Shown piece after piece: positions 1 to 41,122 of a DNA stretch of 41,122 nucleotides (position 1 is the first letter of the stretch; each line of letters opens with the position of its first letter). The notes under the pieces are model-generated. The model was not told the DNA's origin, ran no database searches, and saw nothing but the letters and a program-made list of their open reading frames with translations. The stretch comes from an uncultured Flavobacteriaceae bacterium (GTDB lineage: Bacteria > Bacteroidota > Bacteroidia > Flavobacteriales > Flavobacteriaceae). The stretch covers positions 1-41,122 of the forward strand of contig CASIAE010000001.1 of assembly GCA_949372605.1 (NCBI GenBank). Reading direction: 5' to 3'. A program made the position numbers and the translations under genes.

Positions 1-2
1 TG

Positions 3-1169
3 TTTGTTGGTGTTGGTGCATCGAGAGTGCGAGACTTATTTAAACAAGCCAAGGAAAAATCACCTGCTATTATATTTATTGATGAGATCGATGCTATAGG
101 AAGAGCCCGAGGTAAAAATAATTTTACGGGTTCCAATGATGAACGTGAAAACACGCTGAATCAATTACTGACCGAAATGGATGGTTTTGGAACGAATACC
201 AATGTGATTGTGCTTGCAGCGACCAACAGAGCCGACGTATTAGACAAAGCATTGATGAGAGCAGGACGTTTTGATCGACAAATCTATGTTGACCTTCCGG
301 ATCTCAATGAGCGACGTGAGATTTTTAAAGTTCACCTAAAACCTCTTAAATCAATAAAAACACTAGATGTTGAATTCTTATCCAAACAAACTCCTGGTTT
401 TTCGGGAGCTGATATCGCAAATGTTTGTAATGAAGCTGCATTAATCGCAGCTAGAAAAAACAAAAAATCTGTTGGAAAACAAGACTTTTTAGACGCGGTT
501 GATCGTATTGTTGGAGGATTAGAAAAGAAACACAAAATTATCACCCCTGGTGAAAAGAAAACCATCGCTTATCACGAAGCAGGACATGCAACTGTGAGTT
601 GGTTGCTAGAACATGCAGCACCGCTAGTTAAAGTAACCATCGTCCCAAGAGGACAATCCTTAGGCGCGGCTTGGTACCTGCCTGAAGAGAGAATGATTGT
701 TAGAACAGAGCAAATTTTAGATGAGATTTGTGCTGCATTGGGTGGAAGAGCTGCTGAAAAATTAATTTTTAATCAAATTTCAACAGGTGCATTGAGCGAT
801 CTAGAAAAAGTAACTCGCCAAGCTAGATCAATCGTTTCCGTATATGGACTGAATGATACAGTTGGTAATGTCACTTACTATGACTCTACAGGTCAATCTG
901 AAAACAGTTTTACCAAACCCTACTCTGAAAAAACTGCTCAAATAATTGATCAAGAAATTTCAAACATTATTGAGGTTCAATACAAGCGTGCCTGCGATCT
1001 TCTTAAGAAAAACAAAAGTAAATTAACGCAGCTTGCTGAAAGATTGTTAGAAAAAGAAGTTATATTTAAAGATGATTTGTCTACTATTCTAGGGAATAGA
1101 CCCTTTTTCAAAGATCAAAATCCTAACAAAAGCGCTGACAATAAAGAGACTGAGATCGCTGTTAACTAA
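3..1169 (+). CDS. ftsH: ATP-dependent zinc metalloprotease FtsH (5'-truncated by window edge)
   Basis: Membrane-anchored AAA+ protease that extracts and degrades membrane and some cytosolic proteins. The reading frame is already open at base 3, so the gene starts upstream; the N-terminal membrane segments and Walker A lie outside. Visible are Walker B (IIFIDEIDAIG), the second region of homology with the arginine fingers (MRAGRFDRQ), the AAA lid, and the M41 peptidase domain with the HEAGH zinc site at about nt 573-587 and the downstream acidic ligand region (LSDLEKVTRQAR). The C-terminal tail is polar and low in complexity, as usual. The stop codon is followed after 6 nt by the GTG of the next gene, so they are probably co-transcribed. 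The identification is certain; only the 5' end is missing. Confidence 0.97.
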   Translation, partial: FVGVGASRVRDLFKQAKEKSPAIIFIDEIDAIGRARGKNNFTGSNDERENTLNQLLTEMDGFGTNTNVIVLAATNRADVLDKALMRAGRFDRQIYVDLPDLNERREIFKVHLKPLKSIKTLDVEFLSKQTPGFSGADIANVCNEAALIAARKNKKSVGKQDFLDAVDRIVGGLEKKHKIITPGEKKTIAYHEAGHATVSWLLEHAAPLVKVTIVPRGQSLGAAWYLPEERMIVRTEQILDEICAALGGRAAEKLIFNQISTGALSDLEKVTRQARSIVSVYGLNDTVGNVTYYDSTGQSENSFTKPYSEKTAQIIDQEISNIIEVQYKRACDLLKKNKSKLTQLAERLLEKEVIFKDDLSTILGNRPFFKDQNPNKSADNKETEIAVN

Positions 1170-1175
1170 TAAATT

Positions 1176-1769
1176 GTGAGTTTTTGGAATAAATTATTTA
1201 GAGCTAAAACTAAGACTGAAAATTTCTGCGAAAAAAGCAAATTTCTTCCTGAGAAAAAAGATGCAGTAGAAATCACTTTTGCTAAAAAGTTTACCAAAAA
1301 AGGAGGTAAGTTTATTTATTCTGAAAACTCTTCTTCTACCGATCAATTTTTCAATGATATTCTTAAAGAAAATAACTGGCAAAGAAATGATGTGCTTTGT
1401 ATTGACGAGAATTTAGCTGATCGATTTCAACTGGACAGTAAAAAAAATCAGTTCGAACTCAAAGATTTTCCAGTGTTTCTCATTGATAGTGAATTTTTAA
1501 TAGGAGACCAGGGAACCATTCTTATTTGCAATCATCAATTAAAAGATTTTAAGCTAGAACAACTCCCCCCTTATTTTATAGTGTTTTCTAGTCTCAAGCA
1601 ATTTGCTTCGGACGTAAGCGATGGCATGAGTAAACTGAAAGAAAAACACTCCGCGAAAGTTCCCAACAATATAACTACGCTGAATGTTAAGAATATTGTC
1701 GATGAAAATAATTTTTTAACCTCTGGAAGTAGCGCTAAAAACTTATATTTACTTTTACAAGAAACATAG
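1176..1769 (+). CDS. LUD-domain protein (LutC-like), ftsH-cdsA linker gene
   Basis: A 197-aa soluble protein resembling the LUD-domain (LutC/YkgG-like) proteins that Flavobacteriia carry between ftsH and cdsA. The basic N-terminus (about residues 1-30) precedes an alpha/beta domain with the family-like segments around GDQGTILIC and the C-terminal TSGSSAKNLYLLLQ. LutC is part of lactate oxidation, but no lutA/lutB partners are nearby and the iron-sulfur partners are absent, so a lactate role should not be assumed. The start is GTG, 6 nt after the ftsH stop; the stop is 3 nt before cdsA. Recognition rests on remembered family similarity and synteny; function is unknown. Confidence 0.75.
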   Translation: MSFWNKLFRAKTKTENFCEKSKFLPEKKDAVEITFAKKFTKKGGKFIYSENSSSTDQFFNDILKENNWQRNDVLCIDENLADRFQLDSKKNQFELKDFPVFLIDSEFLIGDQGTILICNHQLKDFKLEQLPPYFIVFSSLKQFASDVSDGMSKLKEKHSAKVPNNITTLNVKNIVDENNFLTSGSSAKNLYLLLQET

Positions 1770-1772
1770 TTA

Positions 1773-2561
1773 ATGAAAGAATTTTGTGTCAGGGGTGTAT
1801 CTGGGTCATTGTATATAACCGTTATATTAGTTTCTTTATTTTTTGGTCAGCTTGCTTTTAACCTTGTGCTCTTTGTGTTTTCAAGCTTGGCCATATACGA
1901 ATTTCAGAAACTCATCAATCATAAAAGTTTTCTCCCTATTGCATTGCTTGTCCTTTTGCTATATAACTTATACACCTTAAAGCTTAACGAAACATTTTTG
2001 AATGGAATTCTTGCGACTGTCTTGGTTGGGCATGTTGCATTGTTGTTGTGGTTGTATAAAGAAGAAAAAATAAAATTCAATTACCTCTTTAAAAGTATAC
2101 TCTCTATCGGTTACATGTGTCTTTCCTGTTTCTTTATAATTGCATCAGCAAACACAGGGAATACTTATAATCCATCAATAGTATTTCTTTTTTACTTACT
2201 GGTTTGGAGCAATAATTCTTTTGCCTATTTGGTGGGGAAAAAATTTGGAAAGACCCCATTATTCGAGAGTATTTCTCCCAAAAAAACTTGGGAAGGATTT
2301 TTCGGTGGACTCTTTTTTTCAATAATCACTTCTATCATATTTCAATATTTCAATTCTGAATTTTCAATAATACTTTGCATTGTCTCGTCATTAATCATTT
2401 CGATTCTTTCAACATTTGGTGATCTAATCCAATCTAAATTCAAACGCCGAGCGAACGTTAAGGACAGTGGTTGTTTGATCCCCGGTCACGGAGGATTCTA
2501 TGATCGAATGGATAGTGTTATCTTTGCTGCTCCTTGGTTTTATTTACTTTTTAACTATTAA
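1773..2561 (+). CDS. cdsA: Phosphatidate cytidylyltransferase CdsA
   Basis: Makes CDP-diacylglycerol from phosphatidate and CTP, the precursor of all phospholipids, in the inner membrane. The 262-aa protein is strongly hydrophobic with about seven to eight predicted membrane segments. Near the C-terminus it carries the CDP-transferase signature: a Lys-Arg-rich start (SKFKRRANVKDSG) followed by LIPGHGGFYDRMD, plus the upstream SPKKTWEGFFGG block. Length fits the family. It sits 3 nt behind the LUD gene and 6 nt ahead of psd, so three consecutive genes plus ftsH form a membrane-lipid operon. Confidence 0.95.
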   Translation: MKEFCVRGVSGSLYITVILVSLFFGQLAFNLVLFVFSSLAIYEFQKLINHKSFLPIALLVLLLYNLYTLKLNETFLNGILATVLVGHVALLLWLYKEEKIKFNYLFKSILSIGYMCLSCFFIIASANTGNTYNPSIVFLFYLLVWSNNSFAYLVGKKFGKTPLFESISPKKTWEGFFGGLFFSIITSIIFQYFNSEFSIILCIVSSLIISILSTFGDLIQSKFKRRANVKDSGCLIPGHGGFYDRMDSVIFAAPWFYLLFNY

Positions 2562-2567
2562 ACTTTT

Positions 2568-3218
2568 ATGTTTCACAAAGAAGGTTTTAAAATAATTATT
2601 GCTGCTTTTTTCATCACGATCCTGATGGCATTAGGGGCAGAATATTTGATTGACTTAGTTTATCTCAAAAAAGGAATTCAGGTACTTGCGTTAGTTTTAC
2701 TGCTAGTGGTTTTACAGTTTTTTAGAAATCCCAAAAGAGCAACTCCGAAAAATGACAAACACATCATCGCACCTGTGGATGGAAAAGTCGTAGTCATCGA
2801 AGAAGTTTTTGAGAAAGAATATTTTAAAGATACCCGTTTGCAAGTTTCTATTTTTATGTCCCCCATTAATGTTCATGTAACGAGATATGCTATCGGTGGA
2901 AAAGTTGTTTTTAGCAAATACCACCCAGGTAAATTCCTTGTCGCTTGGCATCCAAAATCTTCTGAAGAAAACGAAAGAACTACTGTCGTCCTAGAAAATA
3001 AATCTGTAGGACAAATTCTTTACCGTCAGATTGCTGGAGCATTGGCCAGAAGGATCGTCAACTATGCCGAAGCGGGAATGGAGGTTACCCAAGGAGGAGA
3101 TGCCGGGTTTATAAAATTTGGCTCAAGAGTAGACTTGTTTTTCCCAGTGGGTACAAAAATCAATTTAAAGCTGAATCAAGTCGTCAAAGGCGGGGTTGAT
3201 TGTATTGCAGAAATATAA
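2568..3218 (+). CDS. psd: Phosphatidylserine decarboxylase, short form
   Basis: Converts phosphatidylserine to phosphatidylethanolamine, the main flavobacterial phospholipid. The 216-aa length matches the short (PSD-A) class. Two N-terminal membrane segments occupy about residues 8-50. The self-cleavage site is the Gly-Ser pair in IKFGSRVD; Ser186 would become the pyruvoyl group of the alpha chain. Conserved blocks PVDGKV and SIFMSPINVHVTR are present. It directly follows cdsA, which supplies CDP-diacylglycerol; the phosphatidylserine synthase is not in the window. Its stop is 1 nt from the stop of convergent valS. Confidence 0.95.
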   Translation: MFHKEGFKIIIAAFFITILMALGAEYLIDLVYLKKGIQVLALVLLLVVLQFFRNPKRATPKNDKHIIAPVDGKVVVIEEVFEKEYFKDTRLQVSIFMSPINVHVTRYAIGGKVVFSKYHPGKFLVAWHPKSSEENERTTVVLENKSVGQILYRQIAGALARRIVNYAEAGMEVTQGGDAGFIKFGSRVDLFFPVGTKINLKLNQVVKGGVDCIAEI

Positions 3219-3219
3219 T

Positions 3220-5847
3220 CTACAACTGATTCAGGCTTTTTTCCAATAAAGTTATTTTTTCTTGAGCATCTGTTGCTTTTTTCCTTTCCATGGCAATGAC
3301 TTGCTCGGGTGCATTGGAGATAAATCGTTCGTTAGATAATTTCTTTTCAATCGATTGAAAGAATCCTTTTGCATACTTTAATTCCTCGGTGAGCTTTTTC
3401 CTTTCTTCCTCTGGATCTATTGCAGTGTCAATAGGAATAAAAAATTCAAGCTGATTTACGCGAAACGAACCCATCCCTTGTTCCTCAATTTTATCATGCT
3501 TTTTAATCTTCTCAAGCTGTCCCAACTTAGAAATAACTTCAGGATAAGGGATTGCGGTTTCTGAAGTGGAGATTAAAACTAATTGCTCCTTGAAGCTTAA
3601 GTTTTTCAATTTTCTAAAGTTTCGAATGCCTACAATAATTTGTTTCGTAATTTCAAAATCAGAAATAATCTTGGCATCCTCAGCTAAAGTTTTTGGCCAT
3701 TCAGAAACCATAATGGATTCCGCTTTTGATCTATCAGCAATGATATGCCAGAGTTCTTCTGTGATGAAAGGCATGAAGGGATGCAACACCTTCAGGTTGT
3801 TTTCAAATAAAATTTTAACGGCTTTAAGTGTCTCCCTATCAATGGAAGCGCCATAGGTAGGTTTTATCATTTCTAAAAACCAAGAACAAAAGTCGTCCCA
3901 AATTAATTTATAAAGTGACATTAAAGCATCTGAAACACGATACTTACTGAAATGATCATCTACCGTTGCTAATGTTATTGAAAACAATTGTTTGTACCAA
4001 GCAATCGCTGAAAGGTTGAGCGCACTTATTTCGAGTGACTCATCAACCTTCCATCCATCAACCAAGCGATAGGCATTCCATATTTTGTTAGAAAAATTCT
4101 TACCCTGTTGGCATAGACTTTCATCAAACAATAAATCATTCCCAGCCGCCGAACTTAACATCATTCCCACACGAACTGCGTCTGCTCCAAAATCATCTAT
4201 TAACCCCAATGCATTGGGAGAATTTCCCAATTGCTTTGACATTTTTCGACCTTGTTTGTCTCTTACTAATCCTGTAAAGTATACCTTAGAAAAAGGCTTT
4301 TCTCCTCTAAATTCATAACCAGAAATTATCATTCGCGCCACCCAGAAAAACAGAATATCTGGACCGGTAACTAAATCCTGTGTCGGATAATAATAATTTA
4401 TTTCAGGATTTTCAGGCTCCATTATTCCGTTGAAAACCGATATTGGCCATAACCATGAAGAAAACCAAGTATCTAAAACATCTTCATCTTGTCTTAAATC
4501 TGTAATTTTTAAATCTGAATTGCCAAATTTAGTTTGTGCAAAAACAAGAGCTTCTTCTGGACTTTCTGCAACCACAAAATCACTTTTTGCAGGACCATAG
4601 TAATAGGCTGGAATTTGGTGTCCCCACCACAATTGTCTCGAAATATTCCAATCTCGAATATTTTCCATCCAGTGGCGATAAGTGTTTTTAAATTTTTCTG
4701 GTACCAGATCGATTTCTCCACTTTCCAAAACCGCTTTTATTGCAGGCTCAGATAATTTTTCCATTTTTAAAAACCATTGTTCCGAAATCCTAGGTTCAAT
4801 AACGGATTTGGTTCTTTCTGAAATCCCAACTTTATGGTTATAATTTTCTTTTTTAATTAAATCACCATTGGTTTCAAGCTCAGTCACTATTTTTTTCCTA
4901 ACCACAAAACGGTCTAGACCTTCATAATGCAAACCGTTTGCGTTTAAGGTTGCATCTGCATTAAAAATATCAATGACTTCAAGATTGTGTTTTTCACCCA
5001 AAGCTTTGTCGTTCATGTCATGAGCAGGGGTTACTTTTAAGCAACCTGTTCCGAATTCAATATCAACATATTCGTCTTGGATAATCGGTATTTTTCGATT
5101 GGTAATAGGGACTACAACCTCTTTTCCTTTTAGATGCGCAAAGCGCTCGTCCTTAGGGTGAATACAGATCGCAGTATCTCCCAAAAGTGTTTCAGGTCTT
5201 GTCGTGGCAATGATCACTTTTTCATCACTACCAACTAAAGAGTATGCAATATGATACAATTGACCCGTTTTTTCTTCATAGATAACTTCTTCATCGGAAA
5301 GGGTAGTTTGGGCTTCTGGATCCCAATTAACCATTCGATAACCTCTATAAATTAAACCCTTATTAAATAAATCAACAAAAGTTCGAATAACAGATTCTGA
5401 CATGTCAGGATCCAAAGTAAACTTGGTTCTATCCCAATCACAAGAACAACCTAGTTTTTTCAATTGATCCAAAATCACACCACCATATTCATGGGTCCAT
5501 TCCCAAGCATGACCTAAAAAAGCTTCACGGGTGAGGTCACTTTTTTCAATTCCTTCAAGTTTTAGTTTTTCAACAACCTTTGCCTCGGTTGCAATCGATG
5601 CATGATCCGTTCCTGGAACCCAGCAAGCATTATATCCTCGCATCCTCGCACGTCTGATTAGAATGTCTTGTAGTCCGTTATTCAGCATATGCCCCATATG
5701 AAGGATCCCGGTGACATTGGGCGGGGGAATAACAATGGTATACGCTTGTCTTTCGTCAGGCAGGGAACTGAAAAAATCATTTTCCATCCAATAGGAATAC
5801 CATTTTTCCTCAATATTTTTAGAAATAAACTTAGACGGAATCTCCAT
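3220..5847 (-). CDS. valS: Valyl-tRNA synthetase
   Basis: Class I aminoacyl-tRNA synthetase that charges tRNA-Val and edits misactivated threonine. The ATG at 5847 gives 875 aa; an upstream in-frame ATG at 5889 would add 14 atypical residues and overlaps the promoter candidate, so 5847 is preferred. The HIGH motif appears as HMGH (residues 50-53) after PPPNVTG; the KMSKS loop is GRKMSKQLGNSP. The editing domain lies between them (TTRPETLLGDTAI), followed by the anticodon-binding domain and a C-terminal coiled-coil arm (about the last 65 residues). Monocistronic; converges on psd. Confidence 0.97.
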   Translation of the reverse strand: MEIPSKFISKNIEEKWYSYWMENDFFSSLPDERQAYTIVIPPPNVTGILHMGHMLNNGLQDILIRRARMRGYNACWVPGTDHASIATEAKVVEKLKLEGIEKSDLTREAFLGHAWEWTHEYGGVILDQLKKLGCSCDWDRTKFTLDPDMSESVIRTFVDLFNKGLIYRGYRMVNWDPEAQTTLSDEEVIYEEKTGQLYHIAYSLVGSDEKVIIATTRPETLLGDTAICIHPKDERFAHLKGKEVVVPITNRKIPIIQDEYVDIEFGTGCLKVTPAHDMNDKALGEKHNLEVIDIFNADATLNANGLHYEGLDRFVVRKKIVTELETNGDLIKKENYNHKVGISERTKSVIEPRISEQWFLKMEKLSEPAIKAVLESGEIDLVPEKFKNTYRHWMENIRDWNISRQLWWGHQIPAYYYGPAKSDFVVAESPEEALVFAQTKFGNSDLKITDLRQDEDVLDTWFSSWLWPISVFNGIMEPENPEINYYYPTQDLVTGPDILFFWVARMIISGYEFRGEKPFSKVYFTGLVRDKQGRKMSKQLGNSPNALGLIDDFGADAVRVGMMLSSAAGNDLLFDESLCQQGKNFSNKIWNAYRLVDGWKVDESLEISALNLSAIAWYKQLFSITLATVDDHFSKYRVSDALMSLYKLIWDDFCSWFLEMIKPTYGASIDRETLKAVKILFENNLKVLHPFMPFITEELWHIIADRSKAESIMVSEWPKTLAEDAKIISDFEITKQIIVGIRNFRKLKNLSFKEQLVLISTSETAIPYPEVISKLGQLEKIKKHDKIEEQGMGSFRVNQLEFFIPIDTAIDPEEERKKLTEELKYAKGFFQSIEKKLSNERFISNAPEQVIAMERKKATDAQEKITLLEKSLNQL

Positions 5848-5875
5848 TTGATGTTTTGGTCTTAATTTTGAGAGA

Positions 5876-5883
5876 CAAAAGTA
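5876..5883 (-). promoter_or_regulatory. Candidate -7 element for valS
   Basis: Read on the minus strand this is TACTTTTG, an exact match to the Bacteroidota -7 consensus TAnnTTTG, ending 28 nt upstream of the preferred valS ATG. No good -33 TTG is seen at the usual distance, so this is only a candidate. It supports choosing the shorter valS start, because the longer reading frame would begin upstream of it. Confidence 0.4.
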
Positions 5884-5969
5884 AGACACCTTTTGGGATT
5901 ATGAAAGAAAAGCTTTTTTTGGTTTTACTTTTTAAGTTGTATTTTTATGCAAACATTAATTTTAAAATT

Positions 5970-6353
5970 ATGAGATATTTTATTTTGCTTGCTATTATTG
6001 CTTTCAGCCCAATAAGTCTTTTAGCCCAAGAAGCCAATTCTCAGATAAAGTTTGAAACAGAGTATATTGATTATGGCTCCATTGAAAAAGGAAGTACTGG
6101 TTTACGTGTTTTTATATTCGAAAACAAAGGAGATGCCCAACTTATAATAACAAATGTAAAATCCTCTTGTGGGTGTACGATCCCAAAAAAACCAGAAGCA
6201 CCCATTGCACCTGGAAAAAAAGGAGAAATACAAATAAGTTATGACACTAACAGGTTAGGTGTTTTTAGAAAAACGATAACAGTTAGCACCAACGATCCCA
6301 CTTCCCCTATCATAGCATTGAAAATTGGTGGGACTGTTTTAGCCAAAGAATAA
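5970..6353 (+). CDS. DUF1573 domain secreted/periplasmic protein
   Basis: A 127-aa protein with a clear N-terminal signal peptide (hydrophobic core in residues 3-17, cleavage expected after the LLAQ region) and one DUF1573 immunoglobulin-like domain: DYGSIEKGS, then the hallmark SSCGCT with two cysteines, PGKKGEIQISYD, and a closing VSTNDPTSP strand. DUF1573 proteins are abundant in Bacteroidota; their function is unknown, though the fold suggests an envelope binding or chaperone-like role. The frame is open from 5856, but the first ATG that yields a proper signal peptide is 5970. It is divergent from valS and precedes an unrelated aminotransferase by 75 nt. Confidence 0.85.
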   Translation: MRYFILLAIIAFSPISLLAQEANSQIKFETEYIDYGSIEKGSTGLRVFIFENKGDAQLIITNVKSSCGCTIPKKPEAPIAPGKKGEIQISYDTNRLGVFRKTITVSTNDPTSPIIALKIGGTVLAKE

Positions 6354-6428
6354 AAATCAATCTATAAGTATTTAAGAATATCTCTCAATTGAGTTGATTT
6401 TTTAAGATATTTGCATAATAAATCACCC

Positions 6429-7622
6429 ATGCCAAAGGTTTCAAAGAAAGGAATTCACCTTCCTCTATCTCCCATTCGGAAATTGGTCGTTCATGCTGAC
6501 AAAGCAAAAGAACGCGGCATTGACATATTGCACCTCAACATAGGTCAACCTGATGTTTTATCCCCTAAAGCAGCAATGGATAAGGTGCGTGAAGCCAAGT
6601 TAGAATTGCTTCCCTATGGTTCTTCTCAAGGTCCCTTTTCTTACAGAAAAAAACTATGTGATTACTATAAAAAAAATCATATTTCAATTGAGCCAAACAA
6701 CATCATCGTAACCACTGGTGCAAGTGAAGCACTTTCCTTTACATTGAATGTTATCTGTGATACCGGAGACGAAATCATTATCCCTGAGCCTTTTTACGCA
6801 AATTATAATGGCTTCGCAGCCTCTTCATGTATAGTGGTCGTTCCTGTAGTTTCACTTTTTGACGATAAATTTGAACTGCCTTCCATCGAAAAAATAGAGG
6901 AAAAAATCAGTGATAAAACCAGAGCAATACTCATTTGCAACCCCAGTAACCCAACAGGCTATCTGTATTCGAAAGAAGAAGTTAATGCGCTAATCGACTT
7001 GGCAATAACTCATGATATATTCATTATTGTGGATGAAGTATATCGAGAATTTATTTTTAGTGATTCTCCTCATTATTCCGTACTTCAAAATGAAAAAGGG
7101 AGGGAACACGCTGTTATGATTGACTCTGTCTCTAAACGTTACAGCTTGTGCGGTGCTCGAATTGGGTGCATGATTTCTAAAAATAAAGGTTTTATTGCAA
7201 ATGCTATGAAATTTGCACATTTAAGGCTCTCCCCTCCTGCTCTAGCACTTATTGCAAGTGAAGCAGCACTCGATACTCCACAATCCTATTTGGATAACGT
7301 TAGAAAGGAATACACTATTCGTAAAAAAGTAATTACTGAGGCATTATCGAACATTGAAGGCGTTGAAGTATCAGATCCTATGGGAGCGTTTTATTGTATT
7401 GCGAAACTTCCAGTTGAAAACGCAGAAGATTTTTCAAAATATTTATTGACCGACTTTAGCGACAATGGTCAAACCTTAATGCTTGCTCCCGCAGCAGGCT
7501 TTTATTCCTCTCCTGATCTTGGAATAAATCAAGTTCGAATCGCATTTGTTTTAGACAGCAGTAAACTATTACGCGCTGCAGGAATTTTAGAAAAAGCACT
7601 CAAGGCCTATTCCAACTCATAA
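6429..7622 (+). CDS. PLP-dependent aminotransferase, class I/II
   Basis: A 397-aa fold-type I aminotransferase of the aspartate aminotransferase superfamily. Visible: substrate/PLP loop TTGASEALS, NPSNPTG, the DEVYREF aspartate, and the Schiff-base lysine in SVSKRYSLCGARIG with the phosphate-binding Arg. Substrate cannot be read from sequence; aspartate or an aromatic/branched amino acid are possible. An in-frame TTG at 6411 would extend the protein by 6 residues, but the ATG at 6429 (MPKVSKKG) fits the family start better. It is 19 nt upstream of murB and is likely co-transcribed. Confidence 0.88.
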   Translation: MPKVSKKGIHLPLSPIRKLVVHADKAKERGIDILHLNIGQPDVLSPKAAMDKVREAKLELLPYGSSQGPFSYRKKLCDYYKKNHISIEPNNIIVTTGASEALSFTLNVICDTGDEIIIPEPFYANYNGFAASSCIVVVPVVSLFDDKFELPSIEKIEEKISDKTRAILICNPSNPTGYLYSKEEVNALIDLAITHDIFIIVDEVYREFIFSDSPHYSVLQNEKGREHAVMIDSVSKRYSLCGARIGCMISKNKGFIANAMKFAHLRLSPPALALIASEAALDTPQSYLDNVRKEYTIRKKVITEALSNIEGVEVSDPMGAFYCIAKLPVENAEDFSKYLLTDFSDNGQTLMLAPAAGFYSSPDLGINQVRIAFVLDSSKLLRAAGILEKALKAYSNS

Positions 7623-7641
7623 GAGTTTTCTATCTTCGAAT

Positions 7642-8649
7642 ATGCTTAATTTCCAGAATGACATTTCGCTTCGTCAATATAATACCTTTGGGATTGATGC
7701 CAATGCCAAAAGTTTTATCAATGTTAAAGATTCTAATGACTTGGTTGAGATTTTATCTCAAAACTCAGATCAAGAAATTTTAGTTATTGGAGGCGGAAGT
7801 AACCTTTTGCTCACCAAAGACTATCCGGGTTTGATCATTAGCATTCAAACCAAAGGAATTGAAATTGTAGCGGAAGATAAAAAAGAAGTAATTGTTAAGG
7901 TTCAAGCGGGGGAAAACTGGCATGAATTTGTTTTGTGGTGCTTGGAGCACAACATAGCAGGCATTGAAAACTTAGCGTTAATTCCCGGAAGCGTAGGAGC
8001 AGCGCCATTGCAAAATATTGGCGCATACGGTGTAGAATTAAAAGATGTTTTTCACGACTGTGAGGCCCTATCTATTGCGACTAAAAAGCTGGAGATTTTT
8101 AACCTAAGTGCATGTAAGTTTGGATACAGAAGCTCAGTTTTTAAAACAACATTAAAAGGTAAATACATTATCAATTCAGTAAGCTTTAAGCTTAAAAAAG
8201 AACCGCATCGGATCAACACTTCCTACAGAGGGCTTGAAAAACATCTGCAAGGAAAAGAGAAAACGATTCAGAATATCGCTAGGGCTGTAATAGAAATTCG
8301 CTCCAGCAAGCTACCCGATCCTAAAAAAATAGGCAACAGTGGCAGTTTTTTTAAAAACCCCATTATCCCAATTGATGATTTTAAAAAACTTGAATTAAAA
8401 CATCCCGATGTCCCTAATTACCCGGACAAAGAAGGTTGGGTCAAAATTCCCGCTGCATGGTTGATCGACACGCTTGGCTATAAAGGTTACCGCAATAATG
8501 ATGCGGGAGTGCATCAAAATCAAGCATTGGTTTTGGTCAACTATGGAAATGCAAAAGGAAGAGAAATTAAAGCTTTGGCTGAAAAAATAAAAGCTGCTGT
8601 ACGAACTCAATTTTCAATTGACTTAGAGTTTGAAGTAAATATTATTTAA
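7642..8649 (+). CDS. murB: UDP-N-acetylenolpyruvoylglucosamine reductase MurB
   Basis: FAD/NADPH enzyme that reduces UDP-GlcNAc-enolpyruvate to UDP-MurNAc, the second committed step of peptidoglycan precursor synthesis, in the cytosol. The 335-aa length and architecture match type I MurB (E. coli-like). FAD-binding segments GGGSNLLL (about residues 50-57) and PGSVGAAPLQNIGAYG (115-130) are present, as is the active-site serine in SGSFFKNP and the C-terminal HQNQALVLVN block. The stop lies 2 nt from the stop of convergent dtd. Confidence 0.97.
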   Translation: MLNFQNDISLRQYNTFGIDANAKSFINVKDSNDLVEILSQNSDQEILVIGGGSNLLLTKDYPGLIISIQTKGIEIVAEDKKEVIVKVQAGENWHEFVLWCLEHNIAGIENLALIPGSVGAAPLQNIGAYGVELKDVFHDCEALSIATKKLEIFNLSACKFGYRSSVFKTTLKGKYIINSVSFKLKKEPHRINTSYRGLEKHLQGKEKTIQNIARAVIEIRSSKLPDPKKIGNSGSFFKNPIIPIDDFKKLELKHPDVPNYPDKEGWVKIPAAWLIDTLGYKGYRNNDAGVHQNQALVLVNYGNAKGREIKALAEKIKAAVRTQFSIDLEFEVNII

Positions 8650-8651
8650 AG

Positions 8652-9104
8652 CTACTCTCGGTTTTTAGAATCTAAAATCAAGGTGACTGGGCCGTCATTT
8701 ATCAAGCTTAACTTCATGTCAGCGCCAAATACTCCTGAGGCAACTTTTCTCCCTAATTTCAATTCAGAAATACGCAAGAACTTTTCGTAAAGAGGAATGG
8801 CAATTTCATGTTTTGCCGCTTGAATGTAAGAAGGTCGATTTCCTTTTTTTGAAGCAGCTATCAATGTAAATTGACTGATGACCAATAATTCTCCTTCAAT
8901 ATCTAACAAAGATTGATTCATCACTCCGTTGGAATCGTTAAAAATCCTGAGGTTAATAAGCTTTTTTACCAACCAATCAATATCGTGATCCGTGTCTTCT
9001 GTTTCTATCCCTAGCAAAACCATTAAACCATCAGAGATGGCACCTTTTACAACTCCTTCTACTTTGACTTCTGCCTCTGAGACTCTTTGAATTACAATAC
9101 GCAT
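8652..9104 (-). CDS. dtd: D-aminoacyl-tRNA deacylase
   Basis: Hydrolyses D-aminoacyl-tRNAs and mischarged glycyl-tRNA-Ala, keeping D-amino acids out of proteins. The 150-aa protein has the diagnostic SQFTLIA motif in the middle and NDGPVTL near the C-terminus (canonical NxGPVT), together with MRIVIQRVSEAEV at the N-terminus. It lies 3 nt downstream of rsgA and is translated from the same message. Confidence 0.97.
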   Translation of the reverse strand: MRIVIQRVSEAEVKVEGVVKGAISDGLMVLLGIETEDTDHDIDWLVKKLINLRIFNDSNGVMNQSLLDIEGELLVISQFTLIAASKKGNRPSYIQAAKHEIAIPLYEKFLRISELKLGRKVASGVFGADMKLSLINDGPVTLILDSKNRE

Positions 9105-9107
9105 AGG

Positions 9108-10034
9108 CTATCGATAAGGAGTGTCGTCTTCTAATAATTGCAAATAAGATTTATAACGGCTTTCGGCAATAATCCCGGCTTCAAGGGCTTCTATGATTAT
9201 GCAATCTGGCTCATTTATGTGTAAACAATTATTAAACTTACATTTTTCTTTTAAATCTAAAAACTCAGGAAAGTATCCTGCCAATTCGATGGGCACCATA
9301 TCCACCATACCAAAACCTTTGATTCCTGGAGTGTCAATTATTTTAGCATCATTTTCCATATCATACATTTCCGCAAAGGTGGTCGTGTGTTGCCCTTGTT
9401 GGTGCTGAAGGGAGACCGCAGCAGTTTTTAAAGACAAGCCGGGCGAAAGGGTATTAACAAGGGTGGACTTCCCTACCCCACTGTGCCCGGAAAACATGCT
9501 GACTTTCCCTTGCATTGAACCTTGTATTTCTTTTAAACTAGATTTGTCTTTGGCGACTACCTCAACGCATTTATAACCTATATTTTCATAGACCTTTCGC
9601 ATCTTATGAAGCGAGGTTAATTCTTCCTTAGTATAAATATCAATTTTATTAAAGACAAGAATTGCTTCAATCTGATAAGCCCTTGCCGTTACCAAAAAAC
9701 GATCAATAAATGCCCGGTGCGTTGGTGGTGTTTTCAGGGTAATCATCAAAAAAGCTTGATCAATATTGGAGGCAATAATATGAATTTGTTTCGATAGATT
9801 AACCGATTTTCTTACGATGTAATTGGCTCTAGGCTCAATTCCATTGATCACCCCGATATCCTCTCCCTCTTTTTCAAGTACAAAACTAACGCGATCCCCA
9901 ACAGCAACTGGATTGGTACTCTTAATGCCCTTTATCCGAAATTTACCTTTTATGCCACAGGTATAAAAACGTTCTTCAGATTTAACTTTGTATTGACTCC
10001 CTGTAGAACAATAAACAATGCCTTGTTTGATCAT
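9108..10034 (-). CDS. rsgA: Ribosome small subunit-dependent GTPase RsgA
   Basis: Circularly permuted GTPase that checks late maturation of the 30S subunit. With the ATG at 10034 the protein is 308 aa: an OB-fold N-terminus, then permuted G motifs in the order G4 NKID (129-132), G1 GHSGVGKS (183-190), G3 DTPG (234-237), and a zinc knuckle (Cys265, Cys270, His272, Cys278). An ATG at 10073 would add 13 residues; these do not resemble the family N-terminus, so 10034 was chosen. First gene of the rsgA-dtd pair; divergent from gpmI. Confidence 0.95.
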   Translation of the reverse strand: MIKQGIVYCSTGSQYKVKSEERFYTCGIKGKFRIKGIKSTNPVAVGDRVSFVLEKEGEDIGVINGIEPRANYIVRKSVNLSKQIHIIASNIDQAFLMITLKTPPTHRAFIDRFLVTARAYQIEAILVFNKIDIYTKEELTSLHKMRKVYENIGYKCVEVVAKDKSSLKEIQGSMQGKVSMFSGHSGVGKSTLVNTLSPGLSLKTAAVSLQHQQGQHTTTFAEMYDMENDAKIIDTPGIKGFGMVDMVPIELAGYFPEFLDLKEKCKFNNCLHINEPDCIIIEALEAGIIAESRYKSYLQLLEDDTPYR

Positions 10035-10098
10035 ATGATGCAAAGTAACAACAAATATTTTTTCCAGCGACACCCCTTATTAAGGCTTACAGAATTGT

Positions 10099-10106
10099 TA
10101 TCTTTG
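10099..10106 (+). promoter_or_regulatory. Candidate -7 element for gpmI
   Basis: TATCTTTG is an exact TAnnTTTG match, 13 nt upstream of the gpmI ATG in the 85-nt divergent gap with rsgA. That spacing would leave a very short 5' leader, which is common in flavobacteria. No convincing -33 TTG is seen at 17-23 nt. Confidence 0.45.
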
Positions 10107-10119
10107 TTAAAAAATATTT

Positions 10120-11637
10120 ATGTCCAAAAAAGTTATTTTAATGATTCTTGATGGTTGGGGATTTGCCCCTGATCCAAAAGTATCTGCAGTAAATCTTGCT
10201 AAAACACCTTTCATTGACAGTCTTTATAAGAAATATCACAACACAGAATTATTGACTGATGGAGAAAATGTAGGGCTTCCCAATGGACAGATGGGCAATA
10301 GCGAAGTTGGACACATAAATCTAGGAGCAGGCCGAATTGTTTATCAAGATTTGGCAAAAATATCAAAGGCAGTCAAGGAAAAAACGCTTGAAAAGCAAGC
10401 AACTTTGATTGCTGCACTTCAGTACGCTGAAAAAAAAAATAAAAATGTTCATTTGGTAGGGCTACTTTCTGATGGAGGAGTGCACTCTCATATTGAGCAT
10501 TTGGAGGGACTGATTGATATCGCTGCAGAATACAAACCCAAAGGCGTTTTTCTTCACGCGTTCACAGATGGAAGAGATGTTGATCCAAAATCAGGATTAG
10601 GGTTTATTGAAAGAATTGAAAAAAAACTAGAAAAAACTGGAGGAAAGTTAGCCACAGTAATCGGGCGCTATTTCGCCATGGATCGTGACCAAAGATGGGA
10701 GCGGGTCAAGAAAACATATGACCTTTTAATCAATGGGAATGGAAAACTATCTTACGATATTGAGAAAGACATAAAGGAAAGCTATCATTCAGGAGTTACG
10801 GATGAGTTTATAGAACCTTTGGTTGCAGTTAATGAAAACAGTCAGCCTTTAACTAAGATTTCAAATGATGATGTATTGATTTTTTTTAATTTTAGAACAG
10901 ATCGCGGAAGGCAACTCACTCAAGCACTTTCTCAAAAATCATTTCCAGAATATCAAATGGAGCCATTAAACCTTCATTATGTAACCCTCACCAATTACGA
11001 TAAAACATTTAAAAATGTTAAAGTAGTATTTGAAAAAGACAATCTGCAAGACACCCTTGGAGAAACGCTTTCAAAGGCGGGTAAAACTCAGATAAGAATT
11101 GCTGAAACAGAAAAATATCCTCATGTTACTTTCTTTTTTAATGGAGGTCGAGAAGTTCCTTTCGAGGGGGAAGAAAGGCTTTTGTGTCCTTCGCCTAAAG
11201 TAGCCACTTATGACCTTCAACCGGAAATGAGTGCATTTGATATTCGGGACAGCATCATTCCAAAAATAAATGAAGCTAAAGCCGATTTCATCTGTCTCAA
11301 TTTTGCCAACCCTGATATGGTAGGACATACGGGTGATATTAATGCCGCTATAAAAGCTTGTGAAACCGTTGACCAATGTGCAGGGGAAATCATTACTGCC
11401 GCATTAGAGCAAGAATACAGTATTATTGTGATTGCAGATCATGGTAATTGTGAAACCATGGTGAATGCTGATGGTAGCCCAAACACAGCACACACCACGA
11501 ACCCAGTTCCTTTAATTTTAGTTGAAAATGAACCAACTCCGATTAGCAAAGGAGTGCTGGGTGATATCGCACCGACGATCCTAAAACTGATGCAGATAAA
11601 CATTCCCGAAGCAATGACTGGAAAAGCTTTGGTTTAA
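10120..11637 (+). CDS. gpmI: 2,3-bisphosphoglycerate-independent phosphoglycerate mutase
   Basis: Glycolytic/gluconeogenic enzyme interconverting 3- and 2-phosphoglycerate with two Mn2+ ions; member of the alkaline phosphatase superfamily. The 505-aa length is typical. The metal-binding start ILDGWG (Asp11), the phosphorylated serine Ser61 in GQMGNSEVGH, the transferase-domain segments TDGRD and GRYFAMDRDQRWER, and the C-terminal metal sites NFANPDMVGHTGD, ADHGNCE and AHTTNPVP are all present. The stop is 10 nt before the next gene, suggesting an operon with the thioredoxin-like gene, map and the methyltransferase. Confidence 0.97.
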   Translation: MSKKVILMILDGWGFAPDPKVSAVNLAKTPFIDSLYKKYHNTELLTDGENVGLPNGQMGNSEVGHINLGAGRIVYQDLAKISKAVKEKTLEKQATLIAALQYAEKKNKNVHLVGLLSDGGVHSHIEHLEGLIDIAAEYKPKGVFLHAFTDGRDVDPKSGLGFIERIEKKLEKTGGKLATVIGRYFAMDRDQRWERVKKTYDLLINGNGKLSYDIEKDIKESYHSGVTDEFIEPLVAVNENSQPLTKISNDDVLIFFNFRTDRGRQLTQALSQKSFPEYQMEPLNLHYVTLTNYDKTFKNVKVVFEKDNLQDTLGETLSKAGKTQIRIAETEKYPHVTFFFNGGREVPFEGEERLLCPSPKVATYDLQPEMSAFDIRDSIIPKINEAKADFICLNFANPDMVGHTGDINAAIKACETVDQCAGEIITAALEQEYSIIVIADHGNCETMVNADGSPNTAHTTNPVPLILVENEPTPISKGVLGDIAPTILKLMQINIPEAMTGKALV

Positions 11638-11647
11638 ATCTTTTAAA

Positions 11648-12190
11648 ATGAAAAATGCACTAATACTTTTTGCTTTTTTAAGTTTTACTTTTTGTAAGTC
11701 ACCTGTTCTGCAAAAGCCACTTCCTGTGACTCAAGTTGAAGCAACAAGCGGAGAAATGATTCTCTTGGGTGAAATAAATCGTGCTAATTTAGACAGTTCC
11801 TCTTTGACAGATTGGTTTGTTAAAGCGTTTAATGAAATTACTATTGACCCTAATTGGACCTCGAAAACGAAACCCCACATTGAAGGAGTTGAAATCAAAG
11901 TTTTTATGGGAACCTGGTGTGACGACAGTCACAGACAGATCCCTCACTTTTTAAAGATATTGGGTGCCTTAAATTTTAATCCTAATAACATTAAGATTTA
12001 TGCCATGTCAGAAGAAAAGACTACTCCTAAAAATTGGGAAAAGGGTCTGGAGATTTTTAATATTCCAACACTTATTTTCTATAAAAACAACATAGAAATG
12101 AATCGGATTGTCGAATTCCCAAAAACTACCCTTGAGTCAGATCTTGAAAAAATTTTAAACGGCGAATCCTACAGCCACTCTTATTTATAA
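11648..12190 (+). CDS. Thioredoxin-fold protein, probable lipoprotein
   Basis: A 180-aa protein with an N-terminal export signal ending in a cysteine (LSFTFCKSP, Cys16), compatible with a loose Bacteroidota lipobox. The thioredoxin-like domain starts near residue 80 and has a one-cysteine active site, GTWCDDSH (Cys-x-x-Ser), followed by a cis-Pro-type IPTLIFY segment. The missing second cysteine rules out ordinary disulfide exchange by a CxxC pair; a binding or monothiol role is possible. It sits between gpmI (10 nt) and map (4 nt). The precise function is not known. Confidence 0.75.
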   Translation: MKNALILFAFLSFTFCKSPVLQKPLPVTQVEATSGEMILLGEINRANLDSSSLTDWFVKAFNEITIDPNWTSKTKPHIEGVEIKVFMGTWCDDSHRQIPHFLKILGALNFNPNNIKIYAMSEEKTTPKNWEKGLEIFNIPTLIFYKNNIEMNRIVEFPKTTLESDLEKILNGESYSHSYL

Positions 12191-12194
12191 AAAA

Positions 12195-13016
12195 ATGCTA
12201 GTTCTTAAAAACTCAGATGAAATTGAATTGATGCGTGAAAGCGCACTAATTGTTTCCAAAACCTTAGGGATGTTGGCAGGCGAGATTAAGCCTGGAGTAA
12301 CAACACTTAAGCTTGACAAATTAGCAGAAGCTTTCATTCGCGACCACGGTGCTGAGCCAGGTTTTCTGAGGCTTTATGATTTTCCAAACACTTTATGCAT
12401 AAGTCCCAACGAACAAGTCGTTCATGGAATCCCCAACAATGACTTACTTCAAGAGGGAGACATCCTCTCTGTGGATTGTGGTGCCTTAAAGAATGAGTTT
12501 TATGGAGATCACGCTTATACCTTTCAAGTAGGAGAAGTTTCTGAGGAAATAAAAAAGCTATTAGAAGTCACCAAAGCCTCTCTCTATAAAGGCATAGCCG
12601 CTTTCACGATTAACAATCGTGTGGGAGATTTAAGTTATGCAATTCAGTCTTACGCAGAAACGCATGGTTATGGGGTCGTTAGAGAGTTGGTGGGACATGG
12701 ATTGGGGAAAAAAATGCACGAGTCACCTGAAATTCCAAACTATGGAAAAAGGGGTCGCGGAAAGAAATTTCAGAATGGAATGGTCATAGCCATAGAGCCA
12801 ATGATCAACCAAGGAACCAAAAACATTAAACATTTCAATGATGGTTGGACAATCAAGACTGCTGACGGCAAGCCAAGTGCACACTTTGAACACAATGTAG
12901 CCTTAATTGACGGCAAGCCTAACATGCTCTCAACTTTCAAATATGTCAATGAAGCATTGGGTATTGAAACTGAGGAAGAAAAACCCTTTCAGTCAAATTC
13001 AATATCTGTTTCATGA
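12195..13016 (+). CDS. map: Methionine aminopeptidase, type I
   Basis: Removes the initiator methionine from nascent proteins. The 273-aa protein carries the five metal ligands of the family: Asp94 and Asp105 (VDCGALKNEFYGDHAYTF), His168 (GHGLGKKMHE), Glu201 (AIEPM) and Glu232 (AHFEHNVAL), plus His78 near the substrate. It overlaps the methyltransferase by 4 nt (ATGA), indicating translational coupling. The C-terminal about 20 residues are acidic and not part of the core fold. Confidence 0.97.
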   Translation: MLVLKNSDEIELMRESALIVSKTLGMLAGEIKPGVTTLKLDKLAEAFIRDHGAEPGFLRLYDFPNTLCISPNEQVVHGIPNNDLLQEGDILSVDCGALKNEFYGDHAYTFQVGEVSEEIKKLLEVTKASLYKGIAAFTINNRVGDLSYAIQSYAETHGYGVVRELVGHGLGKKMHESPEIPNYGKRGRGKKFQNGMVIAIEPMINQGTKNIKHFNDGWTIKTADGKPSAHFEHNVALIDGKPNMLSTFKYVNEALGIETEEEKPFQSNSISVS

Positions 13017-13765
13017 AATGGTTGCTGATTCTTTTTCCTCGTGAATTTTTGATTCGCATGAGTCTTTTATTTCAGCCCATTATTAAATGGTATTTTAAAG
13101 GTACTACTTTCATTGATCCCATTAATAGAGATGGATACAGGAAATTTCTTTCTTATGGTTATGATAAATTAAGGGAAAACGCACTTTCTCCAGGGACATT
13201 TTCTTTAGAAAGGCATCGGTTACTTTGGCTTTACCTTGAAAGAAAAACAAATCTATTAAACAGCAAAATAAAGGTTTTGCATGTTGCTCCTGAACAGGCT
13301 TTTCATAAGAAATTTAAAAACATTCTTTCTTGGGATTATATCACGACGGATTTAAACTCTCCCCTTGCTGATGTGAAAGCAGACCTCACAAACCTGCCCT
13401 TTGAAGACAATCATTTTGATCTGATTTTATGTAATCATGTTTTAGAACATATTACTGATGATCACAAAGCAATATCAGAAATTTTTAGAGTCTTAAAAAA
13501 AGGAGGGAAAGCTATTCTTCAAGTCCCTATGGACCAAAACAGGGCTCACACTTTTGAAGACTTTAGCATTACCGACCCAAAAGAAAGAACAAAGAATTTC
13601 GGACAGTATGACCATGTCAGAATATATGGTGTTGACTTTTTTGATAGACTTGAAAAAGTAGGTTTTAAAACTGAAAAAAACGACTTTACTGCTGAATTGA
13701 CTCGAGAAGAAATAGAAAAATTCGCGCTTCCAAAAGGAGAATGGATTCCGCTTGGAATCAAATAG
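13013..13765 (+). CDS. SAM-dependent methyltransferase, class I
   Basis: A 250-aa protein with a Rossmann-type methyltransferase domain at about residues 80-185: VLHVAPEQ (motif I position, without the usual Gly triplet), DLTNLPFEDNHFDLILCNHVLEHI (motifs II-III) and EIFRVLKKGGKAILQVP (motif IV, typical of Methyltransf_11). The first 30 residues include a short hydrophobic stretch that could touch the membrane. The substrate cannot be deduced. It starts inside the map stop codon, so it is the last gene of the gpmI-map transcript. Confidence 0.82.
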   Translation: MKWLLILFPREFLIRMSLLFQPIIKWYFKGTTFIDPINRDGYRKFLSYGYDKLRENALSPGTFSLERHRLLWLYLERKTNLLNSKIKVLHVAPEQAFHKKFKNILSWDYITTDLNSPLADVKADLTNLPFEDNHFDLILCNHVLEHITDDHKAISEIFRVLKKGGKAILQVPMDQNRAHTFEDFSITDPKERTKNFGQYDHVRIYGVDFFDRLEKVGFKTEKNDFTAELTREEIEKFALPKGEWIPLGIK

Positions 13766-13766
13766 T

Positions 13767-13880
13767 TTATTTCTGTCCAATCATTCTCTCCATTCTTAAT
13801 AATATTTCTAATAAATCTAGCCTATTCTCAAGACTAGTAAAATTGATAATAAACACTCTATGCAGATTTGTTATATGCAT
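13767..13880 (-). CDS. Small ORF or gene remnant downstream of apbE
   Basis: A 37-codon ORF from ATG at 13880; the frame stays open back to a TAA at 13911-13913. The product has a charged, amphipathic C-terminal half (SLENRLDLLEILLRMERMIG) that looks protein-like rather than random. It lies on the same strand as the nqr-apbE genes and ends 1 nt from the stop of the convergent methyltransferase. It may be the 3' end of a lost gene or a short peptide gene; no family is recognised. The other part of the gap to apbE (13914-14037) shows nothing clear. Confidence 0.25.
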   Translation of the reverse strand: MHITNLHRVFIINFTSLENRLDLLEILLRMERMIGQK

Positions 13881-14037
13881 ACTTGGATAATAGCTTACTC
13901 TGGTAATTTTTTAAATAATATTGAATTCATGATTATGGTAGCTTAATAATTAGAATCATTTTACTGGTGGTATTCTCAAAGTAATTAAACAACATAAATC
14001 CAACTTAACCAAAATGTTTTGTATTGAGAAAATAAAA

Positions 14038-15033
14038 TCACTTCCAATAAGAAGAAAGAATCTGAATCAAACTATCATTTTTGACAACAATCCACAAAGC
14101 CTCAAGCTTGGGATCATTTTCAATAAGCTCTTGACCTTTTTCAAGAGGTAAGACCATCAATGCAGTTGCCCAAGCATCTGCGGTCATACAGTCAGGAGCT
14201 AAAACAGAAGCACTCAATACATTTGTCTTAACCGTCCTTCCCGTGAATGGGTTGATCGAGTGAACATATTTCTCACCTGTAAGACTGTCTGTTCTGTGCT
14301 TGCGATAGTTTCCTGAGGTTGCTAAGCCTTGATCGCTTAGCTCAACAGTGGTAATCCATCGACGTTGATTGAGTTGAAGCGGGTCATCAATGGCTACTTT
14401 CCAGGATGTACCAGATATAGGATTTCGACCAAGTGCCATCAATTCTCCACCAATTTCTACTAAAATCGATTGCTTTCCCTTTGACTGTAAATAATTGGCA
14501 ATACAGTCTACCGCATAACCCTTGGCAATTGCGTTAAAATCTAAGTAGGTTGATGGATGCTTGATTATTTTACCTTTGGCTGTTAATTTAATCTTTTCCC
14601 AGCCAACACTTGTAAGAATTTTCTGAAGGGTTAATGAATCTATTGTATTTAAAGGCTTCTCTGGACCAAAACCATATACGTTTACCAACTGGCCTAAAGT
14701 CGGGTCGAAGTTACCGTCAGTGGAACACCAAATGGCTTCTGATTTGGCAAATACTTTTTTAAAATGATGGTCTACAACAATTGTAGTATCTCCTTTATTA
14801 ATTTTGGAAATATCAGAAGTTTTAAGATAGGTAGAAAGCGAATGGTTGATCTCAAAAAAAAGCGAGTCAATCCCTTTTTGAATTAATTCAAATTCTTCTG
14901 GGCTTCCTGCATATTTAAAATGATAGGAAGTCCCCAAGGCATAACCCTCATGCTGTTGAAGTTCAAACGTTTCTGAACATCCAATCCATAAACAAAGTAA
15001 TAATAAACTATAAAATTTCTTGAAGTCCGTCAT
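14038..15033 (-). CDS. apbE: FAD:protein FMN transferase ApbE (Nqr maturation)
   Basis: Covalently attaches FMN from FAD to a Thr in the SGAT-type motifs of NqrB and NqrC on the periplasmic side. The 331-aa protein has a lipoprotein-like signal peptide (hydrophobic run then Cys19 in LWIGC). ApbE hallmarks: GTSYHFKY at the start of the mature part, LDFNAIAKGYAVD, LVEIGGELMALG, and the C-terminal ATALMVLPLEKGQ with the preceding MTADAWA metal/FAD site. It is the last recognised gene of the nqr operon and overlaps the 119-aa gene by 26 nt, so translation is probably coupled. Confidence 0.93.
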   Translation of the reverse strand: MTDFKKFYSLLLLCLWIGCSETFELQQHEGYALGTSYHFKYAGSPEEFELIQKGIDSLFFEINHSLSTYLKTSDISKINKGDTTIVVDHHFKKVFAKSEAIWCSTDGNFDPTLGQLVNVYGFGPEKPLNTIDSLTLQKILTSVGWEKIKLTAKGKIIKHPSTYLDFNAIAKGYAVDCIANYLQSKGKQSILVEIGGELMALGRNPISGTSWKVAIDDPLQLNQRRWITTVELSDQGLATSGNYRKHRTDSLTGEKYVHSINPFTGRTVKTNVLSASVLAPDCMTADAWATALMVLPLEKGQELIENDPKLEALWIVVKNDSLIQILSSYWK

Positions 15034-15367
15034 AGTTGACTACGTAAGGTGCATTTTTAGAAAGTGGTTTTTGATAATCCTCCGCATGAGCAAAACCTAC
15101 ACCTGCATAGTAAGTCCTTGCTTTGAACTTAACTCCGTGCTCTTTAACTTGATTCATCAAGGCAGTATCAAAAACTATAGGATTTTTTGGATACAAGCTG
15201 GCTTTAACTACAATAAAATGTAGCTTTTTGTCTTTTAGACAAACAAATTGTGGGTCTTTTTTAAGTTTAGAATTGACCGTTAAAAACTCGAAGCTTTTCT
15301 CTTTTAAATCTTCTCCCACGACATCCATAGCGAGTTGATGTATTTCTTGTTCACTGAGTGCTTCCAT
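15008..15367 (-). CDS. Nqr-cluster small conserved protein (119 aa)
   Basis: A small soluble-looking protein without membrane segments or cysteine clusters, placed between nqrF and apbE. Homologues at this place in Flavobacteriia have been loosely annotated as Nqr subunit F, but this protein lacks the 2Fe-2S, FAD and NADH motifs of NqrF, which is complete next door. Recognisable segments are VVKASLYPKNP and ARTYYAGVGFAHAEDYQKPL. A role in Nqr assembly or regulation is inferred from position only. Its stop codon lies inside apbE (26-nt overlap); it starts 43 nt after nqrF. Confidence 0.7.
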   Translation of the reverse strand: MEALSEQEIHQLAMDVVGEDLKEKSFEFLTVNSKLKKDPQFVCLKDKKLHFIVVKASLYPKNPIVFDTALMNQVKEHGVKFKARTYYAGVGFAHAEDYQKPLSKNAPYVVNYDGLQEIL

Positions 15368-15410
15368 AGAATATTTAAAAGAATATTACGAAAAAAGGGA
15401 GTTGAAAAAT

Positions 15411-16706
15411 TTATCCTCCAAAATCATCAAAACGCACATTTTCTGGTGGAATTCCATAATCATCTGACATTTTCTCAATGGCCTGATTCATCAATGGAGG
15501 TCCACAAAAATATACTTCAATGTCCTCTGGAGTTTCATGTTTAGAAAGATAATTATCAATCACAACTTGGTGAACAAAACCTTTAAAACCATCTCCTGCT
15601 CCATCCAAACCTTTTTTAACGTCCCAGTTGTCTTCCTCCATAGGTTCGGACAAAGCGATGTAAAATTTAAAATTAGGGAAATCTCTCTCTAAAGCTTTAA
15701 AGTGGTCTATATAGAAGAGCTCTCTTTTAGAACGACCACCATACCAGAAAGTAACCGTTCGCCCTGTTTTGAGTGTGCGGAACAGTTCATATAAGTGAGA
15801 ACGCATCGGTGCCATTCCTGCCCCTCCTCCAACATATAACATCTCTGATTCTGAGTGATTGATGAAAAACTCACCATAAGGTCCTGATATGGTTACCTTA
15901 TCTCCCGCTTTTTTGGAAAAAATATAAGAAGAAGCAATGCCAGGATTAACATCCATCCAACCATTTTTGTTTCTATCCCATGGCGGTGTAGCAATCCTTA
16001 CATTCAACATAATCTCTTTTCCTTCAGCAGGAAAGGAAGCCATTGAATAAGCCCTTTCAACCGTTTCGGGATTCTTCATCTTTAAAGGCCAAAGGTTAAA
16101 TTTGTCCCACTCTAATTTAAATTTATCTGGTTCCCCTGGGTGTTCTTCTGGATGTGCAGCAATGTCAATATCACTGAAATTTACCTCACAGTCAGGAATT
16201 TCAATCTGTATATAACCCCCTGCTTCGTAATTCATTGCTTCAGGAATTTTAACTACAAATTCTTTTATAAATGAAGCAACATTCCAATTTCGTACCACAG
16301 TAGCTTCCCATTTTTTAATTCCAAAAACTTCTTCTGGAACTTTGATAACCATGTTTTGTTTTACTTTAACCTGACAACCTAAACGCCATCCTTCGGCAAT
16401 TTCTGTACGTGAAAAATGGGGGGCTTCAGTTGGAAGGATTTCTCCTCCACCCTCAATCACTTGGCATTTACATTGAATACAAGTACCTCCACCTCCGCAT
16501 GCGGAGGGAAGAAATATTTTATTATTTCCTAGGGTAGAAAGCAAAGTACTTCCCGAAGAAACTTCTACGTTATTCTCTCCATTGATCAACAAAGAAACTG
16601 GTCCAGAAGGCAAAAGTTTTGCCTTAGCTCCCAAAAGCATGCTGACCAATAACAAGGTAATTAATAAAAAAACAATAACACTGGCACCGATAACCGTTAA
16701 ATCCAT
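15411..16706 (-). CDS. nqrF: Na+-translocating NADH:quinone reductase subunit F
   Basis: Electron-entry subunit that oxidises NADH and passes electrons through FAD and a 2Fe-2S cluster. The 431-aa protein has one N-terminal membrane helix (about residues 6-26), a ferredoxin domain with Cys70, Cys76, Cys79 and Cys111, an FAD-binding block RAYSMAS, and an NADH-binding GGAGMAPMRSH near residue 295. The C-terminus ends in the characteristic PPENVRFDDFGG. Last membrane subunit of the operon; nqrE ends 11 nt upstream. Confidence 0.98.
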   Translation of the reverse strand: MDLTVIGASVIVFLLITLLLVSMLLGAKAKLLPSGPVSLLINGENNVEVSSGSTLLSTLGNNKIFLPSACGGGGTCIQCKCQVIEGGGEILPTEAPHFSRTEIAEGWRLGCQVKVKQNMVIKVPEEVFGIKKWEATVVRNWNVASFIKEFVVKIPEAMNYEAGGYIQIEIPDCEVNFSDIDIAAHPEEHPGEPDKFKLEWDKFNLWPLKMKNPETVERAYSMASFPAEGKEIMLNVRIATPPWDRNKNGWMDVNPGIASSYIFSKKAGDKVTISGPYGEFFINHSESEMLYVGGGAGMAPMRSHLYELFRTLKTGRTVTFWYGGRSKRELFYIDHFKALERDFPNFKFYIALSEPMEEDNWDVKKGLDGAGDGFKGFVHQVVIDNYLSKHETPEDIEVYFCGPPLMNQAIEKMSDDYGIPPENVRFDDFGG

Positions 16707-16717
16707 TTCTTAAATTA

Positions 16718-17335
16718 TTATAATTTAATTCCCATAAAACTCATAAATCCTAATGCCATCAAACCGGTGATGATAAAAGTAATTCCCAAACCTCTCAAAG
16801 GTGCAGGCACGTTAGAATAAATAATCTTCTCTCTTATCGCAGCAATTGCCAAAATAGCCAAAAGCCAACCAATTCCTGATCCAAATCCATAAACTGCTGA
16901 TTCCGTTACTCCCGAAAAGTCTTTTTGTTGCATAAATAATGATCCTCCAAGAATGGCACAGTTTACCGCAATAAGCGGAAGGAATATACCCAAAGCTCCA
17001 TAAAGTGCAGGAGCAAATTTCTCTACAATCATTTCAACCAATTGAACCATAGAAGCAATTACTGCAATAAACATAATGAAGCTTAAAAAGCTCAAATCTA
17101 TCTCTGCATAACTAGCATCTAACCATTGAAGTGCTCCTGGACGAAGCAAATAGGTGTCCAATAAGAAGTTAATTGGTACTGTAATTGAGAGTACGAAAAT
17201 AACTGCAAAACCAAGTCCAACAGCAGTTTTTACTGTTTTTGATACAGCCAAATAGGAACACATTCCTAAGAAATAGGCGAAGATCATATTTTCAATAAAG
17301 ATGCTTTTTACAAATAAATTTAAATACCCTTCCAT
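16718..17335 (-). CDS. nqrE: Na+-translocating NADH:quinone reductase subunit E
   Basis: Integral membrane subunit of Nqr, with six membrane helices forming part of the ion path with NqrD; a conserved Cys in each of the two subunits coordinates iron at their interface. The 205-aa protein has the family sequences [17 protein letters not shown] and [15 protein letters not shown], where the cysteine pair sits. It begins 2 nt downstream of nqrD. Family length and order in the operon are standard. Confidence 0.97.
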
Positions 17336-17337
17336 GA

Positions 17338-18033
17338 TTAATTCTTTTCAATTAGTTTACGATTTCTTGAACGTTGAATCCAAATATAGATTCCCACAGT
17401 GATCAACGCCATTGGAGAAAGTAACATTAAACCGTTGTTTACATAACCCATGTCATAAATAAAATCTGGAATTACTTGAAAGCCAAATAATTTCCCAGAT
17501 CCTAAAAGCTCTCTAAAAAAAGCAACTACGATCAATATAAATCCATAACCGGCGGCATTCCCAATTCCATCTAGGAAAGATTTCCAAACACCGTTGCCCA
17601 AAGCAAATGCTTCGAGACGGCCCATAACGATACAGTTAGTTATTATCAATCCGATAAAAATCGAAAGTTCTTTACTCACATCATAGGCATAAGCCCTTAA
17701 AATTTGATCAACAAGGATCACCATAGCAGCAACTACAACCAATTGAACAATAATTCGAATTCGGTTAGGAATTAAATTTCTCAACAAAGAGATTATAACA
17801 TTACTCGCGCCCATAACAGCCATTACGGACAGGCTCATTACGATTGCGGGCTTGAGTTGAACAGTGATCGCGAGGGCAGAACAAATTCCGAGTACCTGAA
17901 CGGTAATCGGGTTGTTGTCATCCATAGGATCTGTCAGGAGCGCACGGTTCTTTTTTGAGAACAATGGCTCTGAGTCATTATTAATAAATAATAAAGTGGT
18001 TTTTTCAGGAGTAAAACCTTTTTTTTCTGACAT
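17338..18033 (-). CDS. nqrD: Na+-translocating NADH:quinone reductase subunit D
   Basis: Membrane subunit homologous to NqrE with inverted topology. The core starts at about residue 42 ([18 protein letters not shown]) and includes [19 protein letters not shown]. The N-terminus carries about 25 extra residues before the common [11 protein letters not shown] segment; a later start is not excluded, though extended N-termini occur in relatives. It begins 6 nt after the nqrC stop. Confidence 0.96.
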
Positions 18034-18039
18034 TAGGAT

Positions 18040-18774
18040 TTAATTTAAAAGGGCGGTTGCGTTTTTTTCTTTTTCGAAGTAAGGAATGTAATGATTCAGT
18101 CTTTCCATGATCATATCAGTTACTCCATCTCCTGTTATTGTAGCGCCAGAAATCGCATCGACTTCGTGGTCATCTTTGTCAGTATCCTTTGGGTCGTTAT
18201 TGGTTTTAGAAACATAAATCCCTACTAATTTACCTGAAGTGTCAAATACTTTTTCATCAGTAAATCTATCTTGAAACCATTGTTGAGTGATTTCAGCTCC
18301 TAATCCAGCAGTTTCTCCTTTGTGGTCAAAAACTGCTCCTTGAATGGTATTGATATCCGCTTTTAAAGCAATATACCCCCAGATGGCATCCCATAATCCT
18401 GAACCTCTGAGCGGGATAATATAGAATTTGGTGTTTTCTACTTCGGCTTTATACATGGGAAAACGTTGCTCACTTGCTGGTTTTTTTAATTCATAATTGA
18501 GCTTTAAAGTAAAAGCATCTACAGAATCATCTACACCTCCCAAATGATTTAAAGCTAGGGTGTTTGTAATGTATTTTTTATACAAAACTTCCGCTTGCTC
18601 TCGATCGGTTTGAATTCCAATGGTTGAAAGTATGTTTTGCATTTTCTCTTTACGGACATTGTCCGCTTGAAGGTCTTTTAACGAACTTGCTGTAAAGGCA
18701 AGTGTCGACGCCACCACGAGTACCATAATGGTCGCAAAAAGAAAAGTATATGCATTGCTGTCTCTATTCATCAT
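18040..18774 (-). CDS. nqrC: Na+-translocating NADH:quinone reductase subunit C
   Basis: Carries a covalently bound FMN in the periplasm. The 244-aa protein has one N-terminal membrane helix (about residues 10-28) and the flavinylation motif DAISGATITG, with Thr212 the predicted FMN attachment residue. LRGSGLWDAIWGYIAL and the HKGETAGLGAEI block are typical FMN-binding-domain sequence. Its first ATG overlaps the nqrB stop by 1 nt. Confidence 0.97.
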   Translation of the reverse strand: MMNRDSNAYTFLFATIMVLVVASTLAFTASSLKDLQADNVRKEKMQNILSTIGIQTDREQAEVLYKKYITNTLALNHLGGVDDSVDAFTLKLNYELKKPASEQRFPMYKAEVENTKFYIIPLRGSGLWDAIWGYIALKADINTIQGAVFDHKGETAGLGAEITQQWFQDRFTDEKVFDTSGKLVGIYVSKTNNDPKDTDKDDHEVDAISGATITGDGVTDMIMERLNHYIPYFEKEKNATALLN

Positions 18775-19928
18775 TAAGCGGTTTTAAGGGTTGAAGCCCA
18801 TCTTTTTTTACGTTTGTTTATATTTCCTTGAATTACATAGTGATCAATGGTGGGGGCAAATACGTTCATCAATAAGATCGCAAGCATCACACCTTCTGGA
18901 TAAGCAGGATTGAATACTCGAATCATGATACAGAAGATTCCAACTAAAACACCATAGATCCATTTTCCTTTAGCCGTTTGCGCGGCAGACACTGGATCGG
19001 TTGCCATAAATACAACTCCAAAAGCAAAACCTCCCACGACCAAATGATTCATCCATGAAAAACTCATCAACGCATTGGCTCCCCAAAGGTTAAATAAAAA
19101 GCCCATAAAGGCAGCCCCAAGAACACTTCCTAACATAATTCTCCAGCTTCCTATTCCTGTTGTGATTAAAATGATTGCTCCTACAATGATCCACAATGTG
19201 GAAGTTTCTGCAATGGATCCGGGAATTGATCCCTGGAACATCTCAAACATGCTGTAGTTTATGTTTCCATTGGCAGCTAAAGTCCCCAAAATAGTTTCTC
19301 CTGAAACACCATCCATACTTGAAGCTTCCGAAACCCATACTTTATTCCCAGACATATAAGTTGGGTAAGCAAAGAAAGCAAAAGCTCTTGCAGTTAGTGC
19401 TGGGTTTAAAATATTCATCCCGGTTCCTCCAAATGCTTCTTTAGCAATTAATACGGCAAAAGCTACTGAAACTGCAACCATCCATAATGGAATATCAACG
19501 GGCATAATCATTGGGATTAATAATCCCGTAACCAAATATCCTTCGTTAACCTCATGTCCTCTGTAAACAGCAAATGCAAATTCAATACTCAACCCAACAA
19601 CATAAGACACAACAATCATTGGAACAATTTTCCAAGCGCCATGAATAAAGGCGTCTAGGAAAGAAAAGTCACTTCCCAATTGAGTGAAATGCTGGTAACC
19701 AGTATTGTAAATACCATAGATGAGTGCTGGAAGCAATGCAATGATTACAGTAACCATGGTGCGCTTTAAATCTACTGCATCTCGAATGTGTGAACCAGTT
19801 TTTGTTGTATGATTAGGTACAAACAAAAAAGTGTCAAAAGCATTAACTGCTGGTGCAAATTTTTCGAATTTTTCACCTTTACGAAAAGGTCGTTTTATTT
19901 CATCTAATTTTTTTCTCAAAAAACCCAT
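18774..19928 (-). CDS. nqrB: Na+-translocating NADH:quinone reductase subunit B
   Basis: The largest membrane subunit; binds riboflavin and a covalent FMN and is central to sodium transport. 384 aa with about ten membrane segments. Family landmarks: TKTGSHIRDAVDLKRTMVTV near the N-terminus, GGTGMNILNPALTARAFAFFAYP (168-189), and the FMN site region MDGVSGETILG, where Thr212 is the expected attachment residue. The residue before it is Glu211, whereas the usual motif has Ala. The C-terminal ATDPVSAAQT and DHYVIQGNI segments are conserved. Confidence 0.97.
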   Translation of the reverse strand: MGFLRKKLDEIKRPFRKGEKFEKFAPAVNAFDTFLFVPNHTTKTGSHIRDAVDLKRTMVTVIIALLPALIYGIYNTGYQHFTQLGSDFSFLDAFIHGAWKIVPMIVVSYVVGLSIEFAFAVYRGHEVNEGYLVTGLLIPMIMPVDIPLWMVAVSVAFAVLIAKEAFGGTGMNILNPALTARAFAFFAYPTYMSGNKVWVSEASSMDGVSGETILGTLAANGNINYSMFEMFQGSIPGSIAETSTLWIIVGAIILITTGIGSWRIMLGSVLGAAFMGFLFNLWGANALMSFSWMNHLVVGGFAFGVVFMATDPVSAAQTAKGKWIYGVLVGIFCIMIRVFNPAYPEGVMLAILLMNVFAPTIDHYVIQGNINKRKKRWASTLKTA

Positions 19929-19938
19929 ACATTATGTT

Positions 19939-21291
19939 TTATCCTACTTCTTTAATCATTAATTCAATTCCTTCTCTGATGATCTCTTGGGCTTCAATTT
20001 TGGAGGTACTCGCATAATCAATCAATCCAAAATCTTCTGGAACTACTTCATAAATCCCAAGGGCTTCCATCTTTTCAATATCTCCTGCCATACATGCTTT
20101 TAACAATTGCATTGGATAAATATCCATTGGAAAAACCTTCTCCATTTCACCGGTGACAACCAGTGCACGTTCTTCACCATTCAAGTTGGTATTTACTTCA
20201 TAACCTTTGTTTTTAAACAACCATGAAAAGGAAGTTTTCGAAAGACTCGGAATATAATTATCAACGAAAGGCAACCAACCAAACAAACGATAGTCATTTC
20301 CTTCAGGGATTACGGTTAAAAGATTGTTATAAAAATTTAAATACCCATTGGAAGCTACGGTTGCCCCTGAAAGCACATTTCCATTAATGAATCTGTTTTG
20401 GATTACATCATCAATATCACAATCCTTTGTTAAAGAAGTGATTTCAGCACCAATTTTGGCAGAAATATAGTGAGGCTTCCCAACTGAGCCACCAGCAACA
20501 GCGATTGTTCTATGTGCATGATATTGACCCGTAGAAAATAAAAGTCCAATGTTAATTACATCTTCAGGACGAATTTCCAAAACTTTTTCCCCAACATTAA
20601 TGGGATCGTTTTTTTGAATCTGAAAACTCACATTACCAGCCGGATGAAGTCCTGATATACTAAGCAAGTTAACATCTTCAACTTTTTCAAAAAAACCTTT
20701 GAAATTTGCATCTACACCCAAATTGACTTTTCCAGGGATCAACTGGTTTAAAACATCTATTCCTTTTTGGAAGTCTTGTTTGTTGTTTTTTAATAAGAAA
20801 TCAAAATCAACATCCAATGGACCAGAAGCATAGGCAGAAATATGAATCGACTTAAAATCAGCTTTTGGATCTGCGACGACGCCATAGGGTCTCTGTTTGA
20901 AAAAAGCCCATGCCCCACTTTTCAAAAGTGTTTCTAAAACATCTTCAGGTTTTAGAGTATTAATCGGCTTGGTTTCATGTGCGACGGTGTCGCCATTTTG
21001 AGCATCAATAATGATCTCTAAAATCTTACGTTTAGCACCTCTTCGAATTTCTTTAATCGTTCCTGGAACAGGAGAGACAAAAAGGATTTTTGGATTGTGC
21101 TTGGCATAAAATACCGGAGCTCCCGATGCAATATTCTCACCCTCTTTGGCCATAAGCCGAGGAACTATTCCGAAAAAATTATCAGGTTTTAGGGCGTAAG
21201 TTTTAGATGGATTTGCATAGTGCATAATCTTTTCGGCTTCACCCTTCAGATTTATTTTTGCACCTCTTCTTGTACGAATGCCTTTGGACAT
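19939..21291 (-). CDS. nqrA: Na+-translocating NADH:quinone reductase subunit A
   Basis: Cytoplasmic, quinone-associated subunit without redox cofactors, first gene of the operon. The ATG at 21291 gives 450 aa beginning MSKGIRTRRGAKINLKGEAE; an in-frame ATG at 21312 would add 7 unusual residues and overlap the candidate promoter. Typical segments include SPVPGTIKEIRRGAKR, KQRPYGVV, GLHPAGNVSFQIQ and a C-terminal CMAGDIEKMEALGIYEVVPED. The operon reads nqrA-B-C-D-E-F, the 119-aa gene and apbE with gaps of at most about 45 nt. Confidence 0.97.
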   Translation of the reverse strand: MSKGIRTRRGAKINLKGEAEKIMHYANPSKTYALKPDNFFGIVPRLMAKEGENIASGAPVFYAKHNPKILFVSPVPGTIKEIRRGAKRKILEIIIDAQNGDTVAHETKPINTLKPEDVLETLLKSGAWAFFKQRPYGVVADPKADFKSIHISAYASGPLDVDFDFLLKNNKQDFQKGIDVLNQLIPGKVNLGVDANFKGFFEKVEDVNLLSISGLHPAGNVSFQIQKNDPINVGEKVLEIRPEDVINIGLLFSTGQYHAHRTIAVAGGSVGKPHYISAKIGAEITSLTKDCDIDDVIQNRFINGNVLSGATVASNGYLNFYNNLLTVIPEGNDYRLFGWLPFVDNYIPSLSKTSFSWLFKNKGYEVNTNLNGEERALVVTGEMEKVFPMDIYPMQLLKACMAGDIEKMEALGIYEVVPEDFGLIDYASTSKIEAQEIIREGIELMIKEVG

Positions 21292-21313
21292 ATATTTGTT
21301 TTGTAAAATCACA

Positions 21314-21321
21314 CAAATTTA
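21314..21321 (-). promoter_or_regulatory. Candidate -7 element for the nqr operon
   Basis: TAAATTTG on the minus strand matches TAnnTTTG and ends 22 nt upstream of the nqrA ATG. A TTTT lies about 19 nt further upstream where TTTG is expected, so the -33 element is weak. This is the only exact match seen in the nqrA upstream gap. Confidence 0.4.
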
Positions 21322-21386
21322 CTAATTAAGAGCCACCATTAAAAGTGTATTTTTAGAGAAATTTAATAATTTATAATAATTCTAAA

Positions 21387-21412
21387 TAAGCGCTTAATCT
21401 TTAACTTAAGTT
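21387..21412. repeat. Two adjacent 10-bp palindromes in the nqrA / T9SS plug intergenic gap
   Basis: TAAGCGCTTA (21387-21396) and AACTTAAGTT (21403-21412) are perfect 10-bp palindromes with centres 16 bp apart, in the divergent control region between nqrA and the DUF5103 gene. Such an arrangement could bind a dimeric regulator. The two sites differ in sequence and the region is AT-rich, so chance is possible. Confidence 0.3.
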
Positions 21413-21460
21413 CAATATGTTAGAAGGCGTGAAATCTTATTAATTTATTAACTTTATAAA

Positions 21461-22714
21461 ATGCTAAAACAATTGCTATTCAAATCAGTCATCTTAATTT
21501 TATTATGTTTTGACGTTTGTCTAAGTCAATCAATATTAGAGGTTTACGAGCCTCCTCACATCAAGTCTGTTGTATTTAAACAAACAGATGAGCAACAATT
21601 CCCTTTAGTTGCAATTGGCACTCCAATGGTTTTAGAGTTCGATGATCTCAATGGTGATGAAAAAAACTACTACTACAAAATCAAATATTTCAATCACGAT
21701 TGGACCCTTTCGAACTTACTTGAGAGTGAATTTCTTGATGGTTTTGACAATTTACGAATCGAAAACTACCAAACTTCGTTTAACACCCTCCAGCCCTACA
21801 CCCATTATCGTCTTGATCTTCCCAACGAACAAACTAAAATTAAACTCTCTGGTAATTACATGCTAGAGATTTATGATGAGGAAAATTTGTTGATTTTCTC
21901 GAGACGTTTTTTAGTCTATGAGAACCAAGCTAATATTACCTCTGGCGTTTATCGCCCTAGAGATTTTCAATATTACAATACTCATCAAAGTATTCAATTT
22001 TCCATTAGTCCGGAGAAAGGCACTTATTTCCGTGATCCTGAAAATCAGGTTCATGTTGTTGTTTTACAAAACCAACAATGGGAAAATGCTATCTCCGGAA
22101 TCAAGCCCAAGTTTATTAGCGGAGCGCAGTTAGAATATCGATACAACGAAAAAATACGTTTTGAAGGTGGAAATGAATACTTGTTTTTTGATACCAAAGA
22201 CATCAGAATCACAGGCTCAAATGTCAGCCTTGTTGAACTTAATCGACTCTATGAAAGCTATTTAAGTACTGATATTTTAAGAAGGGGATACCCCTACAAC
22301 TATGCGGCTGATATCAATGGAAATTTTGTAGTTAGAACCGTTCTAGGAAATAGAGATAGTGCTATAGAGGCTGACTACAGCTGGGTGCATTTCAGTATAG
22401 CAACATTAGTTCCCCTAGAAGAGGAAATATATATTTACGGTAAATTCAACAATTATAACTTGGGAGAGGAAAATAAAATGTATTACAATCCTGCCCTTGA
22501 AATGTATGAGGGAATACTACTTTTAAAGCAAGGGGTTTACAACTACAAATACGTGACGAAAATGAATAAATCCCTTGATTTAAACGTTGTAAGCGGGACC
22601 CATGCTTTGACCGAAAACAATTATTTAATCCTTGTTTATTACCGAAATTTTGGAATCCGACACGATGCATTAATTGGCATTGGTAATACTTCTTCTTTTG
22701 AGATTATAGATTGA
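21461..22714 (+). CDS. Type IX secretion system plug protein (DUF5103)
   Basis: A 417-aa secreted protein of the DUF5103 family. In Flavobacterium johnsoniae a DUF5103 protein is the plug that closes the periplasmic side of the giant SprA translocon of the type IX secretion system. A signal peptide is obvious (hydrophobic core about residues 5-20, ending CLSQS). Family segments include YKIKYFNHDWTLSNL, YRPRDFQYYNTHQSIQFS, an immunoglobulin-like N-terminal half, and a C-terminal domain with YGKFNNYNLGEENKMYYN. Divergent from nqrA; no other T9SS gene is adjacent. Confidence 0.88.
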   Translation: MLKQLLFKSVILILLCFDVCLSQSILEVYEPPHIKSVVFKQTDEQQFPLVAIGTPMVLEFDDLNGDEKNYYYKIKYFNHDWTLSNLLESEFLDGFDNLRIENYQTSFNTLQPYTHYRLDLPNEQTKIKLSGNYMLEIYDEENLLIFSRRFLVYENQANITSGVYRPRDFQYYNTHQSIQFSISPEKGTYFRDPENQVHVVVLQNQQWENAISGIKPKFISGAQLEYRYNEKIRFEGGNEYLFFDTKDIRITGSNVSLVELNRLYESYLSTDILRRGYPYNYAADINGNFVVRTVLGNRDSAIEADYSWVHFSIATLVPLEEEIYIYGKFNNYNLGEENKMYYNPALEMYEGILLLKQGVYNYKYVTKMNKSLDLNVVSGTHALTENNYLILVYYRNFGIRHDALIGIGNTSSFEIID

Positions 22715-22789
22715 TATTGTTATTTGATTTTAAAAAAGTAAATCCCTTTTTTTACTATCTTTAATATATAGATTTTAGGTTTTAACAAT

Positions 22790-23176
22790 ATGATTCAGCA
22801 AATAACACGTGGTATCAAAATTACAGTGAAGACCCAATACGAGGGAACCTTCCTTAAAAACTACTTGATCAACTATGCCTTTACTTATGATATTGAGATT
22901 GAAAATCAGAGTAAGAGTTCGATTCAGCTATTGAGTCGTCATTGGAAAATATTCGAGTCTCTCAGTAAAACAAAAGTCTTAGATGGTGCTGGAGTCGTCG
23001 GAAAAAAGCCGGTTATAAACCCTGGCGAAGTCCACAAATACAAGTCAGGGTGTCTCATTACTTCTGCCATCGGCTTTATGAAAGGTGCTTATACCATGAT
23101 TGATTTCTCTACGACAAAAAAATTCAATGTGGAAATTCCTGTATTTAAGCTCTGCGCTCCATTTATATTAAATTAA
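22790..23176 (+). CDS. apaG: ApaG family protein (Co2+/Mg2+ efflux-associated)
   Basis: A single-domain ApaG protein (128 aa, immunoglobulin-like beta-sandwich). Recognisable: ITRGIKITVKTQYE, NYAFTYDIEIENQS, LLSRHWKIF, KPVINPGEVHKYKSGC and GFMKGAYTM. Its biochemical role is unsettled; links to cobalt resistance and diadenosine tetraphosphate metabolism come from enterobacterial genetics. It follows the T9SS plug gene after 75 nt and converges with rsmG (20 nt between stops). Confidence 0.93.
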   Translation: MIQQITRGIKITVKTQYEGTFLKNYLINYAFTYDIEIENQSKSSIQLLSRHWKIFESLSKTKVLDGAGVVGKKPVINPGEVHKYKSGCLITSAIGFMKGAYTMIDFSTTKKFNVEIPVFKLCAPFILN

Positions 23177-23196
23177 GCTTATTGTGAATTGAATAA

Positions 23197-23817
23197 CTAG
23201 GCTATTGGTAGGTAAACAATTTTTTTATTTTCAAAAAAAGACTCACTGAAAAAATTGCATATCGAAAATACTTTTGCTTGGGGATAACTTTGAAGTTCTT
23301 CCTTAAGGTCTCCTCCTTTCAAACAAATCAAACCATTTTTAATGTCATTTTTATGCTGATTTGAAACCTTGTTTTCAACCCAACCCATCAAAATTTCCAT
23401 CGGAGCGACCGCTCTGCAAACAATAAAGTCTACTTTATGATCAAAATTCTCCATTCGGTCATAGTAAGATTCCACGTTTTTTAAACCCAATTCTTTTTTT
23501 ACTGCGCTAACTACTTTGATCTTTTTTCCGATACTGTCAATTAGGTGAAAACTTACCTCGGGAAACATAATTGCAAGAGGAATTCCGGGAAAACCTCCTC
23601 CGGTTCCAACGTCAAGAATTGCTGTACCCGGATGAAAGTCTTGGACTTTAGCAATCGACAAAGCATGTAAAACATGGTGAATAAAAAACGAATCCATGTC
23701 CTTTCTAGAAATGACATTAATTTGAGAATTCCAATGCTTATAAATCGGTAAAAGAGCGCTCAAATCTTTTATTTGATCCTTGGTTAGTTGCGGGAAGTAA
23801 TTTGAAAAGTTAAACAA
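23197..23817 (-). CDS. rsmG: 16S rRNA (guanine-N7) methyltransferase RsmG
   Basis: Methylates G527 of 16S rRNA (E. coli numbering). The 206-aa protein has the SAM-binding motif AILDVGTGGGFPGIPLA (about 66-82), NVISRKD and HHVLHALSIAK upstream, and FIVCRAVAPM in the catalytic region. The only plausible start is TTG at 23817: the codon just before it is an in-frame TAA, and the next ATG would remove conserved sequence. Divergent from the desaturase gene with a 71-nt gap. Confidence 0.95.
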   Translation of the reverse strand: MFNFSNYFPQLTKDQIKDLSALLPIYKHWNSQINVISRKDMDSFFIHHVLHALSIAKVQDFHPGTAILDVGTGGGFPGIPLAIMFPEVSFHLIDSIGKKIKVVSAVKKELGLKNVESYYDRMENFDHKVDFIVCRAVAPMEILMGWVENKVSNQHKNDIKNGLICLKGGDLKEELQSYPQAKVFSICNFFSESFFENKKIVYLPIA

Positions 23818-23888
23818 TTAATGTTTTTTGTTAAAAATATGAAGAATGAAATAAAATTCAATATTTTTACATTATTAAAAAAACTAAA

Positions 23889-24992
23889 ATGCCAGATAGA
23901 ATAATTCCAAAGTTTTCAAGAAAGGATTCTAAAGAGTTTTTTCAAACGCTTAATAAGAGGGTCAATAAATATTTTAAGGATCATAAAATCTCGAAAACAG
24001 GAAACTGGAGGCTTTACATCAAAACGATTGTAATGTTTTCGCTTTTGTTTGCTCCTTATTTTTTGATCCTACTCTTAGATATTAATGATTGGTTCAAACT
24101 TCTTCTTGCTGTGCTTACAGGAGTAGGAATGGCCGGTGTCGGGATGAACGTCATGCACGATGGAAATCACGGTTCCTTTTCTAAACACAAATGGGTCAAT
24201 ACCATTATGGGAAGCAGCATTTACATTTTAGCTGGAAACGTTTTCAACTGGAAAGTACAACACAACGTCCTTCACCATACCTACACAAATGTTCATGGAC
24301 ACGATGAAGACCTTGAAGCGGGAAGGGTTCTTCGTTTTTCGAAACACGCCGAATGGATGCCACATCATCGTTTTCAACATTTATATTCTGTCTTACTTTA
24401 TGGACTTTTGACAATAAACTGGGCGATTTTTACCGATTTTCAGCAATTGACACGCTACCAAAAAAGAAATCTTTCTTATGCCAATAGCAAAAGCGAAAGA
24501 CTTCAATGGATCGGATTAATCATTGCTAAAATTGTCTATTGGGGTACTTGGATCGTTTTGCCAATATTTGTTTTTAACATTGTTTGGTGGAAAGTAATTA
24601 TCGGATTTGTTGCAATGCATTATACGGCAGGATTAATCCTAAGCTTGGTTTTCCAATTGGCACACGTTATGGATGATGCAGAAATGCCGGTTCCTGATAC
24701 AAAAACAGGCGTATTAAAAAACTCTTGGGCCATTCATCAGTTGTTAACCACTGTTAATTTTTCAACGAAAAACAAAATTGTAAACTGGTTTACCGGTGGA
24801 CTTAATCATCAAATCGAGCATCATATTTTCCCTCATATTAGCCATGTTCACTATACGAAAATATCTGAAATCGTCAGAAAAACTGCTAAGGAATTCAACT
24901 TGCCTTACAACGAATACAAAACAACAAGAAGTGCCATTTTATCGCATTTCAAATATTTAAAACAAATGGGGGCACAGCCCGCACAAGCTTAA
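23889..24992 (+). CDS. Membrane fatty acid / acyl-CoA desaturase
   Basis: Membrane di-iron desaturase (FA_desaturase family, 367 aa) that introduces double bonds into acyl chains, relevant to membrane fluidity in the cold. The three histidine boxes are intact: HDGNH (90-94), HNVLHH (125-130) and HQIEHH (307-312). The Gln before the last box (QIEHH) is typical of front-end or linoleoyl-CoA-type enzymes, but no cytochrome b5 domain is fused. Four hydrophobic segments lie around residues 45-63, 70-88, 165-182 and 215-258. The next gene starts 19 nt downstream. Confidence 0.92.
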   Translation: MPDRIIPKFSRKDSKEFFQTLNKRVNKYFKDHKISKTGNWRLYIKTIVMFSLLFAPYFLILLLDINDWFKLLLAVLTGVGMAGVGMNVMHDGNHGSFSKHKWVNTIMGSSIYILAGNVFNWKVQHNVLHHTYTNVHGHDEDLEAGRVLRFSKHAEWMPHHRFQHLYSVLLYGLLTINWAIFTDFQQLTRYQKRNLSYANSKSERLQWIGLIIAKIVYWGTWIVLPIFVFNIVWWKVIIGFVAMHYTAGLILSLVFQLAHVMDDAEMPVPDTKTGVLKNSWAIHQLLTTVNFSTKNKIVNWFTGGLNHQIEHHIFPHISHVHYTKISEIVRKTAKEFNLPYNEYKTTRSAILSHFKYLKQMGAQPAQA

Positions 24993-25011
24993 ACCATAAG
25001 GACTAAACTTC

Positions 25012-26190
25012 ATGTTATCAGATAGAATCAATAGCTTGCCTGCTTCGGCAACGCTTACTATGGCGGCAAAAGCTAGAGAATTAAAAAGTCAAGGAGTTGA
25101 CATCATCGGACTCAGTTTAGGAGAACCCGATTTCAACACTCCAGAATTCATTAAAGAAGCTGCTATTCAAGCAGTAAAAGACAACTACAACTCCTACTCT
25201 CCGGTGGACGGCTATGCAGATTTAAAAGAAGCAATTTGCAATAAATTTAAGCGAGATAATGGTTTGGATTACAAACCTTCACAAGTTGTAGTTTCCAACG
25301 GTGCCAAACAATCCATTGCCAATTTGTGCATGGTTTTGCTTAACCCAGGAGACGAAGTCTTACTACCTGCTCCCTATTGGGTTAGCTATTCTGCGATTGC
25401 CACTTTAGCAGAAGCAAAATCAATCATCATACCTTCCAGTATCGATACGGATTTTAAAATTACGCCTGAACAATTGGAGGCGGCCATTACACCAAAGACT
25501 AAATTGGTGATGTTCAACTCGCCAAACAATCCGAGTGGGACAATTTATACCGAAGCCGAATACCGTGCATTAGGAAAAGTTTTAGAGAAATACTCAGACA
25601 TATATATTCTCTCCGATGAGATCTATGAATTGATCAATTACGGAAAACCGCATTTTAGCATTGCTGCCATTCCAGAGCTTTATAATCGCACGATTACGGT
25701 CAATGGTGTTGCAAAAGCCTTTGCAATGACGGGCTGGCGTATCGGTTACATTGGTGCTCCAGAATGGATCGCCAAGGCTTGTAATAAGATGCAAGGACAA
25801 ATTACTTCGGGAGCCAACTGTATCGCACAACGCGCTACAATTGCCGCAGTGAATGCACCCGTGAGTGAAATCCAATACATGGTGGATGAATTTAATTCAA
25901 GGAGAACACTTATCTTAAATTTACTCTCCGAAATTCCAGGTTTAAAACTAAACGAACCTGACGGTGCGTTTTATGTATTCCCGGATATTTCTGCTTATTT
26001 TGGAAAAACTATGAAAGGCAAAACCATCAATGATGCCAACGATTTTGCACTCTTCCTTTTGGAGAAAGCCAATGTCGCCACGGTGACTGGTGATGCCTTT
26101 GGAAATCCAGACTGTATTCGGATTTCTTATGCGGCCTCTGTTGAAAACATTAAAGAAGCCATAAAACGGATTGCTAACGCACTGGATTAG
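25012..26190 (+). CDS. Aspartate aminotransferase (class I, AspB type)
   Basis: A 392-aa PLP enzyme transferring the amino group between aspartate and 2-oxoglutarate, linking the TCA cycle to amino acid synthesis. Evidence: MLSDRINSLPASATLTMAAKA start typical of Ib-type AspAT, GEPDFNTP, SNGAKQSI, FNSPNNPSGT, SDEIYE and the PLP lysine in NGVAKAFAMTGWRIGYIG. Substrate range may include aromatic acids or prephenate, as known for Ib enzymes. Second of three aminotransferases in the window. Confidence 0.92.
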   Translation: MLSDRINSLPASATLTMAAKARELKSQGVDIIGLSLGEPDFNTPEFIKEAAIQAVKDNYNSYSPVDGYADLKEAICNKFKRDNGLDYKPSQVVVSNGAKQSIANLCMVLLNPGDEVLLPAPYWVSYSAIATLAEAKSIIIPSSIDTDFKITPEQLEAAITPKTKLVMFNSPNNPSGTIYTEAEYRALGKVLEKYSDIYILSDEIYELINYGKPHFSIAAIPELYNRTITVNGVAKAFAMTGWRIGYIGAPEWIAKACNKMQGQITSGANCIAQRATIAAVNAPVSEIQYMVDEFNSRRTLILNLLSEIPGLKLNEPDGAFYVFPDISAYFGKTMKGKTINDANDFALFLLEKANVATVTGDAFGNPDCIRISYAASVENIKEAIKRIANALD

Positions 26191-26216
26191 TATCCCAATA
26201 AACAATCTTAAAAATC

Positions 26217-26245
26217 ACGCTAGGCTAAGCCTCAAATATTAGCGT
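26217..26245 (+). repeat. Inverted repeat upstream of the DEAD-box helicase gene
   Basis: ACGCTA (26217-26222) and TAGCGT (26240-26245) are perfect inverted arms separated by 17 nt that include a second small repeat, GGCT-A-AGCC. The element ends 23 nt before the helicase ATG and is followed by ACTTTT. It could be a weak terminator for the aminotransferase gene, a 5' UTR hairpin, or an operator next to a TACTTTTA box resembling a -7 element. Confidence 0.4.
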
Positions 26246-26268
26246 ACTTTTATCCCCTAATAGAATAT

Positions 26269-27510
26269 ATGACATTCAAAGACTTAGCGCTGGAGCCGCC
26301 CATTTTAAAAGCACTTGAAAAACAAGGCTACACCCAGCCCACCCCCATTCAAGAACAAGCCATTCCCATTTTACTTAAAGGACATGATTTGTTAGGCGTT
26401 GCACAAACTGGAACCGGAAAAACAGCCGCTTTTGGAATTCCTATTTTAAATCACTTGATAAAAGATAGAGATTCTGAACAAGGACAATGTAAAATAAAAG
26501 CTTTAGTGGTTACACCTACCCGAGAATTGGCAATTCAGATTGCTGAAAATTTTACCGCCTATAGCCAATTTACGAACCTTAAAAATACTGTTATTTTTGG
26601 AGGCGTAAAGCAAGCTAAACAAGTAGCTAGCTTAAGACGAGGTGTCGATATTTTGGTGGCAACGCCCGGACGTTTACTGGATTTGATGAGTCAGGGGTTT
26701 ATCTCTTTTAGAGATTTGAAATACGTGGTTCTAGATGAAGCAGACCAAATGCTAGACATGGGTTTTATAAACGATGTTAAAAAAATAATCGCTAAACTAC
26801 CTGCCAAAAGACAGTCGCTTTTCTTTTCTGCTACCATGCCCAAAACCATAGTAGAGCTTTCTCAAAAGATGTTGGGGGAATTTGAGCAGGTGACCATCAA
26901 ACCCGAACAAGCCACGGCAGAAAAGGTAGAACAAGGGGTGTATTTTGTAAGTAAAAGCAATAAACCCAAATTATTGATTTACCTTTTAGAGCAACGAAAA
27001 AATGACTCCGTTCTTGTTTTTTCTCGTACCAAACACGGAGCTAACCGGATTGTAAAAACCTTAGATAAAGCTCAAATAAAATCGGCGGCCATACACGGAA
27101 ACAAATCCCAAGCCATGCGTCAAAGGGCATTGAGTGCCTTTAAGGACGGATCGTTAAAAGTATTGGTGGCGACTGACATTGCAGCTCGAGGAATCGATGT
27201 AGATGATTTGGCTTTGGTGATCAATTATGATTTGCCCAATGTGTCAGAAACCTACGTACATCGTATCGGACGAACCGGTAGGGCAAACGCCAGCGGAATT
27301 GCACTTTCTTTTTGTATGGGAGACGAGCGTCCTTATTTAAAAGATATTGAAAAACTTATCAAGCAGCTAGTTCCCCGAATGGGGAAACATCCATATATGG
27401 AAGGTGCCGATATAGTTGATGGTTCACTGGCAAATAAACCGCAAGGCAGATCCAATAACCGGAATCGAACTAGTAAACCAAACAACAACCGAAACAGGAA
27501 TCGAAATTAG
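26269..27510 (+). CDS. DEAD-box ATP-dependent RNA helicase, RhlE-like
   Basis: RNA helicase for ribosome assembly or RNA turnover, often cold-inducible. 413 aa. Motifs: Q motif (PTPIQEQAIP), Walker A AQTGTGKT (45-52), PTRELA, GG and TPGR, DEAD (156-159), SAT (SATMPK), then the second RecA domain with VLVFSRTK, ATDIAARGIDVDD and HRIGRTGRA. The last 25 or so residues are an Asn/Arg-rich disordered tail, a usual RNA-binding extension. RhlE-like is the best fit among bacterial DEAD families; the exact target is unknown. Confidence 0.94.
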   Translation: MTFKDLALEPPILKALEKQGYTQPTPIQEQAIPILLKGHDLLGVAQTGTGKTAAFGIPILNHLIKDRDSEQGQCKIKALVVTPTRELAIQIAENFTAYSQFTNLKNTVIFGGVKQAKQVASLRRGVDILVATPGRLLDLMSQGFISFRDLKYVVLDEADQMLDMGFINDVKKIIAKLPAKRQSLFFSATMPKTIVELSQKMLGEFEQVTIKPEQATAEKVEQGVYFVSKSNKPKLLIYLLEQRKNDSVLVFSRTKHGANRIVKTLDKAQIKSAAIHGNKSQAMRQRALSAFKDGSLKVLVATDIAARGIDVDDLALVINYDLPNVSETYVHRIGRTGRANASGIALSFCMGDERPYLKDIEKLIKQLVPRMGKHPYMEGADIVDGSLANKPQGRSNNRNRTSKPNNNRNRNRN

Positions 27511-27582
27511 GGGTTAAATACATTCCTATTCTTTTTCAAAAAAACCAAATTCTATTATTGCTATGAAAATTATAGTTCGTCA

Positions 27583-27848
27583 GTGAAAGAGTTTGAATAT
27601 TTAAGAGTGAAAACAATATCTAAAGTGACTTATAACATAGTAATTGGTGTTATAATTGGTATTCTGATTTGAATAATTTGGGCATTAATTGAAATGCAAA
27701 TATTTGGTTTTTTAAAAATACAAAACTTTAGGCATCAAAGAACTGGACTAAAAAACAACTCTTTTCTTGATAAATTTTTGACAATATTATTCTAGGTGTA
27801 ATTATTATAATTAAGCTTTTTTGCTTCATTATTTTTAGATTTAAATAG
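27583..27848 (+). pseudogene. Possible remnant of a small membrane protein gene
   Basis: The gap 27511-27947 contains a frame starting at GTG 27583 that encodes a short polar N-terminus and then a hydrophobic helix (YNIVIGVIIGILI), is broken by TGA at 27670-27672, and resumes in the same frame (IIWALIEMQIFGF, then a basic stretch). A one-base shift near 27775 opens a second hydrophobic segment (IILGVIIIIKLFCFIIF) up to TAG at 27846. The alternation of helices and polar linker suggests a decayed two-helix protein, but no family is recognised. Nothing else is seen in this gap. Confidence 0.3.
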
Positions 27849-27947
27849 AACAAAAATGAGTTAGCTCAAAGTCAGGAAATCGCAGATTCGTCTTAGTCAA
27901 AGTTTACGCATCAGATGTTATTTCTCTCCTAGACCATTAATTAAATT

Positions 27948-28589
27948 TCAGAAAAATAAATAAACACTCAAAAAGTGACACAAACTCCCCAAAAGCACAA
28001 ACACATGAAAAATAGCGTGGTTGTACTTGATTTTTTTCAGTGAATACAGCACTGCACCAAGCGTATAAAATACACCGCCCAAGAAAAGGAACTGAAGACC
28101 TTGGGTAGGAAATTTTTCAATTAAGGGGTTGATCACAAAAAGAATCTGCCAGCCCATTAGAACATACATGGTGGTAGACAATTTATCAAACCTTCCTGTA
28201 AAAAATAACTTTAAGACAATCCCGATTAAAGCAAAAGACCAGGTTAAATAAAAAATAAGCCATCCCAATGAACCACCCAGAACAATAAGGGTAAAAGGGG
28301 AGTAAGTTCCTGCAATTAGGACATAAATAGCCGCATGATCAAAAATATTCAACTTTCTTCTCAATATCGGCTCTTTAGCCGAATGATAAAATGAAGAGGC
28401 AGCATATAATATAATCATGCTCAATCCATAAACAACCAAACTGGCAGGCTTCCAAAAACCTTGATAATCATTCGATTTAAGAACAAGAAAAGGCAGGGCA
28501 ATGAGACTTAATAAAAGTCCAAAAGCATGGGTGGAAATATTAAGTCGCTCCTCTTTTACGGAGTAGAAGTGATTTAAATCTTTACTCAT
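27948..28589 (-). CDS. Hemolysin III / TrhA family membrane protein
   Basis: Seven-helix membrane protein of the hemolysin III (YqfA/TrhA, PAQR-like) family, 213 aa from the ATG at 28589. Conserved features: ERLNISTHAFG at the N-terminus, SSFYHSA after helix 2, FDHAAIYVLIAGTYSPF, and HAIFHVFVLLGSLCHF at the C-terminus; the histidines are proposed metal ligands in the wider family. In other bacteria members influence membrane energetics and lipid homeostasis; haemolysis is mostly a historical label. A TTG at 28604 would overlap the upstream gene and is less likely. Confidence 0.9.
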   Translation of the reverse strand: MSKDLNHFYSVKEERLNISTHAFGLLLSLIALPFLVLKSNDYQGFWKPASLVVYGLSMIILYAASSFYHSAKEPILRRKLNIFDHAAIYVLIAGTYSPFTLIVLGGSLGWLIFYLTWSFALIGIVLKLFFTGRFDKLSTTMYVLMGWQILFVINPLIEKFPTQGLQFLFLGGVFYTLGAVLYSLKKIKYNHAIFHVFVLLGSLCHFLSVYLFF

Positions 28590-28600
28590 TTTATTTAAAA

Positions 28601-29185
28601 TCAAATGTACGTTTGACGCTCTTTTAAATCCTCATAATACAGCGCAAGCGTGGTGTTATGCCAGGGAATCACTGCTAAAACACCTACAATTAGACACAAC
28701 ACCCCTAATATATACCAAGGTATAAAGCGCAAGTTGAGTTCCAATAATTCCATTTTATAACCATCAGTCAGTTTCCAGCTTTGTTCCAGAGCGGCTTGAA
28801 AAGAAATCTCGGGATCTTCTGCGATGATATAATAAGTCATGGAAAAACCCAGTGCTACAAAAATCCCCGGGACAAACAATAAAACCAAACCAACGACAGT
28901 AAGCACGGTTATGATTGCATATGACAAAAGCACGGTCACCAGGGGCTTAAATCCTTCAAACAAAAGTTCAAAATGAGTTTCTTTTCCCTTTATCAAATTC
29001 AAAAAGAAAAAACACAAACCCAATTGCAACGGACCCGCCAATAAAAAACTCACTATTTCGCCATAACGATTCAGTTCAGAAGGGATTGCTAGCATAAGAC
29101 CATAGACCAAACAAACTCCTATCGATAATATCCAATGGGGCTCTAGCAATGTTCTTGCTTTACGCATCAACTGCATTATATCCAT
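28601..29185 (-). CDS. DUF975 family integral membrane protein
   Basis: A 194-aa protein with about five membrane helices. DUF975-like signatures: a middle helix pair followed by SMTYYIIAEDPEISFQAALEQSWKLTDGYK, then LNLRFIPWYILGVL and a terminal YYEDLKER. The function of the family is unknown. It lies 41 nt downstream of the DAHP synthase gene and 11 nt upstream of the hemolysin-III gene, all on the minus strand. No TAnnTTTG box is seen in the 41-nt gap, so read-through from the aromatic operon is plausible. Confidence 0.82.
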   Translation of the reverse strand: MDIMQLMRKARTLLEPHWILSIGVCLVYGLMLAIPSELNRYGEIVSFLLAGPLQLGLCFFFLNLIKGKETHFELLFEGFKPLVTVLLSYAIITVLTVVGLVLLFVPGIFVALGFSMTYYIIAEDPEISFQAALEQSWKLTDGYKMELLELNLRFIPWYILGVLCLIVGVLAVIPWHNTTLALYYEDLKERQTYI

Positions 29186-29226
29186 AATTGAGCTTTATTT
29201 ATAGGAGTTGTTAGCTTGTAAATTCT

Positions 29227-30309
29227 TTATGAATTAATAATCTTCTCTTGTTGGTTAATTGATTCTTGGTGAACTGCCTTAAACACTCGTAAAATAAATT
29301 CTTCAGACAAATTACGTTCTTGTCCTTCTAAAATCATTTTACCCAAGATTTCATTCCAACGTTTGTTTTGCAAAACAGCAACGTTATTGTCTTTTTTAAT
29401 TGTACCAATTTCAACAGCCGTCTTCATACGTTTACCTAAAGTATCTAAAAGTGTTTGATCAATCACATCAATCTGTGCTCTTAAATTACTTAGCGCATTT
29501 TGATAAGCCTCCTGGTCGGTAGTAACCTTACGTACTTTTAAATCGTTCATGATTTCAACCAAACGTATTGGCGTCACTTGCTGTGCTGCATCACTCCATG
29601 CATTATCTGGATCCGTATGGGTTTCTATCATCAAACCGTCAAAGTTCAAATCTAAAGCCGCTTGAGAAATATCAAAAATCATATCTCTTTTCCCACCAAT
29701 ATGCGATGGATCACAAATCATAGGAAGATCTGGAAATTTATTTTTAACCTCAATCGCAATTTGCCATTCTGGAATATTACGGTATTTAGTTTTTTCATAG
29801 GTCGAAAATCCACGGTGGATCAAACCTAAATTCTTGATATTAGCCGTATGTAAACGTTCAACACCGCCTAGCCATAAAGCCAAATCAGGGTTTACTGGAT
29901 TTTTCACCAAAACAATTTTATCAGTTCCTTTCAAGGCATCAGCAATTTCTTGCATGATAAAAGGACTTACCGTTGAACGTGCTCCAATCCAAAGGATATC
30001 AACATCATTGTCTAAAGCTAACTTTACATGGTCTTTGTTAGCAACTTCAGTAGCGGTCAATAAACCGGTTTCTTCTTTAACTTTTTTCAACCAACCGAGT
30101 CCAATAGCTCCCACTCCTTCAAACATGCCCGGTCGGGTTCTTGGTTTCCATATTCCGGCACGATAAACCGTTACATCTGTATCTTTCAATTCATGAGCAA
30201 TTTTCAATACTTGCTCCTCTGTTTCAGCGCTACAGGGCCCTCCGATTACTAAAGGATGGTCTAAACCAAAATCAGTTAGCCATTGGCGCATTTCTTTTTT
30301 ATTTTCCAT
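29227..30309 (-). CDS. Bifunctional DAHP synthase / chorismate mutase
   Basis: Catalyses the first step of aromatic biosynthesis (PEP + erythrose-4-phosphate to DAHP) and, through its C-terminal AroQ-type domain, chorismate to prephenate. The ATG at 30309 gives 360 aa. DAHP synthase blocks: VIGGPCSAE, RAGIWKPRTRPG, WIGARST, KNPVNPDLALWLGG, CDPSHIGGKRD and IETHTDP. The mutase domain covers about residues 265-350 (LRAQIDVIDQTLLDTLGKRM). This fusion is known from Bacteroidota. It explains why the neighbouring pheA and tyrA lack mutase domains. Starts 4 nt after the tyrA stop; last of the four aromatic genes. Confidence 0.95.
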   Translation of the reverse strand: MENKKEMRQWLTDFGLDHPLVIGGPCSAETEEQVLKIAHELKDTDVTVYRAGIWKPRTRPGMFEGVGAIGLGWLKKVKEETGLLTATEVANKDHVKLALDNDVDILWIGARSTVSPFIMQEIADALKGTDKIVLVKNPVNPDLALWLGGVERLHTANIKNLGLIHRGFSTYEKTKYRNIPEWQIAIEVKNKFPDLPMICDPSHIGGKRDMIFDISQAALDLNFDGLMIETHTDPDNAWSDAAQQVTPIRLVEIMNDLKVRKVTTDQEAYQNALSNLRAQIDVIDQTLLDTLGKRMKTAVEIGTIKKDNNVAVLQNKRWNEILGKMILEGQERNLSEEFILRVFKAVHQESINQQEKIINS

Positions 30310-30313
30310 GGGT

Positions 30314-31183
30314 TTAATTATATTGTTTACTTGTTTTATTAATGCCTTCCAAAATTTCGCGAATACCATTGATCGCTTCTATCTGATGATAGAGTTTGCT
30401 ATATTCATTTGCTTCTAAAAGATTTTTAAATTGATTTAGATTATTAATGTATTCAGAAAGCGTTTCTAAAATATTATCTTTGTTTTGGTTAAAAATCGGA
30501 ATCCACATATCGGGCGAACTCTTTGCCAAACGGACTGTTGATTCGAATCCACTACCTGCCATTTCGAAAATAGTTTTTTCGTTTTTCTCTTTCTCCACCA
30601 CAGTTTTTCCTAACATAAAGGAACTGATGTGAGAAAGATGAGAAACATAAGCAATGTGTTGATCGTGTTCAGTCGGATCCATGGGTCTGATTTGCATTCC
30701 CATTTTGCGAAACCAATTTTCGGCCCATTCTAATAAATCCGGTCTAGTTTTGTGTGTTTCGCACAGAATTTGAGTTTTGTTTAAAAACAAATCCTCCATG
30801 GCTGCGTCCGGCCCTGAAAATTCGGTTCCTGCAATAGGGTGCGTCGCCAAGAATTGACCTCTTTTAGAGTGTAATGCCACTTGGTCACAAATGGATGCCT
30901 TGGTAGAGCCAAAATCAATAACAAGGCCATTGTCGTGAACCACATCCAAAAGACTTACAATTTCCTTACTGGCTGCATCAACAGGTATAGTAATCAGCAG
31001 TAGGTCCATTAGTTTTAGATCAACACTTTTAAGCTTAAAATCAATCAGCTTAATTGCTATGGAGCGATTGAGGTGGTCTTCGTTTTTATCCAAACCAAAA
31101 ATCTCAACATCAGGAATGTGCTTACGCGCCGCTAATGCCAATGACCCTCCAATCAATCCGATACCTAAAACACCTACTTTCAT
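30314..31183 (-). CDS. tyrA: Prephenate dehydrogenase TyrA
   Basis: Oxidative decarboxylation of prephenate to 4-hydroxyphenylpyruvate with NAD(P)+. A 289-aa monofunctional protein: Rossmann motif GIGLIGGS (7-14), LDKNEDH, the loop DFGSTKASI, THPIAGTEFSGP with the substrate-binding histidine, and the helical dimer domain with HDQHIAYVSHLSHIS. No chorismate mutase or ACT domain, so feedback must act elsewhere. It overlaps the upstream aminotransferase by 4 nt. Confidence 0.96.
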   Translation of the reverse strand: MKVGVLGIGLIGGSLALAARKHIPDVEIFGLDKNEDHLNRSIAIKLIDFKLKSVDLKLMDLLLITIPVDAASKEIVSLLDVVHDNGLVIDFGSTKASICDQVALHSKRGQFLATHPIAGTEFSGPDAAMEDLFLNKTQILCETHKTRPDLLEWAENWFRKMGMQIRPMDPTEHDQHIAYVSHLSHISSFMLGKTVVEKEKNEKTIFEMAGSGFESTVRLAKSSPDMWIPIFNQNKDNILETLSEYINNLNQFKNLLEANEYSKLYHQIEAINGIREILEGINKTSKQYN

Positions 31184-32328
31184 TTTTTTTCTATTCTTTT
31201 AATTGCTTTGCAAATTTGTGCTTCATCGACACAAAGTGAAAACCTAATGTATCCCTTTCCCTGACTTCCAAAAATGGTGCCTGGAGTGATGAATAAATCA
31301 TATTTATATAATATTTTATCTATAAACGCTTCTGCATCTAGCGTAGTATCTTTTAATTTTGCCCAAACAAACAAACCACTGCTGTTGGAGTCAAATTCGG
31401 ATCCTAACAATAAGGCCAATTCATAAATCAATTGACGCCTTTTTTCATAGACTTTATTCAATTCCGCAAACCAAGAGTCTGGTGCTTGAAGAGCTGCAAT
31501 TGCTCCCTTTTGAATGCCATAAAACATTCCAGAATCCATATTACTTTTAACTTTAAGAACTGCCTTAATATTTACTTCATTTCCCAAAAGCATTCCTACC
31601 CGCCAGCCTGCCATATTGAAAGATTTGCTTAGAGAATTGAGTTCCATTGCAACATCCATAGCTCCTGGAGTAGTTAAAATACTCTGTGGTATATCGGTTA
31701 AAATAAAACTGTAGGGATTATCATTAACCAATAAAATATTGTTTTTTCGAGCCCAATTGATCAACTCCTCAAAAATCGCTTGCTGGGCATTTGCCCCCGT
31801 GGGCATGTGGGGATAATTTACCCACAACAACTTAACGCCTTCCAAGTCCATTTTGTTCAGTTCTGCCAAATCGGGTTGCCAGTTGTTTTCAGATTTTAAA
31901 TCATAAAAGACAGGAATCGCCTCCACTAATCGGGTGACCGATTCGTATGTAGGATAACCCGGATTGGGAATAAGTACCTTATCTCCAGGATTGAGAAATG
32001 CCATGGACAGGTGAAGGATTCCTTCTTTAGACCCTGTTAACGGTAGTACCTCATTGTTGGGATCAACCAGAACTTGGTAATGATTTTGGTAAAAGTCTGC
32101 AATTCCTTTTCTAAGCTCTGGAAGCCCTTGATAGCTTTGGTATTGATGTGCTTTAGAATGAATCAAACTGGATGTTAGCGCATCGACCACAGAAGGCAGT
32201 GGAGCTAAATCTGGACTTCCAATCCCCATGTTAATTATATCTTTTCCCTCACGAACCAGACCCGCTACTTCTCTCAATTTTTTTGAGAAATAGTATTCCT
32301 GAACACTTTCTAGCCTTCTTGCTGTCAT
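31180..32328 (-). CDS. Class I aminotransferase of the Phe/Tyr operon
   Basis: A 382-aa PLP aminotransferase related to the LL-diaminopimelate/aspartate aminotransferase group. Visible: MGIGSPDLAPL, TGSKEGI, NPGYPTYES, an NYPHMPTG loop in place of NP(N)NPTG, DNPYSFI, and the PLP lysine in LNSLSKSFNMAGWRVG. Between prephenate dehydratase and dehydrogenase it most likely aminates phenylpyruvate and 4-hydroxyphenylpyruvate, or prephenate itself. This is inference from context. Four-nt overlaps with pheA upstream and tyrA downstream indicate translational coupling. Confidence 0.9.
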   Translation of the reverse strand: MTARRLESVQEYYFSKKLREVAGLVREGKDIINMGIGSPDLAPLPSVVDALTSSLIHSKAHQYQSYQGLPELRKGIADFYQNHYQVLVDPNNEVLPLTGSKEGILHLSMAFLNPGDKVLIPNPGYPTYESVTRLVEAIPVFYDLKSENNWQPDLAELNKMDLEGVKLLWVNYPHMPTGANAQQAIFEELINWARKNNILLVNDNPYSFILTDIPQSILTTPGAMDVAMELNSLSKSFNMAGWRVGMLLGNEVNIKAVLKVKSNMDSGMFYGIQKGAIAALQAPDSWFAELNKVYEKRRQLIYELALLLGSEFDSNSSGLFVWAKLKDTTLDAEAFIDKILYKYDLFITPGTIFGSQGKGYIRFSLCVDEAQICKAIKRIEKK

Positions 32329-33152
32329 GATTTACCATTTCTATACTCCCCCAAAACCTTGAATGAGATCGCCATTATTTCTAAAAGGGATTTTGCTTTT
32401 AAATAATCTTCCACTATATCGAAAGTAACATCCACAAAAAAGGCATATTTCCCGGGAGTTTCGATAACGGGTAAAGATTGAATTTTTGTAAGATTTAGGC
32501 AACAATCACTAACAACGTTTAGCGCCGTTGCCAAACTTCCACGCTTGTGATCTAAAATAAATTTCCAAGCCGCTTTTGAAATGGGTTCGGATGTTTTTGG
32601 ATCTGCTTTTTCGAGGATCACAAAACGTGTGACGTTATTTTTTATGGTTTGAATTGAAGCATTGAGAACAGTAAGTCCATAAATTTCTGCTGCACTTTTA
32701 CTTGCTATGGCACCAATGCCTTGTGTCTTATTTTTTTGGGTTTCCATCGCTACCTCAGCAGTGTCATTGCTTTCCACCAATTTAATATGAGGATAAGCCT
32801 CAAAAAAAGTCTTGCATTGAAGCAATGCCATCGGATGAGAATGCACTTCTTTAATATCTTCAATCTTTTGTCCGGGCAAAGCCATGAGGTTGTGCTCAAT
32901 GCTTAAATAATGCTCTCCCACGATGAATAGCCCGTATTGATCCATCAAAGCATAATTAGGAATGATCGAGCCAGCAATGGAGTTCTCTATCGCAATCACT
33001 GCCTGATCACAACTCCCCTGAGCCAAGGCTTTAGCTAAGGCATCAAAAGTGTTGCACTTCAGCAATTCAGGAGCAGCTCTGTAGTACTCCTGCGTCACCT
33101 GATCGTGAAAGGATCCTTTTATTCCCTGTATGGCTACTTTTGTTCTTTTCAT
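32325..33152 (-). CDS. pheA: Prephenate dehydratase PheA (monofunctional)
   Basis: Converts prephenate to phenylpyruvate, the Phe-specific step. The 275-aa protein has the catalytic domain (residues 1-185) with IAIENSIAGSI and the TRFVILE motif (175-181), followed by an ACT regulatory domain (about 195-275) including HKRGSLATALNVV and the ESRP-equivalent region at SLPVIETPGKYAFFVD, so Phe feedback inhibition is likely. First structural gene of the operon. Its ATG lies just 3 nt after the U-run of the leader terminator, so it has essentially no 5' UTR outside the attenuator. Confidence 0.96.
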   Translation of the reverse strand: MKRTKVAIQGIKGSFHDQVTQEYYRAAPELLKCNTFDALAKALAQGSCDQAVIAIENSIAGSIIPNYALMDQYGLFIVGEHYLSIEHNLMALPGQKIEDIKEVHSHPMALLQCKTFFEAYPHIKLVESNDTAEVAMETQKNKTQGIGAIASKSAAEIYGLTVLNASIQTIKNNVTRFVILEKADPKTSEPISKAAWKFILDHKRGSLATALNVVSDCCLNLTKIQSLPVIETPGKYAFFVDVTFDIVEDYLKAKSLLEIMAISFKVLGEYRNGKS

Positions 33153-33155
33153 TTC

Positions 33156-33184
33156 AAAAAAAAAGTCCCGATTAAATCAGGACT
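33156..33184 (-). terminator. Attenuator terminator hairpin before pheA
   Basis: On the minus strand AGTCCTGAT (33184-33176) pairs with ATCGGGACT (33172-33164) around a TTA loop: 9 bp with one G-U pair, followed by a run of nine T in total (33164-33156). This is a textbook intrinsic terminator, but it ends 3 nt before the pheA start codon rather than after a gene, so it must be conditional. Its 5' arm overlaps the antiterminator arm at 33180-33184. Confidence 0.85.
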
Positions 33185-33222
33185 CTTTGTTTTATCTATT
33201 TATTTCAAATACTACAAAGTCC
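33180..33222 (-). promoter_or_regulatory. Antiterminator hairpin of the phe leader
   Basis: GGACTTTGT (33222-33214), which is also the end of the leader ORF, pairs with ACAAAGAGTCC (33190-33180): 9 bp with a 2-nt bulge and a 23-nt loop. The second arm contains AGTCC, the base of the terminator 5' arm, so both hairpins cannot form together. A ribosome finishing the leader ORF would cover the first arm. A further small hairpin CTTCT-ATTC-AGAAG (33242-33229) lies within the leader ORF and could act as pause hairpin. Confidence 0.75.
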
Positions 33223-33280
33223 TTCCTGCTTCTGAATAGAAGAAATAAAAATTGTTAAAGCAAAAGAAATTATGATTCAT
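33212..33280 (-). CDS. Phe/Tyr-rich leader peptide of the pheA operon
   Basis: ATG at 33280, TAG at 33214-33212: 22 codons. Phe stands at positions 5, 6, 8, 11, 13 and 14, Tyr at 12 and 15, so 8 of 11 codons from 5 to 15 are aromatic. It begins about 17 nt after the -7 box and ends inside the antiterminator arm. These are the defining features of an attenuation leader peptide. The peptide itself needs no function: its translation speed reports charged tRNA-Phe (and probably tRNA-Tyr). Too short for normal gene callers. Confidence 0.85.
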   Translation of the reverse strand: MNHNFFCFNNFYFFYSEAGRTL

Positions 33281-33296
33281 TATTTATATATTGATA

Positions 33297-33327
33297 CAAA
33301 AGTAACACAGCTTTTCGCAAAAACAAA
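33297..33327 (-). promoter_or_regulatory. Promoter of the leader-pheA operon
   Basis: On the minus strand TTTG (33327-33324), a 19-nt spacer, then TACTTTTG (33304-33297). Both boxes and the spacing fit the Bacteroidota consensus TTTG/17-23/TAnnTTTG exactly. Transcription is expected to start around 33290, about 10 nt upstream of the leader ATG. Confidence 0.75.
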
Positions 33328-33366
33328 TTTTTAGACTAAATTTTTACATATTAAGGCATCTCAATC

Positions 33367-34155
33367 CTAATTCCTAAATCTACCATGAATTACTTGTATG
33401 CATTTAAAGCCACTAAATTCTTTAGCCAATTGATTGATAAATGCTTTGTTGTCTTTAAAAGTATACTTGTTTTCGTTTAAATCTATAGCTAATATCGCCT
33501 ATAGCTTTAAAAAATTGTTATTCAAATACTTGGCACTATATTTGGAGAAGCTGATCAAAGCTTCTGATGTTGTGTTTAACTCAGAAATCTCTGACTAAAA
33601 AGTAGCTTTCGCCGAATGATCTAGTTAGGAAACATTTACAACGATCTTTGAAGCTTTATCACGATAGGCAATGCCGCTATTATTAAGAGAATAATTGTCA
33701 ATGTTGAATTTAGAATTAGAATTACTGGTGTCCTTTTCAGTATTCAAATTTTCTATTTTCTTAGAGATCTCATAATTAGCATTTCTAGATTGATCTGATT
33801 TATTGGTGATCGAAGCTTCGTCAATCGCAATGGAATTCAAAAATAATTGGTTCTTCCATAGTTGATTTAAACGGTTCCTTAATGAACAAATAAAATTGAT
33901 TTAATCACTACAAAAGTTTCCCATTCAAAAGGATTGTGATTGATAATTTTTAAATTATGTGGAGATACCTTCGCATTTGAAAAACTACTTAAAAGACATA
34001 AGTTGACTTCCTTAAAACAAACCTGATTATCCACTGCATCATTTAAAAATGTTTTAACTATGTTAAGTTTGATTTTGAAACAGAAAAAGGGTCGCAATCA
34101 AGAGTAAGACAATGACCAGCAACGAAACACCAAAGATTTTAAATAGCTTTTTCAA
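33367..34155 (-). pseudogene. AsmA-family protein pseudogene (frameshifted, 3'-truncated)
   Basis: The 5' part of an AsmA-like envelope protein gene, normally some 800-900 codons in flavobacteria. From a TTG at 34155 the frame encodes the basic N-terminus and membrane helix (IFGVSLLVIVLLLIATLFLF), shifts frame near 34070, continues with CFKEVNLCLLSSFSNAKVS and LKIINHNPFEWET, stops near 33879, and resumes with NSIAIDEASITNKS, NIDNYSLNNSGIAYRD. In-frame stops follow at 33625-33627, 33595-33597 and 33499-33501, yet family-like sequence continues (SELNTTSEALISFS, NKYTFKDNKAFINQ) to 33367. The remainder of the gene is gone. Recognition is by remembered family sequence. Confidence 0.7.
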
Positions 34156-34302
34156 TTGAATCTGATTTGGAGATTTATTATACTCCTACAAAATGATGCT
34201 AAAAGATGAAGAATACATTCTTTTTAAATAAATTTAGTGATTTTAGTAGGCTTGAGTTTAAATTTTTAGAAAAACCTAAGGGAAATATTGAACTGTATAG
34301 GC

Positions 34303-34785
34303 CTAGACGAATACTTTAAATATGACCAAAGCATAAATTACAAAACGAGCGTATCGAAAAAGCGACCAAAGAAGATAATGCTTAAAACTGTATTTAATTA
34401 AGCCCGAGGCGAGGCTTACTATTGAGTGAGGAATAGGACTGATCGCGCCTAATAAAACAAAAAAACCTCCCCATTTTCGTAAATTAACGATATGCTTTTC
34501 GATTTTATTTTCAATATTATTTTTTATTCTAGGAATCAAGAACAAACGATTCCCAATAAAGTAAGAAATGATTCCACCAACGTAGGAAATTGTGGCTAGT
34601 GCAAACAAAAACAACCAAGGATTAGCTGATCTTGAAGCCCATGCAATAAAAACCTCTGGTGGAATAATGCCTAAAATAGTTTCTGAAGCTAAAAAAAACG
34701 AAAATATAAATTTAGAGGGATAAGTGACTACCATTTGATTCAGCAGGTAATTAAAGTCCAAAACGAAAAGCTCCAATCCTAACAA
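34303..34785 (-). CDS. VTT-domain (DedA/YqaA-like) membrane protein, start uncertain, possibly decayed
   Basis: 160 codons from TTG at 34785. VTT-domain features: FFLASETILGIIPPEVFIAW, the re-entrant GGIISYFIGNR, KWGGFFVLLGAISPIPHSI and LFRYARFVIYAL. The same frame stays open upstream to about 34947 and codes for protein that matches the usual N-terminus of flavobacterial homologues (LLNRYYQITKFYSFLK, then helix IIVFVLLLLGLELFVLDF), but this stretch has no ATG, GTG, TTG or CTG. Either the true start codon was lost, an ATT/ATC start is used, or translation starts inside the first helix. Its decayed neighbour favours loss. The 147 nt before it hold nothing clear. Confidence 0.6.
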   Translation of the reverse strand: MLGLELFVLDFNYLLNQMVVTYPSKFIFSFFLASETILGIIPPEVFIAWASRSANPWLFLFALATISYVGGIISYFIGNRLFLIPRIKNNIENKIEKHIVNLRKWGGFFVLLGAISPIPHSIVSLASGLIKYSFKHYLLWSLFRYARFVIYALVIFKVFV

Positions 34786-34949
34786 TAAAAGAACGAAAAC
34801 AATTATTGCGGCACCACCCTTGAAAGCGGTATTCTTTAAAAAAGAATAAAACTTTGTTATTTGGTAATAGCGATTGAGTAAAACTAATCGTTTGCTTAAG
34901 CTAAAATCTGATTTTGAATTATTTTTGATTTCTAAAAAAATTATAAATT

Positions 34950-35290
34950 ATTAAATATAGTTGCAGTGATCTCAATTAACTTAGGTGAATGTTTGTTAGT
35001 AATATAAATGATGATTATTGCGTTTTTTAACATTATTTAAAACGATGCCAAATCTAATGAATTTTTATATTTTATTTATACCAAACTGTTAATTTTAAAA
35101 CATGCTTTTTCGCATAAAAAAAAATCTTAGGTGATTATTTTTCAACTCCAAACGTTTTTTATTAAATAAAAAAATAATCTCAATTTGAATAAATCAACCT
35201 GTCTGAAAGAAAAAATATAAGATTAAACCAGGAGTGTTAATTAAAATTAAATCGAATTCTCTAAATTGAATACTTAAAAGAAATAAAAAA
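34950..35290. other. AT-rich intergenic region upstream of gldA
   Basis: About 340 bases with no plausible coding frame, RNA gene or repeat. It must contain the gldA promoter; the nearest box is TCAATTTG around 35179, one mismatch from TAnnTTTG, which is too weak to claim. Composition is more AT-rich than the coding DNA on either side. Confidence 0.5.
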
Positions 35291-36184
35291 GTGGGAATCG
35301 TCATTGACAACTTAACGAAAAACTATTCTGCAACTAAAGCGTTAAAAGGCATCTCATTGCGCTTTGAACAAAATGGAGTGGTTGGGCTTTTGGGGCCTAA
35401 CGGGGCCGGAAAAACTTCGCTAATGAAAATACTGACCGGCTATCTTAGTCAATGGAAAGGGACCGTATCTTTTGACGGCATGGACATTCGCACCAATACC
35501 AAGAAAATTCAACAGATAATCGGCTACCTTCCTGAGAATAATCCATTGTATCTGGAAATGTATATCAAGGAATACCTCAATTTTGTTGGTACTCTTTATA
35601 AATTAAAGACTCCTCCTATTGAAGCGATTATAGAAAAAACTGGACTGCAAGAGCATGCCCATAAAAAAATCGGAGACTTGTCTAAAGGCTACAAACAAAG
35701 GGTTGGTATTGCTGCTGCATTGCTTCATGATCCTGATTATTTAATTCTCGATGAACCCACAACAGGTCTAGACCCCAACCAAGTGATCGAAATTAGAACT
35801 TTGATTAAAAACCTGGGCAAGAAAAAAACTGTGTTTCTCTCCACACACATCCTTCAAGAAGTAGATGCCATGTGTGATCGGGTGATTATTATCAACAAGG
35901 GGGAAATAGTTTTAGATCAAGCCCTAGTAGAATTGCGAAATAAACAAGAACAAATTATTGAAGTGAGTTTTGATTATCGGATAGAAGTCGACGCTTTAGA
36001 AAAAATCTCCAATGTCCAAAAAGTTACTAATACCTATGATTTTAATTACGAATTACAAATTAAAGGAGCTCAAGACATGCGCCCTGCCGTCTTCGATTTT
36101 GCCCAGGACAATGGTTTGAAAATCTTAAATCTTCAGTTAAAAAATGAAAGTTTGGAGCAGTTATTTAAGAAACTGACGGTTTAG
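35291..36184 (+). CDS. gldA: GldA-like gliding ABC transporter ATP-binding protein
   Basis: ATPase subunit of the GldAFG ABC transporter linked to gliding in Flavobacteriia. 297 aa from a GTG start. Motifs: Walker A GPNGAGKT (35-42), Q loop GYLPENNPLY, signature LSKGYKQRVG (130-139), Walker B LILDEP (151-156), and the H loop STHILQEVD. The C-terminal extension (QEQIIEVSFDYRIEV, KGAQDMRPAVFDFAQDNGLK) is the part most characteristic of GldA rather than of general ABC ATPases. gldF and gldG are not next to it, which is normal. The stop overlaps that of metF by 4 nt. Confidence 0.87.
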   Translation: MGIVIDNLTKNYSATKALKGISLRFEQNGVVGLLGPNGAGKTSLMKILTGYLSQWKGTVSFDGMDIRTNTKKIQQIIGYLPENNPLYLEMYIKEYLNFVGTLYKLKTPPIEAIIEKTGLQEHAHKKIGDLSKGYKQRVGIAAALLHDPDYLILDEPTTGLDPNQVIEIRTLIKNLGKKKTVFLSTHILQEVDAMCDRVIIINKGEIVLDQALVELRNKQEQIIEVSFDYRIEVDALEKISNVQKVTNTYDFNYELQIKGAQDMRPAVFDFAQDNGLKILNLQLKNESLEQLFKKLTV

Positions 36185-37137
36185 AAAACCGCCTCTGCAA
36201 TTTGCTTAATATTATCCGATTTTCCCATGGAGTAATAATGTAAAAAAGGAACCTCAGTCGCTATCAATTCTTTGCTTTGTTCGGTGCACCATTCAACTCC
36301 CACCTGACGTACCGCTTTATTATCCTTACACTTAATCACTTCTTTGATCAAGGCTTCAGGTAAGTCTATATGAAAACGATGGGGAATCAAATTGAGTTGT
36401 TTAAGCGTAGATAAAGATTTTAATCCTGGAATAATCGGAATTGTAATGCCTTCTTCTCGGGCTTTTGCCACGAACTCAAAAAACTTTTGATTGTCAAAAA
36501 ACATTTGAGTTATAATATAGTTCGCGCCGGCTTTGACTTTTTTCTTCAAAAAATGAAGATCACTTTCAAGGCTGGGAGCTTCCATATGTTTTTCTGGGTA
36601 GCCAGAAACACCAACGCAAAAATCGGTTTTATGCGAGTTAAGTAATTCCTTATCCAAATAAGTTCCTTGGTTCAAATCAGAAATCTGTTGAACTAATTCG
36701 TTGGCATAGGAATGTCCTTCGGAATCGGGAGTGAAATAATTTTCAGTTTTTATGGCATCACCCCGCAAAGCCACCACATTATCAATTTCTAAAAAATCCA
36801 AATCAATTAAAAAGTTCTCAGTTTCCTCTTTAGAAAAACCACCACACAAAATATGAGGCACAGCATCAACAATATACTTCCCCTGAATTGCTGCACAAAT
36901 ACCCACCGTTCCAGGACGTTTTCGAATCACTTTTAATTCAAGTAATCCATTTCCCCTGTCCTTATAAACATGTTCTTCTCGATGATAGGTCACGTCAATA
37001 AAAGGAGGGTTAAACTCCATTAATGAATCTATTGAATTGAATAAGGCGTTAATATTTTGTCCTTTCAAAGGTGGTAAAATCTCAAAAGTGAATTGCGTTT
37101 TCTCTTTTGCATTGGTGATGTGTTCAGTTACTTTCAT
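36181..37137 (-). CDS. metF: 5,10-methylenetetrahydrofolate reductase
   Basis: FAD enzyme that makes 5-methyl-tetrahydrofolate, the methyl donor used by MetH encoded upstream. The 318-aa TIM-barrel protein has TFEILPPLKG (catalytic Glu), FIDVTYHR, VALRGD (FAD site), GVSGYPEKH and GANYIITQMFFD. Last recognised gene of the methionine operon, 4 nt after metH. The C-terminus collides with convergent gldA. Confidence 0.96.
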   Translation of the reverse strand: MKVTEHITNAKEKTQFTFEILPPLKGQNINALFNSIDSLMEFNPPFIDVTYHREEHVYKDRGNGLLELKVIRKRPGTVGICAAIQGKYIVDAVPHILCGGFSKEETENFLIDLDFLEIDNVVALRGDAIKTENYFTPDSEGHSYANELVQQISDLNQGTYLDKELLNSHKTDFCVGVSGYPEKHMEAPSLESDLHFLKKKVKAGANYIITQMFFDNQKFFEFVAKAREEGITIPIIPGLKSLSTLKQLNLIPHRFHIDLPEALIKEVIKCKDNKAVRQVGVEWCTEQSKELIATEVPFLHYYSMGKSDNIKQIAEAVF

Positions 37138-37141
37138 AATT

Positions 37142-39820
37142 CTATTGTAAGTTAGGGTTGAGCCACTTACGTGCTTGTTCTAGAGGAATATTTCTTCGTT
37201 TGCTGTAATCTATCAACTGGTCTTCTTTGATTTTTCCGAGACCAAAATATTTTGCTTCAGGATGTGCAAAATAATATCCAGAAACGGATGCTGCTGGCCA
37301 CATGGCATAACTCTCCGTAAGCTCCACACCAATGCTTTCTTTTACTTGCATCAAATCCCAAAGGGTTTGTTTCTCCAAATGATCAGGACAGGCGGGATAA
37401 CCCGGAGCCGGACGAATACCTTTGTAGGTTTCCTTTATCAACTGTTCGTTGGATAAAGACTCATCGGATGCGTATCCCCAAAAATCTGTTCTTATTTTAA
37501 AGTGTAAATATTCAGCAAATGCTTCCGCCAAACGGTCTGCCAAAGCCTTAATCATGATTGAATTATAATCATCATTTTCTTTTTCAAATTTTTCCGCTCT
37601 TTCTTTGGTTCCAAAACCAGTTGAAACACAGAAGGATCCCATATAATCTTTTATATTAGATCCAACAGGAGCAATAAAATCGGATAAAGCAAAGCTCGGT
37701 TGCCCTTGTCTTTTTTTCAATTGTTGCCTAAGGGTTAAGAATCTAAAGGTTTCTTTGGAAGGATTTTCGTGATCATAAATTGCAATATCATCACCGACGC
37801 TATTGGCTGGAAAAAGTCCAAACCTTGCTTTGGCAATCAGCCATTTTTCATTGACAATTTGTTCCAACATTTCTTGGGCATCAGCAAACAACTCTATTGC
37901 TTGTTCCCCCACCACGTTATCCGAGAGTATGTCTGGATATTTACCATGCAAATCCCATGATCTGAAAAACGGACTCCAATCGATATAGGTAGCCAGTTCC
38001 CTTAAATCAATTCCTTCAAGTGTTTTAAAACCAATTTCTTTAGGTTTCACAGGTTGGTAATTACTCCAATCAATTTTGTAGTTTTTATTACGCGCTGTGG
38101 CAATATCAATATATTCTTTGGAAGAAGTTCGTTGAAGAAATTTTTCCCTAAATAAATCATAATCTTTCGCGATCTCATTTGTATAATCAAGACTTTTCTC
38201 TTTACTCAATAGTTTGCTAACGACTCCTACAGCTCTTGAAGCATCATTAACATGAATGGTAGGAGTTGGAGTCATGGGTGCGATTTTTACAGCCGTATGC
38301 GCTTTTGAGGTAGTTGCTCCACCAATCAATAGCGGGATTTTGAGTTCTACCCGATTCATTTCCTTGGCCAGATAAACCATTTCATCCAGCGAAGGGGTTA
38401 TCAAGCCTGAAAGACCAATGACATCTACATTTTCTTCAATGGCTTTTTGAATGATTTTTTCTGGAGGAACCATTACACCCAAATCAATAATTTCAAAATT
38501 ATTGCAAGCCAAAACGACACTTACAATGTTTTTGCCAATATCATGGACATCGCCTTTAACGGTTGCCATTAAAACTTTTCCCGCAAATTCTTTTTTCCCA
38601 GATTTTTCGGCTTCTATAAAAGGCTGTAAATAAGCAACGGCTTTTTTCATCACCCGCGCAGACTTCACCACTTGAGGTAAAAACATTTTTCCAGAACCAA
38701 ATAAATCTCCCACCACGTTCATCCCAATCATCAGATTGTTTTCAATCACTTCGAGCGGACGGCTTGCCGCTAGGCGGGCTTCTTCAATATCTGTTATGAT
38801 GAACTTGTCAATTCCTCGCACCAAAGAATGGGTAATCCTCGTCTGTAATTCTTCTTTTCGCCAAGCATCATCGGTTACTTTGGCTGTTCTTTTTGTGTCT
38901 TTTAAACCTTCTGCGTAGTCAAGCAAACGTTCCGTAGCTTCATCATTTCGATTTAAAAGAACATCTTCGACTTTTTCTAAAAGCTCTTTGGGTATTTGAT
39001 CATAAACTTCTAGCATCGTAGGGTTAACAATCCCCATATTCATTCCGTGCTGAATCGCATGGTATAGAAAAGCAGAGTGCATTGCCTCTCGCACTGCATT
39101 ATTCCCTCTAAATGAAAACGAAACATTACTCACCCCTCCACTTACACTGGCATAGGGCAGGTTTTCTCTTATCCATTGCGTCGCTCGAAAGAAATCCAAA
39201 GCATTGTTCTTATGCTCCTCCATTCCCGTGGCTACTGGAAAAATATTGGGATCAAAAATGATGTCCTCGGGGGGGAAGTTAACACGATCTACCAATACCC
39301 TATAAGATCGTTCGCAAATCTGAATTCTTCTTTTAAAATTATCCGCCTGACCGTCTTCATCAAAAGCCATGACAATCATCGCAGCTCCATAGCTTCTTAT
39401 GGTATTCGCTTGAGTGATAAAATTATCTTCTCCTTCTTTTAAACTTATAGAATTAACAACACTTTTTCCTTGAACGACCTTTAGTCCGGCTTCAATAATT
39501 TCCCATTTAGAGCTGTCAATCATCACAGGGATTCTTGCAATATCTGGTTCCGCTGCAATTAAATTCAGAAATTTAGTCATTGCCTTCGCTCCGTCAATCA
39601 TCCCCTCATCCACGTTTACATCGAGGATTTGAGCACCCCCAATTACTTGGTCTAAGGCAACCTCTACTGCCTTTTCGTAATCATTTGCTTCGATTAATTT
39701 TAAAAACTTTCGAGACCCAGTCACATTGGTTCGTTCGCCAATATTGATGAAATTACTCTCGGGAGTAATCACCAATGGCTCTTGACCAGAGAGTTTTAAA
39801 AACCTATTAGGTTTATACAT
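37142..39820 (-). CDS. metH: Cobalamin-dependent methionine synthase, folate/B12/activation subunit
   Basis: Larger part of a split MetH. The ATG at 39820 gives 892 aa: pterin/folate domain (about 1-290; [14 protein letters not shown]), cobalamin cap ([21 protein letters not shown], 375-395), Rossmann B12 domain with DVHDIG (424-429, His426 is the cobalt ligand), and the AdoMet-dependent reactivation domain with [12 protein letters not shown]. The homocysteine domain is encoded by the upstream gene, whose stop overlaps this start by 8 nt. An upstream ATG at 39871 would add 17 residues lying within the other gene and is less likely. Confidence 0.95.
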
Positions 39821-40814
39821 TTTGATTTTCGCGTGTGATTCTGGGGCTAAATTTTTCAGCTTCTTCTGCAATCAAGCGAATGTGATCAGGCGTTGTTCCA
39901 CAACAACCTCCAACAATATTCACTAGGTTTTGTTCTAAATAATCACGGATTAACAAAGCCATTTCTTCTGGCGTTTCTTCATATTCACCAAAGGCATTCG
40001 GCAAACCTGCATTGGGATGCGCTGAAGTGAAAAATGGTGTAATCCCAGACAATGTTTTCATGTGGGGTAGCAATTGATCTGCTCCCAAAGCACAGTTAAA
40101 ACCAATGCTTAACAAAGGAAGGTGAGAAACTGAAACTGAAAACGCCTCGACGGTTTGCCCGGAAAGGGTTCGGCCGCTATTGTCCGTAATGGTTCCGCTC
40201 ACCATGATGGGAAGCTTGATTTTGTTTGTTTCAAAAAAATGATTGATGGCAAACAAAGCTGCTTTTGCATTTAGGGTGTCAAAAATAGTTTCTACCAAAA
40301 GTAGATCTACACCTCCTTCAACCAATCCTTTTATTTGTTCGGTATAAGCCTCAAATAAGTCGTCAAAAGTTACGGCGCGATATCCAGGATCATTTACGTC
40401 AGGAGACATACTAGCAGTCTTGTTGGTCGGTCCAATTGAACCTGCAACAAATCTTGGTTTATGAGGATTTAAAGTTGTGAATTTGTCAGCTGCTTCTTTT
40501 GCGATTTTAGCTGATTGATAATTGAGCTTATAGGCCAGGTGTTCCAATTGGTAATCTGCCATAGCTATTGAAGTTGAAGAAAAAGTATTGGTTTCCACAA
40601 TATCTGCACCTGCTGTGAAATAAGCTTCATGGATCTTTTTTATTGCGTTAGCTTGTGTTATCGAAAGTAAATCATTATTGCCCCCCAAGGGACAGGGATG
40701 ATCCTTAAACTGCTCACCTCTATAATCGGACTCCGTAAACTTTAACTGCTGTATCATAGTTCCCATGGCACCGTCCAAAACAAGTATTCGTTCTTTTAAA
40801 ATATCTTCAATCAT
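39813..40814 (-). CDS. Methionine synthase homocysteine-binding subunit (split MetH N-terminus)
   Basis: A 333-aa homocysteine S-methyltransferase domain, the N-terminal module of MetH as a separate protein. GAMGTMIQ (16-22) and the three zinc-binding cysteines Cys241 (GFNCALG), Cys304 and Cys305 ([10 protein letters not shown]) are all present. It overlaps the following gene by 8 nt, which suggests coupled synthesis of the two halves in equal amounts. It starts 3 nt after the stop of the PLP enzyme upstream. Confidence 0.94.
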
Positions 40815-40817
40815 TGT

Positions 40818-41122
40818 TTATATTTTATCTAGGGCTTGATCGACATCTGTTATAATGTCTTTAATATTTTCCAAACCAATTGAAAGTCGAACTAATCCAT
40901 CGGTGATTCCAACCTCCAAACGATCTTCAGACGAAAGTTTACTGTGGGTGGTCGTAGCAGGATGAGAAACAATGGTTCTTGAATCTCCTAGATTGGCCGT
41001 AAGGGAACACATTTCTATTTTATTTAAAAAAGCCTGACCTGCTTCTAGTCCTCCATCGAGTTGAAAAATAACAATATTACCCCCGTGTCGCGTTTGTTCT
41101 GCATCGTCAAAAATAAAACTTG
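40818..41122 (-). CDS. Trans-sulfuration/O-acylhomoserine sulfhydrylase family enzyme (5'-truncated by window edge)
   Basis: C-terminal 100 or so residues of a Cys/Met metabolism PLP enzyme. The frame is open to the window end. Visible: GGNIVIFQLDGG, AFLNKIEMCSLTANLGDSRTIVSHPATTTHS, and the terminal GITDGLVRLSIGLENIKDIITDVDQAL, all diagnostic of the MetB/MetC/MetZ/MetY family. Its position 3 nt before the methionine synthase genes fits O-acetyl- or O-succinylhomoserine sulfhydrylation to homocysteine, the substrate of the next two gene products. The exact member cannot be decided from the C-terminus. Confidence 0.9.
   Translation of the reverse strand, partial: SFIFDDAEQTRHGGNIVIFQLDGGLEAGQAFLNKIEMCSLTANLGDSRTIVSHPATTTHSKLSSEDRLEVGITDGLVRLSIGLENIKDIITDVDQALDKI

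Follow-up and report, generated by a model that had tools for sequence, protein, structure and literature searches.

The window, by which we mean the whole 41,122-nt stretch of DNA that was analyzed, contains four genes on its minus strand in the order pheA, aminotransferase, tyrA, and DAHP synthase fused to chorismate mutase (Table 1). Gene order was counted in loci L002 to L081 alone, which are the best 80 of 198 relatives; loci L211 to L262 were left out of these counts. An aminotransferase gene also followed pheA in all 80 loci, and tyrA was found within the 1.5-kb flank in 41 of them. In the window, the tyrA and DAHP synthase/chorismate mutase ORFs, both called from the first ATG, overlap by 56 nt (30314–30369); an internal Met may be the true start of the latter.

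Table 1. Features of the pheA operon and its upstream region in the window
Feature	Position	Strand	Basis
Promoter match, Bacteroidetes type (TTTG 33327–33324, 19 nt, TACTTTTG 33304–33297)	33297–33327	−	sequence
Putative leader ORF of 22 codons (MNHNFFCFNNFYFFYSEAGRTL, then stop), 6 Phe and 2 Tyr, ATG at 33280	33212–33280	−	sequence, family conservation
Aromatic codon cluster FFCFNNFYFFY, predicted stall site of a starved ribosome	33236–33268	−	sequence
Region 2, antiterminator 5' arm (GGACTTTGT 33222–33214, or CAGGA 33228–33224 with CTTTGT 33219–33214)	33214–33228	−	sequence
Region 3, antiterminator 3' arm; AGTCCTG common to the terminator 5' arm	33178–33190	−	sequence
Terminator hairpin (regions 3:4), 9 bp, loop TTA	33164–33184	−	sequence, folding
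Nine consecutive T (U-tract); 3 nt separate it from the pheA ATG	33156–33164	−	sequence
pheA, prephenate dehydratase	32325–33152	−	Pfam PF00800, E 4e-56
Class I/II aminotransferase	31180–32328	−	Pfam PF00155
tyrA, prephenate dehydrogenase	30314–31183	−	Pfam PF02153, PF20463
DAHP synthase fused to chorismate mutase	29227–30369	−	Pfam PF00793, PF01817

Between the upstream gene and pheA lie the parts expected of an attenuator. There is a short ORF with clustered codons for the amino acids that the operon produces; it lacks a Trp codon, and its conservation (see below) suggests that it is translated. Between this leader and pheA, the sequence predicts an intrinsic terminator, with arms AGTCCTGAT (33184–33176) and ATCGGGACT (33172–33164) that form one G-U pair among the 9 bp, and GAA separates its T-run from the pheA ATG (33152–33150). 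Pairing computations gave an antiterminator that excludes the terminator. A preliminary description of this DNA had placed the leader stop codon TAG at 33214–33212, had counted 9 bp in the terminator, and had read AGTCC as common to the antiterminator 3' arm and the foot of the terminator; the coordinates and the count were exact, and the sequence confirmed the overlap. It had also paired the end of the leader with ACAAAGAGTCC at 33190–33180. The complementarity between the leader end and the terminator 5' arm is present, but the most stable register is a slightly different one: the proposed pairing, which contains a 2-nt bulge, had an energy of −11.0 kcal/mol when enforced, whereas the 2:3 fold with the lowest energy for this segment, with CAGGA paired to TCCTG and CTTTGT to ACAAAG, reached −13.2 kcal/mol, and the terminator hairpin segment folded at −14.9. 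In both registers the leader end sequesters the terminator 5' arm. In L003, whose pheA is 92% identical, GAACT replaces GGACT; this change breaks a pair of the register proposed earlier and leaves the more stable register unbroken.

The promoter match was made with the pattern TTTG-N17-23-TAnnTTTG, which we take to be the Bacteroidetes-type consensus, and would place the transcription start near 33291. In the 110 nt that precede the leader, the full pattern occurred in 12 of 124 genera, compared with 0.8 expected from shuffles, and TAnnTTTG alone occurred in 28 of 124, compared with 14.2 expected.

Taken alone, the window gave statistics that are only suggestive of an attenuator as opposed to chance. 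Folding of the 141-nt transcript had a z of −2.1, with 6 of 200 shuffles folding equally well, and region 2 bound its region 3 better than shuffles did at p 0.025. Because the case from the window alone was moderate, we examined its relatives.

Conservation and covariation in the Flavobacteriaceae

In the named-relative set (the best 80 of 198 relatives, mostly Flavobacterium, with GTG and TTG leader starts allowed), all 80 loci had a leader in which Phe and Tyr together numbered 7 or more. A more even family sample consisted of 149 genomes, about one per genus. The upstream DNA was tested for all 130 of these that have pheA, i.e., the window and 129 other stretches, and a leader was scored as an ATG-started ORF of 10–45 codons, of which 6 or more encode Phe or Tyr. 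Such a leader was present in 124 of the 130 genomes; the controls gave 10 of 130 for the reverse strand and 542 of 3900 for shuffles (14%). A stricter rule (3 Phe, 2 Tyr, and a quarter of the codons aromatic) again gave 124 of 130, with the controls falling to 5 of 130 and 241 of 3900, respectively. A search for a hairpin followed by at least 5 T between leader and pheA was positive in 122 of the 124 leader-bearing genomes, with a median T-run of 8.

Six of the 130 genomes had no detected leader. In G048 the leader region is cut by the end of the contig, and the leader tail and hairpin are visible by eye; in G035, G013, G023, G080, and G128, no leader was seen upstream of pheA. One leader-bearing genome (G051) was unscored for the terminator, its start having been called inside the hairpin. 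Starts were called by script as the nearest in-frame ATG, or else GTG or TTG, and distances to them are rough for the genera flagged "alt" or "none" in this calling. Another (G067, locus L189) has kept the aromatic codons and region 2 (CAGGACTTTGT) with no terminator before the called pheA start, and its leader is perhaps a decaying attenuator.

The 7-nt core of the terminator 5' arm formed at least 5 contiguous pairs with the leader end in 120 of 122 genera, at least 6 in 109, and all seven in 39. For an equal-width stretch upstream of the leader, the corresponding numbers were 41, 5, and 0 of 122, and for scrambled cores the frequencies were 43%, 12%, and 2.5%. The preliminary description had named, as a finding that would speak against the switch, homologous leaders that keep the terminator and lose this complementarity; only G122 and G123 approached that state, with the terminator kept and the complementarity weak. 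The core itself varies by genus (AGTCTCG, AGTCCCG, AGTCCTG, AATCCTG, AACCCGG, AGCCTTG, and others), and both of its partners change along with it. In the core-pairing and pair-type counts, which used sites picked for complementarity, position 4 (numbered from 0) was T:A in 66, C:G in 51, and T:G in 3 of 120 region 3:region 2 helices, and C:G in 51, T:A in 35, and T:G in 34 of 120 region 3:region 4 helices. At position 5, C:G, T:A, and even G:C pairs were present in both the 2:3 and the 3:4 helices. Thus the covariation that had been called for in relatives was found as compensatory changes in all three strands, which is the pattern predicted by mutually exclusive structures and is not predicted by a lone terminator.

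The terminator has the T:G wobble at position 4 in 34 of the 120 genera, and the antiterminator partner is nearly always Watson-Crick there. It is as if the antiterminator had been tuned as the stronger partner, a reading of the sequences that the picking of sites for complementarity may inflate.

Because the sites had been picked for complementarity, the test was redone with the spacing to the last aromatic codon held fixed. The mean 2:3 energy was −10.3 kcal/mol for a genus's own pair, −7.6 for all foreign pairs, and −6.6 for foreign pairs with a different core, and none of 10000 permutations, which ignore relatedness, matched the mean of the own pairs. An energy of −6 kcal/mol was reached by 119 of 122 own pairs compared with 58% of foreign different-core pairs. 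Region 2 was better than its shuffles at the 0.05 level in 95 of 122 genera and at the 0.01 level in 67. For the median genus, 13% of the region 2s taken from other genera bound region 3 better than its own did. The first 2:3 duplex test, from which these counts come, gave poor scores to some genera in which region 2 lies beyond the stop codon, outside the tested stretch.

These results bear on the simplest alternative, that the hairpin simply terminates the upstream transcription unit and lies beside a chance ORF. A hairpin plus T-run is common between genes, and the modest statistics of the window alone agree with such an origin. However, the leader, the complementarity, and the spacing are conserved in the family well above the controls, and the promoter match is located between the upstream gene and the leader. 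We consider this explanation barely credible. Judged from the family tests, the attenuator architecture is beyond chance.

Ribosome position, putatively sensed amino acids, and the pheA start

In 113 of 120 genera, 9–14 nt separate the last aromatic codon from region 2, a gap approximately equal to what a ribosome covers in front of its A site. Folding was then modeled with a ribosome at successive codons, assuming a ribosome footprint and a transcript paused before region 4. In the window, the modeled probability of 2:3 pairing, P(2:3), was 0.82–0.94 when any of the Phe or Tyr codons occupied the A site, and it was 0.0 for positions from codon 17 through the stop codon. The mean over 120 genera was 0.97 at aromatic codons compared with 0.02 at the stop codon. 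With the assumed footprint, a stalled ribosome would therefore leave region 2 free and a ribosome at the stop codon would cover it. Without a ribosome, P(2:3) was 0.87 in the window, and the family median and mean were 0.87 and 0.68, in equilibrium folding that ignores the order of synthesis. Because the antiterminator is favored without a ribosome as well, the model leaves default termination in the absence of translation unexplained; it strongly backs the half of the switch with the ribosome at the stop codon and tells little about the untranslated state. A protector pairing between regions 1 and 2 was also apparent in the family (own −13.0 compared with cross −9.1 kcal/mol, matched in 0 of 5000 permutations). 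In the window this 1:2 pairing was weak (−7.6 kcal/mol), and 52% of the region 1s in the sample bound the window's region 2 better.

Considering the conserved leader, terminator, complementarity, and spacing together with the cross-genus swap tests and the ribosome-walk model, we conclude that the Phe/Tyr operon is very probably governed here by a ribosome-mediated transcription attenuator of the classical kind. The parts, their conservation, the compensatory changes, and the spacing make up the computed portion of that case and were demonstrated above. The predicted sequence of events is as follows. RNA polymerase would start near 33291, and a ribosome would translate the 22-codon leader. When charged tRNA for Phe or for Tyr runs short, the ribosome would stall in the aromatic cluster with its front edge just short of region 2; regions 2 and 3 would then pair, no terminator would form, and the operon would be transcribed. 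When both charged tRNAs are plentiful, the ribosome would reach the TAG and cover region 2, the 3:4 hairpin with its U-run would form, and transcription would end some 3 nt short of the pheA start codon. The switch between stalling and stopping agrees with what had been suggested earlier and gained from the conservation, the swap tests, and the ribosome walk; the suggestion that the stall codons are those for Phe needs amendment, since the codons are for Phe and Tyr.

Each of the 124 family leaders had 3 or more Phe codons and 2 or more Tyr codons, with a mean of 3.6 Tyr per leader. We read the leader as bivalent because the operon makes both Phe and Tyr. It could instead be controlled by Phe alone, as is pheL of Escherichia coli K-12, which has Phe codons and no Tyr. 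The Tyr codons would then be explained by the easy interchange of TTT and TAT and by their help in building the 1:2 pairing. Consistent with this, the Tyr codons of L021, L075, and L079 were seen by eye to lie within the arm that pairs with region 2, and one leader from outside the Flavobacteriaceae (L234) has Phe and no Tyr. However, the 2 or more Tyr codons were found in every family leader although the search rule demanded 6 Phe plus Tyr and not Tyr as such. The Tyr codons are also mixed into the last cluster (e.g., FYYFY, FYFFF, and FYFYFF), the products of the operon include Tyr as well as Phe, and in the model a stall at Tyr codons frees region 2 just as a stall at Phe codons does (0.97 each). 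Control by Phe alone thus seems unlikely to us. A Trp codon was present in 84 of the 124 leaders (one in 83 and two in 1); as a sensed signal it is suggestive only, and it may instead serve RNA pairing.

The preliminary description had further remarked that the terminator runs almost into the pheA ATG and could affect translation initiation. In an extreme form of this idea, the hairpin acts chiefly by masking the region around the pheA start, with the U-run being incidental. The position of the hairpin and U-run 3 nt short of the ATG in the window would suit such a switch, and the end of the T-run lies within 9 nt of the script-called start in 51 of 122 genera. The called start is more than 30 nt away in 31 of the 122, yet the T-run is present there too. 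Moreover, freeing region 4 raised the mean unpairedness of positions −20 to +12 only modestly: the window went from 0.28 to 0.41 and the 51 genera from 0.40 to 0.46, with an increase in 40 of them. We regard a chiefly translational switch as very improbable. The closeness of terminator and start stands as described, and the effect on initiation is modest in folding; gating of translation may be an addition to attenuation, one to which the modest computed unmasking lends little support. A terminator placed on the start site of a gene is a notable case in these organisms, which rely little on Shine-Dalgarno pairing.

Distribution of similar leaders and comparison with known systems

The order sample contained 60 genomes, of which 31 had a pheA match, and 29 further loci were inspected, 23 of them from other families. 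These loci and those of the phylum sample were judged by eye on leader and hairpin alone, and T-runs were weak in some. An aromatic leader with a hairpin was visible in 11 of the 23 other-family loci (families f2, f3, f8, f12, and f14) and was not seen by eye in another 11, which included f4, f11, and five f15 genomes; one locus was cut off. In f8 (L231 and L232) the putative switch is made of unrelated letters, GCGGTC and GACCGC, and the f12 leader has Phe and no Tyr. The five f15 genomes (L222 to L226), which belong to the same order and are about 0.6 Mb in size, have kept pheA with no aromatic leader seen, as expected if reduced genomes lose regulation. The phylum sample contained 80 genomes, 70 with pheA; 23 new loci were inspected, and 40 lower-ranking matches were left out. 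Among these, an aromatic leader and hairpin were visible in seven of the eight loci of the same class (L243 to L249). In the eighth (L240), pheA stands behind another gene and no such leader and hairpin were seen. Outside the class they were visible in L241 and L242 and were not seen in L250 to L262.

Leader-like ORFs were also seen before other operons. The trpE gene of the window's own genome (L272, G000:C5) is preceded by an ORF reading MEIKSWWNELF, with a Trp pair, and then by a hairpin and T-run. Similar ORFs with SWWNELF, WWW, and SWW precede trpE in three relatives (L270, L271, and L273); L271, from G020, has MNIKKEIKSWWNELF plus a hairpin. The trpE leaders of L270 and L272 matched no Rfam family at the gathering score. 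Leader-like ORFs before hisG contained HHH in L265 (G137) and HTH in L264 (G020), in each case followed by a hairpin and T-run, and no clear leader and terminator were found at ilvD in four genomes (L266 to L269). Judging from the trpE and hisG leader sequences, this lineage may make general use of attenuation.

Classical attenuation is best known from the gamma-proteobacteria. The comparative evidence suggests that in the Flavobacteriaceae the pheA operon is usually controlled in this way and that similar leaders occur in other families of the Bacteroidia. A broader proposal is that a single ancient aromatic attenuator of the class Bacteroidia reads Phe, Tyr, and Trp together and that, in cases such as the window in which the U-run adjoins the start codon, the hairpin also gates translation of transcripts that escape termination. 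We hold this proposal to be speculative and unlikely; if true, aromatic signals would feed one decision on an operon that, in the window, includes the first enzyme of the shared pathway. The family sample provides a natural series of more than 100 three-strand RNA switches with compensatory changes, and this series could show whether a single leader combines signals from two aromatic amino acids or from three.

Both a pheA element and indications of attenuation by leader peptides have already been described for this family. A 2021 study of Flavobacterium psychrophilum reported "strong clues" for attenuation by leader peptides in front of amino-acid operons, and it named a structured 5' element before pheA that is also present in other genera of the Flavobacteriaceae and had no Rfam hits (PMC9723704). 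In the part of that source available to us, the element is described without a leader peptide, alternative pairings, Phe/Tyr content, or spread outside the family. It was the sole paper on the Flavobacteriaceae pheA element within the literature searched, where the Phe plus Tyr content, three-way covariation, spacing, and spread were not found described. Leader-peptide-like ORFs are mentioned in general terms for Bacteroides thetaiotaomicron, in the portion seen (PMC7366714).

An Rfam scan of the whole window gave no match at the gathering score, T-box and riboswitch families included. At permissive E-values, the best match by bits was to the Phe_leader of E. coli pheL-pheA (RF01859); the 13 others look like chance. 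The window aligned to the whole of this model (1–125), in the correct register, with 25.1 bits (E 0.052), below the gathering score of 55 bits, while the E. coli control scored 132.3; none of 15 pheA relatives that were scanned reached the gathering score. Thus no Rfam family covers the window or these relatives. The Bacteroid-trp motif is located before trp genes and acts via a Trp leader. It is a cis-regulatory motif of Bacteroidetes, according to the part of its description consulted (RF01692; PMC2864571), and differs from the window in gene and codons; the window had no match to it.

The window resembles E. coli pheL-pheA in having a leader peptide with Phe codons and a terminator with a U-run before pheA. 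It differs in that pheL has Phe only whereas the window has Phe plus Tyr, in the distance from T-run to ATG (23 nt in E. coli K-12 and 3 nt in the window), in the distance from leader stop to ATG (98 and 59 nt, respectively), and in an operon that includes tyrA and DAHP synthase. A multivalent attenuator has a precedent in the ilvGMEDA operon of E. coli, in which a single leader responds to several of the end products of a common pathway; there the amino acids sensed are branched-chain, whereas those predicted for the window's leader are aromatic.
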